This document shows positions 1 to 64,000 of a stretch of 64,000 nucleotides of DNA, piece after piece. The notes beneath the pieces are model-generated. The model had not been told where the DNA came from. It was given only the letters and a program-made list of their open reading frames with translations, and ran no database searches. The stretch comes from Actinomycetes bacterium. GTDB lineage: Bacteria > Actinomycetota > Acidimicrobiia > Acidimicrobiales > Ilumatobacteraceae. The stretch covers positions 1 to 64,000 of the forward strand of contig JAIXWJ010000074.1 of assembly GCA_027491335.1 (NCBI GenBank), given 5' to 3'. A program made the translations under genes and the position numbers. Numbering within the stretch: the stretch's first letter is position 1; every line of letters begins with the position of its first letter.

Positions 1-304
1 CGCTGGTGAGCCCGTCCACTTGGACGGGTGCGGAGGCGTCGGTTGTGGACTGGTCGCCCAATTGTCCCTGTTGATTGCTCCCCCAGCAGTTGGCGGCGTC
101 GTTGATGATCGCGCACGTGTGGTAACCGCGAGCGGAGAGAAGCGGTTGTGTCGGGCTCGAAAGGTTCTCGTGGGCGTCGGCGGCCACGAAAGTCGTGCCG
201 ATGGCCAACGAGGACAGTCCGACGAGCGCGACGGCGAGTGTGCGAACCAAGTTCGTGAAGACCTGGTGTTGCCTCGAGGGGCTCGCGAGATGTTCGGTGC
301 TCAC
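1..304 (-). CDS. RCC1-repeat secreted protein, N-terminal part
   Basis: The reading frame starts at a GTG at 304 and runs off the left edge, so about 101 N-terminal residues are visible. Residues about 20-46 are a hydrophobic signal segment (LVRTLAVALVGLSSLAIG) followed by an Ala-rich cleavage region (VAADA). From about residue 57 the sequence reads LLSARGYHTCAI, then NCWGSNQQGQLG, the hallmark of an RCC1 beta-propeller blade. Such exported RCC1 proteins are common in environmental Actinobacteria; ligand and role are unknown. It is divergent from the FkbM gene at 504, across about 200 bases in which I see no other gene. The family call is firm; function is open. Confidence 0.8.
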   Translation of the reverse strand, partial: MSTEHLASPSRQHQVFTNLVRTLAVALVGLSSLAIGTTFVAADAHENLSSPTQPLLSARGYHTCAIINDAANCWGSNQQGQLGDQSTTDASAPVQVDGLTS

Positions 305-503
305 GGTCGAGCCTTTCGGGTGGGTCGGGGAGCGGTCTGGAGATTCTTGCAGATCTGCTCGAGCGGGGGAAGGTGGGACTCGTCATGTCTTCCCCGACGT
401 CCCGCCCCACGATCACGAGATTGGTCGATCGACGGTGAGTAGCGTTCGTGTTGTGTTCAGGAGAAAGCGGAGCGATTCGACCGACGTTTCGTACCTGATC
501 TAG

Positions 504-1403
504 ATGATCTTCGGCGCGGTGACACCGGAACAGAATCACGTTCTTCACCGGGTCGCCCAGGATGCTCTCGAAAATGGCCGTGATCCGTTTCGCGCACTGA
601 TCCTGCACACCGACCAACAGATCCTCCCCAGTCGCATCGTCGCTCGCTTCGGGCCGAACGACGTCGAGTGGCTCGAGGTCGGCGGACTGCACTTGGCCAT
701 CGACACGTCCGAAGGTTCCGTGTCGCCCCAAGTGGCGGCGGGTTACGAGCCTCACGTTTCTCGAACACTTCGTTCGATTCTTCGACCAGGTGACACATTC
801 ATCGACGTCGGCGCCAACATCGGTGTTCACGTCGCCGATGCGGCCCGACTGGTGGGAGTGCAAGGTCGGGTCATCGCCGTCGAGCCGAACTCGGAGAACT
901 GTCGTCTTCTGCTTCTCACGGTCGACAAGAACGGATTCCGCAACGTCACCCTCGTTCCCACCGCGCTGTCCGATGTGGGTGAGTGGACGTGGTTCTCCAC
1001 GCACGTCGGCTCCAACGGTGGGGTGCGGACGAGCGACGCCGAGGCGATCGCTCGGGGCTTCGGCTCCGTCGTTCCGGTGCGCCGACTGGATGACGTCGCC
1101 CCCGAGGGAACGAGGCTCATCAAGATCGACGTGGAGGGCGCCGAGATCTCGGTCCTGCGCTCGGGCCTCGAGACCCTTCGTCGTGATCGGCCGTCGATCA
1201 TCATGGAGTTCAGTTGTGAAATGGTCCAGCGGATTTCCGGCATCGAACCGCTCGAGGCCTTGTCGTGGATCGAAGGTCTCGGTTACGACATCGCCGTCAT
1301 CAGGAAACTCGACGGCGAGTTGGTGCCCATGTCCGCCGAGCAACTGATCGCTGGATGGACGTCACCCCTGAGCATCGAAGATCTGTTGCTCAGCCCGCGC
1401 TGA
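504..1403 (+). CDS. FkbM-family SAM-dependent methyltransferase
   Basis: A 299-residue protein with the SAM-binding motif DVGANIG at residues 101-107, the downstream acidic residue in VIAVEPNSEN, and the family signature LIKIDVEGAE followed by a hydrophobic strand ending IIMEF. These features place it in the FkbM family, which O-methylates sugars, polyketides or polysaccharide residues. The acceptor cannot be told from sequence, and no glycan cluster surrounds it. The ATG at 504 is preceded by TACCTG 6 bases upstream, an imperfect version of the -10 element seen at many genes here. The DUF3499 gene follows after 72 bases. Confidence 0.85.
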   Translation: MIFGAVTPEQNHVLHRVAQDALENGRDPFRALILHTDQQILPSRIVARFGPNDVEWLEVGGLHLAIDTSEGSVSPQVAAGYEPHVSRTLRSILRPGDTFIDVGANIGVHVADAARLVGVQGRVIAVEPNSENCRLLLLTVDKNGFRNVTLVPTALSDVGEWTWFSTHVGSNGGVRTSDAEAIARGFGSVVPVRRLDDVAPEGTRLIKIDVEGAEISVLRSGLETLRRDRPSIIMEFSCEMVQRISGIEPLEALSWIEGLGYDIAVIRKLDGELVPMSAEQLIAGWTSPLSIEDLLLSPR

Positions 1404-1475
1404 GGCTGGGTGCATCGCGTCCGGTTCGAAGGGCATCGCTCCGCGGACACCCCGTTGCGGAGTAATTTGACGTCG

Positions 1476-2291
1476 ATGCGGCGGAACTGCGAACGACCCG
1501 GATGTGGCGCCCCCAGTGCCGTCATTTACGGCTACGGGTCCGGTCCCGCTGGCGCGAATGGTCCGGGCACGATGTGGCTCGATGCATGGTCGCCCGATCG
1601 TGATCCGACCGAGGCACCCGCGGACGTGCGAGGCGTGGTGTGTGCCCGTCATGGCGCGTTGCTCAGTCCGCCTCGAGGCTGGGCGTTGGACGATCGGCGC
1701 GAGTCCATCCCGCGTTTGTTCAAGCCGCGCGATCGCGGCGCCTTGACGGTCGTACCCGATGAGGAACCGGAAGCACCCAAGAAGGTGAAGCGCGACCCGA
1801 CGACACCCACCCGGCGCCCGAAAGCCGCCGATCTTCCCCGGCCGCGATTGTTCGCCGATCTCGACGAGAGTGCACCCGCTCGGGTCGTCGAGCCGGTGGT
1901 TGTTCCCGAACAAGTGGTTGTTCCCGAACAAGTCGTTGTCGAGCCGTTGATCGTCCAGCCCGAGCCATTGATCATCGAGCCCGAGCCTGCACCCATGCCC
2001 GTGGCCGAGCCCGCACCCGTTTCGGTGTCCGTACCCGTGCCTGAAGTCGTGCCCGAAAGCGATCCCGAGAGCGAGCCGGTCGTGGCCGACGATTCCACCG
2101 AACTTCTCATTCGTCAGGACGCCACGGGTTCCACATCGCGCTCGGCGGCCACATTCGATCCCGACGAGGACTTCTCGCGCGACGCCACGGGTCCGATGTT
2201 GCGCGACGCGTTGCGCCCGCGCCTCTCTGGTCGTTTCGATCCCACGGCGGAGTTGTTGCGACCCACCGACATCGATTCCGAGCACGCCTGA
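1476..2291 (+). CDS. DUF3499-like zinc-site protein with Pro/Glu/Val-rich tail
   Basis: The N-terminal ~75 residues carry CERPGC (Cys5, Cys10) and CARH (Cys56, His59) followed by PPRGW, matching the actinobacterial DUF3499 family, a probable zinc site of unknown function. The rest is a low-complexity Pro/Glu/Val tail that includes VVVPEQ twice, encoded by an 18-base direct repeat near 1900-1935, and probably is disordered. An upstream in-frame GTG exists at 1410, but the ATG at 1476 begins exactly at the conserved domain and has TAATTT 7 bases upstream, so I take 1476. The following SRPBCC gene begins 11 bases after the stop. Confidence 0.72.
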   Translation: MRRNCERPGCGAPSAVIYGYGSGPAGANGPGTMWLDAWSPDRDPTEAPADVRGVVCARHGALLSPPRGWALDDRRESIPRLFKPRDRGALTVVPDEEPEAPKKVKRDPTTPTRRPKAADLPRPRLFADLDESAPARVVEPVVVPEQVVVPEQVVVEPLIVQPEPLIIEPEPAPMPVAEPAPVSVSVPVPEVVPESDPESEPVVADDSTELLIRQDATGSTSRSAATFDPDEDFSRDATGPMLRDALRPRLSGRFDPTAELLRPTDIDSEHA

Positions 2292-2302
2292 GGGCGGTGA
2301 CC

Positions 2303-2734
2303 ATGGATCTCGTCATCGACATGGAGTTGCCGTGTCCTCCGAGCGAGGTCGTCGCCTTCGTGAACGACTTGAGCGACTATCCCCGCTGGATGGGATTGGT
2401 CCACGCGGCGACTCCGCAAGCCAACGAGAGCGAGCCGGCCTGGTCGGTGGAATTGCGCGCCAAAGTGGGCCCGTTCGCGCGCTCGAAGCGATTGCGGATG
2501 GTGCGAACCGTCGACGAGTCGCCGAATCACGTGCGATTCGAGCGCAAGGAAAGCGACACGAACGCGCACGGAACGTGGATCCTTGACGCACGGCTGGACG
2601 GGACCACCACGACACGTCTGACGGTGCGTTTGCAGTACGAGGGGCGGTTGTGGTCCTCGGTCGTCGAACGTGTGTTGCGCGACGAAGTGGAGCGCAGCAA
2701 GGAACGTCTGCTGGCGTTGGTGTCAGCTCGCTGA
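2303..2734 (+). CDS. SRPBCC-fold (polyketide cyclase/START-like) protein
   Basis: A 143-residue protein with the helix-grip layout: an N-terminal strand (MDLVIDMELPCPPSEV), the DLSDYPRWM helix/turn typical of the SRPBCC superfamily, alternating beta strands, and a long C-terminal helix (RVLRDEVERSKERLLALV). Members bind hydrophobic ligands; the ligand here is unknown. ATG 2303 follows a purine-rich GAGGGCGG; a GTG at 2297 is an alternative start. It closely follows the DUF3499 gene and overlaps the convergent ABC ATPase by 12 bases at its 3' end. Confidence 0.72.
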   Translation: MDLVIDMELPCPPSEVVAFVNDLSDYPRWMGLVHAATPQANESEPAWSVELRAKVGPFARSKRLRMVRTVDESPNHVRFERKESDTNAHGTWILDARLDGTTTTRLTVRLQYEGRLWSSVVERVLRDEVERSKERLLALVSAR

Positions 2735-3511
2735 CCACGCCGAGTATCGGCCGTTCGCGCGTCGTTCGAGACGCAAACGCACTCCGAAGCACTCCGACAA
2801 GTTCTCGGCGGTGAACACCTCGTCGATGGGCCCGCCAACCATCGCGCGACCTCGAACGAGAAACATCACGTGCGTCATGCCGGGTGGGATCTCGTCGACG
2901 TGGTGGGTGACCAACACCAGTGGTGCGCCATCGGGCTTGGTGGTCATCTCGGCGAGAGCATTCACCAATTGCTCGCGACCTCCCAGATCCAGTCGGGCGC
3001 TGGGTTCGTCGAGCAGAACGATGCCGGGGTCGTTCATGATCGATCGGGCCAACAGAACGCGTTGTTGTTCGCCCGATGACAAGGACGAGAACGCCCGCTC
3101 GCTCAGATGCCCGACGTTCATGATGGCGAGACACTCCTCGGCCCGTTCGCGGTCGAGGTCGTCGTATCGATGCCACCATGGTTCGAGGGCGGCGTTGCGG
3201 GCGGTCATCACGACATCACGGGCCACCAATGCGCCCCGAATCTCGCCGGCGAACGACGCCGACACGTATCCGATGCGTCGGCGCAGGGTGCGCACATCGG
3301 TGTCGCCGAGGGTTTCACCCAACACGGCCACGGAGCCCCGACTGGGATGGTCGTACAGCGCCGCGATGCGCACGAGGGTGGTTTTGCCCGAGCCGTTGGC
3401 TCCCAACACCAGCCATCGTTGGTCGCGTTCGATCGACAAGTCGACGTCGTCCAGGATGGTTTTGCCGTCGCGAGTCACGGAGATTCCCGACAAAGACAGA
3501 CTGGCGACCAT
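2723..3511 (-). CDS. ABC transporter-type ATPase, single domain
   Basis: Walker A GANGSGKTT at residues 37-45, signature LSSGEQ at 144-149, Walker B IVLLDE at 164-169 and a switch His in VTHHVDE. At 262 residues it is one nucleotide-binding domain. The sequence resembles the ModF/YlmA-like ATPases related to iron and molybdate importers, but no permease or binding protein is adjacent, so the substrate is unknown. The start is set at ATG 3511: TACCCT lies exactly 6 bases upstream on the minus strand. A TTG at 3517 would fall immediately next to that element and is less likely. Confidence 0.82.
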   Translation of the reverse strand: MVASLSLSGISVTRDGKTILDDVDLSIERDQRWLVLGANGSGKTTLVRIAALYDHPSRGSVAVLGETLGDTDVRTLRRRIGYVSASFAGEIRGALVARDVVMTARNAALEPWWHRYDDLDRERAEECLAIMNVGHLSERAFSSLSSGEQQRVLLARSIMNDPGIVLLDEPSARLDLGGREQLVNALAEMTTKPDGAPLVLVTHHVDEIPPGMTHVMFLVRGRAMVGGPIDEVFTAENLSECFGVRLRLERRANGRYSAWSAS

Positions 3512-3643
3512 CGGCAAAGGGTAGGTCCCCCGACCGCGAGGTTCGGGGGTTGGCTCGGCTCATCGCGGCTTTCGTCGCAGGTCAACGTGGTCGCGGCCGC
3601 GTGACCGTAACAGAAATGAAATGTCCGGTACCCTTGACCCGTC

Positions 3644-4813
3644 ATGTTCGCCCGCCTCGTCACCCCCCGTTCGGGACTCCGGACTCTCGGTGCATTGGTG
3701 ACCGCGGCGATTCTCGCGATGGGGCTGGTGGTGGGCTTGCCGGCCGCCGGTTTGGCCACCCCGGCCGACTCCTCCGATGCCGCCGCCCAGAAGGCCGCCG
3801 CCGAGATTCAGGCCGCCCGTGACCGTGCCAATGCCGCCGCCGACGCCGCCTTCGCGGCCGAATCGGCCCTCGATTCACTGTCCATCGAGGTGGCCAACAC
3901 CGAGATCGAATTGGCCGACCTCGAGGCTCGCGCCGGGTCGTTGCAGACCGGCGTCGAAGAGGTGGCGGTGCAACGTTTCGTCAGCGGTGGCGGAGGCGGC
4001 ATCCCGCTGTTGAGCGGGCTGGACGGGCCGTCGGCGCAGGCGCAGGCCGACGTGCTCATCGAAATCGTCAGTGACACCTCGCAGTCCACCCTCGACGAAT
4101 ACGACGCGCTCAGCAAGGAGCTCGCCGACAAGCGACGTTCGCTGGAACGAGCCAAGGAACAACAGGCCCAAGCCATCGAGGATCACGAAGCCGCCCAAGC
4201 CAAGGCGCTCGCCGAGGTGGAGCGCTTGAAGAAGATCGAAGCCCAACGTCTGAAGGACGAGAAGGTGCGCAAGATCCTCGAAGCGGCCCGAATCAAGGCC
4301 CAAGCGGAAGCAATGGCCAGGTCCGGCAACGTGTCGGGGAGCATCGTGAACACCGGTGCCGGCAACACCGGAAAGCGTCGTTCGGGCTCGTCGGGATTCT
4401 TCGACAACGGCGTGTACGTCGACGGCAGCATCATTTGTCCCGTGGCCGGCTCGGCCGGATTCGGAGACACGTGGGGCGCTCCGCGAAGTGGTGGACGTCG
4501 TCACCAAGGAGTGGACATGATGTCCGACATGGGCACCCCGCTCGTGGCGGTGGCGTCGGGGCGGTTGTCGCTCTGGAGCAACGGTGGAATCGCCGGTCTG
4601 GCGGTGCACCTGCGGGGCAACAACGGAAACACCTACTTCTACGCCCACCTCAGCGCGTACGAGGGTGGCGAGCGCTACGTCGAGCAGGGCGACATCATCG
4701 GATACGTGGGGGACACGGGCAACGCCGACGGCAATCCGCACCTGCACTTCGAGATTCGGCCCGGCGGTGGCAGCCCCGTGAACCCGTATCCGTCCGTTCG
4801 TCCCGCTTGCTGA
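3644..4813 (+). CDS. Exported coiled-coil M23 (LytM) peptidase-domain protein
   Basis: A 389-residue protein. Residues about 12-38 are an N-terminal signal or anchor (LGALVTAAILAMGLVVGL). Residues about 45-220 are Ala/Glu/Lys-rich coiled coil. The C-terminal third is a LytM domain with metal ligands His287 and Asp291 (HQGVD) and His366/His368 (HLHFE). An intact active site suggests a peptidoglycan endopeptidase. The coiled coil followed by LytM recalls EnvC/RipA-type division hydrolases or their regulators. TACCCT lies 9 bases before the ATG. It is divergent from the ABC ATPase. Confidence 0.87.
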   Translation: MFARLVTPRSGLRTLGALVTAAILAMGLVVGLPAAGLATPADSSDAAAQKAAAEIQAARDRANAAADAAFAAESALDSLSIEVANTEIELADLEARAGSLQTGVEEVAVQRFVSGGGGGIPLLSGLDGPSAQAQADVLIEIVSDTSQSTLDEYDALSKELADKRRSLERAKEQQAQAIEDHEAAQAKALAEVERLKKIEAQRLKDEKVRKILEAARIKAQAEAMARSGNVSGSIVNTGAGNTGKRRSGSSGFFDNGVYVDGSIICPVAGSAGFGDTWGAPRSGGRRHQGVDMMSDMGTPLVAVASGRLSLWSNGGIAGLAVHLRGNNGNTYFYAHLSAYEGGERYVEQGDIIGYVGDTGNADGNPHLHFEIRPGGGSPVNPYPSVRPAC

Positions 4814-4834
4814 GCGACGAGGCAAGATAGGGGA

Positions 4835-5815
4835 ATGTCGTCGAGCCCCGACCCCCGTGGTGAACTCGCCGATGCCATCTCGATCGCCCTCGACGGCCGA
4901 GCGGTGGGTGGCCTCACTCGATTGAGTGGCGGCGCGTCGCGCGAGACGTGGCGATTCGAAGCCGATGGCGAACCGTTGATTCTTCAACGTCAACGAGCCG
5001 GCGACACCAGAGACATGGAAGTCGAAGCATCCGTTCTTCGGGCCGCCGCCGCGGCCGGTGTGCCGGTGCCTCGACTGTTGGCCAGCGGACGTTTCGACCA
5101 TGGCGCGCGCTACATGATTCAGTCGTGGGTGGATGGTGAGACCATCGCCCGCAAGATTCTTCGCGACGACGCCTTCGCCGACGCGCGAGTTTCGCTCGTT
5201 GGCCAGTTCGCATCGGCGTTGGCGGCGGTGCATTCCATTCCGATCGACGACGTGCCGGGATTGCCCACCACCGATCAGGTGGCCCAATACCGGCAGAGTT
5301 TGGACGATCTGAATGCTCAGTTGGAGCAGTCGCATCCGGCATTCGAGTTGGCATTCCGCTGGCTCGAGGCGAATCGCCCCACCAGCGCGCGACGCACCGT
5401 GGTGCACGGAGACTTCCGGCTGGGCAATGTGATGGTGGGTCCCGAGGGTCTGCGCGCCGTGCTCGACTGGGAGTTGGCCCACATCGGCGACCCCATGGAG
5501 GATCTGGGTTGGTTGTGCGTGCGCGCGTGGCGTTTCGGATCCGAACTTCCGGTGGCCGGTGTCGGTCGTTACGAGGAACTTCTCGCGGGTTACTCCGCCG
5601 CCACCGGTTCGCCCGCCGATCCCGAGGCGTTGCTCTGGTGGGAGGTGCTCGGCACCTTGAAGTGGGGGATCATGTGCATGTTGCAGGCGAGCGCCCACTT
5701 GCTGGGCTTCTCGCGTAGCCACGAGTTGGCGGCCATCGGACGTCGCGTGTGCGAGAACGAGTACGACATCTTGCTGGCCCTCGAGGGACGCTGGTCGTCG
5801 TTGGGAGTGTCATGA
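4835..5815 (+). CDS. APH/ACAD11-like phosphotransferase
   Basis: A 326-residue kinase-fold protein of the aminoglycoside phosphotransferase family. The catalytic loop HGDFRLGN begins at about His191, with Asp193 as likely base and Asn198 for metal, followed by the metal-binding DWE near 210. An N-terminal glycine loop (LSGGASRETWRFE) and a lysine-region strand are present. Close relatives are kinase domains linked to acyl-CoA dehydrogenases, where the substrate is a hydroxyacyl-CoA, rather than antibiotic resistance enzymes. The stop overlaps the start of the DUF6285 gene (ATGA), a pairing typical of this subfamily. Confidence 0.82.
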   Translation: MSSSPDPRGELADAISIALDGRAVGGLTRLSGGASRETWRFEADGEPLILQRQRAGDTRDMEVEASVLRAAAAAGVPVPRLLASGRFDHGARYMIQSWVDGETIARKILRDDAFADARVSLVGQFASALAAVHSIPIDDVPGLPTTDQVAQYRQSLDDLNAQLEQSHPAFELAFRWLEANRPTSARRTVVHGDFRLGNVMVGPEGLRAVLDWELAHIGDPMEDLGWLCVRAWRFGSELPVAGVGRYEELLAGYSAATGSPADPEALLWWEVLGTLKWGIMCMLQASAHLLGFSRSHELAAIGRRVCENEYDILLALEGRWSSLGVS

Positions 5816-6180
5816 GCGCCGAACAGTCACCGCACGACGTGCCATCGGCCGCGCAACTGGTGGAGTCGGTTCGCGAATGGTTGCAGAACGACGTGCTGAC
5901 CTCGACCACCGGTCGGGTGCAGTTCCATTCGCGGGTGGCCATCAACGTCTTGGCCATGGTCGAGCGCGAATTGACCATGGGATCGCGTCAAGAGACGGAT
6001 CACGCGGCGCGTTTGGCGGAGCTCGGCGTGGCGTCGCAAGCCGAACTCGCGTCGGCCATTCGCACGGGGGCGCTGGATGATCGCATCGACGATGTTGTCG
6101 CGGCGGTGCGCGCCTCGGTGGTTGACAAGTTGTCGGTGGCGAACCCCGGCTACATGCGACGCGACGATCAGTCGTCGTAA
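5812..6180 (+). CDS. DUF6285 protein, partner of the phosphotransferase
   Basis: A 122-residue, mostly helical protein starting at the ATG that overlaps the preceding stop codon. The segment VQFHSRVAINVLAMVEREL is characteristic of the small DUF6285 proteins encoded next to ACAD11-like phosphotransferases. The fixed gene order and translational coupling suggest an obligate partner or regulatory subunit; no catalytic motif is visible. The 3' end overlaps the convergent rlmN by 13 bases. Confidence 0.75.
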   Translation: MSAEQSPHDVPSAAQLVESVREWLQNDVLTSTTGRVQFHSRVAINVLAMVERELTMGSRQETDHAARLAELGVASQAELASAIRTGALDDRIDDVVAAVRASVVDKLSVANPGYMRRDDQSS

Positions 6181-7265
6181 CCGTCGTCGAAAGCCTCGTC
6201 GTCACGGTCGTCGTGGCGGTCGTCGCGGGACTTCGAGCTCATCTTCACCGGCTGACCCGCCGCCAACTGTCCGCACGCGGCGGCGATGTCGGTTCCGCGG
6301 TTGCGGCGCACGGTGGCATTGACGCCCAGTTCGATCAGCTGATCGGCGAAGGCGTACACGTGGGACTTCGCCGAACCCCTCACCGCGTATCCCGGCGTGG
6401 GGTTGAGCGGGATGAGGTTCACGTGCGCCGGCACGCGGAAGCGTCGGCACAGACTGGCCAATTCGATGGCGTCGGACGGACGGTCGTTCACGTCGGCGAT
6501 GAGCGCCCATTCGAAACTGAGGCGACGACCCTTGGCCTCGAGGTACTCGCCGCAGGCTTCCATCAACACTTTGATGGGATAGCGACGATTGATCGGCACG
6601 AGAGAATCGCGCAGATCGTCGTTGGCGGCGTGCAGGCTGACGGCGAGGCTGACGGGCAGGGGACGAGCGGCGAGACGCTTGATGCCGGGCACGACGCCCA
6701 CGGTGGAGACGGTCAACTGTCGCGCCGAGATGCCGATGTCGTCGTGAATGCGCACGAGCGACTGCCACACGGGTTCCTCGTTCGCCAGCGGTTCTCCCAT
6801 GCCCATGTAGACGACGTTGCTCACGCGTCGACCCATCGCCTTGGCTCGTTGGGCGGCGCGAACCACCTGCTCGACGATCTCGCCGGGGGTGAGATGACGA
6901 GTGAAACCTGCTTGGCCCGTGGCACAGAAGCCACAAGCCATGGCGCAACCGGCCTGGGTGCTGACGCACACGGTCGCGCGGTCGGGATAGAGCATCAGAA
7001 CGGTTTCGATGCGACTGCCACCATCGAGCTCCCAGAGGAATTTGATGGTGCTTCCCTTGTCGGAGGAGAACTCCGAGACGGGTCGCAACGACAACTCCAG
7101 TTCGGCGTCCAGGCGGGATCGCAACGCTTTGGGGACGGCGGTCATGTCGGCCGGGTCGCTGAGTTCGCCGTACAGCCCCTTCCAGACTTGGTCCACGCGA
7201 TAGCGCGGTTCACCCACCAGCAACTGGTCGAGTTCGGCGCGGGTGGCTCCGTAGCGGGGGATCAT
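6168..7265 (-). CDS. rlmN: Dual-specificity RNA methyltransferase RlmN
   Basis: A radical-SAM enzyme that methylates C2 of adenosine 2503 in 23S rRNA and A37 of some tRNAs. The radical-SAM cluster is Cys107, Cys111 and Cys114 (CAMACGFC). The GMGEPL motif and a C-terminal catalytic Cys region (RNRGTDIAAACGQL) are present. The 365-residue length is normal except for an added acidic tail of about 20 residues ending DDEAFDDGYDD. The tail's coding sequence overlaps the convergent DUF6285 gene. The start ATG 7265 has CAGGCT 6 bases upstream, one base off the local -10 pattern. Confidence 0.95.
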   Translation of the reverse strand: MIPRYGATRAELDQLLVGEPRYRVDQVWKGLYGELSDPADMTAVPKALRSRLDAELELSLRPVSEFSSDKGSTIKFLWELDGGSRIETVLMLYPDRATVCVSTQAGCAMACGFCATGQAGFTRHLTPGEIVEQVVRAAQRAKAMGRRVSNVVYMGMGEPLANEEPVWQSLVRIHDDIGISARQLTVSTVGVVPGIKRLAARPLPVSLAVSLHAANDDLRDSLVPINRRYPIKVLMEACGEYLEAKGRRLSFEWALIADVNDRPSDAIELASLCRRFRVPAHVNLIPLNPTPGYAVRGSAKSHVYAFADQLIELGVNATVRRNRGTDIAAACGQLAAGQPVKMSSKSRDDRHDDRDDEAFDDGYDD

Positions 7266-7293
7266 GGGAACAGCCTGACAGACGGACGCGCGT

Positions 7294-9126
7294 TCACAGC
7301 GTCTTGGCCAGCGTCGAGTACTCGGACATGCGGGCCCGCAACACGTCGAGGCTGGCGGTCCAGAAATCGCCGCTCGTGACGTCGATGCCGAACGCGGCCC
7401 CGAGCTCCTCGGCGGTGTTCATGCCGGCGCGACTCAACAGATCGTCGTAGCCCGAACGGAAACGTTCGGGGTCGCGGTGATACTGCGCGAACAGTCCGAG
7501 CCCGAACAGCAGTCCGTAGGTGTAGGGCCAGTTGTAGAAGTGGCTTCCGTAGTAGTGGGGCTTCAACACCCACATGTGCGGATGCGCGGTGGATTGATCG
7601 AGTCCGTCGCCGTAGGCGTCGTTCTGGGCCTGCAGCATGATCTCGTTCAGTTCGTTCACCCCGAGGGTGCGGCGCTGACGACGAGCGAACACCTCGGTCT
7701 CGAAGAGGAAACGACTGTGGATGTCGACGACGACCTGATTCGCGCCCTGCAAGTCGATGTCGAGCAACGACAGACGCTCGGCGCCGGTCAGTCGCGCCAG
7801 TCCGGCTTCGACCACCAACGTTTCGCAGAAGATGCTCGCGGTTTCCGCCAGCGCCATGGGCAGTCGCTTTTGCAGCGGGGTGCGACCGGCCAATTGCGTG
7901 TTGTGGTACGCGTGACCCAATTCGTGGGCGGTGGTCTGCGCCGACTCCACCGATCCGCTCCAGTTCAACAACACCAACGAACGGTCGTCCACGAACGGCA
8001 TGCAAAAGGCGCCGCCCACCTTGCCCTCGCGCGGGGGAACGTCCATCCAGGATTCGGCGATGGCACGGTCGACGAGACCGGCCAGATTCGGGCTGAAGGA
8101 ACCGAAGGCGTCGCGAACCAACGTGACCGAATCGTCCCACGAAATCGCGTTGTCGGCCACGGGCAATGGAGCCATCAGATCCCACCATGGCAACGCTCCG
8201 TCATGGCCGTGCAGCGAGGCCTTCACGCGCATCCAGCGGCGGAAGTCGGGCAGCGATGCCACGATGGCCGACTGCATCGCGTCGAAGGTGGCCCGCGACA
8301 CCGAGTTCGCGTACAGCGAAGCATCCAGTGGTGAGTCCCAGAAACGACGACGGTTGACGGTGTTGGCCTCTCCCTTGATGGCGTTCATGGCCGCCGCGCA
8401 CGCGGTGGCCACCCGGGGCCAGGCGTCCATCTCGGCGTCGTACGCGGCTCGTCGCACGCCGGGGTCGGCATCGGTGGCCATGCCGCGCACGGCCGGCATC
8501 GGCAATTGGCGCGGACCATCGGGCAAACGAACCTCGGCGGTGAGTTGCGAGGTGACGTCGCTCTGCAGTCGACCCCAGGCCGACGCGCCGGTGGTGGAGA
8601 GTTCGGCGTACAGACCCTCCAACTCCTCGCTCATCTGGTGCGACGACCGTTCGGCGAGGCGCATCAACGGCCCGACATGGTCGCGCGCTTCGCCGCTGAC
8701 CGCGCACAGCGCGTCGACCTCGTGGTCGCACACGAAGTCGGCGAGCCTCGCCAACAGGGGAGTGATGCGCGAGCCGACCACCTCGATCTCGGACAACAGT
8801 GACTGTGCCTTCTCGTCGCGGGTGTCGGTGGCAACCGTCGCGTACACGTAGGCCTCGAGGACCTCGGTGCGTGCCACCAATCCGTTGAACTCGGAGATGG
8901 CTCGATCGAGCCGTCGACCGGTTTCGTCGTCGACGATGGGCGTGGTGCCTTCGGGGATCGCACGAATGTCGAGTTCGTCGAAGAGCGATTCGAGGCGCGA
9001 GGTGTCGGCGACCATCAGTTCCATGGCGTCACGGAAGCCGCGACTGTCGAGCGACTCGTGAACGTCTCTGACGCTCCATCGCGGGAGGGATTCGTTCGCG
9101 GAGGGTTGGTTCTCGGTGGTGGTCAT
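7294..9126 (-). CDS. M3-family oligoendopeptidase (PepF-like)
   Basis: A 610-residue cytoplasmic zinc metallopeptidase with the HELGH motif at residues 401-405 inside TTAHELGHAYHN, and an all-helical C-terminal half with the conserved YNWPYTYGLLF region. The length fits the PepF / M3B family, which degrades short peptides. The ATG overlaps the mshD stop (ATGA), so the two are translationally coupled. No signal peptide is seen. Family membership is firm; PepF versus another M3B subgroup is not settled. Confidence 0.9.
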   Translation of the reverse strand: MTTTENQPSANESLPRWSVRDVHESLDSRGFRDAMELMVADTSRLESLFDELDIRAIPEGTTPIVDDETGRRLDRAISEFNGLVARTEVLEAYVYATVATDTRDEKAQSLLSEIEVVGSRITPLLARLADFVCDHEVDALCAVSGEARDHVGPLMRLAERSSHQMSEELEGLYAELSTTGASAWGRLQSDVTSQLTAEVRLPDGPRQLPMPAVRGMATDADPGVRRAAYDAEMDAWPRVATACAAAMNAIKGEANTVNRRRFWDSPLDASLYANSVSRATFDAMQSAIVASLPDFRRWMRVKASLHGHDGALPWWDLMAPLPVADNAISWDDSVTLVRDAFGSFSPNLAGLVDRAIAESWMDVPPREGKVGGAFCMPFVDDRSLVLLNWSGSVESAQTTAHELGHAYHNTQLAGRTPLQKRLPMALAETASIFCETLVVEAGLARLTGAERLSLLDIDLQGANQVVVDIHSRFLFETEVFARRQRRTLGVNELNEIMLQAQNDAYGDGLDQSTAHPHMWVLKPHYYGSHFYNWPYTYGLLFGLGLFAQYHRDPERFRSGYDDLLSRAGMNTAEELGAAFGIDVTSGDFWTASLDVLRARMSEYSTLAKTL

Positions 9127-10058
9127 GATGTGCTCTCGATTCTTTTCGCGGGCACGTCGCCGACGAACGCGCGATCGGTTCTATGGACGCGAAATCCGAG
9201 GTTGCCGTACAGGCGCATGGCCGCGTCGTTGTCGGCATCGACGAAGAGCATGGCCGTGGTGACACCGCGTTCGGTGAGATTCACGAGTCCGGACACCACC
9301 ATGGACCGCCCGAGGCCACGACCGGCGTGAACGGGATCGACGGCGATGACGTAGATCTCGCCGAGCACCGGGTCGGTGTCGCGGTGAACCTTGGTCCAAC
9401 AGAAGCCCGCCATCGATCCATCGATCTCGTGGATGACGAATCCTTCGGGTTCGAACCATGGTTGCGACATGCGGGCACTCAGCGTGGCCTCGTCCCACCC
9501 GCCCTGTTCGGGGTGATGCGCGAAGGCGCGGTTGTTGAGTTCGAGCCAGGCGTGTTCGTCGCGGCCCTTCACGAACGCGCGAACGGCGACGGCATCGGCC
9601 GCGTCGGCCACCGACAACGGCAACGAGCGGCGCATCTGATGAAGCGTGCGCCCGGGGGACAGACCGACATCGGCGGCCACTTGCTCGTGTCCGATGGTGG
9701 GCTCGAACACCCACCAATGAACGTGTCCGCCGCCGTTGCGAGCCACCTCATCGAGGGCGGCCGACAACAACTCCGGGCCGATGAGGTGCATCTCGTAACG
9801 ATGGTGCGGATGCACGACCAGCTCCACGGAGTAGGACTCGTTGCCTTTGCTGATTTGGGCGTACGCCACGGGGTGGTCGTGGCCCGGCTCCCACGCCACC
9901 AGACCGGCGAAGCCTTCGCGGCCGCCATCGACGAGGTCGAGCCACAGATGATCGGAGAGGGGACGGTGTCCGTCGGCGCGTTCGGCGTCACGCAGCAAGT
10001 CCCGAACGACCTGCACGTCATCGGGTCGCATCTGACGCTTGATGTCGAGAACCCTCAC
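9123..10058 (-). CDS. mshD: Mycothiol synthase (MshD)
   Basis: A 311-residue protein made of two GNAT domains. The first is degenerate; the second carries the acetyl-CoA loop in VIAVDPVHAGRGLGRSMV, and the C-terminal substrate region reads GFRVHRTDRAF. It acetylates Cys-GlcN-Ins, the last step of mycothiol synthesis, and is restricted to Actinobacteria, so it supports the taxonomic assignment. It starts at GTG 10058 with TAGGCT 6 bases upstream. Its promoter faces that of nth; the two -10 elements (10065-10070 and 10079-10084) are only 8 bases apart. Confidence 0.88.
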   Translation of the reverse strand: MRVLDIKRQMRPDDVQVVRDLLRDAERADGHRPLSDHLWLDLVDGGREGFAGLVAWEPGHDHPVAYAQISKGNESYSVELVVHPHHRYEMHLIGPELLSAALDEVARNGGGHVHWWVFEPTIGHEQVAADVGLSPGRTLHQMRRSLPLSVADAADAVAVRAFVKGRDEHAWLELNNRAFAHHPEQGGWDEATLSARMSQPWFEPEGFVIHEIDGSMAGFCWTKVHRDTDPVLGEIYVIAVDPVHAGRGLGRSMVVSGLVNLTERGVTTAMLFVDADNDAAMRLYGNLGFRVHRTDRAFVGDVPAKRIESTS

Positions 10059-10090
10059 CGCGTCAGCCTACCGCTGGCTACTCTCGGGTC

Positions 10091-10894
10091 ATGGCGGCCA
10101 AGAAGTCACCCAAGATCGACCCGAAGGCCCAAACCGTCGAGGTGGCGCGTCGCTTGGCGATCTCGTTTCCCGAGGTGATCTGCGAACTCGATCATCGCAA
10201 TGCCTTCGAGTTGTTGTCGGCCACCATCCTGTCGGCGCAATGCACCGATGCACGGGTGAACATGGTGACGCCAGCGCTCTTCGCGCGATATCCGGATCCG
10301 TGGTCGTTGGCGAGCGCCGATGTGAGCGAGTTGGAAGGCATCATCCGTTCCACGGGCTTCTACGCGAGCAAGGCCAAGAATCTCATGGGGATGGCGTCGG
10401 AGTTGGTGGAGCGTTTCGACGGTGAGGTGCCAAGCGATCTGGACGATCTCGTCACGCTTCCGGGTGTCGGACGCAAGACCGGCAACGTGGTGCGCAGTGT
10501 GGTGTTCGATCTACCCGGATTGCCGGTGGACACCCACGTGGGACGACTCTCGCGACGACTCGGTCTGACCAAGCACGAGGATCCGGTGAAGGTCGAGTTG
10601 CAACTGAACGATTACCTGCCCGGGTCGGAGTGGGGTCCGTTCAGTCTGCGACTCATCCTGCACGGCCGTCGCGTGTGCGACGCTCGCAAACCCAAGTGTG
10701 ACGAATGTTCGATGGCCGACATCTGTCCGTCGGCTGGTGTGCCGGTGACCGCGCCGACAACGAAGCGACCGGCATCGTCGAAGAAGACACCGGCGAAGAA
10801 GACACCGGCGAAGAAAGTCGTTGCGAAGACGCCGGCGAAGAAAGTCGTTACGAAGAAAGCAGTTGCGAAGAAAGCCGCTCCGAAGAAGAAGTAG
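10091..10894 (+). CDS. nth: Endonuclease III with Lys/Ala/Pro-rich tail
   Basis: A base-excision-repair DNA glycosylase/AP lyase for oxidised pyrimidines. The helix-hairpin-helix LPGVGRKTGN contains catalytic Lys129, with Asp147 in VDTHV; the [4Fe-4S] ligands Cys196, Cys203, Cys206 and Cys212 show the exact C-X6-C-X2-C-X5-C spacing. After residue 216 comes a 50-residue basic tail of repeated (A)KKTPAKK-like units resembling histone H1 tails, encoded by internal near-repeats. TACTCT lies 6 bases before the ATG, so the mRNA is probably leaderless. Confidence 0.95.
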   Translation: MAAKKSPKIDPKAQTVEVARRLAISFPEVICELDHRNAFELLSATILSAQCTDARVNMVTPALFARYPDPWSLASADVSELEGIIRSTGFYASKAKNLMGMASELVERFDGEVPSDLDDLVTLPGVGRKTGNVVRSVVFDLPGLPVDTHVGRLSRRLGLTKHEDPVKVELQLNDYLPGSEWGPFSLRLILHGRRVCDARKPKCDECSMADICPSAGVPVTAPTTKRPASSKKTPAKKTPAKKVVAKTPAKKVVTKKAVAKKAAPKKK

Positions 10895-10920
10895 GCCCGA
10901 CGACGAAAGTGCGGGGCGAC

Positions 10921-11127
10921 TCAGCCGGCGATGCGGTTCGCCCGCATCAGGGCGCGCTGAGCGGTGCGCAAGGCGCGTTCGGCCTCATGAATGGCCGACA
11001 CCAGGTCGTCGTGCTGCTCACCCAAGTTGCCCGCACGCAACTCGGCGACCCGTTCCTGATACCGCGCGGTGCCCTCGGCCATCACGGCGAGTTCGGCGGC
11101 GATGGTGGAGAGGTCCTTGTTGCTCAC
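10921..11127 (-). CDS. Small helical protein of unknown function
   Basis: A 68-residue protein starting at GTG 11127, with TAGGGT exactly 6 bases upstream on the minus strand. That promoter match and compact placement between nth and hisC support it as a real gene. The sequence is almost wholly amphipathic helix (AELAVMAEGTARYQERVAEL, then AIHEAERALRTAQRALMRA), so a short coiled-coil or helical hairpin is likely. It lacks cysteines, membrane segments and any motif I recognise. It converges with nth, 26 bases away. Confidence 0.6.
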   Translation of the reverse strand: MSNKDLSTIAAELAVMAEGTARYQERVAELRAGNLGEQHDDLVSAIHEAERALRTAQRALMRANRIAG

Positions 11128-11181
11128 GACGTCACCCTACGGCGAGCCACCGGCACCGCCCCACGGAGTGTCCGGCCAAAA

Positions 11182-11200
11182 CCCTCGGAGTCGCCGAGGG
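11182..11200. promoter_or_regulatory. Inverted repeat near the -35 region of hisC
   Basis: Perfect 7-bp arms CCCTCGG and CCGAGGG are separated by 5 bases. The repeat ends 9 bases before the hisC -10 hexamer TAGCCT (11210-11215), so it covers the expected -35 region. This position fits an operator rather than a terminator, since no T-run follows. The binding protein is unknown. Confidence 0.4.
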
Positions 11201-11223
11201 CGGGTTCGGTAGCCTCAGGAGTC

Positions 11224-12285
11224 GTGACCCGAGTGCCCGTCCGCGACGATCTGTCCGCATTGGAGGGCTACCACTCGCCCCAGGTCACCGTCGACGTTCG
11301 CCTCAACACCAACGAGGCCCCGGTTGGTCCTCCGGCGGCGTTTCGCGACGCATTGGCCGCCGAGATGTCGCGCATCGACTGGAATCGGTACCCGGATCGC
11401 GCGGCCACCGCTCTGCGCACGGCGATCGGCGCACTCCACGATGTCGGGCCCGATCAGATCTTCGTCGCCAACGGCAGCAACGAGGTGTTGCAGACGGTGC
11501 TGCTCACGTTCGCCGGGCCGGGCCGCACGGTGGCCACGTTCGAGCCCACCTATCAGTTGCACGGCCACATCGCCCGCATCACCGGGGCCACGGTGGTCGA
11601 GGGAGAGCGCGCCGCCGACTTCAGCATCGACATGAACGAGGTGCGACGCGTCGTCGCGCAGGCGCGACCGAACGTCACGTTCCTGTGCTCGCCGAACAAT
11701 CCGACCGGGGGAGTGGATTCGCCGTCGGTGGTGAGCGAAGTGCTCGCTTTGTCGCCCGGATTGCTCGTGGTCGACGAGGCCTACGGACAGTTCGCCGATT
11801 GGTCCGCCGTCGATCTGGTGGACGAGGAGACGCCACTGGTGGTGTCGCGAACCTTCTCCAAGACCTGGAGCATGGCGGCGGCACGCTTGGGTTACTTGGT
11901 GGGCCCGCGTTGGCTGGTGGCCGAACTCGACAAGGTCGTGTTGCCGTATCACCTCGACGCCACCAAGCAGATCGCCGGCACCCTCGCCGTGCGGTACCTC
12001 GACGAGATGAACGAACGCGTCCGCTCGATCGTGTCCGAGCGCGAGCGTGTCATGACGGCGCTGCGCTCGCTCGACGTCGACGTCTTCGACAGCGGGGCGA
12101 ACTTCGTGTTGTTCCGTCCCCGCAGCATCAGCGGTCGCGCGGTGTGGCAGGGATTGCTCGATCGCAGCGTCCTCATTCGCGATTGCTCGGGCTGGCCTCG
12201 TTTGGCCGATTGTTTGCGCGTCACCATCGGCACGCCCGCCGAGGACGATCGTTTCTTGTCCGCCATCACGGAGGTTTTGTCATGA
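11224..12285 (+). CDS. hisC: Histidinol-phosphate aminotransferase
   Basis: A PLP enzyme converting imidazole-acetol phosphate to histidinol phosphate. 353 residues; the PLP lysine is Lys213 in TFSKTWS, and FLCSPNNPTGG and the aspartate in VVDEAYGQF are conserved. The start is GTG 11224, with TAGCCT 8 bases upstream and a CAGGAG purine stretch just before it; upstream in-frame sequence is not conserved-looking. It is the first gene of the hisC-B-H-A-F-mmuM run; its stop overlaps hisB (ATGA). Confidence 0.93.
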   Translation: MTRVPVRDDLSALEGYHSPQVTVDVRLNTNEAPVGPPAAFRDALAAEMSRIDWNRYPDRAATALRTAIGALHDVGPDQIFVANGSNEVLQTVLLTFAGPGRTVATFEPTYQLHGHIARITGATVVEGERAADFSIDMNEVRRVVAQARPNVTFLCSPNNPTGGVDSPSVVSEVLALSPGLLVVDEAYGQFADWSAVDLVDEETPLVVSRTFSKTWSMAAARLGYLVGPRWLVAELDKVVLPYHLDATKQIAGTLAVRYLDEMNERVRSIVSERERVMTALRSLDVDVFDSGANFVLFRPRSISGRAVWQGLLDRSVLIRDCSGWPRLADCLRVTIGTPAEDDRFLSAITEVLS

Positions 12286-12872
12286 GTCGTCGCGCCCAAC
12301 GCAGTCGCACCACCGCCGAGACCAGCATCGAGTTGTCCGTGGACCTCGATGGTTCGGGTCGCACCGAGGTGTCCACGGGTATTCCGTTCTACGACCACAT
12401 GCTGTCGCAGGTGGGCAAGCACGGTGGTTTCGACCTCTCGATCGCGGCCAAGGGTGACATCCACATCGACACGCACCACACGGTCGAGGACGTGGCCATC
12501 ACGCTAGGAGAAGCGGTTCGCGAGGCCTTGGGCGACAAGGCCGGGGTGCGTCGATTCGCCAGTGGCTTGTATCCCTTGGATGAGGCCTTGGTGGAGATCG
12601 CCCTCGACTTGTCGGGACGCCCGTTCGTGGTGTGGGACGTCACCATGCCCGAGTGCCTGCCGTTGGGTAACCCGGCCTTCGATCCGCAGTTGGCCGAACA
12701 CGCCGTGTCGTCGTTCGCCACCTCGGCGGGTGTCACCTTGCACGTCACCTTGAAGCACGGCACGAACGTGCACCACATCGTCGAGGCCGTCTTCAAGGGC
12801 CTCGGTCGCTGTCTGCGCGACGCGGTGCGCATCGAGGGCGGCGGCGTGCCGTCCACCAAAGGTGTTCTGTGA
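12282..12872 (+). CDS. hisB: Imidazoleglycerol-phosphate dehydratase
   Basis: A 196-residue monofunctional dehydratase with the metal-binding His motifs of the family: FYDHML, DTHHTVED and the second-half HHIVEAVFKG. It catalyses the step before HisC in histidine synthesis. No phosphatase domain is fused, as is usual in Actinobacteria. The ATG overlaps the hisC stop and the TGA overlaps the hisH GTG, both by four bases, implying translational coupling. Confidence 0.95.
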   Translation: MSRRAQRSRTTAETSIELSVDLDGSGRTEVSTGIPFYDHMLSQVGKHGGFDLSIAAKGDIHIDTHHTVEDVAITLGEAVREALGDKAGVRRFASGLYPLDEALVEIALDLSGRPFVVWDVTMPECLPLGNPAFDPQLAEHAVSSFATSAGVTLHVTLKHGTNVHHIVEAVFKGLGRCLRDAVRIEGGGVPSTKGVL

Positions 12873-13504
12873 CGGCACCGCTCATCGCCGTGCTCGACTA
12901 CGGCATCGGCAACCTGCGCTCGGCGGAAAAGGCGTTGCAGAAAGTCGGAGCCGATGCTCGTCTGACGCGCGATCCCGCCCTGGTCGCCGACGCCGATGCG
13001 GTCGTGCTCCCGGGTGTGGGTGCCTTCGGTGCCTGCATGGACGCCCTGCGTGGCGCCGCACTCGAGTCGGTCGTGCACGACGCGGTGGATTCCGGTCGGC
13101 CGTTCCTCGGCATCTGCGTCGGCATGCAGATGTTGTTCGACGACAGTGACGAGAACCCCGATGCGCGGGGGCTCGGTGTCATCCCGGGATCGGTGAGATG
13201 GATTCCGGTCGGCGTGAAGCGCCCGCAGATGCAGTGGAACAAGCTGCGCATCGTGCGACCCGACCCGGTGTTGTCCGGTCCCGAATTGGCCGATGTCGAG
13301 GGCGGACCGTGGGTGTACTTCGTTCACTCCCTCCACGGCGTGCCGCGCGATGGCGACGATGTCGTGGCCACGTGCGAATACGGATCGGATCTCAACGCCG
13401 TGTTTCGTCGTGGCAACGTGGTGGCCACCCAGTTCCACCCCGAGAAGTCCGGTTCTGCGGGGTTGGCGTTGTTGCGCAATTTCGTGAACGGGGTGTCGCG
13501 ATGA
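12869..13504 (+). CDS. hisH: Imidazole glycerol phosphate synthase, glutaminase subunit
   Basis: A 211-residue class I glutamine amidotransferase. The catalytic triad is Cys83 (FLGICVGMQ), His190 and Glu192 (QFHPEKSG). It supplies ammonia to HisF, which is encoded two genes downstream in the same coupled run. It starts at GTG 12869 overlapping the hisB stop (GTGA), and its stop overlaps the ATG of hisA. Confidence 0.95.
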   Translation: MTAPLIAVLDYGIGNLRSAEKALQKVGADARLTRDPALVADADAVVLPGVGAFGACMDALRGAALESVVHDAVDSGRPFLGICVGMQMLFDDSDENPDARGLGVIPGSVRWIPVGVKRPQMQWNKLRIVRPDPVLSGPELADVEGGPWVYFVHSLHGVPRDGDDVVATCEYGSDLNAVFRRGNVVATQFHPEKSGSAGLALLRNFVNGVSR

Positions 13505-14226
13505 GCGTCGACTTGTACCCGGCCATCGACCTTCGGGCCGGCAAGGTGGTGCGCTTGGCCCAGGGTGACTACGCGCGCGAGACCGTGTACGGCGATGATC
13601 CGGTGTCGGTCGCTCTGTCGTTCGCCGACGCCGGTGCGCCGTGGGTGCACATCGTCGATCTCGACGCCGCGCGCACCGGCGACCCGATGAACCGACCCAT
13701 CATCGCTCGGGTGGCGGCCGCGTTGACGGGACGGGCGAATCTTCAGACGGGCGGCGGTGTTCGTTCCGTCTCCGATGCCGAAGAGCTGGCTCGGGCCGGG
13801 GTGTCACGCGTGGTGATGGGGTCGGCCGCCGTGGCCGACCCGGAGTTGGTCGTGGCGGCATCGCGAGTGGTCGACGTGGCCGTGGGGCTCGATCATCGCA
13901 ACGGTGACGTGGCCGTTCATGGTTGGACCGAATCCTCCGGGGTGAACCTCGCCGAAGCGCTCGGGTGGTTCCCGACCGCGCGCGCGTTCGTAATCACCGA
14001 CATCGCCCGGGACGGAATGCTGAACGGGCCCGATGTGGAGGGACTGGCGATGGCGGTGACGTCCACGTCGGTGCCGGTGATCGCGAGCGGTGGAGTGTCC
14101 TCGATCGACGACGTGCTCGCGTTGTCCCGCATCGACGGACTGGGCGGCATCATCACGGGTCGCGCGCTGTACGAGGGTCGCTTCTCCGTGGGCGAAGCGG
14201 TGGACGCATTGCGAGGTGTCGCGTGA
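13501..14226 (+). CDS. hisA: HisA isomerase (possibly bifunctional PriA)
   Basis: A 241-residue (beta/alpha)8 barrel that isomerises ProFAR to PRFAR. The catalytic aspartates are in PAIDLR (Asp10) and ITDIARDGM; the phosphate loops are QTGGGVRS and IASGGVSS. In many Actinobacteria this protein (PriA) also replaces TrpF in tryptophan synthesis. The segment [11 protein letters not shown] and the Trp in HGWTESSG are compatible with that, but no trpF search is possible here, so bifunctionality is only a suggestion. Stop and start codons overlap both neighbours. Confidence 0.92.
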
Positions 14227-14993
14227 AGGTCGCTCGAGTGATCCCGTGTCTCGACGTCACCAACGGTCGCGTCGTGAAGGGCACCAACTTCGTCGATTTG
14301 CGCGACGCCGGTGATCCGGTGGAGTTGGCCGCCCGTTACGACGCCGAGGGTGCCGACGAGTTGGTGTTCCTCGACATCACGGCCAGCAGCGATGGTCGCG
14401 AAACGATGGTGGACATGGTGTCGCGCACCGCCGAGCAGGTCTTCATTCCGTTCACGGTCGGTGGCGGAATTCGCGCGGTCGAGGACGCGCGCCGCATGTT
14501 GCGCGCCGGAGCGGACAAGGTGAGCGTGAACACCTCGGCGGTCCAGAATCCCGAACTCATCACCGCCATCGCGAGCGAGTTCGGCAGTCAGTGCGTGGTG
14601 TGCGCCATCGATGCCAAGCGTCGCGGCGACGATCCGTCGCGTTTCGAGGTGTACCTGCACGGCGGACGCACGCCGACGGGTCTCGACGTGGTGGAGTGGG
14701 CGGCGCGGGCCGCTTCGTTGGGTGCCGGTGAGATCCTGCTCACCTCCATGGATCGCGACGGCACCAAGGAGGGTTTCGACCTGGATCTCACCCGTCGCGT
14801 CTCCGACGCGGTGGGAGTGCCCGTGATCGCGTCGGGCGGAGTGGGCACGTTGCGTCACATGGTGGAGGGCGTCACGATCGGTGGCGCCGATGCGGTGTTG
14901 GCGGCCTCGATCTTCCACTTCCGGGAATTCACCATCGCCGAGACCAAAGCCGCCATGGCCGAGGCCGGTGTCATCGTGCGTCCGGTCGGGTGA
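14223..14993 (+). CDS. hisF: Imidazole glycerol phosphate synthase, cyclase subunit
   Basis: A 256-residue (beta/alpha)8 barrel that forms imidazole glycerol phosphate and AICAR from PRFAR, using ammonia from HisH. Catalytic Asp residues are in [14 protein letters not shown] and TSMDRDGTK; phosphate loops FTVGGGIR and IASGGVGT are present. It starts at GTG 14223 overlapping the hisA stop (GTGA); an upstream extension in the same frame lies inside hisA and is not used. Confidence 0.95.
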
Positions 14994-15880
14994 CGATGGG
15001 AGTCACGATCCTCGACGGTGGACTCTCCACCGCGCTCGAGGAAGTGGGAGCGAACATCGGAGGTCCGTTGTGGACCGCGCGGGCGGTGCTCGAGTCTCCC
15101 GACCTGCTCGAAGAAGCGCATCGTCGTTTCGTGAGCGCGGGATCCGCCGTGATCACCACGGCCAGCTATCAGTGCGGAGCTCGCGAGTTCGCCCGGTTGG
15201 GTCTGAGCGAATCCGAGGCCCGTCGCGCGTTGACGTCGACGGTCGACGTCGCTCGGCGCGCCACGGCGGGAACCGATGTTCTGGTGGCGGCATCCGTCGG
15301 GCCCTTCGGAGCGGTTCGGGCCGATGGAAGCGAGTACACGGGTCGTTACGACGTGTCCTGGGAGGTCGTAGAGCGGTACCACCGGGAAAAGCTGGAGGTG
15401 TTGGTGGATGCCGGGGCTGATCTGTTCGCGGTGGAGACCATTCCGTTGGCCGCCGAAGCTCGCTCGATCGCGGCGATCCTCGAGGACCTCGGTGCTCCGC
15501 CGGCATGGTTCAGTTTCGGCGTGGTGTCACCGACCGTCACGTACGGCGGCGACGAGGTGGGTGCGGCGGTGTCGGCGGTGGCCGGATACGCGCGACTCAT
15601 GGCCGTGGGAGCGAACTGCTCTCATCCGGACGTGATCGACGAGGTGATCGACGTCGTGCGCGCCAACGCAGGCGACGTTTCTCTCGTCGCCTATCCGAAT
15701 CTCGGGCGTTCATGGAACGCCGAGACACGGCAGTGGGCGGGCGACGTCAGTGATCCCTTCGCTCCGGACCGCATCGCCGACTGGACGCGTCGGGGCGTGT
15801 CGATGATCGGCGGATGCTGTGGGGTGGGGCCGGCCGACATCGCACGCCTCGTTGCCACGGTGACGCCCTCGGTGGCGTAA
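14990..15880 (+). CDS. mmuM: Homocysteine S-methyltransferase-family protein
   Basis: A 296-residue barrel with the zinc cysteines of the family: one in GANCSHPD and a pair in GGCCGVGP near the C-terminus. The N-terminal [14 protein letters not shown] motif is typical of YagD/MmuM enzymes, which methylate homocysteine from S-methylmethionine or SAM. The start is GTG 14990, overlapping the hisF stop (GTGA); ATG 14996 is the alternative. Coupling to hisF is unusual for function but clear in sequence. Its stop TAA (15878-15880) is also the first half of the -10 element of the next gene. Confidence 0.83.
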
Positions 15881-15889
15881 CGTCCGGGC

Positions 15890-16891
15890 ATGACCACGCC
15901 CGCATCGTTCACGCCCAATCCGAAAATGGAATACCGACGCCTCGGTCGCAGCGGATTGAAGGTGTCGGTGCTGTCGTTCGGAAGTTGGGTCACCTTCGAC
16001 ACGCAGATGAAGGACGACACGGCGCGCGACTGCATGCAGCGCGCGTGGGATGCCGGATGCAACTTCTTCGACAACGCCGAGGCCTACGCCGGTGGCGAGA
16101 GCGAGGCCATCATGGGTCGCGTCATCGCCGACCTCGGTTGGCGACGTCAGGACTACGTGTTGTCGACGAAAGTCTTCTGGGGTATCGACGGCAACGTGCC
16201 CAACATGAACAACACGCTGAATCGGAAATACCTGCATCACTCCATCGAGGGTTGTCTCGATCGACTGCAGGTCGACTTCGTGGATTTGTTGTTCTGTCAT
16301 CGGGCCGATCCCAACACCCCTCTGGAGGAGACGGTGTGGGCGATGAGCGATCTCGTCGATCGTGGCAAGGTGTTGTACTGGGGAACGAGCGAATGGACCG
16401 CGGACGAGATTCGGGCCGCGTGGGAGATCGCGGAGCGCCACCATCTGCACAAGCCGGTCATGGAGCAGCCGCAATACAACATGCTCGAGCGTCGTCGCGT
16501 CGAGGTGGAGTACAAGCGCCTGTACGAGGACATCGGGCTCGGCACCACCATCTGGAGTCCGTTGGCATCGGGCGTGTTGACGGGCAAGTACGTGGACGGA
16601 GTGCCGGGCGATTCGCGCGCCGCCTTGCCCGGTTACTCGTGGTTGGCCGAGCGTCTCACCAGCGCGGCAACGCAGGAGAAAGTGAAGCGTTTGCTTCCCA
16701 TCGCCGATCGACTCGGTTGCAGCTTGGCTCAGATGTCGTTGGCTTGGTGCACCAAGAATCCCAACGTTTCCACGGTGATCACCGGTGCGAGCAAGGCCTC
16801 GCAGGTGACCGAGAACTTCGGTGCTCTCGACGTGATCGACGCGCTCACGCCCGACGTGATGGCCGAGATCAAGTCGGCGTTGAAGGGCTGA
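15890..16891 (+). CDS. Aldo/keto reductase, Kv-beta-like subfamily
   Basis: A 333-residue NADPH-dependent oxidoreductase of the AKR superfamily. The catalytic tetrad regions are visible: FFDNAEAY (Asp, Tyr), LSTKVFWG (Lys) and LLFCHRAD (His). QPQYNMLER and the C-terminal cofactor site [11 protein letters not shown] match the voltage-gated K-channel beta / YghZ-like subgroup. Substrate unknown. TAACGT lies 6 bases before ATG 15890 and includes the stop codon of the previous gene. The 3' end overlaps the convergent hydrolase by 23 bases. Confidence 0.85.
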
Positions 16892-17504
16892 AACCCTCGA
16901 GAAATCCGACCGCGTTCTCGACGACCATTCCCAGTCGACCCTGGAGGAAGTGGTCGGTTCCCGAGACCTCCACGATCGAGATGCTCGGCCATTCTTGCGA
17001 TCGTTCGCGAGCCCGACCCGGGGGACAGAACTGGTCGTGTTCGGGAACGAGGAGCATCTTTGGTCGAGGATCGCGGCCGGCCAGAACCGTCGCACCCTCG
17101 GCGAGTGGAGGGGCGACGGCGATCCATCCCGACACGCGCGGTTCCACCACGTTCATGGCCACGATCGAGCCGAACGAGTAGCCGATCACCCAGATGTCGT
17201 CGTTGAACGGGGCCAGGAAGTCGATGGCCGCCGCCACGTCCAGACGTTCCGAGTCTCCGTCGTCGTGTTCGCCCCCACTTCCACCGGCTCCACGGAAGTC
17301 GAAACGGACGGTGTGGAAGCCGCGCTCGGGAAGAGCACGAAACACGGCGTCGACCACCGGGTTGAATCGGTCGCCGCCGTAGAGGGGGTGGGGGTGGGCC
17401 AGAACGACGCCGCCCCGTATCGGTCGATCGACGACGGCGGTGGCGATATCGGCCGCGATCGGGACGCCGTCGATGGTGGTGAGGGTCACGGTTTCGATCG
17501 ACAC
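16869..17504 (-). CDS. Alpha/beta hydrolase (COG2945-like)
   Basis: A 211-residue hydrolase with the nucleophile elbow GYSFGS, oxyanion region [24 protein letters not shown] and a C-terminal His in SGTDHFLQG. These match small prokaryotic dienelactone-hydrolase-like proteins. Substrate unknown. The GTG at 17504 is chosen because TACCGT lies 7 bases upstream and the conserved domain starts there; longer in-frame extensions run into the divergent groES-like gene. Confidence 0.75.
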
Positions 17505-17511
17505 GAAAGTG

Positions 17512-17521
17512 ACGGTACCGT
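17512..17521. promoter_or_regulatory. Palindromic bidirectional -10 element
   Basis: ACGGTACCGT is a perfect 10-bp palindrome. Read rightwards it gives TACCGT ending 8 bases before GTG 17530; read leftwards it gives TACCGT ending 7 bases before GTG 17504. Both distances fall within the local leaderless-promoter range (6-9), so one symmetric element probably drives both divergent genes from overlapping -10 sites. Confidence 0.6.
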
Positions 17522-17529
17522 GCTCGATC

Positions 17530-17889
17530 GTGGCCGACAGCAAGGACAAGCCCAAGAAGACCGAGGCACTGGATGCGGACAAGTTGCCCATCAAGATGCT
17601 CAACGATCGCCTGCTGGTCAAAATCCCCGATCGCGACGGTGAGCGCCGCAGTTCGGGCGGAATCCTGATCCCCGCCACGGCCCAGATTTCCAAGCGCCTC
17701 GTGTGGGCCGAGGTCGTGGCCCTCGGCCAGAACGTGCGCAGCGCCGAGGTGGGGGACCGGGTGCTGTTCAGCCCCGAGGATCGCTACGAGGTGGAAGTGG
17801 GCGGCTCGGACTACATCATGTTGCGAGAGCGCGACATCCATGCCGTGGCCGCCAGTCGAATCGACGGGCACACGGGCCTGTATCTCTGA
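17530..17889 (+). CDS. Divergent GroES-like co-chaperonin
   Basis: A 119-residue protein with the Cpn10 fold signature: MLNDRLLVKIPD, then SSGGILIPATAQ, AEVVALGQ, GDRVLFSP and the C-terminal ILRERDI-like MLRERDIHAV. Compared with classical 95-100-residue GroES it has a charged N-terminal extension of about 20 residues and a mobile loop without the usual KPQEG-type segment. No groEL is nearby, so it may be a paralogue that replaces or modulates GroES, or works alone. It starts at GTG 17530. Confidence 0.78.
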   Translation: MADSKDKPKKTEALDADKLPIKMLNDRLLVKIPDRDGERRSSGGILIPATAQISKRLVWAEVVALGQNVRSAEVGDRVLFSPEDRYEVEVGGSDYIMLRERDIHAVAASRIDGHTGLYL

Positions 17890-17895
17890 CAGAGT

Positions 17896-18255
17896 GTGAA
17901 CGTGTCCATCATCGAGCCCACCCCCGAACAGTTGTCGTCGGTGAAGTACAACGCCGACGGACTGGTGCCGGTCATCGCCCAGGACGTTTCGAACGGTGAC
18001 GTGTTGATGATGGCGTGGATGAACGCCGAGAGTCTCGCGATGACCTTCGCCGAGGGGCGAATGGTCTACTGGAGTCGCAGTCGTCGCGAGTTGTGGCGCA
18101 AGGGCGACACCAGCGGTGATCGTCAGTTCGTGCGCGAGGCGTATTTCGATTGCGACGGGGACACGCTTCTCTTCAAGGTCGAACAAGAAGGTGCGGGAGC
18201 CTGTCACACCGGTGCGCGCACCTGCTTCTTCACCGCATTCGGCGACGCGGGTTGA
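17896..18255 (+). CDS. hisI: Phosphoribosyl-AMP cyclohydrolase
   Basis: A 119-residue HisI with metal and zinc residues in DCDGDTLLF and [10 protein letters not shown], and the substrate segment MMAWMNAES. It opens the purine ring of PR-AMP in histidine synthesis. It stands apart from the hisC-F run and has no fused HisE domain. GTG 17896 is used; GTG 17902 is possible. It follows the groES-like gene by 6 bases and precedes trpE by 2, so it is probably co-transcribed with both. Confidence 0.93.
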
Positions 18256-18257
18256 TC

Positions 18258-19786
<1,529 letters not shown>

Positions 19787-19790
<4 letters not shown>

Positions 19791-20608
19791 TCATCGCGAC
19801 AAGGGAATCCTCGACCGTCATCTCGGTCACGGGTGCCGATGCTCGGCGTTATCTGCATTCGCAACTGAGCAACGACATCGCCGGACTCGCCGTGGGGTCG
19901 TCGTGTTACTCGCTGCTTCTCGAGCCGGTGGGTCGGGTCGTCGCGCTGTTCCGCGTGGTGTGCGTCGCCGACGAAGCATTCGCCCTCGAGTTCGACACCG
20001 CGGTGGACGCGACGGTCGTCGAGGCGGTGGTGAAGCGTCTGTCCAAATTCCTCATTCGCACCAAGGCGATCATCGAAGCGTCGACGGTGGACGTGGTTCG
20101 AGTGCGCTCCACGTCCGATGATCCGATTCCGGAGGACCTGCGCGCGTTGCCCGGCGCCCGTCCGGCATGGTGGTGCGACGGTCGCGCGGTCGACGTCATG
20201 GGGGATTCGTCTTCGCTGGATGGCCTCGCAACGTTGGACCGCAACGAAGGCGCGGTTGTCATCGAGGTGGAGCGAGTGCGCGCGGGTTGGCCCGCCAACG
20301 GCCGCGAGATCGTCGCGGGTGAGACGATCCCGGCGTCGCTGGGCGTGGTGCCAGTCGCGGTGAGTTTCACCAAGGGGTGCTATCCGGGGCAGGAACTGGT
20401 GGAACGGATGGACAGCCGTGGATCCACCGCCCCGCGAACACTGCGGATCATCGAGGATTCCGCACTCGGCGTGGGTGACGATGTGGTCGTCGCTGGTGTC
20501 GCGGATGGTGCTGTCGTCGGACTGGTGACGTCGGCCGCCGGTGGGAGAGCGTTGGCTTTCGTCGATCGAGCGATCGAGTTCGGCGTTCGGGTCACCCCTC
20601 GGACCTGA
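19787..20608 (+). CDS. ygfZ: YgfZ/GcvT-like folate-binding protein
   Basis: A 273-residue protein with the YgfZ signature KGCYPGQE containing Cys198. YgfZ proteins bind tetrahydrofolate and support Fe-S cluster synthesis and repair, which fits a window with several Fe-S enzymes (Nth, RlmN, MiaB, a molybdopterin oxidoreductase). ATG 19787 overlaps the trpE stop and has GGGAGG about 9 bases upstream. The 3' end overlaps the convergent M50 gene by 17 bases. Confidence 0.88.
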
Positions 20609-21791
20609 GCACTCGGATCAGATCGGCGATCTCGGGCCGTTCGCGGAGGCGAGCGAGTTCGGGCGCGTTCACGAGCGTCGACAGCAGCATCGTCGGCTCG
20701 GCATCGCTGCGAGCGGCGACGGTCAGCCATTGCGCCGCGTTCTCGTCGTCTCCGAGGGCGGCGTTGCACAGCGCCACGAGAATGGCCACGTGTCCCGATC
20801 GCGACAACGCGAAGACGCGCGATCCGTAACGAGCGGCCAGCTCGATGCGCCCGGTGCGACGCAACACGTCCACCAGCACCGCCGCGGATTGGGTGCGATC
20901 GCCCTCGTGCGGTTCGGGTAGGTGGGGCTCGAGTCGTGCCACCACGGGTTCCAGCTGTTCGGCGGTGGCGAGGTTCGGCGGCCACCACTGGCCCGCTCGG
21001 CGCCCAGCGAGATCGTCGAGCACGACGGCGATCGCGGCATCCTCGCGACCCGCGCCCAGCAGTTGGCGGGCCTCCCACCACGGCGACGCGACCTGCGGGG
21101 GCACCAACATTCCCGGGCGTCCGGTTCTCCACGCCAGATCCTCGGCATCGGCGTGCACTCGACGCACGGGTGTCTTCGACGACACCAGTTGCATTTGCAG
21201 CACCAACAGGATGGCCGCGAACGCCGCGAGGGGACGCAGGTCGTCGATCAGCACCATCAGAACGAAGGCGATGGCCGTGGCCGGTGGACTGAACTTGGCC
21301 ATCAACGCGCGACCACGTCCGGGTTTGAAGACGTCGATGATCTCGCCGGCGATCGTGCCGCCATCGAGGGGAAGAACCGGAATCAAGTTGAACAGTCCGA
21401 TCATCGGTCCGGCCCACCAGATGGCCAACGACGAGTAATCGGACGCGAAGTCGGCGTGGGACAGCGGGTTCACTCCCATGGCGATCAACACCACGACACC
21501 AAGAATGATCTGCACCGCCGGCCCGGCGATGGCGATGGAAGCACGCTCACCTCGCGTGAGCGGGCGCGTGGGCATGAACGAGGCGTAACCGGCGAGAAAG
21601 TCGAGCGAGATGCGCGCGGTGGCGCCGGTGCGACGAGCCGCCACGGCGTGACCGAGTTCGTGCACCAACGTGAACACGGTGACGGAGCCGGCCAACCAAT
21701 AGCCCATGGGCTGACCGTTCACCACCACGATCAACAACATGAACAAGACGAACCCGGGGCGAATCTGAACGGGGAACCCGAGGATGCGCAT
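20592..21791 (-). CDS. M50 site-2-protease-family membrane metallopeptidase
   Basis: A 399-residue protein with HELGH at residues 44-48 in a membrane segment, and the third zinc ligand Asp143 in NLIPVLPLDGG. About five hydrophobic segments occupy residues 10-200. The C-terminal half (about 225-399) is soluble, Ala/Leu-rich and helical, consistent with TPR-like repeats. Such proteases cut membrane proteins, for example anti-sigma factors; the target is unknown. TAGCAT lies 6 bases before ATG 21791. It is divergent from ppdK. Confidence 0.85.
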   Translation of the reverse strand: MRILGFPVQIRPGFVLFMLLIVVVNGQPMGYWLAGSVTVFTLVHELGHAVAARRTGATARISLDFLAGYASFMPTRPLTRGERASIAIAGPAVQIILGVVVLIAMGVNPLSHADFASDYSSLAIWWAGPMIGLFNLIPVLPLDGGTIAGEIIDVFKPGRGRALMAKFSPPATAIAFVLMVLIDDLRPLAAFAAILLVLQMQLVSSKTPVRRVHADAEDLAWRTGRPGMLVPPQVASPWWEARQLLGAGREDAAIAVVLDDLAGRRAGQWWPPNLATAEQLEPVVARLEPHLPEPHEGDRTQSAAVLVDVLRRTGRIELAARYGSRVFALSRSGHVAILVALCNAALGDDENAAQWLTVAARSDAEPTMLLSTLVNAPELARLRERPEIADLIRVLRSEG

Positions 21792-21872
21792 GAGTCGATG
21801 CTACGTGACATGTGTTTTCATCGTTGTACGGGGCGATACACGCGCGTTCGAGGGAGTTCTAGACTCGCGCTC

Positions 21873-24635
21873 GTGCCGTACGTTTTTTCTTTCGACCACA
21901 AACATCGTCGGTCTCCGATGCGGATGAAAGACCTCCTTGGCGGCAAGGGTGCCAACTTGGCCGAGATGACGAGCGTGCTCGAATTGCCCGTTCCTCCCGG
22001 CTTCACGATCTCCACCCAAGCCTGTCGTGACTACATGCACGCCAACGGGGAGTGGCCCGAAGGTCTCGACACGGAAATCAACGACCACGTGGCCAGGCTC
22101 GAGAAGGCGATGAAGCGCAAGCTCGGCGATCCGTCGGATCCGTTGCTCGTCAGCGTGCGATCGGGCGCGAAGTTCTCGATGCCCGGCATGATGGACACCG
22201 TTCTCAACCTCGGTCTGAACGATCGGAGCGTGAAGGGTCTGGCCAAGGTCACCGGGGACGAGCGTTTCGCCTACGACTCGTATCGACGTTTCATCGCGAT
22301 GTACGGCCGCATCGTTCTCGGCATCGACGGTGCTCACTTCGAGCATCCGTTGGAACGCGCCAAGTCCGAAGCCGGCGTTCGGACCGACGCCGAGCTCGAC
22401 TCGGCGACGTTGAAGAGTTTGTGCGTGATGTACCTCGCCGTGGTCAAGGGCCAAACCGGCAAGGCGTTCCCGCAAGCTCCCGACAAGCAGTTGCGTGGGG
22501 CGGTGGAGGCGGTGTTCAAGAGCTGGAATGGCGCCCGCGCCATCGCGTACCGCGTTCGCGAGAAGATTTCGCACGACCTCGGCACCGCGGTGAACGTTCA
22601 GGCGATGGTGTTCGGAAACCGCGACGACAACTCGGGCACGGGCGTCGGATTCACGCGCAACGCGGCCACGGGTGAGAACGTTCCCTACGGTGACTTCCTC
22701 GTGAACGCTCAAGGCGAGGACGTGGTGGCCGGTATCCGCAACACGGAGGACCTCGACGCGTTGAAGGCCACGTTTCCGGCGATTCACGCGGAACTCTTGG
22801 CCATCTTCGCCCGGCTCGAGGCGCGCTACACCGACATGTGCGACACCGAGTTCACCATCGAGCAAGGCAAGTTGTGGATGTTGCAAACCCGCGTGGGCAA
22901 GCGCACCGGAGCGGCCGCTCTTCGCATGGCCGTCGACATGACCAAAGGCACGAAGGTCGGCGGGGGCTCGAATGTGAGCGGGAGCACCAAGGGTTCGAAG
23001 AAGGTCTGGAAGATCAGCAAGGAAGAGGCCATCACCCGGGTGACGGCCGAGCATCTGGATCAGGTGTTGCACCCACAGTTCGAGGGCGGCGACAAGAGAG
23101 TGATCGCCACGGGTCTGGCGGTCTCGCCCGGAGCGGCGGTGGGGAAGGTGTATTTCTCGGCCGACGATGCCGCCGATGCGGCTGACCGTGGGGAAAAGGT
23201 CATCCTCGTTCGCAGCGAGACCAGTCCCGAGGACGTGCACGGAATGATGGTGTCGCAGGGCATCCTCACGGCGCGTGGAGGTTTGGTCAGTCACGCCGCG
23301 GTGGTGGCGCGGGGATGGGGAACGCCTGCGGTGGTGGGGGCCGAGGCGATTCGCATCGAGGGAAAGCAGTTCACCGTCGGCGAGGTGGTGGTGAAGGAGG
23401 GCGACGTCATCTCGATCGACGGCGCCACCGGTGAGGTGGTGTTGGGTGAGGTTGCTCTGTCGGCATCCAAGCCACCCGAGGAGTTCGACATCATCCTGCG
23501 ATGGTGCGACAAGGTTCGAAAGGGCAAGTTGGCCGTGCGCGCGAACGCCGACACCGGTGAGGACGCCATCAACGCCCGCGCTCTGGGAGCAGAGGGAATC
23601 GGCTTGTGTCGCACCGAGCACATGTTCCTCGCTCCGGATCGACGTCCGGTCGTGTGGCGCATGATCCTGGCCGACACCCCCGCGGAGGAGGCCGCCGTGC
23701 TGGAGGAACTCCGCGTGGTTCAGAAGAAAGACTTCATCGAGGTCCTCGACGCGATGGACGGACTTCCGGTCACGGTACGCCTGCTCGATCCGCCGTTGCA
23801 CGAGTTTCTGCCGCGAGTCGACGAATTGAAGGACAAAAAGGCCACCACTGGTCTCTCGGACGAGGAGTCCAAGTTGCTCGGTGCGGCGCTCAAGTGGGCC
23901 GAGGTCAATCCGATGCTCGGCACTCGAGGCGTCCGTCTCGGTGTGCTGAAGCCCGGTTTGTACGCGATGCAGGTTCGGGCTCTCATGGAGGCCGTCGCCG
24001 AGCGCCTAGCGAACGGTGGCGATCCCATTGTCGAGGTGATGATTCCCCTCACGGTCACCCGCGAGGAGCTCGCACTCGCACGATCCTGGGTGGACAAGGG
24101 AATCGCCGACGCCATCGATGGGTCGTCGAAGTTCGCTCGAACGAAGTCGGGCAAGAAGTCGAGTTCCGGACCGCGTGTCTCCATCGGCACCATGATCGAG
24201 ACTCCCCGTGCCGCATTGCGAGCCGACGAAATGAGCGAGGTGGCCGACTTCTTCAGTTTCGGAACTAACGATCTCACGCAGATGACGTTCGGTTTCAGCC
24301 GCGACGACGTGGAGAGTCGCATGATGCCGGCGTACCTGGAGCACGGCCTGCTGAAGCGGAGTCCGTTCGAGACCATCGACCAGACGGGTGTCGGCGAATT
24401 GGTCAAGATCGCGTCGGATCGTGGACGCGCGGCCAAGCCCGGTATCAAACTCGGCGTGTGCGGCGAGCACGGGGGAGACCCCGAGTCGATCGCCTTCTTC
24501 CATCGGGTCGGGCTGGACTACGTCAGTTGCTCTCCGTATCGCGTTCCGATCGCCCGATTGGCCGCGGCACAAGCGGTCATCGCGGCCGCGGGTGCTAAAA
24601 AGAAGAGCGACTCGAAGAAGAGCGACTCGAAGTAA
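21873..24635 (+). CDS. ppdK: Pyruvate, phosphate dikinase
   Basis: A 920-residue enzyme interconverting pyruvate and phosphoenolpyruvate with ATP and phosphate. The N-terminal nucleotide-binding domain begins VFSFDHKH and LLGGKGANLAEM. The phosphohistidine is His474 in GGLVSHAAVVARGWG, and the PEP-site Cys863 is in GVCGEHGGDP. It starts at GTG 21873, with TAGACT 7 bases upstream, so it is probably leaderless. The C-terminus ends in a short repeated Lys/Ser/Asp tail (KKSDS twice), encoded by a 15-base tandem repeat. It is the longest intact metabolic enzyme here and points to reversible PEP metabolism. Confidence 0.96.
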   Translation: MPYVFSFDHKHRRSPMRMKDLLGGKGANLAEMTSVLELPVPPGFTISTQACRDYMHANGEWPEGLDTEINDHVARLEKAMKRKLGDPSDPLLVSVRSGAKFSMPGMMDTVLNLGLNDRSVKGLAKVTGDERFAYDSYRRFIAMYGRIVLGIDGAHFEHPLERAKSEAGVRTDAELDSATLKSLCVMYLAVVKGQTGKAFPQAPDKQLRGAVEAVFKSWNGARAIAYRVREKISHDLGTAVNVQAMVFGNRDDNSGTGVGFTRNAATGENVPYGDFLVNAQGEDVVAGIRNTEDLDALKATFPAIHAELLAIFARLEARYTDMCDTEFTIEQGKLWMLQTRVGKRTGAAALRMAVDMTKGTKVGGGSNVSGSTKGSKKVWKISKEEAITRVTAEHLDQVLHPQFEGGDKRVIATGLAVSPGAAVGKVYFSADDAADAADRGEKVILVRSETSPEDVHGMMVSQGILTARGGLVSHAAVVARGWGTPAVVGAEAIRIEGKQFTVGEVVVKEGDVISIDGATGEVVLGEVALSASKPPEEFDIILRWCDKVRKGKLAVRANADTGEDAINARALGAEGIGLCRTEHMFLAPDRRPVVWRMILADTPAEEAAVLEELRVVQKKDFIEVLDAMDGLPVTVRLLDPPLHEFLPRVDELKDKKATTGLSDEESKLLGAALKWAEVNPMLGTRGVRLGVLKPGLYAMQVRALMEAVAERLANGGDPIVEVMIPLTVTREELALARSWVDKGIADAIDGSSKFARTKSGKKSSSGPRVSIGTMIETPRAALRADEMSEVADFFSFGTNDLTQMTFGFSRDDVESRMMPAYLEHGLLKRSPFETIDQTGVGELVKIASDRGRAAKPGIKLGVCGEHGGDPESIAFFHRVGLDYVSCSPYRVPIARLAAAQAVIAAAGAKKKSDSKKSDSK

Positions 24636-24675
24636 CGCAACACGAACCAACGCAACACGAACCAACGCAACACAG
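24636..24675 (+). repeat. 15-bp tandem repeat after ppdK
   Basis: The unit CGCAACACGAACCAA occurs at 24636-24650 and 24651-24665, followed by a partial third copy (CGCAACAC) from 24666. It sits directly after the ppdK stop codon and upstream of the AIM24 gene. Repeat-number variation by slippage is possible. Confidence 0.75.
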
Positions 24676-24683
24676 AAAAGTGC

Positions 24684-24706
24684 GGAGGCGCGGCCTCCCG
24701 AGGAGG
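24684..24706 (+). promoter_or_regulatory. Possible RNA switch over the AIM24 ribosome binding site
   Basis: Three segments alternate: GGAGG (24684-24688), CCTCC (24694-24698) and GGAGG (24702-24706). The last is the Shine-Dalgarno sequence of the gene starting at 24713. CCTCC can pair upstream (6 bp with a 3-base loop, counting the flanking C-G) or downstream (5 bp with a 3-base loop). The two hairpins exclude each other, so one frees and the other hides the ribosome binding site. Confidence 0.4.
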
Positions 24707-24712
24707 AAAGTC

Positions 24713-25447
24713 ATGCAGGTGCAGACCCGTCAAGGACCGGCGTTCGGAGTGGCCCGAATCACGTTGGGCGCCAACGAACCCGTGCGCGTGGAGAGTGGCG
24801 CCATGATGACCATGTCGGCCGGCGTCGAGTTGTCGTCGAAGGCCGAAGGTGGCGTGCTCAAGAGTCTGAAGCGAGCGGCGCTCGGCGGTGAGAGTTTCTT
24901 CGTGAGCACGTACACGGCACCGTCGCAGGGTGGATACGTCGACGTGGCACCGCGACTGCCCGGTGACGTGATCGCGTTCGACGTGAATCCCGCGGGTCCA
25001 TTGTTCATCCAAAAGGGATCGTGGTTGGCCAACGACGCGAACGTGGCCATCGAGACCCAGTGGGGCGGCTTCAAGAACATGTTCGGCAGCGAAGGTGGAT
25101 TCATCATTCGCGCCGAGGGACAGGGGCTCGTGGTGTTCGGTTGTTACGGGGCCCTGGAGACGTGGGACCTGGCCGCCGGACAGACCCTGACGGTTGACAC
25201 CGGCCACATGGTGGCGTACGAGGGTTCGGTGGGAATGAGCATTCGCAAGGCCAGCGGCGGCGGGTTGATCCAGTCGTTCAAGAGCGGCGAGGGCCTGGTG
25301 TTCGAGTTCAGTGGACCGGGCAAGGTCTGGACCCAGACGCGCAATCCCAACGAACTCGTCGGCTGGTTGCAGGGCATGCTCGGCACCGGCAATTCGGGTG
25401 CCGGTGGCGGCGGAGGAGCCCTGGGCGGCTTGTTCGGCCGCGACTGA
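24713..25447 (+). CDS. AIM24/TIGR00266-family protein
   Basis: A 244-residue, Gly-rich, all-beta protein of the AIM24 family. Family-typical segments include VRVESGAMMTMSAGVEL, GGESFFVSTYTA, the middle strands SEGGFIIRAEGQGLVVFGCYG and the Gly-rich C-terminus. The biochemical function of this family is unknown. ATG 24713 has a strong GAGGAGG site 7 bases upstream; the upstream in-frame start is not needed. Its TGA overlaps the terC ATG by one base. Confidence 0.85.
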   Translation: MQVQTRQGPAFGVARITLGANEPVRVESGAMMTMSAGVELSSKAEGGVLKSLKRAALGGESFFVSTYTAPSQGGYVDVAPRLPGDVIAFDVNPAGPLFIQKGSWLANDANVAIETQWGGFKNMFGSEGGFIIRAEGQGLVVFGCYGALETWDLAAGQTLTVDTGHMVAYEGSVGMSIRKASGGGLIQSFKSGEGLVFEFSGPGKVWTQTRNPNELVGWLQGMLGTGNSGAGGGGGALGGLFGRD

Positions 25448-26442
25448 TGCCGCTGTCGCTCATCGCTTCGGAAGCGACCAACGAACTCGACTTCGTCGAC
25501 ATCTCCGTCCCCGGTTGGGCGTGGGTGGCCTTGGTGGGTTTCATCTTCGCGTTGCTGGCCTTCGACATCCTCGTGGTGCATCGCAAGGCCCACGACGTGC
25601 ACATACGCGAAGCCGCCATCGAGAGCGCGGTCTGGATCACGATCGGTGTGGCGTTCACCGGAGTGATCGCATTGGCGTTCGGCGGTGGCGCGGCGGGCGA
25701 ATACATCAGTGGTTACCTGATCGAGAAGAGCCTGAGCATCGACAACGTCTTCGTGTGGGCGTTGATCCTGAGTTACTTCAAGATTCCGACGAAGTATCAG
25801 CATCGGGTGTTGTTCTGGGGCATCTTCGGGGCCCTGGCGTTGCGCGCGGTGTTCATCTTCGCCGGCGTGGCCCTCATCGAGAAGTTCGACTGGGTGCTGT
25901 ACATCTTCGGTGCCTTCCTGCTCTACACCGCGGTGAAGCTGGTGGTGGAAGCCGAGGAGGAACTCGATCCGGCGTCGGGTCGGTTCATGCGGTTGATCAA
26001 CCGACTCGTTCCGAGCAGTCCCGACTTCGACGGCCAGAAGTTGTTCACCCGTCACAACGGGGTTCGGGTGGCCACGCCTCTTTTCGCGGTCTTGATCCTG
26101 ATCGAGTTCACCGACGTTCTCTTCGCGGTGGATTCGGTGCCGGCGGTCCTGGCCGTCAGTCGTGAGCAGTTCATCGTCTTTGCGTCGAACGCTTTCGCCA
26201 TTCTCGGGCTTCGCGCTCTCTACTTCCTCTTGGCCGATGCCCACGCACGGTTCAGTTTCCTGAAGGAGGGCCTCGCGATCATCCTGGCCTTCGTCGGGGT
26301 GAAGATGCTGATCGCCGAGTGGTACCACATTCCGACCTGGCTCAGTCTCGTCGTGATCGTGATCGTGCTGGCGGCGGCGATCGGGTTCTCGCTGAAGGCC
26401 GATCGGTCCTCCTCGAACGACGGCGACGCATCCCGGCATTAG
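25447..26442 (+). CDS. TerC/Alx-family integral membrane protein
   Basis: A 331-residue membrane protein with about nine hydrophobic segments and the TerC acidic motifs: KSLSIDNVFVWALI and LIEFTDVLFAVDSVPAVLAVS. Family members are linked to manganese export and tellurite resistance or to metal loading of exported proteins. No tellurite operon is nearby, so a manganese or membrane-homeostasis role is more likely (inference). The TAG stop at 26440 is also the start of the dnaG -10 element. Confidence 0.88.
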   Translation: MPLSLIASEATNELDFVDISVPGWAWVALVGFIFALLAFDILVVHRKAHDVHIREAAIESAVWITIGVAFTGVIALAFGGGAAGEYISGYLIEKSLSIDNVFVWALILSYFKIPTKYQHRVLFWGIFGALALRAVFIFAGVALIEKFDWVLYIFGAFLLYTAVKLVVEAEEELDPASGRFMRLINRLVPSSPDFDGQKLFTRHNGVRVATPLFAVLILIEFTDVLFAVDSVPAVLAVSREQFIVFASNAFAILGLRALYFLLADAHARFSFLKEGLAIILAFVGVKMLIAEWYHIPTWLSLVVIVIVLAAAIGFSLKADRSSSNDGDASRH

Positions 26443-26453
26443 CCTCGGTCCTC

Positions 26454-28244
26454 ATGGCGATCGCCGAGGAGGACATCGAACGAGTGCGGGCGACCGTCTC
26501 GATCGTCGACGTCGTCCAGCAGTACGTGGCCCTGCGCAAGACGGGCCGCAACTGGGTGGGTTTGTGCCCCTTTCACGCCGAGAAGAGTGGCTCGTTCAAC
26601 GTCCGCGAGGAGACGGCCCGCTACAAGTGCTTCGGATGCCAAGCCGGCGGCGACGTCTTCAAGTTCGTGCAGGAGATCGAACACGTCGACTTCGTCACGG
26701 CGGTCGAGAAACTGGCCGGGCGCGCGGGCATCACCCTCACCTACACGTCGGGCGGCGAGAGTCAGGATCGGCAACGGCGCAAGAAGTTGGTGAGCGCCAT
26801 GGAGGCCGCGGTCGACTGGTACCACGAACGTTTGCTCACCTCTCCCGATGCTCGCGAGGCTCGCGATTATCTGCGCCAACGCGGACTGTCGGGTGACGTG
26901 GCGCGCCGGTTCCGGCTCGGGTACGCCCCCGATGATTGGGACTTGCTCAGTCGACACTTGCGTGATCGTGGCGTCCCGGCCGACGTTCTGCAGGACGTGG
27001 GTCTGTCGTTCACGAACAAGTCGGGACGTCTGCAGGACTCCTTCCGCGCTCGGGTGATGTTCCCCATCTTCACCGACACCGGCGAGGCGGTGGCCTTCGG
27101 GGGTCGCATCCTGCCCGGCTCCAGCGATCCGGCCAAATACAAGAACTCCTCGGAAACGAAGATCTATTTCAAGTCCAAGACCCTCTACGGAATGAACTGG
27201 GCCAAGAACGACGTGGTCAAGGCCGATCAGGTGATCGTCTGCGAGGGATACACCGACGTCATCGGTTTTCATCGCTCCGGAATCACGCAAGCGGTGGCCA
27301 CTTGTGGAACCGCATTGACCGAGGAGCATGTGCGAATCATGAAGCGATTCGCCAGTCGGGTGGTGTTGGCCTTCGACGCCGACGCCGCGGGCCAAGGCGC
27401 CGCCGAGAAGTTCTACGAGTGGGAAAAGAAGTACCAAGTGCAGGTGTCGGTGGCTCGGTTCCCCGACGGCAAGGATCCCGGCGACCTGGCCAACAGTGAT
27501 CCGGCCGCTCTGGCCGCCGCCATCGACGAGGCCGTGCCGTTCCTCGGCTTCCGCGTCAACCGCGTGGTGGCGGGCAAACCTCTGCGCAGTCCCGAAGACC
27601 GGGCTCGGGTGGCCGAGCAGGCGATGCGGGTAATCAACGAACATCCCGACGTGAACGTGCGCAAGCTCTACGCCGGAGAGGTCGCCACGCGCGTGGGTCT
27701 ACCGGTGGCCGATCTTTCGCGGCTGGCCGAGAGGCGCAACGAGCGCCCGGAGGTGCGGGTGGCGTCCACCCGCGAGGTGGGCGTGGCCGAGAACGCCGAG
27801 TTCGTCGCGATCACCTTGTTGTTGCAGACCTGGGACGAGATCGCGCCATGGCTCATCGAGGAACTGTTCGATGCCGAGGTGCCACGGCGCGCGTTCCTGG
27901 CCCTCGCGGAGGCGTCGCAGTCCCAGAACACGAACCTGGTCGATGCCGCCCTGAGCATCGCCGATCCCGAGGTGCGCGAGTTGCTCGAACGTGCGGCCGT
28001 GGCCGACGTCGACGTGGACGCCATGTCGGTGGCGTTCAACCTCATCGGTGTGGCGGTGCGTCGGGTGCTGTCCCGTCGCACGCGAATCACCGACCCCGAC
28101 GAGATCCGCGCCGATCGCGACGCGCGCATCCGGCTCGAGGAGCTCGACGACACCCGTCTTGCTCCGGCGGCATCCGAGGCATTGCTAGGGTGGATTGCGG
28201 AGCGGGGCACTCGTGCGGGGGGTGGGGGTGACAGTCGAGACTGA
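26454..28244 (+). CDS. dnaG: DNA primase
   Basis: A 596-residue primase that lays RNA primers at the replication fork. The N-terminal CHCC zinc site is Cys38, His41, Cys59 and Cys62 (CPFHAEK, KCFGCQAGG). The TOPRIM domain shows VIVCEGYTDVIGFH and VLAFDADAAGQGA. A C-terminal helicase-interacting region follows. ATG 26454 has TAGCCT 8 bases upstream. The 3' end overlaps the start region of the sigma factor gene, so dnaG and sigma lie as in the classical rpsU-dnaG-rpoD order minus rpsU. Confidence 0.96.
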   Translation: MAIAEEDIERVRATVSIVDVVQQYVALRKTGRNWVGLCPFHAEKSGSFNVREETARYKCFGCQAGGDVFKFVQEIEHVDFVTAVEKLAGRAGITLTYTSGGESQDRQRRKKLVSAMEAAVDWYHERLLTSPDAREARDYLRQRGLSGDVARRFRLGYAPDDWDLLSRHLRDRGVPADVLQDVGLSFTNKSGRLQDSFRARVMFPIFTDTGEAVAFGGRILPGSSDPAKYKNSSETKIYFKSKTLYGMNWAKNDVVKADQVIVCEGYTDVIGFHRSGITQAVATCGTALTEEHVRIMKRFASRVVLAFDADAAGQGAAEKFYEWEKKYQVQVSVARFPDGKDPGDLANSDPAALAAAIDEAVPFLGFRVNRVVAGKPLRSPEDRARVAEQAMRVINEHPDVNVRKLYAGEVATRVGLPVADLSRLAERRNERPEVRVASTREVGVAENAEFVAITLLLQTWDEIAPWLIEELFDAEVPRRAFLALAEASQSQNTNLVDAALSIADPEVRELLERAAVADVDVDAMSVAFNLIGVAVRRVLSRRTRITDPDEIRADRDARIRLEELDDTRLAPAASEALLGWIAERGTRAGGGGDSRD

Positions 28245-29481
28245 CGCGGTCGACGGAGTTCGTCGGGGACGCTCGTCCTCGGATGCTCCGCCGGTGCACG
28301 GTCTCGATCCGAGCGACTGGTCCGAACTCATCGAGTACGGACGTCGTCGAGGCGAACTCTCCACCGAAGAGATCGTCGACGCTTTGCACGACGTTGAGCT
28401 GCTTCCCGAGACGATCGAGGCGATCAGGGTCGCCATCGAAAGCGCGGGCATCACGGTCGATCAATCCTTCGAACTCGACGACACCGGTGAATTGCGTCGT
28501 CCGCTCGTCGAACACAAGAAGGAACGTCGTGGCAAGTCGGTCGCCACACGAGGGGGTGGCGACGAAGCCACGAGTGACGCCGTGCGTTTGTACCTGCACG
28601 AGATCAGTCGGATTCCTCTGATCGATGCCGCGGAGGAACGGTTCCTCGGTCGTCGCATCGCCGACGGACAGTCGGCCGAGAGAGAGTTGGCCGAACTCGG
28701 CGACGCGGCATCGAATCTCGAGCGCCGCCGATTGAAGCGCATGATCGACAACGGACGACGCGCGCGACACGACCTCACCCAAGCGAATCTGCGACTCGTG
28801 GTGAGCATCGCCAAGCGATACACCAAAACCACCATGCCACTTGCCGACGCCATTCAGAGCGGCAACATCGGCTTGATGAAGGCGGTCGAGAAGTACGACC
28901 ACAGTCGAGGCTTCAAGTTCTCCACCTACGCCACGTGGTGGATCAAGCAGGCGATCTCGCGCGCGGTGGCCGAAGAGAGTCGCAACATCCGATTGCCCGC
29001 TCACGCCATGGAGAACGTGAACCGCGCCATCCGCGCCCAACGCGACCTGGCGCAGAAGTTGCAGCGCGAGCCCAACCTGGCCGAGATCGCCGCGCATGTG
29101 GGCGAGCCGGCCGACCGGGTGGCGGAATGGTTCAGTTTGGCCGCCGACACCATGAGCCTCGACCAGCCCACTCGCGACGACAGCGACGTGACCTTCGCCG
29201 ACAATCTGGCGGCCACGAACGTCGCCGACCCCAGCGACAGCATCGAGATCGCCGACATGCGCGAGGCGGTTCGCGCGGTGTTGGTGGACCTTCCCGCTCG
29301 CGAGCAAGAAGTGATGCGCATGCGGTTCGGATTGGACGGGGACGAGGGCGCCACCCTCGAAGAGGTGGGTCGGGCCTTCAACATCACTCGTGAGCGGGTC
29401 CGTCAGATCGAAGTGCGCACCCTCTTCCGTTTGCGCCACATGGCCGGAGGCCGTGTCCTGCGCGACTTCGTCGAACCCTGA
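28228..29481 (+). CDS. rpoD: Primary (housekeeping) sigma factor, RpoD/HrdB type
   Basis: About 417 residues. A region 1.1-like N-terminus (ELIEYGRRRGELSTEEIVDAL) marks it as a primary sigma. Region 1.2 begins DAVRLYLHEISRIPLI; region 2 includes FKFSTYATWWIKQAI for -10 recognition; region 4.2 includes ITRERVRQIEVRTLFRLR for -35 recognition. A -10-like TAGGGT at 28186-28191 lies inside dnaG. The start is uncertain: GTG 28228, preceded by a GGGGGTGGG purine stretch, is preferred; GTG 28213 and TTG 28195 are in frame, but the last is only 3 bases from the -10. Confidence 0.93.
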   Translation: MTVETDAVDGVRRGRSSSDAPPVHGLDPSDWSELIEYGRRRGELSTEEIVDALHDVELLPETIEAIRVAIESAGITVDQSFELDDTGELRRPLVEHKKERRGKSVATRGGGDEATSDAVRLYLHEISRIPLIDAAEERFLGRRIADGQSAERELAELGDAASNLERRRLKRMIDNGRRARHDLTQANLRLVVSIAKRYTKTTMPLADAIQSGNIGLMKAVEKYDHSRGFKFSTYATWWIKQAISRAVAEESRNIRLPAHAMENVNRAIRAQRDLAQKLQREPNLAEIAAHVGEPADRVAEWFSLAADTMSLDQPTRDDSDVTFADNLAATNVADPSDSIEIADMREAVRAVLVDLPAREQEVMRMRFGLDGDEGATLEEVGRAFNITRERVRQIEVRTLFRLRHMAGGRVLRDFVEP

Positions 29482-29509
29482 CCGCGACCGACCGGTAGCC
29501 TCACTCACC

Positions 29510-30937
29510 ATGGCCGAGGCCCCGACACGGACCTACATCGTTCGCACCTTCGGGTGTCAGATGAACGAGCACGACTCCGAGCGCATCGCCGGGTTGCTCG
29601 AGGGTGACGGATTGCGCCCGGTGGAGAACGAGGACGATGCGGACGTCGTGGTGCTCAACACCTGCTGCATTCGCGAGAACGCCGACAACAAGTTGTACGG
29701 CACCTTGGGCACCATGCGGCGTTGGAAGAACGAACGTGAGGGCCGTCAGATCGTGGTGTCGGGTTGTCTGGCCCAGAAGGACCGCGAGATCGTTCGCGAC
29801 CGCGCACCATGGGTGGACGTCGTGCTGGGCACCCACAACGTTCATCGCACCGTCGATCTGTTGAACGATTCGGTGACCGGGGGCCCGATCACCGAGATCC
29901 TGGACGAAGCCGTTCTCGATGACCAAGCCCTGTTCCCATCGGCGTTGCCGGCCAAGCGGTCCACCAGTTACGACGCGTGGGTGACCATTCAGATCGGATG
30001 CGACAACTCCTGCGCGTTCTGCATCGTTCCCAGCGTTCGCGGTGCCGAGATCAGTCGGCCGTACGACGACGTGTTGGACGAAGTTCGGCGTTTGGCGTCC
30101 GAGGGCGTCACCGAGGTCACTCTGCTCGGCCAGAACGTCAACAGTTACGGTCGTGACATCCAACTGGAACGACGGCGGGCCGGAGACGACGTGGCGGCGC
30201 GACCGTTGTTCGCCGATCTGTTGCGAGATGTCGGGGCCGTTCCCGGTATCCGACGCGTTCGCTTCACCAGTCCGCATCCCAAGGACATGCGTGCCGAGAC
30301 CTTCGCCGCGATGGGCTCCACCTCCACGGTCTGCGAACACCTTCACTACCCGTTGCAATCCGGCAGCGATCGCCTGCTCGCGGTGATGCACCGTGGCTAC
30401 ACGGCCGAGCGTTATCTGGAGCGTTTGGCCGAGGCGCGGCGTCATGTCGCGGACCTTGCGGTGAGCACCGACATCATCGTGGGATTCCCCGGCGAGACCG
30501 AGGAGGATTTCGTGGGCACCCTCGAGGTCGCCGCGGCCGCCGAATACGACTACGCGTACACGTTCATCTTTTCTCCCCGCGAGGGCACCGAGGCCGCGAC
30601 CATGGTCGATCGCTTCGTGGATCCCGCCGTGGTGGCCGAACGCTTCGCGCGTTTGCGCGTGGTGGTGGAACGGTCCGCGTTGCTGAAGCACGAGGCGCGC
30701 GTGGGTCGAATCGAAGAGGTGCTCATCGAGGGGCCATCCAAGAAGAACCCGGGTGTCATCTCGGGTCGAACCCGGCAGAACAAGCTCGTTCACTTCCCGG
30801 CGACCGGACCGCTTCGCGCCGGCAGTTACGCCACGGTTCTGGTCACCGGTGCCGCGCCGCATCACCTGCGCGGCGAGTTCCGCGAACTGTTGGCCGAACC
30901 GGCGCATCGCATTCGCATTCCGGTCTCGACCCAGTGA
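29510..30937 (+). CDS. miaB: tRNA 2-methylthio-N6-isopentenyladenosine synthase
   Basis: A 475-residue radical-SAM methylthiotransferase acting on i6A37 of tRNA. The N-terminal cluster domain has Cys16 (FGCQMNEHD) and CCIRENA; the radical-SAM Cys164, Cys168 and Cys171 lie in GCDNSCAFCIVPS; a TRAM domain ends the protein. ATG 29510 has TAGCCT 8 bases upstream. It is followed after 7 bases by miaA, which makes its substrate, so the two act in sequence. Confidence 0.95.
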   Translation: MAEAPTRTYIVRTFGCQMNEHDSERIAGLLEGDGLRPVENEDDADVVVLNTCCIRENADNKLYGTLGTMRRWKNEREGRQIVVSGCLAQKDREIVRDRAPWVDVVLGTHNVHRTVDLLNDSVTGGPITEILDEAVLDDQALFPSALPAKRSTSYDAWVTIQIGCDNSCAFCIVPSVRGAEISRPYDDVLDEVRRLASEGVTEVTLLGQNVNSYGRDIQLERRRAGDDVAARPLFADLLRDVGAVPGIRRVRFTSPHPKDMRAETFAAMGSTSTVCEHLHYPLQSGSDRLLAVMHRGYTAERYLERLAEARRHVADLAVSTDIIVGFPGETEEDFVGTLEVAAAAEYDYAYTFIFSPREGTEAATMVDRFVDPAVVAERFARLRVVVERSALLKHEARVGRIEEVLIEGPSKKNPGVISGRTRQNKLVHFPATGPLRAGSYATVLVTGAAPHHLRGEFRELLAEPAHRIRIPVSTQ

Positions 30938-30944
30938 GGGAACC

Positions 30945-31868
30945 GTGACGCGCCCGCGCGTGGCCGTGCTGGGGCCGACGGCCAGTGGCAAGTCGGCGGT
31001 GGCCATGGCGGTGGCCACGTGCGATGTGGGTCGAGAACGCGGCGTGGAACTGGTGTCCGTGGATGCCATGCAGGTGTACCGCGGCATGGACATCGGAACG
31101 GCCAAGCCGTCACCCGATGAACTGGCGCTGGTGCCTCATCATCTGATCGACCTCGTGGACGCATCGGACACCTTCACCGTGGCCCAGTTCCAAACGGCGT
31201 GCGCCACCGTGGTCGACGACATCGAGGCCCGAGACGGCACCGTCGTCTTCGTCGGTGGAACCGGGCTGTATCTACGGGCCGTCGTCGACGACCTCGACAT
31301 TCCCGGACGGTGGCCCGATCTGCGCGCGCGATTGGAGCAAGAGCTCGTGACGGAGGGTCCCGAGAGCCTTCATCGCCGTCTCCTCGACCTCGATCCGGCG
31401 GCGGCTTCCAAGATGGAGCCCTCGAACGGACGACGGATCGTGCGAGCGCTGGAGGTGTGCGAGGGGAGCGGACGTCCGTTCTCCTCGTTCGGGCCGGGTG
31501 TCGACACGTATCCCGACAGTCCGGTTCGTCAAGTGGCGATTCTGTGGGATCGCACGGTGTTGGCCGAGCGCATCGAACGTCGGGTGCACGACATGATCGA
31601 TCGGGGTTTGGTGGCCGAGGTCGCCGCGCTCATGGAGCGGGGTTTGTCGCGCACGGCGTTGCAGGCTCTCGGCTACAAGGAGATGGTGGATCACCTGGAG
31701 GGACGTGCCTCACTGGAGGAGTCCGTGGCGACGACGATTCTGCGCACGCGCCAGTTCGCGGTGCGGCAGGAGCGATGGTTTCGGAGGGATCCGCGCGTTC
31801 GGTGGGTGCGGGTTGAGGTCGATCCGGTTACGGAAGTCGCCCCCGTCATCATCGACCTGTTGACCTAA
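30945..31868 (+). CDS. miaA: tRNA dimethylallyltransferase
   Basis: A 307-residue enzyme that adds the isopentenyl group to A37 of tRNAs reading U-initial codons. P-loop GPTASGKS is at residues 9-16, with DAMQVYRGMDIGTAKP, FVGGTGLYLRA and the C-terminal TRQFAVRQERWFRR as further family motifs. The start is GTG 30945, preceded by GAGGGA; the longer in-frame extension lies within miaB. The TAA stop (31866-31868) forms part of the TAAGGT -10 element of dapF. Confidence 0.95.
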   Translation: MTRPRVAVLGPTASGKSAVAMAVATCDVGRERGVELVSVDAMQVYRGMDIGTAKPSPDELALVPHHLIDLVDASDTFTVAQFQTACATVVDDIEARDGTVVFVGGTGLYLRAVVDDLDIPGRWPDLRARLEQELVTEGPESLHRRLLDLDPAAASKMEPSNGRRIVRALEVCEGSGRPFSSFGPGVDTYPDSPVRQVAILWDRTVLAERIERRVHDMIDRGLVAEVAALMERGLSRTALQALGYKEMVDHLEGRASLEESVATTILRTRQFAVRQERWFRRDPRVRWVRVEVDPVTEVAPVIIDLLT

Positions 31869-31880
31869 GGTGGCATCGGT

Positions 31881-32732
31881 ATGCACCGCGATCTCACCGA
31901 ACACCGTCTCTCGAAGCATCACGGTTTGGGCAACGATTTCCTCGTCCACCGGATCGGCGCGAACGACGATGTGTCGGCCCCCGAATGGGCCGATCGAGCC
32001 CGCGCGTGGTGTGATCGTCGCACGGGCGTGGGTGCCGACGGGTTGTTGTTGCTCGAGCGCAAGCACGACGGTCGTCTGGGTATGACGCTGTACAACGCCG
32101 ATGGCAGTCGCGCCGAGATGAGCGGAAACGGAATTCGCTGTCTCGTGCAGGCGGCTCATCGCGACGGCGCCGATGGTGTCGACGGAGCCAATGGCGTTGA
32201 GGTGACCGAGTATCTCGTGGACACCGATGCCGGACCGCGCCGAGTGCGCGTGGTCGACCGCGTCGATGCCGACACGCATCTTCTGAGCGTCGACATGGGT
32301 TCGGTGTCCGATTTGGAGCAACCTCGCAACTGGGAAGCATTGCAGTGTCACCCCGATCGACCCGTGCGTCATTCGTCGCTCGGCAACCCGCATTCGGTGG
32401 TGGGAGTGGACGATGTTCACGCCGTGGATCTGCAGGCTCTCGGCTCGCTCGTTCCCCACGTGAACCTCGAGATCATCGAACCCGGCCCGGAACCCCATGC
32501 GATCACGATGCGGGTGCACGAACGCGGCGCCGGAATCACGATGGCGTGTGGCACTGGTGCCTGTGCCGCAGCCGAGGCCGCGGTTGCCTGGGGTCTGGTT
32601 CCGGCGAACGCACCCGAGGTGCTCGTGCACATGGACGGCGGTGACGCCCGAGTCGTGGTCGACCGCGAGACTCGTGGCATCACCCTCATCGCCGAGGCGA
32701 CGTTCGTCGCCACGATCACGGTCGCCACGTGA
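31881..32732 (+). CDS. dapF: Diaminopimelate epimerase
   Basis: A 283-residue enzyme interconverting LL- and meso-diaminopimelate, for lysine and peptidoglycan. The catalytic cysteine pair is Cys87 (MSGNGIRCLVQ) and Cys223 (MACGTGACA). HHGLGNDFL at the N-terminus and the Asn in SLGNPHSVV are conserved. TAAGGT lies 9 bases before the ATG. Its stop overlaps the hflX GTG (GTGA). dapC lies two genes downstream, so the lysine pathway is partly clustered here. Confidence 0.95.
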   Translation: MHRDLTEHRLSKHHGLGNDFLVHRIGANDDVSAPEWADRARAWCDRRTGVGADGLLLLERKHDGRLGMTLYNADGSRAEMSGNGIRCLVQAAHRDGADGVDGANGVEVTEYLVDTDAGPRRVRVVDRVDADTHLLSVDMGSVSDLEQPRNWEALQCHPDRPVRHSSLGNPHSVVGVDDVHAVDLQALGSLVPHVNLEIIEPGPEPHAITMRVHERGAGITMACGTGACAAAEAAVAWGLVPANAPEVLVHMDGGDARVVVDRETRGITLIAEATFVATITVAT

Positions 32733-34045
32733 GCAACCCGAACTCGCCCTACAACCAGGCCCTGGGCCAGACGCTCATCGAGCGGTCGGTCCGAGAAAAG
32801 ATCGTGATCGTCGGCGTCACTCTCGATGGTCACGCCGACGAAGAGACCGAGACCAGCCTGGATGAGTTGGCCTTGTTGATCGACACGGCCGGAGCCGACG
32901 TGGCCGGGCGTCTGGTGCAGCGACGCGACACGCCCGACCACACCTGGTACGTCGGCAAGGGCAAGGCCGAGGAGTTGCGCGATCTGTGTCTGGCGGTCGA
33001 CGCCGACACCGTGGTCTTCGACAACGAGTTGTCACCCGGCCAGCAGTACAACCTGGAAAAGTTGTTGGGGCGAACCGCGATCGATCGCACGGCCGTGATC
33101 CTCGACATTTTCGCGCAGAACGCGCACACGCTGGAGGGCAAGGCCCAGGTGGAACTGGCGCTGTTGAGATATCGATTGCCGCGTTTGCGCCGTGGCGCGA
33201 CCGCGAAACTCTCGCAGCAGCGTGGTGGCGTGGGTTCGCGGTTCGGTAGTGGTGAAACCAAACTCGAGGTCGATCGTCGTCGCATCAAGAATCGCATCTC
33301 GCGTCTCGAGCAGGAACTGGTGGAGTTGGGTCACACCCGCGATCTGCAGCGCAAGGGTCGCTCGCGCAGTGGTCTGGCCAACGTGGTCATCGTGGGTTAC
33401 ACGAACGCCGGCAAGAGCACGCTGTTGAACCGTCTCACCAACGCCGGAGTTCTGGTGGAGGACCGCTTGTTCGCCACCCTCGACCCCACCACGCGTCGAC
33501 TGGCGTTGCCCGGTGGCGAGCCGGTGTTGCTCACCGACACGGTGGGTTTCGTGCGGCGACTACCGCACGGCTTGGTGGAATCGTTCAAGAGCACCCTGGA
33601 AGTCGCCACGCGAGCGGACTATCTGGTTCACGTCGTCGACGGCAGCGGTCCCGATCCGGATGGACAGATCGACGCGGTGCGCGAGGTGCTGCGCGAGATC
33701 GGAGCCGACGCGGTCCCCGAACTGTTGGTGTTCAACAAGGCCGACCTCGATCCGCAAGCGGTCGCCGACGCCGTCACATGGCACCCCGGTTCGGTGGGCA
33801 TCAGCGCTCACGCCGGAACGGGCATCGACGTGTTCTTGCAGACCTTGTCCGATCGACTTCGTTCGCTCAGCACGGTGGTCGAATTGTTGGTTCCGTACGA
33901 GCGGGGCGACGTGTTGGCCGCGATCCATCGCGAGGGCGAGGTGGTCTCCACCACGCACGAGCAGGATGGCGTTCGGGTGCGAGCCCGATTGGCCGAAGCC
34001 TCGGCGGGCCGTTTGAGCGAGTTCGTCGTGGGCGAGCGAGCGTGA
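32729..34045 (+). CDS. hflX: GTPase HflX
   Basis: A 438-residue ribosome-associated GTPase that splits stalled or inactive ribosomes. The N-terminal HflX domain contains HTWYVGKGKAEEL and FDNELSPGQQYNLE, followed by a helical region with GPGET-like GSGETKLEVDRR. The G domain has G1 GYTNAGKST at 223-231, G3 DTVGF and G4 NKAD. GTG 32729 overlaps the dapF stop. Confidence 0.95.
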   Translation: MSNPNSPYNQALGQTLIERSVREKIVIVGVTLDGHADEETETSLDELALLIDTAGADVAGRLVQRRDTPDHTWYVGKGKAEELRDLCLAVDADTVVFDNELSPGQQYNLEKLLGRTAIDRTAVILDIFAQNAHTLEGKAQVELALLRYRLPRLRRGATAKLSQQRGGVGSRFGSGETKLEVDRRRIKNRISRLEQELVELGHTRDLQRKGRSRSGLANVVIVGYTNAGKSTLLNRLTNAGVLVEDRLFATLDPTTRRLALPGGEPVLLTDTVGFVRRLPHGLVESFKSTLEVATRADYLVHVVDGSGPDPDGQIDAVREVLREIGADAVPELLVFNKADLDPQAVADAVTWHPGSVGISAHAGTGIDVFLQTLSDRLRSLSTVVELLVPYERGDVLAAIHREGEVVSTTHEQDGVRVRARLAEASAGRLSEFVVGERA

Positions 34046-34067
34046 CCGCGCCTACTATGGGCGTCTC

Positions 34068-35192
34068 ATGAACCCCGGAGCAGACCGACGCGGCTTCGAG
34101 CCACCGCCGTACCCGTACGAGCGCCTCGACTCCTTCAAGCCGCTGGGGGCATCGTTCGACGGCGGACTCGTCGATCTGTCCATCGGCACCCCGTGCGATC
34201 CGCCCCCGGCATCGGTGGTGGCGGCGCTGGCCGCCAGCAACTCGGAGCGCGGCTATCCGCCCTCGGTGGGCAACGAACCCTTGCGCCGTGCGTTCTCCGA
34301 ATGGATGAACCGCCGCTTCGCGGTGAGCGTGCCCACCTCGGCCATCGCCGCGTGCATCGGCACCAAGGAATTCGTGGGCACCTTGCCGCAATGGATGAAG
34401 TTGCGCTCGCCGTGGCTCGACACGGTGTTGTATCCATCGATCGCGTATCCCACGTACGAGATGGGCGCCACGTTGGCCGGATGTCGCGCGGTCGCCGTGC
34501 CCATGAACGCGCGTGGCGGTATCGACCTCGACGCCATCAGCGAGGACGACGCCGCGCGTGCGTTGTTGTTGTGGGTGAACAGCCCGTCCAATCCCACCGG
34601 AGCGTTGGACGACCTCGAGGCCGCGGCCACGTGGGGTCGGTCGCGCGGTGTGCCCGTGTTCAGCGACGAGTGCTACGCCGAATTCACGTGGGCCTCACCG
34701 GCCCGATCGATCTTGCAGCACGGTTCCGATGGAGTGATCGCGGTCCACTCGCTGTCGAAGCGATCGAACCTGGCCGGTCTGCGGGTGGGGGCGTACGCCG
34801 GTGACCCCGATCTCGTTCACTATCTCGGCGAGGTGCGCAAGCACGTCGGCATGATGGTGCCCGGCCCGGCCCAAGCGGCCGCGGTGGCCGCATTGAACGA
34901 CGACGAGCACGTGACGGAGCAACGCGAGCGTTATCAGGCGCGACTTCGACGGATGTCGCAGATCCTGTCCACGTGGTCCGGCATCGACGTGCCCCTTCCC
35001 GATGGCGGCTTCTACCTGTGGTTCCCGGTGGATGACGCGTGGGCCTTCACCGAGCGTTTGGCCCGCGAGGGTGGAGCGTTGGTGAGCCCCGGTGATCTGT
35101 ACGGTGCGGCCGGATCCGGGTTCGTGCGGGTTGCGGTCGTGCAGACCGATGAGACCATCGAACGCGTGGCGACTCGCCTCGGGGTGCGGTGA
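34068..35192 (+). CDS. dapC: Succinyldiaminopimelate aminotransferase (DapC-like)
   Basis: A 374-residue fold-type I PLP aminotransferase. The PLP lysine is in HSLSKRSNLAGLR; WVNSPSNPTGALDD and FSDECYAEF carry the cofactor Asn and Asp/Tyr. The actinobacterial DapC subgroup opens with a PPYPYERL-like segment, seen here near residue 12. Closeness to dapF supports the lysine assignment over a generic aminotransferase. TACTAT lies 9 bases before the ATG. The TGA overlaps the next ATG by one base. Confidence 0.85.
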   Translation: MNPGADRRGFEPPPYPYERLDSFKPLGASFDGGLVDLSIGTPCDPPPASVVAALAASNSERGYPPSVGNEPLRRAFSEWMNRRFAVSVPTSAIAACIGTKEFVGTLPQWMKLRSPWLDTVLYPSIAYPTYEMGATLAGCRAVAVPMNARGGIDLDAISEDDAARALLLWVNSPSNPTGALDDLEAAATWGRSRGVPVFSDECYAEFTWASPARSILQHGSDGVIAVHSLSKRSNLAGLRVGAYAGDPDLVHYLGEVRKHVGMMVPGPAQAAAVAALNDDEHVTEQRERYQARLRRMSQILSTWSGIDVPLPDGGFYLWFPVDDAWAFTERLAREGGALVSPGDLYGAAGSGFVRVAVVQTDETIERVATRLGVR

Positions 35193-35851
35193 TGAGAGCG
35201 CGGGCGAACGCGCTGTTGTGGTTGCTCGGCATCGTGATCACGGTGGCGGCCTTCGTCGTGGCCATGCGCGGTGTGGAACAGAACGATCGATTGGTGGCCG
35301 ATCTCGTGCGGGTGCCGGCCGGGTGCGCCACCACGGTCGACGTGTCGGCGTCGGGAACGTACTTCGTGTACGTGGAGACCAAGGGGCGCGTCGATGCCAT
35401 CGACGGATGCGACAACGATTCGCGCACCTACAACACGGATCGAGCGCCCGACGTGGAGGTGACGATCCTCGATCGTGCCGGTGACGTGGTGGACCAAACA
35501 TCGGACGACGCGGTGTCGTACAGCACGCCGTCGGGAGTGGGGCGATCGATCAGCAGCTTCGAGGTGTCCGAGCCGGGCCGTTTCGTGATCGAGGTGCGAT
35601 CCGCGACGCAAACGGCGGTGGTGACGGTGGGGGCCGATGCCGCCGTGGAAAAGAATCGCTTGGTTCTGATGGCGGTGATGGGCGTATTGGTGGGCCTGTT
35701 GATGATGGCCATCGCACTCATCACGACGGTACGACGACGCCGACGTCCGCAGAGCACGGGACCGGTGGTGATGTACGGAACGGGCTCCGATGAACCGTCG
35801 TTGACCTGGGCGCCACCTCGACCGGAGGACCGAGCCTCGCCGTCGAACTGA
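35192..35851 (+). CDS. Membrane protein of unknown function, two TM helices
   Basis: About 219 residues: an N-terminal helix (LLWLLGIVITVAAFVVAM), a middle exported domain of roughly 120 beta-rich residues with two cysteines (AGCATT and DGCDND) that could form a disulphide, and a second helix (LVLMAVMGVLVGLLMMAIAL) followed by Arg-rich stop-transfer and a Pro-rich cytoplasmic tail. I do not recognise the family. ATG 35192 overlaps the dapC stop (TGATG), so it is probably co-expressed; GTG 35189 is an alternative. It converges with lexA. Confidence 0.68.
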   Translation: MRARANALLWLLGIVITVAAFVVAMRGVEQNDRLVADLVRVPAGCATTVDVSASGTYFVYVETKGRVDAIDGCDNDSRTYNTDRAPDVEVTILDRAGDVVDQTSDDAVSYSTPSGVGRSISSFEVSEPGRFVIEVRSATQTAVVTVGADAAVEKNRLVLMAVMGVLVGLLMMAIALITTVRRRRRPQSTGPVVMYGTGSDEPSLTWAPPRPEDRASPSN

Positions 35852-35865
35852 TCAGTGATTGATGA

Positions 35866-36522
35866 TCAGAGTCGGCGCAGAACCGTGACGACCTTGCCGA
35901 AGATACGGACGTCGTCGGCGTCGAACTCCATGGGGGAGAGACGCTCGTTGGCCGGCTTCAACACGATGGTGTTGCCGCGACGACTGAAGGTCTTGACGGT
36001 GGCTTCGTCGCCGGGGATGCCGGCCACGACGATGTCTCCGTTGTCGGCCGACGCTTGTTGCCGCGCGACCACGTAGTCGCCGTCGAGGATGCCGGCATCG
36101 ATCATGGATTCGCCGCGCACGCGCAACATGAACAACTCACCGTCGCCGGTGAAGTCCGCGGGAAGCGGAAGCAGATCCTCGACGTTCTGTTGAGCCAACA
36201 CGTCGGTGCCAGCAGCAACATCGCCGACCAACGGAACGTGGTGAACGCGGGCGCGTTCGATCTTGGCGCCGCTGTTGCGGTCCCAACAGACCTTGATGGC
36301 ACGGGGCAAGTTGGGGTCGCGCTCGAGGAAGCCCAACTTCTGCAGCGTGCTGAGGTGGTTGTGCACGGTGGAGGGGGAGGTGAGGCCCACGGCCTCGCCG
36401 ATCTCGCGCACCGACGGCGGAAAGCCTCGGTTGGCCATGCTGGATTCGATGCATTCCAAGATGCCGCGCTGACGGGCGGTGAGGGCGGACGAGGAGGAGG
36501 AGCTCTTGCGGGCGTCGGTCAT
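35866..36522 (-). CDS. lexA: SOS repressor LexA
   Basis: A 218-residue repressor/autoprotease. The N-terminal winged helix-turn-helix spans about residues 12-75 (SVREIGEAVGLTSPSTVHNHL). The cleavage bond is Ala104-Gly105 (DVAAGT); the catalytic dyad is Ser139 (GESM) and Lys177 (ATVKTF). ATG 36522 is chosen over the upstream in-frame ATG at 36531 because TACGAT ends 7 bases before it and TTGACT lies 17 bases further up. LexA boxes overlap this promoter, indicating autoregulation. Confidence 0.95.
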   Translation of the reverse strand: MTDARKSSSSSSALTARQRGILECIESSMANRGFPPSVREIGEAVGLTSPSTVHNHLSTLQKLGFLERDPNLPRAIKVCWDRNSGAKIERARVHHVPLVGDVAAGTDVLAQQNVEDLLPLPADFTGDGELFMLRVRGESMIDAGILDGDYVVARQQASADNGDIVVAGIPGDEATVKTFSRRGNTIVLKPANERLSPMEFDADDVRIFGKVVTVLRRL

Positions 36523-36529
36523 GGCGTGC

Positions 36530-36558
36530 ATCGTACGGGTGTTCGCCCTCGGAGTCAA
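36530..36558 (-). promoter_or_regulatory. lexA core promoter
   Basis: On the minus strand, TTGACT (36558-36553) and TACGAT (36535-36530) are separated by 17 bases. The predicted transcription start falls about at the lexA ATG (36522), so lexA mRNA is probably leaderless. A LexA box (36557-36568) abuts the -35 element and a degenerate one (GTAC-GGGT-GTTC, 36533-36544) overlaps the -10. Confidence 0.65.
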
Positions 36559-36568
36559 ACACCTGTTC
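36557..36568. promoter_or_regulatory. LexA (SOS) box 1
   Basis: AAAC-ACCT-GTTC, one mismatch from the actinobacterial and Gram-positive core GAAC-N4-GTTC. It overlaps the -35 element of lexA by two bases. Confidence 0.7.
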
Positions 36569-36617
36569 GTACAGTGCCTGCTCAGAAGACCATTTTGGGC
36601 CTCGGAGCAGGGAAGGG

Positions 36618-36645
36618 TTGACACCGAACAAGTGTTCTCCATAGT
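36618..36645 (+). promoter_or_regulatory. SOS-controlled promoter of the LysM gene
   Basis: TTGACA (36618-36623), a 16-base spacer and CATAGT (36640-36645) read toward the gene at 36826. A perfect LexA box fills the spacer, and two more follow downstream, so repression by LexA should be tight. The implied 5' leader is roughly 170 bases. Confidence 0.65.
36626..36637. promoter_or_regulatory. LexA (SOS) box 2
   Basis: GAAC-AAGT-GTTC, an exact match to the GAAC-N4-GTTC core, placed between the -35 and -10 of the rightward promoter. Confidence 0.8.
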
Positions 36646-36657
36646 GTGCGATCAAGC

Positions 36658-36669
36658 GAACAGGTGTTC
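36658..36669. promoter_or_regulatory. LexA (SOS) box 3
   Basis: GAAC-AGGT-GTTC, an exact core match, just downstream of the predicted start of the rightward transcript. Confidence 0.8.
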
Positions 36670-36688
36670 TGAACTACACCGGTGTTGC

Positions 36689-36700
36689 GAACACCTGTTT
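36689..36700. promoter_or_regulatory. LexA (SOS) box 4
   Basis: GAAC-ACCT-GTTT, one mismatch from the core, with flanking C and G that extend the dyad. It lies in the leader of the LysM gene. Confidence 0.65.
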
Positions 36701-36762
36701 GAAACCGTGCCACACCCCCTTGGCACGGTGAGCACAGGTCGAGAACACGACCGCCGCACGAA

Positions 36763-36788
36763 CCGAAGCAATCAACCGAAGCAATCAA
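36763..36788 (+). repeat. 13-bp tandem repeat in the LysM gene leader
   Basis: CCGAAGCAATCAA occurs twice in tandem (36763-36775, 36776-36788), followed by degenerate partial copies up to about 36808, close before the ribosome binding site GAAAGGA. The rest of the 303-base lexA/LysM intergenic region holds the promoters and LexA boxes listed separately. Confidence 0.6.
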
Positions 36789-36825
36789 CCGAACAAACCG
36801 AAGCACCCGACCCGAAAGGAATCCC

Positions 36826-37314
36826 ATGGCCCTGGCCCTTGACCCCCGCTACGTGATCGAGATCCACTCCCATGACGTCACCCCCGCGTCGGGTCGTGGC
36901 CGTTCGGGTTCTCGTGTGAACCCGCGTGTGAACCCGCGCGTGAACCCGCGTGTGAACCCGCGTGTGAACCATGACGTGTACTTGCGCCGTCGCCTGATGG
37001 TGGCGCTCATCGGACTCAGTGTCGCGGCCGCCGCCTGCCTCGGCGTCCGTGCCCTGGCGAGCCGTGGGGATGCGACTGCCTCCATCCCCACGGTGACGCC
37101 TCTCTCGGTCGGCAGCCCCACCGTTTCCATGATCGATCCGTCGGTCTACGGACAGGGCGCGGGTTTCTACGTGGTGCGGCCCGGCGACACGCTGTGGTCC
37201 ATCGCATCTTCGCTCACCGACGGAAACATCGGCTCGTTCGTCGACGAACTCGTCGATATCAACGGTGGAGCGTCCATCGCCGTCGGACAGCGTTTGGTGA
37301 TTCCCGAAAGCTGA
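36826..37314 (+). CDS. SOS-regulated LysM membrane protein (YneA/ChiZ-like)
   Basis: A 162-residue protein. A basic cytoplasmic N-terminus contains a four- to five-fold RVNP repeat (about residues 30-48). A single membrane helix follows (LMVALIGLSVAAAACLGVRAL, about 57-77), then an exported linker and a C-terminal LysM domain (YVVRPGDTLWSIASSL ... GQRLVIPES). One TM helix plus LysM, divergent from lexA and preceded by LexA boxes, is the layout of B. subtilis YneA and mycobacterial Rv2719c/ChiZ, which halt septation during the SOS response. Function here is inferred from that pattern. ATG 36826 follows GAAAGGA. Confidence 0.82.
   Translation: MALALDPRYVIEIHSHDVTPASGRGRSGSRVNPRVNPRVNPRVNPRVNHDVYLRRRLMVALIGLSVAAAACLGVRALASRGDATASIPTVTPLSVGSPTVSMIDPSVYGQGAGFYVVRPGDTLWSIASSLTDGNIGSFVDELVDINGGASIAVGQRLVIPES
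36913..36970 (+). repeat. 12-bp in-frame tandem repeat (RVNP)
   Basis: The unit CGTGTGAACCCG occurs four times (the third copy with one change) plus a 10-base partial copy. It encodes Arg-Val-Asn-Pro repeats in the cytoplasmic part of the LysM protein. Because the unit is a multiple of three, copy-number changes keep the frame. Confidence 0.85.
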
Positions 37315-37390
37315 CGCACGTTTCGTGGGTCACGAATTTGTTCGCGTGAACGCCGAACACGGCGTCACCATCACGGGTACTCTGACATTC

Positions 37391-37849
37391 ATGCGTTGCG
37401 TGATGTGTCGCCACGAGGACACCAAGGTGGTCGATTCGCGCATGGCCGAAGAAGGGGCGGCGATTCGTCGTCGTCGCGAATGCCCGGCCTGCAACCATCG
37501 CTTCACCACCTTCGAGCGGGTCGACGAAGTGCCGCTCATGGTGGCCAAGACCAACGGTGGCCGCGAGCCGTTCGATCGGGTGAAGGTGACCTCCGGAGTG
37601 CGGGCGGCCAGCAAAGGTCGCCCCATCGACGAGGATGCCATCAACGCGTTGGCGGATTCGGTGGAAGAAGAACTGCGCCAGATCGGGGGCGACATCCCGT
37701 CCACCCGCATCGGTTTGGCGGTCCTCGATCGACTGCGGGCCCTCGACGAGGTGGCCTACCTGCGTTTCGCCAGCGTGTACAAGAACTTCGACGCCGCCGA
37801 GGACTTCCAGCGCGAAGCGGCGTTGCTGGACAAGTCGCCCGTGGTCTGA
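37391..37849 (+). CDS. nrdR: Transcriptional repressor NrdR
   Basis: A 152-residue regulator of ribonucleotide reductase genes. The zinc ribbon uses Cys3, Cys6, Cys31 and Cys34 (MRCVMC, ECPACNHR), followed by an ATP-cone domain that senses ATP/dATP (PFDRVKVTSGVRAASKGRP). ATG 37391 begins exactly at the zinc ribbon and has TACTCT 7 bases upstream; a longer in-frame start is rejected. Likely targets are the NrdR-like boxes before nrdJ, about 2.7 kb downstream. Confidence 0.96.
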   Translation: MRCVMCRHEDTKVVDSRMAEEGAAIRRRRECPACNHRFTTFERVDEVPLMVAKTNGGREPFDRVKVTSGVRAASKGRPIDEDAINALADSVEEELRQIGGDIPSTRIGLAVLDRLRALDEVAYLRFASVYKNFDAAEDFQREAALLDKSPVV

Positions 37850-37877
37850 CCCGACGGGAGCGACGTAAAGTCGGGTC

Positions 37878-40172
37878 GTGACCGACACCACCGTTTCTCG
37901 CTCCCAAGGTTCTCGTACCGCCTATCGCACCTGTCCGCTCTGCGAGGCCGGATGTGGCCTAGAGATCACGGTGAACATCACCGATCGTGGTGAATCGGTG
38001 GGTCGCATCCGGGGCGACATGGACGACGTCTTCTCGCACGGCTTCATCTGTCCCAAGGGGTCGGCCCTCAAGCAGTTGCACGAAGATCCGGATCGCCTGC
38101 GCAAACCTCTCGTGAAGCGCAACGGTGTGCACGTGGAGGTGGAGTGGGACGAGGCATGGGCCGAGGTGGCCGGACGTTTGCAGGATCTCATCGAACGTCA
38201 TGGTCGCGAGGCCGTGGCGGTGTACTTGGGTAATCCGAGTGCGCACTCGTTGTCGGCGATGCTCTACAACCGCTCGATGCTGATCGGCCTGGGCACGCAC
38301 AACCGCTTCAGCGCGTCCACCGTGGATCAATTGCCCAAGCAAGTGGCCAGCGGATACATGTTCGGCACCGGGGCCAGCGTCACGGTGCCCGATCTCGATC
38401 GCACCGACTACCTGCTGATGTTGGGAGCGAATCCCTACGCGTCCAACGGCAGCCTGTGCACCGCTCCCGACTTCCCGGGCCGTTTGCAGGCCATTCGCGA
38501 ACGCGGCGGCAAGGTGGTCGTCGTCGACCCGCGGCGCACCAAGACCGCCGAGGAGTCCGATGAATGGGTGGCGATCCGCCCCGGATCCGATGCTCTGTTT
38601 CTGATGTCGATCGTGAACGTGTTGTTCGCCGACGACCTCGTGCGTGTGCCCGAGCGTCTGTCTTCGATGGTCGATGGCATCGACGAGATGAGGGTCGCCA
38701 GTGCGGACTTCGCTCCCGAGGTGGTGTCGGCCGCGACCGGAATCGAGGCCGACGTGATTCGCCGCATCGCCCACGAGTTGGCCGACGCACCATCGGCGGC
38801 CGTGTACGGACGCATCGGAACCACCACCACCGAGTTCGGCACCACCGCCAGTTGGCTCATCGACGTGGTGAACACACTGACGGGAAATCTCGATCGTGCG
38901 GGCGGCGTGATGTTCACGAAGCCCGCGCTCGGAAGTCCCACCACCAAGGGAACCAGCGGCAAGGGTTCGGGTTTTCGTGTGGGCCGTGGAGGTGGACGAA
39001 CCAAGGTGTCGGGTTATCCCGAGGTGATGGGGGAGTATCCGGCGGCGGCTTTGGCCGAAGAGATCACCCACGCCGGCAACGACTCCATTCGCGCTCTGAT
39101 CACCGTGGCGGGCAACCCGGTGCTGTCGACGCCACATTCGAACCAGTTGGACGCGGCTCTGGCGAAGTTGGAGTTGATGATCAGCGTCGACATTTACTTG
39201 AACGAGACCACGCGTCACGCCGACGTGATTCTTCCTCCGCCGTCGCAACTGCAACGCGATCACTACGACGTGTTCTTGTTGCAGTACGCGGTGCGCAACG
39301 TGGCCAACTACAGCGAGGCGGTGCTCGCGCGCGATGAGGGTCAGCCCGACGAATGGGAGATTCTGGCCAAGCTCGGATTGATCGCGGCGGGACTTGGTCC
39401 CGACACCGATGCGGCGGTGGCCGACGATCAAGGAATCGAAAGTCTCATTCGCGCCGCGGTGTCCGACGCATCGTCTCCGGTTCACGGCCGTGATGCCGCC
39501 GAGATTCGTGCGGCGCTCGATGCGTCCGGTCGGCGTGGACCCGCGCGGATGTTGGATTTGATGTTGCAAACCGGCCCGTACGGCGCGGCCTTCGGTGCGA
39601 ATCCCGGTGGTGCGAGTCTCGATCTGTTGCTCGCGAATCCGCACGGCGTCGACTTCGGTGCACTCGGCGAACGTTTGCCGGACGCGTTGCGCACGCGAAC
39701 GGGCAAGGTCGAGTTGGCGCCCGAGCCATTGATCGCCGATGTGGCGCGATTGCGTGTTGCGATCGATGAATTGAACGCGCGTTCGATGGTGTTGGTGGGA
39801 CGTCGTCACCTGAAGTCGAACAACTCGTGGATGCACAACATCGGCGTGCTGATGAAGGGGTCGATGAGTTGTTCGTTGCAGATGCACCCGATCGACGCGG
39901 ATCGACTCGGTTTACAGAATGATGCACTTGCAACGATCTCGTCACGCGTCGGATCGGTGGTGGCGCCCGTCGAGATCACGACGGACATTCGTCCCGGCGT
40001 CGTGAGCCTGCCCCACGGATGGGGACATTCGTCGCCGGGCACCAAGATGGGCGTGGCCGCGGCCCGCGCGGGGGTGAATTCGAACATCCTCAGCGATGAT
40101 CGGGCCCTGGACCCCTTGTCGGGCACCTCGGTCCTGAACGGCATCCCCGTCGACATCGCCCCTGCTCAGTGA
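37878..40172 (+). CDS. Molybdopterin oxidoreductase (FdhA/DMSO-reductase superfamily)
   Basis: A 764-residue cytoplasmic protein without a Tat signal. The N-terminal [4Fe-4S] site is Cys19, Cys22, Cys26 and Cys58 (CPLCEAGC, GFICPKG). Molybdopterin-binding segments include VVVVDPRRTKTAEESD and the C-terminal SVVAPVEITTDIRPGVVSLPHGWGH. The metal-ligand loop reads FSASTVDQLPKQ with no Cys or Sec, so it is not a canonical formate dehydrogenase or nitrate reductase. Substrate unknown. TAAAGT lies 6 bases before GTG 37878. No small subunit or Mo-cofactor gene is adjacent. Confidence 0.82.
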   Translation: MTDTTVSRSQGSRTAYRTCPLCEAGCGLEITVNITDRGESVGRIRGDMDDVFSHGFICPKGSALKQLHEDPDRLRKPLVKRNGVHVEVEWDEAWAEVAGRLQDLIERHGREAVAVYLGNPSAHSLSAMLYNRSMLIGLGTHNRFSASTVDQLPKQVASGYMFGTGASVTVPDLDRTDYLLMLGANPYASNGSLCTAPDFPGRLQAIRERGGKVVVVDPRRTKTAEESDEWVAIRPGSDALFLMSIVNVLFADDLVRVPERLSSMVDGIDEMRVASADFAPEVVSAATGIEADVIRRIAHELADAPSAAVYGRIGTTTTEFGTTASWLIDVVNTLTGNLDRAGGVMFTKPALGSPTTKGTSGKGSGFRVGRGGGRTKVSGYPEVMGEYPAAALAEEITHAGNDSIRALITVAGNPVLSTPHSNQLDAALAKLELMISVDIYLNETTRHADVILPPPSQLQRDHYDVFLLQYAVRNVANYSEAVLARDEGQPDEWEILAKLGLIAAGLGPDTDAAVADDQGIESLIRAAVSDASSPVHGRDAAEIRAALDASGRRGPARMLDLMLQTGPYGAAFGANPGGASLDLLLANPHGVDFGALGERLPDALRTRTGKVELAPEPLIADVARLRVAIDELNARSMVLVGRRHLKSNNSWMHNIGVLMKGSMSCSLQMHPIDADRLGLQNDALATISSRVGSVVAPVEITTDIRPGVVSLPHGWGHSSPGTKMGVAAARAGVNSNILSDDRALDPLSGTSVLNGIPVDIAPAQ

Positions 40173-40203
40173 GGTGACGCCCCGATCGGGCGACGGCGAC
40201 GGG

Positions 40204-40293
40204 TTTCCCACAGGCTTCTGCACACCCCATTCACAGGGTTTTCCCCTGATAAATGCCCAGAATTCACAGGGTTATCCTCTCGTTCTCCACAGG
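40204..40293 (+). other. Cluster of four CACAGG sites resembling DnaA boxes
   Basis: CACAGG occurs at 40209, 40232, 40265 and 40288, with spacings of 23, 33 and 23 bases, within TTTCCCACA, ATTCACAGGG (twice) and TTCTCCACA. The last is one base from TTATCCACA. Two sites continue as GGGTT(T/A)TCC. The cluster precedes the nrdJ promoter. DnaA binding is a suggestion only. Confidence 0.35.
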
Positions 40294-40475
40294 ACGACCT
40301 GCCTAGTGTTCACCCCAAGTCGGAGGCGGTACGGCGGTGTGGCGAGTGGCTCGCAGAGAGTGTGTGCGGGGCAGCTTGGGAACCTCACAGATCCTGAACC
40401 TGCGCGGTCGTGCCGCCTCCACTGCTCGTCGAGGGCCGGTTTTCACCCCCGCTAGCAGGCATGACGCGACAATCG

Positions 40476-40505
40476 TTGACAAGCACGTAACTACACTGCT
40501 GTAAT
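40476..40505 (+). promoter_or_regulatory. nrdJ promoter
   Basis: TTGACA (40476-40481), an 18-base spacer and TGTAAT (40500-40505) form the best sigma-70-type promoter in the 520-base gap before nrdJ. Transcription would start near 40512, giving a leader of about 180 bases. Confidence 0.6.
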
Positions 40506-40507
40506 CT

Positions 40508-40522
40508 CACTACAACTTGTGG
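40508..40522 (+). promoter_or_regulatory. Candidate NrdR box 1
   Basis: CACTACAACTTGTGG begins 3 bases after the -10 and covers the predicted start site. It resembles the NrdR-box pattern CAC(A/T)A(T)A-T-(C)TTGTG and is part of a near-palindrome reaching 40524. Confidence 0.5.
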
Positions 40523-40692
40523 TGGAAAGAGCGGTGGGGGACCGTAGACACCACATCTTGTGCTCATAGCAGACCTCCCGGCCCGCTCCGGCGACCCCTC
40601 ATCGGGGGTCATCGGCTCGGGTCGGAACCATCTTTCCGACAGTTTTCGTTACCCAGCCTTCACCGCATCGTTCACAGAATCAGGAGAATCCC
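40523..40692 (+). other. nrdJ 5' leader
   Basis: About 170 GC-rich bases with no gene. It contains the second NrdR-like box (40549-40563), a hairpin with arms GACCCC (40593-40598) and GGGGTC (40605-40610), and the ribosome binding site CAGGAG just before ATG 40693. I see no convincing cobalamin-riboswitch core. Confidence 0.45.
40549..40563 (+). promoter_or_regulatory. Candidate NrdR box 2
   Basis: CACCACATCTTGTGC differs from box 1 at three of 15 positions and lies 41 bases downstream, close to four helical turns, as expected for paired NrdR sites. Confidence 0.5.
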
Positions 40693-43530
40693 ATGTCACT
40701 CGCTCCGGACCGCCTCGCCATTGGCATCCGTCGTCACTTCACCACCCCGGGCGTGCACCCGTACGACCAGGTGGTCTGGGAGAAGCGTGACGCCCGCATC
40801 TCCAACTGGAAGGACGGCTCGGTCGCCTTCGAACAGCTGGGTGTGGAGTTCCCGGTCACCTGGTCGCTGAACGCCACCAACATCGTGGCCCAGAAGTACT
40901 TCCGCGGCACCCCGGGCACCGACGAGCGCGAGTCGTCGTTGCGTCAGGTGATCGACCGTGTGGCCGACACCATCACCACGTGGGGTCGCGAGGGCGGCTA
41001 CTTCGTGGACGAGGCCGAGGCCGACAACTTCCGTGACGAACTGAAGTTCATCCTCGTCACCCAGCGCGCGGCCTTCAACAGCCCGGTGTGGTTCAACATC
41101 GGTGTCAAGGGCGTGCCCCAGCAGGCCAGCGCCTGCTTCATCTTGGCCGTCGAGGACAAGATGGACGCCATCTTGAACTGGTACCGCGAGGAAGGCGTGA
41201 TCTTCAAGGGCGGTTCGGGTTCGGGCATCAACCTGTCCAAGATCCGTTCCAGCGCCGAACTGCTGCAGGGTGGCGGAACCGCCTCGGGTCCGGTGTCGTT
41301 CATGCGCGGCGCCGACGCCTCGGCCGGCACCATCAAGTCGGGCGGCAAGACGCGTCGCGCCGCCAAGATGGTCATCTTGAACGTCGATCACCCGGACATC
41401 GAAGAGTTCATCTGGTGCAAGGCCAAAGAAGAGCGCAAGGCTCGCGTGTTGCGCGACAACGGCTTCGACATGGATCTCGACGGCGCCGATGCGTTCAGCA
41501 TTCAGTACCAGAACGCCAACAACTCGGTGCGCGTCACCGACGACTTCATGCAGGCCGTCAAGGACGACGCCGACTGGTCGTTCCGCGCCGTCACCACCGG
41601 CGAGCCCGTGCGCACCGTGCGCGCGCGCGACTTGTGGCGTCAGATCGCCACCGCTTCGTGGGAATGCGCCGACCCCGGTCTGCAGTTCGACACCACTATC
41701 AACAAGTGGCACACCGCGCACGCGACCGGTCGCATCAACGGCTCGAACCCGTGCTCGGAGTACATGCACATCGACAACTCGGCGTGCAACCTGGCCTCGA
41801 TCAACTTGCTGAAGTACCTCGACGAAGAGGGCAACTTCGACCTCGATGCCTACAAGCACACCATCGAGACCATGTTCACCGCGCAGGAGATCCTGGTGGG
41901 TCGCGCCGATTACCCGACCGAGAAGATCGGCGAGAACAGCCGCAAGTTCCGTCAGCTCGGCTTGGGTTACGCGAACCTCGGTGCGCTGCTGATGGCACTC
42001 GGTCTGCCCTACGACTCGATCGAGGGTCGTGCGTGGGCCGCCGGTCTCACCAGCCTCATGACCGGCCACGCGTACGCCACCAGCGCGCGCACCGCCAGCC
42101 GCATGGGACCCTTCGCCGGCTTCGCCGAGAACGAGCGCCACATGCTCAACGTGTTGCGCATGCACCGTGACGCCAGCTACGAGATCGCCGACGAGAGCAT
42201 CGTTCCGGCGGCTCTGTTGCGCGCCGGCCAGGAGTCCTGGGAGTCGGCCGTGCGCGACGGCGAAGAGTACGGCGTGCGCAACGCGCAGGCCACCGTGCTC
42301 GCGCCCACCGGCACCATCGGTCTCATGATGGACTGCGACACCACCGGCATCGAGCCCGACCTCGGTCTGGTCAAGATGAAGAAGCTCGTCGGTGGCGGCA
42401 ACATGGTCATCGTCAACGAGACCATCCCGCGCGCCTTGCGCAAGGTGGGTTACAACCCGCAGCAGGTGGACGACATCATCGCCTACATCGACACGGAGAA
42501 GTCCATCCTGGGCGCCCCGCACTTGAAGGCCGAGCACGTGGCGATCTTCGCGTGCTCCATGGGTGACAACACCATCCACTACGAGGGTCACGTGCGCATG
42601 ATGGGTGCGGTGCAGCCGTTCATCTCGGGCGCCATCTCCAAGACGGTGAACATGCCCGAAGAGGCCAGCATCGAAGACATCGAGGCCCTGCACATGCTGT
42701 CGTGGGAACTCGGTCTGAAGGCCGTGGCCATCTACCGCGACAACTGCAAGGTGGGCCAGCCCCTCTCGACGGCCAAGAAGGACGACGACAAGGCGGACGC
42801 TCCGGCGGCCACCGCGTCGGCCGTGGTCGAAAAGATCGTCGAGAAGGTCATCACCAAGCCGGTGCGCCAGAAGCTTCCCCGCAGCCGTCGTGGTCGCACG
42901 TTCGAGTTCCGCGTGGCCGACTGCAAGGGCTTCGCCACCATCGGTGAGTACGAAGACGGTCGTCCCGGTGAGGTGTTCCTCACCGTGTCCAAGCAGGGTT
43001 CCACTCTGTCGGGAATCATGGACGCCTTCGCCAAGAGCATCAGCTACGGCCTGCAGTACGGCGTGCCCATGCGGGCCTTCGTCGAGGCCTTCGTGAACAT
43101 GCGCTTCGAGCCCGCCGGCATGACCGACGATCCGGACATCCGTTTCGCCGCCTCCATCATGGACTACCTATTCCGCCGTCTCGCCCTCGAGTACATGACG
43201 TACGAAGAGCGCGAGGAACTGGGCATCTTCTCCATCGACGAGCGCCTGCAGCCCACGCTGCCCGGCGTCGAGGAGTCGGGCATCCAGTCGGTGCAGGGCA
43301 CCGAAGTGGCCGCCGACCCCAAGAGCATCCCCTCGGTGGAAGAGTTGGTCACCCAGATGGAACTGGGCATCGCGCCCACGGCTCCGGTGAGCGACATCTC
43401 GGCCGAGATGAAGCGACCGGGTCAGAAGCACAGCGATGCGCCGATGTGCATGCAGTGTGGTGTGCAGATGAACCGCGCCGGTTCCTGCCACGCCTGCCCG
43501 TCGTGCGGTAGCACCAGCGGCTGCAGCTGA
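40693..43530 (+). CDS. nrdJ: B12-dependent (class II) ribonucleoside reductase
   Basis: A 945-residue adenosylcobalamin-dependent reductase that makes deoxyribonucleotides with or without oxygen. The core has the active-site cysteine region QASACFIL (Cys148), FKGGSGSGINLS, NPCSEY (Cys354), VLAPTGTIG and ISGAISKTVNMP. After a charged linker (about residue 695) comes the C-terminal domain found in actinobacterial NrdJ, ending in a Cys-rich tail (CMQCGVQMNRAGSCHACPSC) that relays electrons. Regulation by NrdR is supported by upstream boxes. Codon use is very strongly biased to C/G endings, suggesting high expression. Confidence 0.97.
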   Translation: MSLAPDRLAIGIRRHFTTPGVHPYDQVVWEKRDARISNWKDGSVAFEQLGVEFPVTWSLNATNIVAQKYFRGTPGTDERESSLRQVIDRVADTITTWGREGGYFVDEAEADNFRDELKFILVTQRAAFNSPVWFNIGVKGVPQQASACFILAVEDKMDAILNWYREEGVIFKGGSGSGINLSKIRSSAELLQGGGTASGPVSFMRGADASAGTIKSGGKTRRAAKMVILNVDHPDIEEFIWCKAKEERKARVLRDNGFDMDLDGADAFSIQYQNANNSVRVTDDFMQAVKDDADWSFRAVTTGEPVRTVRARDLWRQIATASWECADPGLQFDTTINKWHTAHATGRINGSNPCSEYMHIDNSACNLASINLLKYLDEEGNFDLDAYKHTIETMFTAQEILVGRADYPTEKIGENSRKFRQLGLGYANLGALLMALGLPYDSIEGRAWAAGLTSLMTGHAYATSARTASRMGPFAGFAENERHMLNVLRMHRDASYEIADESIVPAALLRAGQESWESAVRDGEEYGVRNAQATVLAPTGTIGLMMDCDTTGIEPDLGLVKMKKLVGGGNMVIVNETIPRALRKVGYNPQQVDDIIAYIDTEKSILGAPHLKAEHVAIFACSMGDNTIHYEGHVRMMGAVQPFISGAISKTVNMPEEASIEDIEALHMLSWELGLKAVAIYRDNCKVGQPLSTAKKDDDKADAPAATASAVVEKIVEKVITKPVRQKLPRSRRGRTFEFRVADCKGFATIGEYEDGRPGEVFLTVSKQGSTLSGIMDAFAKSISYGLQYGVPMRAFVEAFVNMRFEPAGMTDDPDIRFAASIMDYLFRRLALEYMTYEEREELGIFSIDERLQPTLPGVEESGIQSVQGTEVAADPKSIPSVEELVTQMELGIAPTAPVSDISAEMKRPGQKHSDAPMCMQCGVQMNRAGSCHACPSCGSTSGCS

Positions 43531-43559
43531 CCTCACCGAGCGCTCGACGCGCGCACGAG

Positions 43560-43611
43560 CGATCTGGGTAGCAAAAGTTCCCGAAACCGGGCACTTCGGT
43601 TACCCAGATCG
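43560..43611. repeat. Palindromic intergenic repeat, copy 1
   Basis: Outer arms CGATCTGGGTA and TACCCAGATCG are perfectly complementary over 11 bp. A second, inner pair AAGTTCCCG / CGGGCACTT has one mismatch. The element sits between the convergent nrdJ and patatin-like genes and is followed by a T-rich stretch, so it could act as a bidirectional terminator. A related copy lies at 45991-46043. Confidence 0.75.
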
Positions 43612-43622
43612 TTCGTTTTGCT

Positions 43623-44348
43623 TTACAGCGGTGTGTTGAGGGCTTCGTTGCGCGCCAACTCGTAGGCCGCCATGGCGCGGTCCTTGTCGAACAAGTGATG
43701 GGGCAGCGTCGCCGCTCGTGAGGTGACGATCGAGGGCGCGAACAAGATGGTGCGCCCGCCGGTGGCGGCCTTCCAGTCAGCGATTTCTTCGTGCGTGTTG
43801 CGTTCCACGATGTCGTTGAACGGACCGAACATGGCCCCCGCCAACGGTGCGATCACGATGAGCACATCGGCGTGCGCCGCCAGATCCACGCTGACGCCCG
43901 AGCGCACGCCGCCATCCACGTACAACGTGCCCTTGATGCGTTGGGGTGCCAGCAAGCCCGGAACCGCCGATGAGGCCGCGACCATCTGATGAATGGGCGT
44001 GGCCGCGCCGAACAGTTCCACTCGCTTGAAACGGGGCAACGAACACGCCACTGCGGTCACATTGGCCACGTTTCCGGCGCCGAAGACACGACGGGCCGAT
44101 CGGGCCAACACGCCGGCGCGAGGGTTGGGGAATCGGGGCACCTCGAGCGCGGTGAGGGCTTCGTAGTTCACGCCCAGAGCGGTCGCGGCCGCGGCCCATG
44201 AACCCGCCGACGTTCCGATCATGGGGGCCGTGGACAGATCGACGCCGCGCGTGCGCAAGGTGTCAAGGATGCCCAACGCGTAACCGATGCCGAACAGTCC
44301 GCCGCCTCCGAAGGCACCAGCGATGGGCGCACGTTCGACCGAGGGCAT
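43623..44348 (-). CDS. Patatin-like phospholipase
   Basis: A 241-residue acyl hydrolase with the catalytic dyad Ser47 (GTSAG) and Asp145 (DGG), plus the oxyanion glycine run GAFGGGGLFG near the N-terminus. Such enzymes release fatty acids from membrane or storage lipids. No signal peptide is evident. TAGCCT lies 6 bases before ATG 44348, and the divergent crotonase gene starts 37 bases away with its own TAGGGT, so the two promoters are packed back to back. Confidence 0.85.
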   Translation of the reverse strand: MPSVERAPIAGAFGGGGLFGIGYALGILDTLRTRGVDLSTAPMIGTSAGSWAAAATALGVNYEALTALEVPRFPNPRAGVLARSARRVFGAGNVANVTAVACSLPRFKRVELFGAATPIHQMVAASSAVPGLLAPQRIKGTLYVDGGVRSGVSVDLAAHADVLIVIAPLAGAMFGPFNDIVERNTHEEIADWKAATGGRTILFAPSIVTSRAATLPHHLFDKDRAMAAYELARNEALNTPL

Positions 44349-44384
44349 GGGACGAGGCTAACGAACGTCCTCTAGGGTTCGGGC

Positions 44385-45140
44385 ATGACCGAGCTGGTGA
44401 CCACCGAACGCATCGACCACATCCTGGTGATCCGCATGTGTCGGGAGAACAAACGCAACTCGTTCGACCGAGCCCTGGCCGATGCCCTCGACGCGGCATT
44501 GAACGAACTCGACGACGACATCGATTTGTGGGTGGGCGTGCTCACCGGAACTCCCGTCGTGTTCTCCGCGGGCAGTGATCTCACCTCGCGGGGCGACTAC
44601 GACACCGAACGCGGTGGCGAGTACGGGCTCATTCGACGTCGCCGTCGCAAGCCGTTGATCGCGGCCATCGAAGGCTTCGCGTTGGGCGGCGGTCTGGAAT
44701 TGGCGATGGCCTGTGACATGGTGGTGGCCGCCGAGAACGCTCGCCTCGGTTTGCCGGAGGTGCGCCGTGGTCTGGTTCCCACCTCGGCCGGACTGTTCCG
44801 TGCGCCATCGTCGTTGCCGGTGAACGTGGCCCGCGAACTGATCCTGACCGGTGAACCGATGTCGGCGCGGCGCGGATACGAGGTCGGTTTCGTGAACGTG
44901 GTGACCGAGGTGGGCGGTGCGTTGGATGCCGCCGTGGACCTGGCCCGCAAGGTGTGCCTGAATGGACCGGTGGCGGTGCAGGCGTGCGTGCGCGAGATCA
45001 ACGATGCGCTGAACGCCGACGATGAGAGCGGTTGGCAGGCCACCGCGCGGGCCAAGGAGGCCATTGGCGCCAGCGAGGATCTGCACGAGGGATTGCGCGC
45101 CTTCTTCGAGAAGCGCGAACCGAAATGGATCGGTCGTTAG
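44385..45140 (+). CDS. Enoyl-CoA hydratase/isomerase (crotonase family)
   Basis: A 251-residue crotonase-fold protein. Oxyanion-hole segments are FSAGSDLTSRGD and IEGFALGGGLELAMACD; the catalytic-Glu region reads RLGLPEVRRGLVPTSAG. It probably hydrates or isomerises an acyl-CoA; specificity is unclear. TAGGGT lies 6 bases before ATG 44385. Its stop codon TAG and the TAA of the convergent neighbour share bases in the tetranucleotide TTAG. Confidence 0.87.
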   Translation: MTELVTTERIDHILVIRMCRENKRNSFDRALADALDAALNELDDDIDLWVGVLTGTPVVFSAGSDLTSRGDYDTERGGEYGLIRRRRRKPLIAAIEGFALGGGLELAMACDMVVAAENARLGLPEVRRGLVPTSAGLFRAPSSLPVNVARELILTGEPMSARRGYEVGFVNVVTEVGGALDAAVDLARKVCLNGPVAVQACVREINDALNADDESGWQATARAKEAIGASEDLHEGLRAFFEKREPKWIGR

Positions 45141-45565
45141 TTCGCCGGCTCCAACAAGATGAGGGGAATCTCGCGTGACGTGCGGTTCTGGTATCCGGCG
45201 TAGCCGGTGTACGTCGCGGTGATCTTCGGCCACATGCTGGCGCGCTCGTCGGCGTTGGCCACGCGAGCGGTTCGCACCGAGCGAGTTCCGCGAATGTCGA
45301 CCTCCACGCGCGGTTCGGCCAACAGGTTCAGATACCACGCCGGGTGATCGTCGTCGCCGCCCTTGGAGGCCACGATCACCCAGGTGTCACCGAACTGCAG
45401 GGGAGAGGTGAGCATCACCTCACGCTTCACGCCGGACTTGCGGCCGACGGTGGTGAGCTTCAGCACGGGCATGTTTCCGGCGTTCCAACCGATGCGACCG
45501 AACGACACGGCGAGCAAGGTCTTGTGGATGGCGTTCATGGACTTCAGCGTGAAACGACTGGGCAT
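45137..45565 (-). CDS. DDN/nitroreductase-family deazaflavin-type oxidoreductase
   Basis: A 142-residue split-barrel protein with the family segments LKLTTVGRKSGVKREVML, GDTWVIVASKGG and DDHPAWYLNLLAEPRVEVDI. These match the DUF385 family that includes the F420-dependent nitroreductase Ddn, so an F420 cofactor is plausible. The start at ATG 45565 is supported by TACCGT 7 bases upstream. It follows arfB by about 20 bases and overlaps the convergent crotonase gene by four. Confidence 0.83.
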   Translation of the reverse strand: MPSRFTLKSMNAIHKTLLAVSFGRIGWNAGNMPVLKLTTVGRKSGVKREVMLTSPLQFGDTWVIVASKGGDDDHPAWYLNLLAEPRVEVDIRGTRSVRTARVANADERASMWPKITATYTGYAGYQNRTSREIPLILLEPAN

Positions 45566-45584
45566 GCCCGCGACGGTATCGGGC

Positions 45585-45977
45585 TCACCAGTCGCCGCGA
45601 CGTCCGGCCTTCTTGTCGCCATGCTTCTTCTTGCTGGCGATGCGACGCTCGACGGCACCTTTGCTCGGCCTGGTCGCACGACGTGGCGCCGGTGGCGGTG
45701 CCGCGGCCTCGTCGATGATCGCGGACAGTCGCTCCACGCAGATCTGGCGGTTGCGCCACTGGCTGCGACTTTCCTGAGACGTGATCACGATCGATTCCCC
45801 GAGTCGCTCGCGCACCCGCGACACCTTGGTGGGTGATCCGGCGACATCGGCGGTGAGAACCGTGAGCGTGGCCTTCGACGCCGTCTTGTTCACGTGTTGA
45901 CCACCGGCTCCGGTGGCGCGGGCGAAGGTCCACTGCATGCACTCGTCGGGGACTTCCAGACCACGAGGAGTGCGCAC
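45585..45977 (-). CDS. arfB: Alternative ribosome-rescue factor ArfB (YaeJ-like)
   Basis: A 130-residue peptidyl-tRNA hydrolase of the release-factor family. The catalytic GGQ is at residues 25-27 in ATGAGGQHVNK. The C-terminal tail is strongly basic (SKGAVERRIASKKKHGDKK), as needed to enter the empty mRNA channel of stalled ribosomes. There is no codon-recognition domain, which excludes RF1/RF2. It starts at GTG 45977, close to the palindromic repeat. Confidence 0.9.
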   Translation of the reverse strand: MRTPRGLEVPDECMQWTFARATGAGGQHVNKTASKATLTVLTADVAGSPTKVSRVRERLGESIVITSQESRSQWRNRQICVERLSAIIDEAAAPPPAPRRATRPSKGAVERRIASKKKHGDKKAGRRGDW

Positions 45978-45990
45978 GGTGTCAGTTTCC

Positions 45991-46043
45991 CCGATCCGGG
46001 TACGTCAAAGTGCCGAAAACCGACACTTTCGCTACCCAGAACG
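45991..46043. repeat. Palindromic intergenic repeat, copy 2
   Basis: It has the same plan as copy 1: GGGTA (45998-46002) and TACCC (46033-46037) as outer arms, and inner arms AAAGTGCCG / CGACACTTT with one mismatch. It lies between the stop of the acyl-CoA dehydrogenase gene and the start of arfB, both on the minus strand, so here it may end one transcript and shape the promoter of the next. Confidence 0.65.
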
Positions 46044-46051
46044 GGGGCGGG

Positions 46052-47257
46052 TTAGTTGCGGGGGACCTTGATCCAGGGGAGGTCTTTGTCCACGCGCGGC
46101 TCGCCGGGTAGACCCAACACCTGCTCGCCCAGGATGTTGCGCATGATCTCGCTGGTGCCACCTTCGATGGAGTTGGCGCGCACGCGCAGGAACGAGTGGC
46201 GAATGCCGCCGTCCGCTCCGTCGGTGCTCAGGTCCTCGGGGCGACGGAACGTGTAGTCGTAGTCCACCATGCCCTCGGCTCCCAGAAGATCGACACCGAA
46301 TTCGGTGACCTTCTTGTTGAACTCGGCCATCATCAACTTGGCGATGGAACCCTCGGGTCCGGGGTTGCCGGCCTTGGCGGCCTGGGCGGCGCGCACGTTC
46401 GTGAGACGCAACGCCTCGCTCTTGCAGTAGAGGCTCATCAAGCTGTCGCGAGTGGCGGCCGAACGCGACTCGCGCTGGTACAACTTGATCACTTCGTCGA
46501 TGGGCCCACGGTTGCGTGTGCTTCCGCCACCACCACCACCGATGGCGGTGCGCTCGTTCATCAACGTGGTGAGAGCCACGCGCCAGCCCTCGCCGACGTC
46601 GCCGATGCGCTGCCAATCGGGCACGCGCGCATCGGTCATGTACACCTCGTTGAATTCGGCTTCGCCGGTGATCTGACGCAGGGGGCGCACCTCGACGCCG
46701 GCCGAGTGCATGTCGATGGAGAAGTAGGTCATGCCCTTGTGCTTGGGGGCATCGGGGTCGGTGCGCGTGACGAGCATTCCCCAATCTCCGATGTGGGCGA
46801 GAGTGTTCCAGACCTTCTGGCCGTTGACGATCCATTCGTCTCCATCACGAATCGCACGGGTGCCAAGGCCCGCGAAGTCGGAACCGGCGCCGGGCTCGCT
46901 GAACAACTGGCACCAACGCTCCTCGCCCGTGAACATCGGTCGCAGGAATCGCTTCTTCACTTCCTCGCTGCCGTGCGTGACGATCGTGGGTCCGGCGAGC
47001 GCGATGAAGAACGTGGACGGGTCCTGCGGGCGGGCGCCGGCCTTGCGCAGTCGCTCCTCCACGATGCGATTCAGTTCGGGACGCAGGCCCAACCCTCCGT
47101 GTCCGACGGGGAAGTGCACCCACGCCAAACCGGCGTCGAAGCGGGCGCCACGGAACGCGATGTTGTCCATCGCCTTCGGGTCGTTCGCGGCCAAGAAGGC
47201 GTCGAGGGCGGCCTCGACGGTGGAGCGGGCGGAGTCGGTGATGGTGGCGCTCGTCAT
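46052..47257 (-). CDS. Acyl-CoA dehydrogenase
   Basis: A 401-residue flavoprotein. FAD/substrate segments are CQLFSEPGAGSDFAGL and WIVNGQKVWNTLAH; the C-terminal IEGGTSEIMRNILGEQVLGLP is typical. The subgroup resembles the large actinobacterial expansions used for sterol and fatty-acid breakdown. The start at ATG 47257 follows GGAGAC. It is divergent from the 65-residue protein at 47364. The substrate cannot be assigned. Confidence 0.9.
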   Translation of the reverse strand: MTSATITDSARSTVEAALDAFLAANDPKAMDNIAFRGARFDAGLAWVHFPVGHGGLGLRPELNRIVEERLRKAGARPQDPSTFFIALAGPTIVTHGSEEVKKRFLRPMFTGEERWCQLFSEPGAGSDFAGLGTRAIRDGDEWIVNGQKVWNTLAHIGDWGMLVTRTDPDAPKHKGMTYFSIDMHSAGVEVRPLRQITGEAEFNEVYMTDARVPDWQRIGDVGEGWRVALTTLMNERTAIGGGGGGSTRNRGPIDEVIKLYQRESRSAATRDSLMSLYCKSEALRLTNVRAAQAAKAGNPGPEGSIAKLMMAEFNKKVTEFGVDLLGAEGMVDYDYTFRRPEDLSTDGADGGIRHSFLRVRANSIEGGTSEIMRNILGEQVLGLPGEPRVDKDLPWIKVPRN

Positions 47258-47363
47258 GAAACAAGTCTCCCAGTGATGGGGTCGATTTCGCAAAGTAGAG
47301 CGCACACTCGGGCTCGATTCCGTCGTTCCGAGTGGCAGAAACTGCTCGAGAGAGGGATCGAAC

Positions 47364-47561
47364 ATGGGACTTTTTGGTGCGTACTTGGCCTATCGGCACG
47401 GCAAGAAGAAGGCCGAGCGTCGAGCCGAATTGGAAGACATCCGTGAGGAACGTCGTCGCCGTCGCGCGGGTGTCCCGGCCCACAACGACATCTGCGACGA
47501 CTGCGGATACGCCTTCGCCAAACACAGCGACGATGACCCGCCGAGGTGCCCGAGCTACTGA
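47364..47561 (+). CDS. 65-residue basic protein with zinc-ribbon-like cysteines
   Basis: Begins with a hydrophobic MGLFGAYLAYRHG, continues as a highly basic helix (KKKAERRAELEDIREERRR) and ends with CDDCGYAFAKHSDDDPPRC, that is C-X2-C plus His and a third Cys, a possible small zinc site. A GAGAGGG sequence precedes ATG 47364 and no other frame is plausible here. I do not recognise a named family. Confidence 0.65.
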   Translation: MGLFGAYLAYRHGKKKAERRAELEDIREERRRRRAGVPAHNDICDDCGYAFAKHSDDDPPRCPSY

Positions 47562-47589
47562 CCCGGCACTCGGGTCCGGCGCGACGTCG

Positions 47590-48687
47590 TCAGAGTGCCA
47601 ACGAGGCGGCCACGTCCGGATGCACCACCCGACCGCCCTCCACGTTCACGGCACCGGCCAGTTCGGGGTGATGATCCACCGCGGACGTCCAGCCGGCCGC
47701 CAATGAACGAACGTACGGCAGTGTGGCCGCGGTCAAGGCGGCGGTGGACGTGCGCGGAACCGCGGCCGGCATGTTCGGTGTGGCCGACACCCGCACGTGG
47801 CCCATGGCGCGAATCGGGTCCTGATGCGTCGTGGACTGCACGCCTTCGACGCAACCGCCTTGGTCGATGGCGATGTCGATGATCACCGACCCCCGTGGCA
47901 TCGACGCCAGCGTGGCGTTGGTGATGACGACCGGAGCGCTGCGACCGGGGATGAGAACCGCACCGATCATCACGTCGCACGTCGGAGCCAATTCATCGAT
48001 GACACCGGGGCCCGATGCGATGCCGCGCGTGTTGCCACCGACCTCGGTGGCCACGGCGACGGCGCGCGCCTCGTTCAGGTCGGCCACGATCACTTCGGCA
48101 CCCATACCGGCGGCCACGTCGGCCGCGTGTCGACCGGACACGCCGGCTCCGATCACCAGAACGCGCGCCGGAGGAACACCGGGGATGCCTCCGAACAACA
48201 CTCCGCGGCCGCCGTTGCGGGCCTCCAAGTACATGGCGGCGCTCTGGGCGGCCAAGCGGCCGGCGACCGCGCTCATGGGTGCGAGCAGCGGATAGGTGCG
48301 ACCCACCTCCACCGATTCGTAGGCGATGGCCCGACAACCGGAGGCCTGCAGCGCGGCAGCCACCTCGGGAGCGGCGGCCAGATGCAGATACGTGAACAGC
48401 GTGTGATGCGCGCGGAACAAACCGAACTCCGACGTCTGTGGTTCCTTCACGTGAAGAAGAAGCCCGGATCGTTCCGCTACATCGTTGGCGGTGTCGACGA
48501 TGGTGGCACCGGCGTCGCGGTACTCATCATCGGCGAATCCGGCTCCGACTCCCGCGTCCCGCTCGACGATGATCGTGCGACCATCGCTGACCAGTGCTCG
48601 CGCTCCGTCAGGGGTCAACGCCACCCGACGTTCGTGGGCCTTGACCTCTTTCAACACGCCGACGACTTGTTCGGAATTCCACGACAT
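47590..48687 (-). CDS. ald: Alanine dehydrogenase
   Basis: A 365-residue NAD-dependent enzyme interconverting alanine and pyruvate plus ammonia. N-terminal VGVLKEVKAHERRVALTP has the pyruvate-binding Arg; LLHVKEPQ, HTLFTYLHLA and the Rossmann loop VIGAGVSGRHAAD follow; the second half contains IIDIAIDQGGC. The length is standard. TAGGCT lies 6 bases before ATG 48687. It links amino acid and nitrogen balance to pyruvate, the substrate of PpdK. Confidence 0.93.
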   Translation of the reverse strand: MSWNSEQVVGVLKEVKAHERRVALTPDGARALVSDGRTIIVERDAGVGAGFADDEYRDAGATIVDTANDVAERSGLLLHVKEPQTSEFGLFRAHHTLFTYLHLAAAPEVAAALQASGCRAIAYESVEVGRTYPLLAPMSAVAGRLAAQSAAMYLEARNGGRGVLFGGIPGVPPARVLVIGAGVSGRHAADVAAGMGAEVIVADLNEARAVAVATEVGGNTRGIASGPGVIDELAPTCDVMIGAVLIPGRSAPVVITNATLASMPRGSVIIDIAIDQGGCVEGVQSTTHQDPIRAMGHVRVSATPNMPAAVPRTSTAALTAATLPYVRSLAAGWTSAVDHHPELAGAVNVEGGRVVHPDVAASLAL

Positions 48688-48728
48688 GACGAAAGCCTAC
48701 GGGAGCACCTCGGGCTCGCCGAGGCGCG

Positions 48729-49703
48729 TCAGTTGTCGGTGAAGCGCAACGCCCCACGCGCATGCACGCGCGTCATGAAATCGGGCAGATAGGCGTCGGT
48801 GGGGTTCTCGCGCACCATCTCATCGAGGATCACGGCATCGTCACCCACCAGGATGCGCCACTCGCCGCGCTTCACGGCGTCGAGGATGATGGTGGTCGCC
48901 TGGGCCGCCGACGTGGGAGCCTGATCGCGGAACGCCTCGCCTTGGGCTTGGATTCCCACTCGCAGGTCTTCGTCGCTGGCACCGCTCACGTCGAGTCCGG
49001 CGCGCGACAAACGCTCTCGCACCTGGGCCACCTGCTCGGTGGTCATCTCTTTGGGATCGGCGCCCAAAAGCTTCCGCGAGTTGATGGCGATGGAGGTCCC
49101 GATGTGACCGGGCATCACCACCGACGCGCGCAGATGCGGAGCGTTGATGCGGAAGTCGGTGATGAGTGCTTCGGTGAATCCCTTCACGGCGAACTTCGCG
49201 GCGCTGTAGGCGGTGTGCGGAATACCGGGTCCGAGCGAGGCCCAGAATCCGTTGACCGAGCTGGTGTTCACCACGTGACCCACGGGTGCGTCCAACAGCA
49301 ACTGAAGGAACGCGCGCGTGTTGTAGTACACGCCGTACCAGCACACGCCGAAGGTCTTCTCCCATTCCTCGCGACCGTCGAGCACGATGCTTCCGCCACC
49401 ACCGATGCCGGCGTTGTTGAAGAGCAAATTCACGTGAGGTCGCCAGGCGGCCACGGCATCGCGGAAGGCCAACACCTGGGATTCGATCGACACGTCGGCG
49501 ATGAACGGAAGAATCTGGCCCGAATTGCCGTCGGCGGCGCAGATGGCCACCGTCTCGTCGAGGTTCTCGGCGATCACGTCGCAGGTGGCCACGTCGCAAC
49601 CATCGGCGGTCAGCTGGCGCACCAACTCGCGACCCATTCCCGTGCCACCACCCGTGACGACGGCCACGCGGCCGGCGAAACCGTCTTCGAAGCGATCACC
49701 CAT
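48729..49703 (-). CDS. Short-chain dehydrogenase/reductase
   Basis: A 324-residue SDR with cofactor motif TGGGTGMG, NNAG, and the catalytic Ser (NTSSVNGF), Tyr and Lys (YSAAK). The C-terminal ~70 residues extend beyond the classical 250-residue fold and read IILDAVKRGEWRILVGDD, as in an actinobacterial SDR subgroup. Substrate unknown. The ribosome binding site GAGGGGG lies in the 3' arm of an inverted repeat (49712-49744). Confidence 0.87.
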   Translation of the reverse strand: MGDRFEDGFAGRVAVVTGGGTGMGRELVRQLTADGCDVATCDVIAENLDETVAICAADGNSGQILPFIADVSIESQVLAFRDAVAAWRPHVNLLFNNAGIGGGGSIVLDGREEWEKTFGVCWYGVYYNTRAFLQLLLDAPVGHVVNTSSVNGFWASLGPGIPHTAYSAAKFAVKGFTEALITDFRINAPHLRASVVMPGHIGTSIAINSRKLLGADPKEMTTEQVAQVRERLSRAGLDVSGASDEDLRVGIQAQGEAFRDQAPTSAAQATTIILDAVKRGEWRILVGDDAVILDEMVRENPTDAYLPDFMTRVHARGALRFTDN

Positions 49704-49711
49704 GATGTTCC

Positions 49712-49744
49712 CCCTCGGGCCCGGACGTGCGCCGGACCCGAGGG
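49712..49744. promoter_or_regulatory. 33-bp inverted repeat at the SDR promoter
   Basis: Arms CCCTCGGG and CCCGAGGG (8 bp) are followed inward by one mismatch and a further 4-bp pair around a 7-base loop. On the minus strand the -10-like TACCGT (49752-49747) abuts it, so the repeat spans the predicted start site and reaches into the SDR Shine-Dalgarno sequence. It could be a repressor operator or an RNA hairpin masking the site. Confidence 0.45.
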
Positions 49745-49771
49745 AAACGGTAACCGATGAGGTCGGTGGGT

Positions 49772-51025
49772 TCAGTACGGGTTGTTCGGATCGAAGCGCG
49801 AACGACGCCCCTTGTTGGTCTGGCGACTGGCCGAACGCATCCCCTTGATGGTCATTTCGTCGGCGTGTTCGATGTCGGCGGCGAACCGCATCAACTCGCG
49901 CACCTCGTCGGGGTCGGCACCGACTCCGATGAGTTTGTCGGCGGCGCGGTGCGCCAGACGACGGGCTTCATCGAACTGGCGATGGCGGGCGGCCTCGATG
50001 GCCCGACGTCGGTCGTCGGCGGCCTCGAGTCGCACGACGTGCTCGACCACGCGCGCGTCGGGTGCCGGTCGGGTCGAGGCATCGGCCACGCTGTTCACGC
50101 TGATGGGAATGATCATCTCGTGGAGAGCGACCGAACCCACCGTCGAGGCCCAGCGAACCACCAACTCGGCGACCAACACCTCGTCGGTGGTGCTCACCGG
50201 TCGCAAGGCGAAGCGCAGCGCCAAACGACGGACCTCGTCGCCGTACGCGTCGCCGATGTTGATGACGCGAGCGGCCTCGTTGCCGGGAACCGGTGTGGTG
50301 TCGAACTCGTTGAGGCACTCGAACGCGGCGGTGGCCACGGTGGGACGAACCTCGACCGAGAGGTTCTGAGCGACCACCGACGCGAGGCCGGCGAACTCGG
50401 CGGTGAAGACGTTCAACGCTTGATCGGGTCCGGCGCACCAATAGTCGTTGCCTCGACCAGCGTCGGCCAGAGCGGCGATGAGGTTCTCGTCGTGGCCATC
50501 GGCGAATCCAATGAGCGAGGTCGTGACCCCGTGGTCGGTGGCGCCGCGCACCATCGTGCACAGGGCATCGTGTTCGGTGACTCCGGCGTTGGCGTGACCG
50601 TCGGTGAGCACCACCACGCGGGCCACGGAGTCGGGACGCTTCGCGGCGGTGAGGATCTCGACGCCTTTCAGCCAGCCGGCGGAGAGGTTCGTGGATCCAC
50701 CGCTGTGAATGGCGCGGATGCGTCCGGCGACCGCCGTGGCGTCGTGGTGCTCGAGCGGCAGAACGGTGTCCACCTTGGTGTCGAAGGTGACCACGGCGAT
50801 GCGGTCGTTGGCTCCGGCCACGCGCAACAGTTCGAGAACCGCCTTGCGTACGGAGTCGAGGGGACGACCTTCCATCGAACCCGAGCGGTCGATGACGAGG
50901 GCGATGTCGAGCGGCGGCCGGTCGAGGGCCGGCGCCGGGGGAGCGGTCAACTCCAAGAGGGCGTGGATCGTCTCGTCGCAACGAGCGACGATCACCGAAT
51001 GATCGAGGCTGATGGTGGGCTTCAT
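49772..51025 (-). CDS. VWA-domain protein
   Basis: A 417-residue protein with a von Willebrand A domain from about residue 38: the MIDAS motif DRSGS is at 46-50, with GGSTNLSAG and VVVLTDGHAN as later metal and core segments. The C-terminal part is a beta domain plus a helical tail. There is no signal peptide, so it probably is cytoplasmic; such proteins act as Mg-dependent scaffolds. No MoxR ATPase is adjacent. The ATG at 51025 follows GGAGAC; in-frame sequence further upstream overlaps the divergent gene and is not used. Confidence 0.82.
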   Translation of the reverse strand: MKPTISLDHSVIVARCDETIHALLELTAPPAPALDRPPLDIALVIDRSGSMEGRPLDSVRKAVLELLRVAGANDRIAVVTFDTKVDTVLPLEHHDATAVAGRIRAIHSGGSTNLSAGWLKGVEILTAAKRPDSVARVVVLTDGHANAGVTEHDALCTMVRGATDHGVTTSLIGFADGHDENLIAALADAGRGNDYWCAGPDQALNVFTAEFAGLASVVAQNLSVEVRPTVATAAFECLNEFDTTPVPGNEAARVINIGDAYGDEVRRLALRFALRPVSTTDEVLVAELVVRWASTVGSVALHEMIIPISVNSVADASTRPAPDARVVEHVVRLEAADDRRRAIEAARHRQFDEARRLAHRAADKLIGVGADPDEVRELMRFAADIEHADEMTIKGMRSASRQTNKGRRSRFDPNNPY

Positions 51026-51167
51026 GATGTCTCCTTCTGGCCACATCGGGTGGCTCGATACAAGAAACGTCGCCCGGGGTGCGAAGTGTGCGTTCGCCCA
51101 GTTGAGAGGGTGAATCGACACGAATTTCTCAAGGCCCGCCGGGCTGGCTCCGATACCTCTCCCCGTG

Positions 51168-53294
51168 ATGAGCCAGTCGATCATGAACCCCCCGAACGGC
51201 GGCGCGCGACGACCCCGCCGAGCGAACCGCATCGCTCCCTTCGTCGTCCTCGTCGGACTCGTGGTGTACGCGGTGATGATGTTCGCGATGTTGACCGCAC
51301 CCGCCTCGGCCAAAGCGAGTCCCGCACCGGCCAGCGTTCGAAGCGCCAACATCGATTCCTCCGACTCCACGCCATGGGTGACTCCCTCGATGCCCGCCCG
51401 ATGCACCGACGCACAGATCGCCAGTGGTGACGTGGTGTCGTGCGTGGTCTCCAAGTTCTCCGAGCCCGCCGAGCGCGGTTGGGGAACACCACCGATGCCT
51501 TTCAACGCCGATGGTTCGGCGAACCCGGGCTGGAAGTGGCTCGGTTGGTCGTACACGGGATCCACGGCGTTGCGGGCGTGGGAGCAGGCGCTCTGGAAAA
51601 ACGCCGGACGAATCGGATCAATCAAAGCCGGAGCAGTGCAGGCCCCCGCGGGGGCCCTCGTGCTTTTCGAGGGCTTTCTCGCCGAGGTCCAGGCCAAGGG
51701 CTACAAGATTCGCGACGTCATCGGATACAACTTCCGCTGCACGTCGAACACTCGCAAGGACTGCGTCGGACTCGACGCCAAGTCGCTGTCGAATCACTCG
51801 TGGGGTCTGGCCATCGACTTCAACGTGGGCGCCAACCCCGAGATTCGTTACGCACCGTCGGCGGAGAACGGCGCCACCACCGCGTGCGCCGTTCCGATGC
51901 GCACCGACATTCCCAAGTGGGTCGTGGATGTCGCGCAGAAGTGGGGTCTGTTGTGGGGCGGTTACGGCTGGAACGGCGGATGCGCGACGCCGTCCGCCCA
52001 GAAGTCGAGCATCCTGCGCGACCCCATGCACTTCGAGTTCCGAGGCACCACCGACGATGCCGTGGCCATCGCCCGCTTCAACGGTGCGTCGGTGACCCGT
52101 TATTGCAGCAATCAGGTGGAGGGAACCACGACCGTGCGCGCGTGTGCGTGGGCCGATCGTCCCCAGGCCGGTTGGCGCACCCCGATCGTGTTGCAGGCTC
52201 CGGCCGGCGCCACCGCGGCGCTGGTGAACATCACCCTCACCGGTTCGTCCACCGATGCTTTCGTCACCGCCGAGCGTTGTGATGTCGCCGTCTCCGGTGA
52301 GCGCGCGTGGTCGAACGGAAACGTGAGCAAGGGTGCGACCGTGGCCAACCTGGCCGTCGTCCCCCTCGATTCGCTCGGTCGCTTCTGCATCTACAACTCG
52401 CACCCGATGCACGTGATCGTCGACGCGCAGGGTTTCTTCCTTCCCTCTCGAGTGGCCGGACCGGCCTCGGGTCGATTCACTCTGGTGACACCGACGCGCG
52501 TCCTCGACACTCGCAAGGGCGACCGTTGCGACGCGGCCGGCGCGTGTCGATTGGGTGGGCGGGCCAGCGCCACGTCGCTGAATGGTGTTCCGGTTCCCCA
52601 GGCCCCCGCGGGATCGACGTCGTTGCTCGCCAACGTGACCGTGACCGACACCGCCGCCAACGGCGGATTCCTCACCGCGGATTCTTGTGAGTCGCTCGCC
52701 GCGCGTGGACAAACGTCGTCGAACCTGAACTTCGGTTCGAACGACATCGTGTCGAATCTGGCCATCGTCACCATGGGCAACGTGGGCGCCACTCGCGGCT
52801 TTTGCACCGCGACCACCGGTGACCTGCACCAAATCATCGACGTGCAGGGTGCGTTCTCTCCGGCGGGGCAGTGGGGACTCACGTTGACGCCCCAAACCCG
52901 CCTGGTCGACACCCGCAAATGTCACGTCGATGGCTGCGGTGTGCGTCGTCCGGCCGGTGGAATTCTTCGTTTGACGGCTCCGGCCGGCGCATCGGCGGTG
53001 TTGGTGAACATCACCCTCACCGACAGCCTCGGATCGGGGTACGTGCAGGCCGACAAGTGCTCGGCTCTGAAACCCAGCACCGAGACGGCGTCGAACGCGA
53101 ACGTGGTGCCCGGACGCACGGCGGCGAACCTGGCGGTCGTCCCGGTGGATGCCGACGGTTCGTTCTGTCTGTTCACGTCGGCCGCCACCCACATGATCGT
53201 CGACATTCAGGGTTCGTTCTCGTCGACGGGCGATCTGCGGTTCGTCTCGATGAACGCCGAACGACGTTTCGATTCGCGTCAGAACGCCGGCTGA
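51168..53294 (+). CDS. Secreted M15-family peptidase with three beta-rich repeats
   Basis: A 708-residue exported protein. An N-terminal hydrophobic anchor or signal spans about residues 24-44. The M15/VanY-like domain has zinc ligands His211 and Asp218 (NHSWGLAID) and His289 (DPMHFEF); numbers count from GTG 51165. After about residue 300 come three ~125-residue repeats, each with the pattern VLVNITLT / ANLAVV / VDIQGSF and, before it, (V/L)DTRK; paired cysteines recur in each. These repeats are common on secreted actinobacterial proteins. Peptidoglycan or peptide cleavage at the cell surface is the likely role. Confidence 0.83.
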   Translation: MSQSIMNPPNGGARRPRRANRIAPFVVLVGLVVYAVMMFAMLTAPASAKASPAPASVRSANIDSSDSTPWVTPSMPARCTDAQIASGDVVSCVVSKFSEPAERGWGTPPMPFNADGSANPGWKWLGWSYTGSTALRAWEQALWKNAGRIGSIKAGAVQAPAGALVLFEGFLAEVQAKGYKIRDVIGYNFRCTSNTRKDCVGLDAKSLSNHSWGLAIDFNVGANPEIRYAPSAENGATTACAVPMRTDIPKWVVDVAQKWGLLWGGYGWNGGCATPSAQKSSILRDPMHFEFRGTTDDAVAIARFNGASVTRYCSNQVEGTTTVRACAWADRPQAGWRTPIVLQAPAGATAALVNITLTGSSTDAFVTAERCDVAVSGERAWSNGNVSKGATVANLAVVPLDSLGRFCIYNSHPMHVIVDAQGFFLPSRVAGPASGRFTLVTPTRVLDTRKGDRCDAAGACRLGGRASATSLNGVPVPQAPAGSTSLLANVTVTDTAANGGFLTADSCESLAARGQTSSNLNFGSNDIVSNLAIVTMGNVGATRGFCTATTGDLHQIIDVQGAFSPAGQWGLTLTPQTRLVDTRKCHVDGCGVRRPAGGILRLTAPAGASAVLVNITLTDSLGSGYVQADKCSALKPSTETASNANVVPGRTAANLAVVPVDADGSFCLFTSAATHMIVDIQGSFSSTGDLRFVSMNAERRFDSRQNAG

Positions 53295-53321
53295 TCCACG
53301 CTCGTCGGTTAGGTTCGCCCC

Positions 53322-54176
53322 GTGCGGGTGATGACGTGGAACCTGTGGTACGAGTTCGGACCCTTCGAGCTGCGCCGTGAGGCCATTCGTCGGGTGATCG
53401 AACGCGAGAACCCCGACATCGTGTGTCTGCAGGAGGTCATTTGCGTGCGCGTCGGCACCGAGGTGCGCACCTTCGCCGACGAACTCGCGCGCGATCTGGG
53501 GATGAATTGCTTCGTCTCCGATGGTCCGTGGTTTCCGCGTCGGTCGTCGGACGAAGATGGTGGCGAGGTCGGTGAGGAAAGGGCGATGGGGAACGCGATC
53601 CTCTCCCGTTGGCCCATCGAATCCCACGGTCAGGTGACGCTTCCGGGCAAGGACTCCGACGCCGGCTACCGCAAGGCCGTGCACGCGCGAGTGAACACTC
53701 CGTGGGGTGCTTGGCCCTTCGTGTGCACGCATCTGAATCATCGCTTCGACGAATCCGCGGTTCGTGTTCGTCAAGTGGACGCGTTGGCGGACCTGATTCG
53801 AGACCTGCGTGGAAACTCGGACTCCGACCTTCCGGTCATCATCGGGGGAGACTTCAACGCGGTGCCCGACAGCGACGAGATTCGTCGTCTCACCGGGCGC
53901 ACCGAACCACGACACGCCAATCTGGTGTTGTCGGACGTGTGGGAGCAGTGCGGAGACGGAAGCGGGCTCACGTGGCGATCGGACAACGAGTATCAAGCCG
54001 ATGCCAACTGGCCCAATCGTCGATTGGATTACTTGTTCGTGACGTGGCCCCGTCCCAAGCCGATGGGGCACGCGCGTCGGGCGTGGTTGGCCGGAGTCGA
54101 GTCCGAGGATGTGGATGGTCGGCGCGTGCAGCCGAGCGATCATGCCGCGGTGGTGGCGGACTTCCGAGTTGGTTAG
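53322..54176 (+). CDS. Endonuclease/exonuclease/phosphatase-family protein
   Basis: A 284-residue metal-dependent hydrolase of the DNase I-like fold. Motifs in order: MTWNLW (Asn), CLQEV (Glu), CTHLNHR (His), GGDFNAVPDS (Asp, Asn), DYLFVT and SDHAAVVADF (Asp-His pair). All catalytic residues are present. The substrate may be nucleic acid, phosphoinositide-like or another phosphodiester. It starts at GTG 53322 with TAGGTT 6 bases upstream. No signal peptide. Confidence 0.85.
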   Translation: MRVMTWNLWYEFGPFELRREAIRRVIERENPDIVCLQEVICVRVGTEVRTFADELARDLGMNCFVSDGPWFPRRSSDEDGGEVGEERAMGNAILSRWPIESHGQVTLPGKDSDAGYRKAVHARVNTPWGAWPFVCTHLNHRFDESAVRVRQVDALADLIRDLRGNSDSDLPVIIGGDFNAVPDSDEIRRLTGRTEPRHANLVLSDVWEQCGDGSGLTWRSDNEYQADANWPNRRLDYLFVTWPRPKPMGHARRAWLAGVESEDVDGRRVQPSDHAAVVADFRVG

Positions 54177-54201
54177 CGCGGGCGACTAGTTTTGCCTCGG
54201 C

Positions 54202-54798
54202 ATGGCGACGTTGCGATTCAGTTTCGGCACGATGGGCTCGGGAAAGAGCACCCTCGCCCTGCAGATCCATCACAACCTCGCGGTCCGCGATCGAAATGGA
54301 CTGTTGCTCACCAAGCTCGATCGTGACGGGACCCAGGTGACGAGTCGATTGGGTGTCTCCGCTCCGGCCGTGGAGGTGTCGGCCGACCTCGACCTGTTCG
54401 AGTTGGCGCGATCGCGATCGCCATTGGACTTCGTGGTGTGCGACGAGGTGCAGTTCTATTCGGTCGATCAATGCGATCAGTTGGCACGAATCGTGGACGA
54501 GCTCGGTGTGGACGTGTACGCGTTCGGGCTGATCACCGATTTCCGTGGCCTGTTGTTCGACGGAACACGGCGCATGCTCGAGGTGGCCGACGAGCGCGTC
54601 GAAATGCAGGTGGAGGCGCGCTGTTGGTGCGGATCGCGAGCCACGCACAACGCCCGCGTGGTGAACGGCACGGTGGTGTACGAGGGAGAGACGGTGGTCG
54701 TGGGCGACACGGGTGACGCACCCGAGCCGATGTTCGGCGACATCGTGCGCTACGAGTTGCTGTGTCGCCGCCATTATCTGGCCGGCGAGATGGACTGA
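54202..54798 (+). CDS. tdk: Thymidine kinase
   Basis: A 198-residue type II thymidine kinase, salvaging thymidine to dTMP. P-loop GTMGSGKST at residues 9-17 (the usual form is GPMFSGKS), catalytic Glu in DEVQF, lasso region and zinc cysteines in CWCG and CRRH. TAGTTT lies 9 bases before the ATG. Together with nrdJ and nrdR it makes this window rich in dNTP supply functions, though it is 11 kb away from them. Confidence 0.92.
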   Translation: MATLRFSFGTMGSGKSTLALQIHHNLAVRDRNGLLLTKLDRDGTQVTSRLGVSAPAVEVSADLDLFELARSRSPLDFVVCDEVQFYSVDQCDQLARIVDELGVDVYAFGLITDFRGLLFDGTRRMLEVADERVEMQVEARCWCGSRATHNARVVNGTVVYEGETVVVGDTGDAPEPMFGDIVRYELLCRRHYLAGEMD

Positions 54799-54822
54799 GC
54801 CCGAACGCTCAGTCTCGCGTGG

Positions 54823-56085
54823 TCAGTTCCAGGCGCACGGCATGCGCTTGATGCCGTTGATGAACGAGCTCTGCAGGTAGGCCGGCTCTCCGGTGATGCG
54901 CATGTTGGGCAGACGACGACGGATCTCGTCGAACATCACCTGGATCTCGCGACGCGCCAGATTGGCTCCGAGGCAGAAGTGCGGTCCGCCAGCGCCGAAA
55001 CCCACCTGGGCCGGGGCCACCGCGCGCGTCACGTCGAACTTGTGGGGGTTGTCGAACACGCGCTCGTCGCGGTTGCCCGAGGCGTAGAACATGACGACCT
55101 TCTCGCCGGCCTTCAGCTCCTGACCCGAGAGAACCGTGTCCTCGGTGACGGTGCGGCGGAAGTGAATGACCGGAGTGGCGTAACGCACGATCTCCTCCAC
55201 CGCGGTGCGGGTGTGGGTGTCGAAGTCGTCGAACCAGATCTTGCGTTGGTCGGGATTGTCGGTGAGCAACTTCATGCCGTGGCTGATGGCGTTGCGGGTG
55301 GTTTCGTTGCCGGCCACCACCAACAGGATGAAGAACGATCCGAACTCCTGGGCGGTGAGACGCTCGCCGTCGACGACCGCGTTCATCATGGCCGACGTGA
55401 CGTCGTCCTGCGGGTTGCCCACACGACTTTCACCCAGTGCTTGGGCGTACATGAACATCTCTAGGGCCACGGTCATGAGGTCCTCGTACGAACCCACGAA
55501 CTCGGGGTCGCCCACGCCGAGGATGACGTTGGTCCAGTGGAAGATCTTCTTGTGATCCTCCTCGGGGATGCCCATCATGTCGCAGATGATCGCGAGCGGC
55601 AGGGCCGCGGCCACTTCTTCGACGAAGTCGCACTCGCCGTTCGGGAAACGCTCGATGAGTTCGGTCACCAGTCGAGCGGCTCGGTCACGCACCTGATCCT
55701 CGATGCGCGACACTTCCTTGGGGGTGAATCCACGCGAGACGATGTTGCGCAGGCGGAAGTGCTTGGGGTCGTCCATGTTGATCATGGACCCGAAGAACTC
55801 GTTCATCTCCACCGGAAGGTCGCCGATGTTGCTGCCCTTGCCGCTGCAGTAGAGCTGCGGGTTGCGGCTGATCTGCCAGATGTCGTCGTGACGCGTGACG
55901 GCGTAGTAGCCGGGCCCCGGAGGGAACGGAGCGTCCTCGATGACGCGCTCCTCGAAGAACGCGAACGGCTTCTCGTCGCGCAGGGTGCGGAACGCCCCTT
56001 CGCGCCACGCGCGGTCGGCGGTCCAGAATTCGGGCGACGACAGGTCGATCTCGCTCAGCGGAACGTGGGGCAGGCTCGTGCTCAT
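54823..56085 (-). CDS. Cytochrome P450
   Basis: A 420-residue soluble bacterial P450. The I-helix oxygen-activation motif is AGNETTRN, the ExxR motif lies in EEIVRY, and the heme ligand is Cys371 in FGAGGPHFCLGANLARRE. The sequence is close in style to the CYP125/CYP142/CYP124 group that oxidises sterol side chains and branched lipids in Actinobacteria, but this cannot be confirmed by eye. TAACTT lies 7 bases before ATG 56085. No ferredoxin gene is adjacent. Confidence 0.92.
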   Translation of the reverse strand: MSTSLPHVPLSEIDLSSPEFWTADRAWREGAFRTLRDEKPFAFFEERVIEDAPFPPGPGYYAVTRHDDIWQISRNPQLYCSGKGSNIGDLPVEMNEFFGSMINMDDPKHFRLRNIVSRGFTPKEVSRIEDQVRDRAARLVTELIERFPNGECDFVEEVAAALPLAIICDMMGIPEEDHKKIFHWTNVILGVGDPEFVGSYEDLMTVALEMFMYAQALGESRVGNPQDDVTSAMMNAVVDGERLTAQEFGSFFILLVVAGNETTRNAISHGMKLLTDNPDQRKIWFDDFDTHTRTAVEEIVRYATPVIHFRRTVTEDTVLSGQELKAGEKVVMFYASGNRDERVFDNPHKFDVTRAVAPAQVGFGAGGPHFCLGANLARREIQVMFDEIRRRLPNMRITGEPAYLQSSFINGIKRMPCAWN

Positions 56086-56188
56086 GGGGGAGAAGTTAGT
56101 GCCCACGTCCGAACCGAGCACCAACGAGACGCCAACCAGCCGGTGTCGCACTCTCTGTCCCGACTCTCCCTGCCCCTACTCTTCCTGT

Positions 56189-56470
56189 ATGGCCGAGTAC
56201 ACCTTCTTCGTCGACGCGGACAGTTACGGCTTGGGCGGTTTCGAAGCCGCGGCGTTGGCGGCCGACGAGTCCGACCTGTTCGACGCGGGTGTGGAGTCCG
56301 TCGACATCCCCACCGCTTTCGGTGCGGATCTCGGCGATCGCATTCCGGTGCGCGTGGTCGGATCCCCCAAAGGTCTGCGTTTCTACGCGCGACTATTGGG
56401 TGTGAAGGATCCCATGCAACTGGACGAACTGGACCGTGTGATCGCCGCGGCGGTGGCCCGCGGCGAATGA
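56189..56470 (+). CDS. Small acidic protein of unknown function
   Basis: A 93-residue protein (MAEYTFFVDADSYG ... VIAAAVARGE), acidic, with no cysteine, TM or signal segment. The alternation of strands and a C-terminal helix (LDELDRVIAAAVA) suggests a compact alpha/beta domain. TACTCT lies exactly 6 bases before ATG 56189, which supports expression. I do not recognise the family. It is divergent from the P450 and converges with the RNase P RNA gene. Confidence 0.65.
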   Translation: MAEYTFFVDADSYGLGGFEAAALAADESDLFDAGVESVDIPTAFGADLGDRIPVRVVGSPKGLRFYARLLGVKDPMQLDELDRVIAAAVARGE

Positions 56471-56492
56471 GGGATCATCGCTCGTTGGTGGG

Positions 56493-56858
<366 letters not shown>

Positions 56859-56864
56859 AGGGGA

Positions 56865-56870
56865 AGTGTA
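56865..56870 (-). promoter_or_regulatory. rnpB -10 element
   Basis: TACACT on the minus strand ends 6 bases before the predicted RNase P RNA 5' end (56858). As the RNA end is set by helix P1 and not by a start codon, it calibrates the -10 to start-site distance used for the leaderless genes. No good -35 is visible. Confidence 0.6.
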
Positions 56871-56879
56871 CGGGCGGGC

Positions 56880-57812
56880 TCAGCCCTCGGCGTCGAGGTA
56901 CTCGTAGACCATCGAGTTCAGGCTCGGGGTCTCGAGGTTCACGTTGGTGCGGATGCCACTCTCGTTGGCGGCGCCCAGCGTGACCGGAACCGGTGCCTGG
57001 GTTCCGAAGGCCGACGGCGAGGCATAGGCGGTTTGAGTCTCGCCCTCCTCCTGGTACTCGGCGGCGATGGACAGACCCATGGACGAGACCAAACGAGCCG
57101 GGTTGAGCACGACGCCGAGAAGTGCCGCGTGACGGGCTTCCTGGTCGCCGATTCCCATGGCGGCCACGCGCAACGACTTGTCCGCGAGCAACGGCACGTA
57201 CGCCTGATAGGTGGACCCCGCGATGGTCTCGAGCGCGTAGGCGAGAGCCAGAACGTCGGCGGCCGGGTCATCGGTCGGCGGGATTCCGGTTGCCTCGTCA
57301 CCGACGATGAGCTTCAAGGCCGGCTCGATGTACACCGATTGCAAACGCGGGTTCGGCTGCGTGTAGGCCTTGCCACCCAAGTCCGTGGTGAGCGATGCGG
57401 TGGCCTCGGCGTGGGCGCGGTGGTCGTCGAGGAAACGCTTGGCGATCTCGGCGGCATCACCGGTGAGCAAGCCCGCACTGGCGACGGCTTCGTACACGAA
57501 GATGGCGTTGTGCTCGAGCGAGGTCGCCGTGCGCAACAAGGTGATGTCGGTGACTTCGGCCTCGACGAGTTTGTTCGGAGTCGGTGCGTCACCCAAGCGA
57601 GCGATACCGGTGGACTCCGAGCCGCCACAGGCCGCCACCAACGCGGCGAAGGACACGGTGGCTCCGCCGGCCACGAAGAAACGACGGCGCGACAACGAGC
57701 GGGCGAAGTTCAAGCCACTGGTGGCCTTAACGATGGAGCCGAACGCATCGGCGCCATGATCGGAGGGGGTGCGCAGCGCGCGACGCAATTCATCACGGTT
57801 GAAATCGTTCAT
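56880..57812 (-). CDS. Tat-exported ferritin-like lipoprotein
   Basis: A 310-residue protein. A twin-arginine-type signal SRRRFF at residues 41-46 leads a hydrophobic stretch ending in a lipobox (LVAAC, Cys62). The mature part is a four-helix ferritin-like domain with metal-ligand patterns SLEHNAIFVYE, DHRAHAEAT, LETIAGSTYQ and DQEARHAALL, fitting the Ferritin_2 family. A surface-anchored iron-handling or oxidase role is likely. ATG 57812 has CGGAG at proper spacing; ATG 57818 is an alternative. It follows the next gene by 13 bases in one operon. Confidence 0.82.
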   Translation of the reverse strand: MNDFNRDELRRALRTPSDHGADAFGSIVKATSGLNFARSLSRRRFFVAGGATVSFAALVAACGGSESTGIARLGDAPTPNKLVEAEVTDITLLRTATSLEHNAIFVYEAVASAGLLTGDAAEIAKRFLDDHRAHAEATASLTTDLGGKAYTQPNPRLQSVYIEPALKLIVGDEATGIPPTDDPAADVLALAYALETIAGSTYQAYVPLLADKSLRVAAMGIGDQEARHAALLGVVLNPARLVSSMGLSIAAEYQEEGETQTAYASPSAFGTQAPVPVTLGAANESGIRTNVNLETPSLNSMVYEYLDAEG

Positions 57813-57825
57813 GGTCATCTCCGGA

Positions 57826-58359
57826 TCAGGCCTGCGGGGCGAGGGACTCGACGTCGGACGTCGTGAGGAACAAGTCGATGTCGTTCACCGGCGACTTGCC
57901 GGCCAAGGCCGCCAGCGCCGCGCAATGGCGCGACTCGCCGATGAGGATGGACGCCACCAATGCGGCGCCCTCGGTTCCGTCGAGCCGACCGAGCAGGTCG
58001 GTGTGGGTGACGACCAGAGTGTTCTCGAGTTCGTGCGCGGCCAGAGCGGTCGATTCGGTGTTCGAGCCGAAGCCGGACTTCAAGGAGGAGAACAGTTCGT
58101 CGTTGCGGGCCTGGGGGGCGTCGGTGCCGAGCAGAGCCGACAACGATTGCGCGTACGCATCGTGGTGGGCGGCCAACGCGGCGAGGCTGCCGATCTGATC
58201 TCCGCCGGCACCCTCGGCCACGGCCTGCTCGTACAGATCGCGCGCGGTCAGCTCGGCGGCCTGGGCAAAGGCCAGCAACTCGATGTCGGCCGACGTGGGC
58301 CGACGCGGGGGCGTGGCCGCGCTCTTGTCACTGGTACTGGTCACGGGGGTCGTGCTCAC
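57826..58359 (-). CDS. Ferritin-like domain protein
   Basis: A 177-residue helical protein with repeated ferritin-type metal ligands: FAQAAELTARDLYEQ, AAHHDAY, AHELENTLVVTH and GESRHCAAL. There is no signal peptide, unlike its downstream partner, so the pair may work on both sides of the membrane or travel together through Tat (inference). GTG 58359 follows AAAGGA; a longer in-frame start exists but lacks a ribosome binding site. It is the first gene of a two-gene operon. Confidence 0.75.
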   Translation of the reverse strand: MSTTPVTSTSDKSAATPPRRPTSADIELLAFAQAAELTARDLYEQAVAEGAGGDQIGSLAALAAHHDAYAQSLSALLGTDAPQARNDELFSSLKSGFGSNTESTALAAHELENTLVVTHTDLLGRLDGTEGAALVASILIGESRHCAALAALAGKSPVNDIDLFLTTSDVESLAPQA

Positions 58360-58422
58360 GAGTGTCCTTTCGAAACCGAAAGCCCGACGAAGACCGTCGA
58401 GGCGTCCGAACAACTCCACACT

Positions 58423-59928
58423 CTAGAAGTCGAGGCTCGATAGCTCGGGTATCCAACCGGAGGCGCGGGTCACAGCATCGGCCCATTTCTCCCGTTGGCG
58501 GGCGCGGTCCGTGTCGGTTCGGGGCTCCACGAGCGACAGGGGACGCCACAGATCGGCGATCTCGTCGAGGGTGGCCCAGGTGCCCGTGGCCAGCCCCGCC
58601 AAGTACCCCGCGCCCAGGGTGGTGGCCTCACTCAGGGGCGACACCGCGACCGGGCGACCGGTGGCGTCGGCCAATGCCTGAACGAAGGTCCGGTTCCGGC
58701 TCATTCCCCCGTCGACGCGAATCTCGGGGACCCGGATGCCGGGATGGTCGGCCTCGATGGCCTCGAGCAGGTCGGCGCCGCGGTGGGCCACGCCCTCGAG
58801 CACCGCGCGCACCACCTGGGCGCGCCCCGAACCTCGCGTGAGCCCGAGCAACGCTCCGCGTGCCCCGTAGTCCCAGTGGGGCGTTCCGAGCCCGAGCAAC
58901 GCCGGCACGTACACGACCCCGTCGGTGTCGGCACAGGAGGCGGCGATGGCATCACTGTCGGCGGCGTCGGCGATGATGCCGAGATCGTCGCGCAACCATT
59001 CGACGTTCGTGCCCGCGGACAACATGATCGCTTCCGACGCCCACCACACGTCGGGTGCCGGAGTTCCCGCCCGGCTCCACGCCACGATGGGAAACGTTCC
59101 GTGCGCGAGTCGTTCGGGTTTGTCCGGGGCCTGCGAACCGAGCAAGACGTTCATCATCCCGCCGGTGCCGAAGGTGCACTTGGCCATGTTCGGGCGAACG
59201 CACGACTGGCCCATCAACGACGCCTGTTGGTCGCCGGCCAACGCGGCGATCGGGGGAGCACCGTCGAGAGCGGTGGCGTGTCCGACGACGCCCGACGACG
59301 CCACGATGGTGGGCAGGATCTCCATCGGAACCCCGAGGGCTTCGCAGGCCCTCGCGTGCCAACGCGGTCCACCATCGGCCGTGATCTCGCAGAGTCCGGT
59401 GACGGCGGCGTTCCCATGGTCGGTCACGTGCAACGTTCCACCCGACAAAGTCCAGGCGATCCACGTGTCGACCGTTCCGAACGCGAGGTCATCGGCGATG
59501 GCGGCCACCGCGGCCGCGTCGCCCACGTGGTTCTTCAACAGCCATGCGACCTTGGTTGCCGACTGGTTGGGGGCCAAACCGAGTCCGTGTTCGAGCTTGG
59601 CCATGATGCACTCACCCACGGTGCGCAGGTCCTGCCAACCGAGAGCGGGGCCGATGGGGACTCCGGTGCTCCGACGCCACACGATGGTGGACGCCCTCTG
59701 GTTGGTGATGCCGACCGAGCCCACGGGTCCGGCATCGGCGAGGGCGAGGCGCGAAACCTCGAGCACCAGGCGAGCCATCTCGACCGCGTCGAACTCCACG
59801 AGGCCGGCGAACGGCGTCGACGGAACGAAGGATCGATGGTGGAGCCCATCGATGGACCCGTCGGCGCGCACGACGGCGGACCGCAGTCCGCTCGTTCCGA
59901 TGTCGATGACGAGAACGGAGCTACTCAT
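58423..59928 (-). CDS. glpK: Glycerol kinase-like FGGY carbohydrate kinase
   Basis: A 501-residue FGGY-family kinase. Phosphate-1 motif IDIGTSGLRSAVV, substrate region GITNQRASTIVW and GWQDLRT, and the adenosine motif FGTGGMMNVLL and RVDGGMSRN are present. Context with glpD supports glycerol as substrate, yielding glycerol 3-phosphate. The motif GITNQR matches GlpK better than xylulokinase. It is the last gene of the glpD-flavoprotein-membrane protein-glpK run, 17 bases after its neighbour. Confidence 0.85.
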   Translation of the reverse strand: MSSSVLVIDIGTSGLRSAVVRADGSIDGLHHRSFVPSTPFAGLVEFDAVEMARLVLEVSRLALADAGPVGSVGITNQRASTIVWRRSTGVPIGPALGWQDLRTVGECIMAKLEHGLGLAPNQSATKVAWLLKNHVGDAAAVAAIADDLAFGTVDTWIAWTLSGGTLHVTDHGNAAVTGLCEITADGGPRWHARACEALGVPMEILPTIVASSGVVGHATALDGAPPIAALAGDQQASLMGQSCVRPNMAKCTFGTGGMMNVLLGSQAPDKPERLAHGTFPIVAWSRAGTPAPDVWWASEAIMLSAGTNVEWLRDDLGIIADAADSDAIAASCADTDGVVYVPALLGLGTPHWDYGARGALLGLTRGSGRAQVVRAVLEGVAHRGADLLEAIEADHPGIRVPEIRVDGGMSRNRTFVQALADATGRPVAVSPLSEATTLGAGYLAGLATGTWATLDEIADLWRPLSLVEPRTDTDRARQREKWADAVTRASGWIPELSSLDF

Positions 59929-59945
59929 GAGGAGAGTCTGTCACG

Positions 59946-60398
59946 TCAACGTTGACCTCTCGGCCGAGCGCCGTGCTTGCGCATCGACGAGCCGAGAAGT
60001 CCGCCCAGAACTCCCATCGTGATCATGATGGTGAGATTGAAGATCACGCCGGTCCAGCGGACCTCGCCGCCACGGGCGATCTTGATCACGATGAGAACGG
60101 CCTGCGGGACGATGTAGGAGACCGCGGCGGTGACGATGCCATGCGAGAGCGGGGTTCCGCGCTGTTGATGCCACGCGGCCACGCCGGCACCGAGGAGGAA
60201 ACCAATGGCGGCGCACAACGACAACAACACGACGAGCGTTGCTTTGCCTCCCTCGGGTGTTTGGTCGCCGGCAATGAGGCGAGCCGCCACCGAGAACGGG
60301 ACCGCGAACACCAACGCGACCATGCCACCGGCACGAATCGCGGAGCGATCCCAACGTCCGTCGGATGATGACGCCGATGATGATGCCGATGAATTCAT
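59946..60398 (-). CDS. Four-TM membrane protein in the glycerol operon
   Basis: A 150-residue protein with a Ser-rich N-terminus and four predicted helices (around MVALVFAVPFSVAARLI, LVVLLSLCAAIGFLLG, IVTAAVSYIVPQAVLIVI and VIFNLTIMITMGVLGGLLG). I do not recognise the family; it is too small and lacks NPA motifs to be a GlpF channel. ATG 60398 overlaps the stop of the upstream flavoenzyme gene (ATGA), so it is translationally coupled. A GTG at 60404 with GGAAGGAG is an alternative start. Confidence 0.65.
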   Translation of the reverse strand: MNSSASSSASSSDGRWDRSAIRAGGMVALVFAVPFSVAARLIAGDQTPEGGKATLVVLLSLCAAIGFLLGAGVAAWHQQRGTPLSHGIVTAAVSYIVPQAVLIVIKIARGGEVRWTGVIFNLTIMITMGVLGGLLGSSMRKHGARPRGQR

Positions 60399-61894
60399 GG
60401 CCACTGCACTCCTTCCCAGCCCGATGGCACGGGTAGTCCCATCTTGCCCGGGTTGAGGATTCCGTTGGGGTCGAGAGCCGACTTCAGCGCGCACAGCACG
60501 GCGAAGCCCGAGCCGAGCGCCTCGCGCACGAAGCGCGCACGATTGATGCCGACACCGTGATGGTGGCTGAGATTTCCGCCGTGGGCGAGCACCGCGCGCG
60601 TTCCGGCGTCCCACAGCGCGGCGTACGTGGATTCCACGGCTTCGGCCGGTGGGTTGGCGGCGAACGTGAAGTAGAGGCACGCACCGTCGACGTAACTGTG
60701 GGAGAGATGGCACGTGGCGGTGCGGGCATGGGGAACGGCGAGCATGGCCGCGCGGGTGGCGTCGAAGATCTCGCTCAATCGACTCCACGGCGCGGCGATC
60801 TCCATGGTGTCCACCACGAACCCCTTCTTGGTGAGGGCCTGCAACGCACTGGTGTCGTTGCGGTGGTGCATCCAGCGCTCCACCAATTCGACGTCGCGGG
60901 GCGCGCATCCGGGCGTGGCCAGACACTCTTCCTCCACGATGCTCATGGAGGCGTCCACACTGGCGCGATCACCTTCGTCGAGAACCAACAGCACGCACAC
61001 GGTGCCGTCGCCACCTTGACCGCGCTGACTCTCGGGTGCGTCGTACAGACGCAACACCGCCGGCGTGCCACCGCGACGAAGAATCCGTCGACACGCGTCG
61101 AGCCCGCTCTCGAAGTCGGCGAAACCGAATGCCGCGCGGCGCTCGCTGGTGGCCAGTGGATGACAACGCAGCCACACGCGAGTGACGACGCCGAGGGTTC
61201 CCTCGCTTCCGATGAAGATCTGGTCGAGATCGGGTCCGGCCGCGGCGCGTGGTGCACCACCGGTGCGCACGATCGATCCGTCGGCCAGCACCACCTCGAG
61301 GCCGACGACCATGTCCTCGATCTTCCCGTATCGCGTGGAGTACTGCCCCGCACCGCGACACGCGACCCATCCGCCGACGGTGGCGATGTCGAAGCTCTGT
61401 GGGAAGTGGCCGACCGTGAGACCGAGTGGTCGCAGATGCGCTTCGAGATCGGGCCCGAACGTTCCGGGAAGAACTTCGACGATCAACGACTCGTCGTCGA
61501 CGGAAGCGACACCGTGCAAGGCGGTGGTATCGAGCAACACGCCGCCATGAAGCGGTGTGGAAGCTCCACAGACACCGCTTCGACCACCGGCGGCGGTGAC
61601 CGGGATGACGTGTTCGTTGCAGTACGCGAGCAGTCGGGAGACCTCGTTCGTCGACTCGGGGCGACACACCGCGACGGCGCGCATGGGCACCTCGCCACGC
61701 AGGGCCCAATGCATGCTCAACGGCCACCAATCCCGGCTGGCCTCGGCCGTGCCGAGAACGGAGACGTCGGTGGGGCAGATCGAGGCGATCCGTTCGAGAT
61801 GCTCGGGGGAGACGATGGGGGTGCGGTGGTCGAAGCGATTGGTGACGTCGCCGTCGGTGACGAGCTCGATCGGGGGAGTGATCTCGGTGGTCAT
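60395..61894 (-). CDS. AGPS-like FAD-binding oxidoreductase
   Basis: A 499-residue flavoprotein of the VAO/PCMH family. FAD-binding segments are AGGRSGVCGAS, FDIATVGGWVACRGAGQYST and FIGSEGTLGVVTRV. The C-terminal SHHHGVGINR, with His444-His446, matches alkyldihydroxyacetonephosphate synthase, where the histidines are catalytic, better than glycolate or lactate dehydrogenase (GlcD). Coupled by ATGA overlap to glpD and within a glycerol operon, it may use a glycerol-derived substrate. Ether-lipid synthesis is possible but unproven. Confidence 0.82.
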   Translation of the reverse strand: MTTEITPPIELVTDGDVTNRFDHRTPIVSPEHLERIASICPTDVSVLGTAEASRDWWPLSMHWALRGEVPMRAVAVCRPESTNEVSRLLAYCNEHVIPVTAAGGRSGVCGASTPLHGGVLLDTTALHGVASVDDESLIVEVLPGTFGPDLEAHLRPLGLTVGHFPQSFDIATVGGWVACRGAGQYSTRYGKIEDMVVGLEVVLADGSIVRTGGAPRAAAGPDLDQIFIGSEGTLGVVTRVWLRCHPLATSERRAAFGFADFESGLDACRRILRRGGTPAVLRLYDAPESQRGQGGDGTVCVLLVLDEGDRASVDASMSIVEEECLATPGCAPRDVELVERWMHHRNDTSALQALTKKGFVVDTMEIAAPWSRLSEIFDATRAAMLAVPHARTATCHLSHSYVDGACLYFTFAANPPAEAVESTYAALWDAGTRAVLAHGGNLSHHHGVGINRARFVREALGSGFAVLCALKSALDPNGILNPGKMGLPVPSGWEGVQWP

Positions 61895-63573
61895 GGGTAC
61901 ATCTCGCTCTCGGTGACGAGCGCCGCGGTGGATTCGTGGGCGCAGATTTCGACGAAGGCGGCGACTTCGGCGTCGACGCGCGTCGCGTCCCAACCGGCCA
62001 CGGGGGCGACCAATTCGGCAACCGAGCGGGCCGCGGCCAAGGTGGCCTCGCGGTCGAACAACAGGCAACGAGTTCGGCGCACGAGAACGTCGTCGAGGGT
62101 CGTGGCCATTTCATGGGTGACGGCATGTATGGCTTCGGCCCGCACGTAGGGCAGTCCGCTCACGAGCGGTTCGGCGAGGTTCGGTTGGGCGGCGATCATG
62201 GCGCGAATCAGGTGGGCTTCGCTGCCGAAGCGGGATTCGAGATGCGCATCGAGTGACCCGTCGGTTCGCGGACGCATGGCACCGCGCAACTTCAGGCGCT
62301 TCGTTCGACAGCGACCAACGCTCGTTCCCGAGAGCAACTCGAGGGCCGCGTCGACCGTGTCTTGGGCCATCTCGCGATACGTCGTGAGCTTTCCTCCGGT
62401 GACCGTGATGATCCCGGACTCGCCGCGATGCACGAGATGTCGACGCGACAGATCGGCGGTGCGCGCGGCCTTTCCGCCCTGGCCGGTTCCGTCGGAAGCG
62501 TTCACTTGTTTCACCAACGGGCGCAGTCCGGCCCACACGCCCGTCACGTCGTCGGCGGTGACTCCGGTGGTGACGCTGGCGTTGAGGGCCCGCAACACGT
62601 AGTCGATGTCGTCCTTGGTGCATTGCGGATCGTCGACGGGTCCGCGGTAGTCGGTGTCGGTGGTTCCGACGTACGTGTGCGTGAAGGTTCCGTCGGGTCG
62701 AGGACCCCACGGAACCACGAAGAGACTTCGCTTGTCCTTCGGAACCGGAATCACCACGGCGATGTCGTTGCGAACCTTCTCCCACGGCACCGTCACGTGC
62801 ACGCCCTTGGCCGGACGAATGGTGTCGGGGTCGACACCGGTTTCGAATGTGCGGATCTCGTCGGTCCAGACGCCGGCGGCGTTGATCACCACCTTGGTGG
62901 AAACGTCGAAACTCTCGCCGTCGCATCGAACCGACACGCCGTTCGCGCGCCCTGACGCGTCGCGCGTGATCGCGGTGACGGCGCAACGGTTCACGACGAC
63001 CGCGCCATGATCGGCGGCGGTGAATGCGACCGACAGACAGAGTCGAGCGTCGTCGGCTTGCGCGTCGTAGTAGATGTACGCCGACGCGAGACGTTGCGAG
63101 GGCATGGTGGGCATGTGAGCGAGTGCCTTCTTCTTTCGAAGGCGTCGGTGAATGCGGCCGATTCGCGCGCCACCGGTGATGTCGTACATCCACAGAGCGG
63201 ATCCGAGCGCGCGCGCGATCTTGCGCGACACCAATCCGTCCTTGGTGAGGATGGGAAGCATGAACGGCAACAACGACACCAGGTGCGGTGCGTTTCGACG
63301 AAGTCGTTGACGTTCGTGGAGTGCTTCGTACACCAAGCGAACCTCGCCCTGTTGCAGATAGCGCAGACCACCGTGCACCAACTTCGAGCTCTTCGATGAC
63401 GTACCCGACGCGAAGTCGTCGCGCTCGACCAACGCGGTGCGCAAACCGCGCGACGCGGCATCGAGTGCCACGCCCACACCCGTGATGCCGCCGCCGATGA
63501 CGATGACGTCGAAGCCACCCGATTTCAGGCGAGAGATCTGGTCGGAGCGCACGATCGAGGTGGGTCGGACCAT
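61891..63573 (-). CDS. glpD: Glycerol-3-phosphate dehydrogenase, FAD-dependent
   Basis: A 560-residue respiratory enzyme oxidising glycerol 3-phosphate to DHAP at the membrane. FAD motif VIGGGITGVGVALDAASRG, then SSKSSKLVHGGLRYL, AAGVWTDEIR and GGKLTTYREMA; a C-terminal GlpD_C helical domain follows. ATG 63573 has TACTGT 7 bases upstream; the longer in-frame extension runs through the low-complexity G-tract region and is rejected. First gene of the operon ending with glpK. Confidence 0.94.
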   Translation of the reverse strand: MVRPTSIVRSDQISRLKSGGFDVIVIGGGITGVGVALDAASRGLRTALVERDDFASGTSSKSSKLVHGGLRYLQQGEVRLVYEALHERQRLRRNAPHLVSLLPFMLPILTKDGLVSRKIARALGSALWMYDITGGARIGRIHRRLRKKKALAHMPTMPSQRLASAYIYYDAQADDARLCLSVAFTAADHGAVVVNRCAVTAITRDASGRANGVSVRCDGESFDVSTKVVINAAGVWTDEIRTFETGVDPDTIRPAKGVHVTVPWEKVRNDIAVVIPVPKDKRSLFVVPWGPRPDGTFTHTYVGTTDTDYRGPVDDPQCTKDDIDYVLRALNASVTTGVTADDVTGVWAGLRPLVKQVNASDGTGQGGKAARTADLSRRHLVHRGESGIITVTGGKLTTYREMAQDTVDAALELLSGTSVGRCRTKRLKLRGAMRPRTDGSLDAHLESRFGSEAHLIRAMIAAQPNLAEPLVSGLPYVRAEAIHAVTHEMATTLDDVLVRRTRCLLFDREATLAAARSVAELVAPVAGWDATRVDAEVAAFVEICAHESTAALVTESEMYP

Positions 63574-63603
63574 GCCCGCGACAGTACCCCCGACCGGCCC
63601 ACA

Positions 63604-63671
63604 GGGGAGAGGGGACCGGGGAGAGGGGTATAGGGGACGGGGGAGAGGGGTAGAGGGGACGGGGTTGGGGG
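63604..63671 (+). repeat. Run of ten G-tracts (possible G-quadruplexes)
   Basis: Ten runs of four or five G, separated by 2-4 bases (mostly AGA, AC, TATA or TAGA), occupy 68 bases on the plus strand. Several four-stranded structures could form. The tract lies between the divergent glpD (its -10 is at 63586-63581) and fur promoters. The unit GGGGAGA recurs, so the block is also a degenerate tandem repeat. Confidence 0.7.
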
Positions 63672-63744
63672 TTGAGACCGATTTCACTCGGTGCTAGTTC
63701 GCACTCTTTGCAGATTGAGAAACGATGCGTCTATTTTTCCCCTC

Positions 63745-64000
63745 GTGAAGTCTCCCGCCGAACTCACCGAGACCTTCCGGGCCAACGGGCTCAAGGTCAC
63801 TCCGCAGCGTCAGTTGCTGTTCGGGCTGATGCACGGCAACACCGTCCATCCCACGGCCGAGGCACTGTTCGCCGAGGCGAGCGCGCGAATGCCCGGAATC
63901 TCGCTGCGCACGGTGTACCAGACCCTCACCGATCTGGCGTCCATGGGCGAGCTTCGCCTCATCGACGTGGGCACCGGCGCCACGCGGTTCGATCCCAACA
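63745..64000 (+). CDS. Fur-family metalloregulator, N-terminal part
   Basis: The first 85 residues are visible before the right edge. A winged helix-turn-helix of the Fur family is clear: FRANGLKVTPQRQLLFGLM, then HPTAEALFAEA and ISLRTVYQTLTDLASMGEL. Metal-site residues that separate Fur, PerR, Zur and Nur are beyond the window. It starts at GTG 63745 with TATTTT 7 bases upstream. Confidence 0.88.
   Translation, partial: MKSPAELTETFRANGLKVTPQRQLLFGLMHGNTVHPTAEALFAEASARMPGISLRTVYQTLTDLASMGELRLIDVGTGATRFDPN

Follow-up and report, generated by a model that had tools for sequence, protein, structure and literature searches.

lexA and a divergently oriented gene for a LysM-domain membrane protein very likely form a LexA-repressed SOS checkpoint module, in which the LysM protein would act as a division inhibitor working like ChiZ of M. 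tuberculosis and YneA of Bacillus subtilis. The two genes stand head-to-head in the window, i.e. the whole 64,000-nucleotide stretch of DNA analysed, and the original prediction that lexA and a one-TM LysM gene diverge across 303 bases (36523-36825) was borne out when the coordinates were re-read. Its acidimicrobial placement also stands, the related named records being Acidimicrobiia/Ilumatobacteraceae; the host is a freshwater-type actinobacterium. In a family profile scan the lexA product (218 aa, start ATG at 36522) reaches 232 bits against TIGR00498 (cutoff 111) and displays both LexA domains. The A-G cleavage site (AAG, residues 102-104) is invariant across relatives and S138 and K176 are also kept, so that HTH, cleavage site and Ser/Lys dyad are all present. 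Coordinates of the features are collected in the table.

Table. Features of the lexA/LysM region of the window
Feature	Position	Strand	Details
lexA, SOS repressor/autoprotease	35866..36522	-	TIGR00498, LexA_DNA_bind, Peptidase_S24
lexA promoter -10	36530..36535	-	TACGAT, 7 nt before ATG; direct reading
LexA box lexA-O1	36533-36544	-	GTACGGGTGTTC forward, GAACACCCGTAC on lexA strand; one mismatch
lexA promoter -35	36553..36558	-	TTGACT (GTTTGACT), 17 nt from -10
LexA box lexA-O2	36557-36568	-	AAACACCTGTTC forward, GAACAGGTGTTT on lexA strand; one mismatch
LysM promoter -35	36618..36623	+	TTGACA
LexA box lysM-O1	36626-36637	+	GAACAAGTGTTC, exact; inside LysM -35/-10 spacer
LysM promoter -10	36642..36647	+	TAGTGT, spacer 18
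LexA box lysM-O2	36658-36669	+	GAACAGGTGTTC, exact; just 3' of expected transcription start
LexA box lysM-O3	36689-36700	+	GAACACCTGTTT, one mismatch
SOS LysM membrane protein, predicted division inhibitor	36826..37314	+	162 aa; Pfam LysM 37 bits; homologues beside lexA in relatives
TM helix, residues about 57-75	36994..37050	+	hydropathy and charge; VYLRRR precedes
LysM domain, residues 115-160	37168..37305	+	Pfam; LysM structures are best fold matches
nrdR, ribonucleotide reductase regulator	37391..37849	+	TIGR00244, 163.6 bits vs cutoff 124.65

Searching the intergenic region for GAAC-N4-GTTC with 0-1 mismatch gives five LexA boxes, two exact and three with one mismatch; four had been described, with the number of exact boxes correct and one mismatched box missed. 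Within the 64-kb window there are 54 sites at <=1 mismatch, compared with 36 +/- 6 in shuffles, and the five boxes in 303 bp are the window's densest cluster (Poisson P about 7e-6). Dinucleotide shuffling of the intergenic stretch itself leaves 0.26 sites if one mismatch is tolerated (<=1) and 0.015 if none is. As a correction to the original description, the two lexA-proximal boxes are part of the lexA promoter, the other three being part of the LysM promoter. The lexA/LysM switch region is unusually well conserved. lexA-O1 and lexA-O2 keep an identical 24-bp spacing in 21/21 same-genus loci, the second exact box (lysM-O2) is likewise present in 21/21, and the lysM-O3 site is found only in the window's own subclade.

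The same motif was followed through the window's own genome (2.52 Mb, 76 contigs) by pattern searches. GAACRNNYGTTC has 18 sites genome-wide versus 2 for the reversed control pattern. Among the matches listed, which include one-mismatch sites, boxes lie just upstream of recA (a pair, one exact and one with a single mismatch), uvrB, imuA'-imuB, dnaE2, a gene for an RNase_T/GIY-YIG exonuclease protein and two HNH endonuclease genes; imuA' has no Pfam match and is named by its place before imuB. Because a canonical SOS gene set with the core members recA, uvrB, imuA'-imuB and dnaE2 stands behind the boxes, GAAC-N4-GTTC is very probably the LexA site of this genome. Five further box matches were rejected as targets, since several of them fall within coding sequence and the reversed motif gives 2 chance sites against 18. 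The boxes right before the two HNH endonuclease genes have perfect half-sites (1501-1512 in both L005 and L047), one of the proteins carrying DUF222, which suggests that HNH proteins are SOS-regulated in this genome. Taken with the motif cluster and its conservation, the regulon strongly supports, at the level of sequence, the LexA control of the module that had been proposed.

On the lexA strand the promoter reads GAACAGGTGTTTGACT-N17-TACGAT-N7-ATG, and the N17 contains most of box GAACACCCGTAC. Here the mismatches of the boxes build the promoter itself. The single mismatch of lexA-O2 (GTTC to GTTT) creates the -35, the TT end of the box starting the hexamer, and that of lexA-O1 (GTTC to GTAC) creates the -10, the GTAC end giving TAC. 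Both promoter-forming mismatches are kept in 21/21 same-genus loci, as is TACGAT. Across 101 LysM loci, which are related and do not count as independent events, GAACnnnnGTTTG is found in 84, and TAnnnT follows 16-18 nt past it in 80 of these 84 as against 2% in shuffles. Fusion of a lexA box with the -35 recurs through Actinomycetota and reaches Bacillota. Since the -10 ends only 7 nt from the ATG, a leaderless-type lexA transcript is predicted; in M. tuberculosis the lexA transcript is leaderless by experiment (PMC2897130). The GTTT-type lexA box of S. venezuelae (TCGAACGTGTGTTT) is listed as experimentally validated (PMC9380542), and this autoregulatory box shares the GAACnnnnGTTT form with the lexA-proximal box here.

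On the other side, TTGACA with an exact LexA box filling the promoter spacer proved real, and the two further boxes 3' of the LysM promoter are present. The -10 given in the original prediction fares less well. CATAGT at spacer 16 occurs in just 3/21 same-genus loci and is probably one register off, because TAnnnT at spacer 17-18 is invariant in 21/21. TTGAC followed by a LexA box within 1-5 nt is found in 87/101 LysM loci. A LexA box therefore sits in the LysM gene's own promoter, and with three boxes very tight repression is plausible. That LexA controls lexA only, the LysM-side boxes being passive neighbours of a constitutive gene, is very improbable: a box count alone cannot assign the boxes of a divergent region to one gene, but in most loci of the class an exact box lies between the -35 and -10 of the LysM gene, and the lexA promoter has boxes of its own.

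The order lexA, LysM, nrdR is kept in 21/21 same-genus loci carrying lexA (a 22nd is cut before lexA) and also in order-level loci, both sets fetched with a LysM query. A selection by lexA alone was used as well, since the same-genus set came from the LysM query. Among the lexA-selected loci with enough flank, which are related and not independent observations, lexA and a TM-LysM gene stand head-to-head in 48/55 from Acidimicrobiia and 22/39 from other Actinomycetota. The conservation of order and boxes in related genomes that the original prediction had proposed as a check is thus seen at class and phylum level, and the YneA/ChiZ-like location of a LysM gene adjoining and divergent from lexA is confirmed. 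Named records with the pair include Acidimicrobiia, Coriobacteriia and Bacillota such as Brevibacillus and Lysinibacillus. Staphylococcal loci are without LysM, one having an 86-aa SosA-like TM ORF there instead. A large-genome actinomycete locus has no LysM gene beside lexA, in line with the report that none of the known SOS division inhibitors has a clear homologue in Streptomyces (PMC9380542). Within the class, one family with small genomes (about 1 Mb, about 90% complete) gives no LexA match; this streamlined lineage may have lost its SOS system. Searching contigs with the LysM protein as query found no relative; the LexA query did find relatives.

The LysM protein consists of an Arg-rich N-terminus, VYLRRR, one TM helix, a linker and LysM, an architecture recovered by Pfam, hydropathy and AlphaFold in agreement with the original description. 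In the AlphaFold model (mean pLDDT 70.5; about 82-93 over most of LysM, low elsewhere) a TM helix at 45-77 and the LysM fold are both confident, with disorder between them. Fold and sequence searches retrieve LysM domains; PDB matches of the model are mostly such domains (best E 0.02) and add no target information. Net charge averages about +4 before the TM and -0.3 after it in 101 homologues, hence the N-terminus is probably inside and the LysM domain outside. Conservation is poor beyond LysM and the RRR-TM stretch. The cytoplasmic N-terminus also holds VNPR units encoded by in-frame tandem copies of a 12-bp sequence (36915-36968), a repeat that the closest relatives lack.

Filing the LysM protein as YneA was rejected: it scores 20.8 bits against the NCBIfam equivalog NF010723, below the curated cutoff of 60, and the Mycobacterium-type protein also falls short at 35.6 bits. 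A profile of 46 Acidimicrobiia proteins does match a ten-protein phylum profile, a mixed alignment led by the Mycobacterium-type protein (hhalign E 1e-21, 99.4%). The match covers RRR, TM and LysM, the part beyond LysM being the short RRR-TM stretch. In the lead Mycobacterium-type locus LexA is nearly identical to the solved LexA 6a2q over the C-terminal domain. Homology to the mycobacterial-type protein beyond LysM, together with the lexA-X-nrdR synteny, places the protein in the ChiZ orthologue group.

ChiZ (Rv2719c) shares the order lexA, TM-LysM, nrdR as well as LexA control. It has 165 aa against 162 here, and both proteins have an Arg-rich disordered N-terminus; in ChiZ the IDR spans 1-64, the TM 65-86 and LysM 113-165 (PMC7355643). 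Identity is low outside TM and LysM, and the N-terminal segments differ, with MALALDPRY conserved on the side of the protein here. The N-terminus and TM of ChiZ suffice for filamentation, with FtsQ and FtsI as partners (PMC7355643), and its LysM domain is reported as dispensable (PMC3989709) with its exact role open (PMC7355643). The mechanism is thus not uniform among the inhibitors, the YneA TM binding FtsW TM7 while its LysM must bind peptidoglycan (PMC13396833). YneA is SOS-induced, lies beside lexA and has a single TM with extracellular LysM (PMC13396833), as is predicted here, although its N-terminus is short. DivS of Corynebacterium glutamicum and SosA of Staphylococcus are likewise encoded beside lexA, with one TM and an SOS-induced division block (PMC3989709, PMC6851548), but unlike the protein here they have no LysM domain.

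Since ChiZ, YneA, DivS and SosA, all beside lexA, inhibit division (PMC3989709, PMC6851548, PMC13396833), the LysM protein probably does so too, judging by its position, architecture and known relatives. An SOS-induced factor that remodels or protects the cell wall without blocking division is an unlikely alternative reading. LysM itself indicates peptidoglycan affinity only, and the initial report on ChiZ described it as hydrolysing the cell wall (PMC3989709); that result, however, was judged a likely false positive by a later study (PMC7355643), Pfam detects no catalytic domain in the protein here (162 aa), and YneA and ChiZ inhibit division from the same position.

nrdR follows the LysM gene after 76 nt and is next to it in most Acidimicrobiia loci. 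Because of the short gap and conserved order co-transcription is likely, making nrdR the probable second gene of a LexA-controlled transcript. In M. tuberculosis the Rv2719c-nrdR-Rv2717c operon is reportedly under LexA (PMC4181829). In the window a molybdopterin oxidoreductase gene (37878-40172) begins 28 bases after nrdR and is kept there in all same-genus loci, so that the damage-induced transcript might extend into it as well. Upstream of nrdJ (40693-43530) lies a pair of NrdR-box-like sites (40507-40522 and 40548-40563) with a distance of 41 bp between them; they are the single best and one of the four next-best matches in the window to ACACTATATATAGTGT, and the nrdR of the module may control nrdJ. 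Elsewhere in the window a bacterial RNase P class A RNA lies at 56495-56852 on the minus strand.

The presence of nrdR in most loci also fits a reading in which nrdR, for dNTP supply, is the selected cargo of a LexA-controlled operon and the LysM gene just a minor passenger, and in five loci lexA faces nrdR without an intervening LysM gene. This reading is nevertheless improbable, as the LysM gene is beside lexA in three loci with no nrdR found nearby and stays there in Bacillota, where no nrdR was found near the lexA/LysM loci examined. In B. subtilis, yneA is not known to be followed by nrdR.

In the checkpoint model, LexA in undamaged cells would sit on its own promoter, at the boxes that merge with its -35 and -10, and on the LysM promoter, at the exact spacer box and the exact and near-exact boxes downstream. 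Upon DNA damage RecA would stimulate LexA self-cleavage and both promoters would open. The LysM protein would then enter the membrane, leaving its Arg-rich N-terminus in the cytoplasm and exposing the peptidoglycan-binding LysM domain on the outer side, and, by analogy with YneA and ChiZ, it would engage the septal wall-synthesis machinery and hold back division until the DNA is repaired. nrdR, probably co-transcribed, would couple the delay to dNTP supply.

Both the lexA-linked synteny and this type of protein have been described in several Gram-positives (PMC6851548, PMC3989709), and to these the Acidimicrobiia case adds a member. For the extent in Acidimicrobiia and the fusion of boxes with promoter hexamers no description was found in the literature searched; parts of the grammar may have been described before. 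With this finding the LexA-linked TM-LysM checkpoint reaches into a largely uncultured, MAG-dominated class, where it is the rule and not the exception, and the lineage gains a predicted SOS regulon. The finding also gives a promoter layout precise to the base level, with lexA boxes that serve as promoter hexamers at the same time. If this layout sets induction timing, it would account for different responses of the repressor gene and the division brake on either side of a common 303-base region. A more speculative possibility, less likely than not, is that the region preserves an ancient, fixed operator grammar common to Actinomycetota and Bacillota, in which the lexA box yields its last base to the -35 (GAACnnnnGTTTG) and so becomes imperfect, and the inhibitor box stays perfect in the spacer with further boxes behind. 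Were this so, lexA would come early and the division block late, the order of induction being built into the DNA, and YneA and ChiZ would descend from one ancestral lexA-linked checkpoint.
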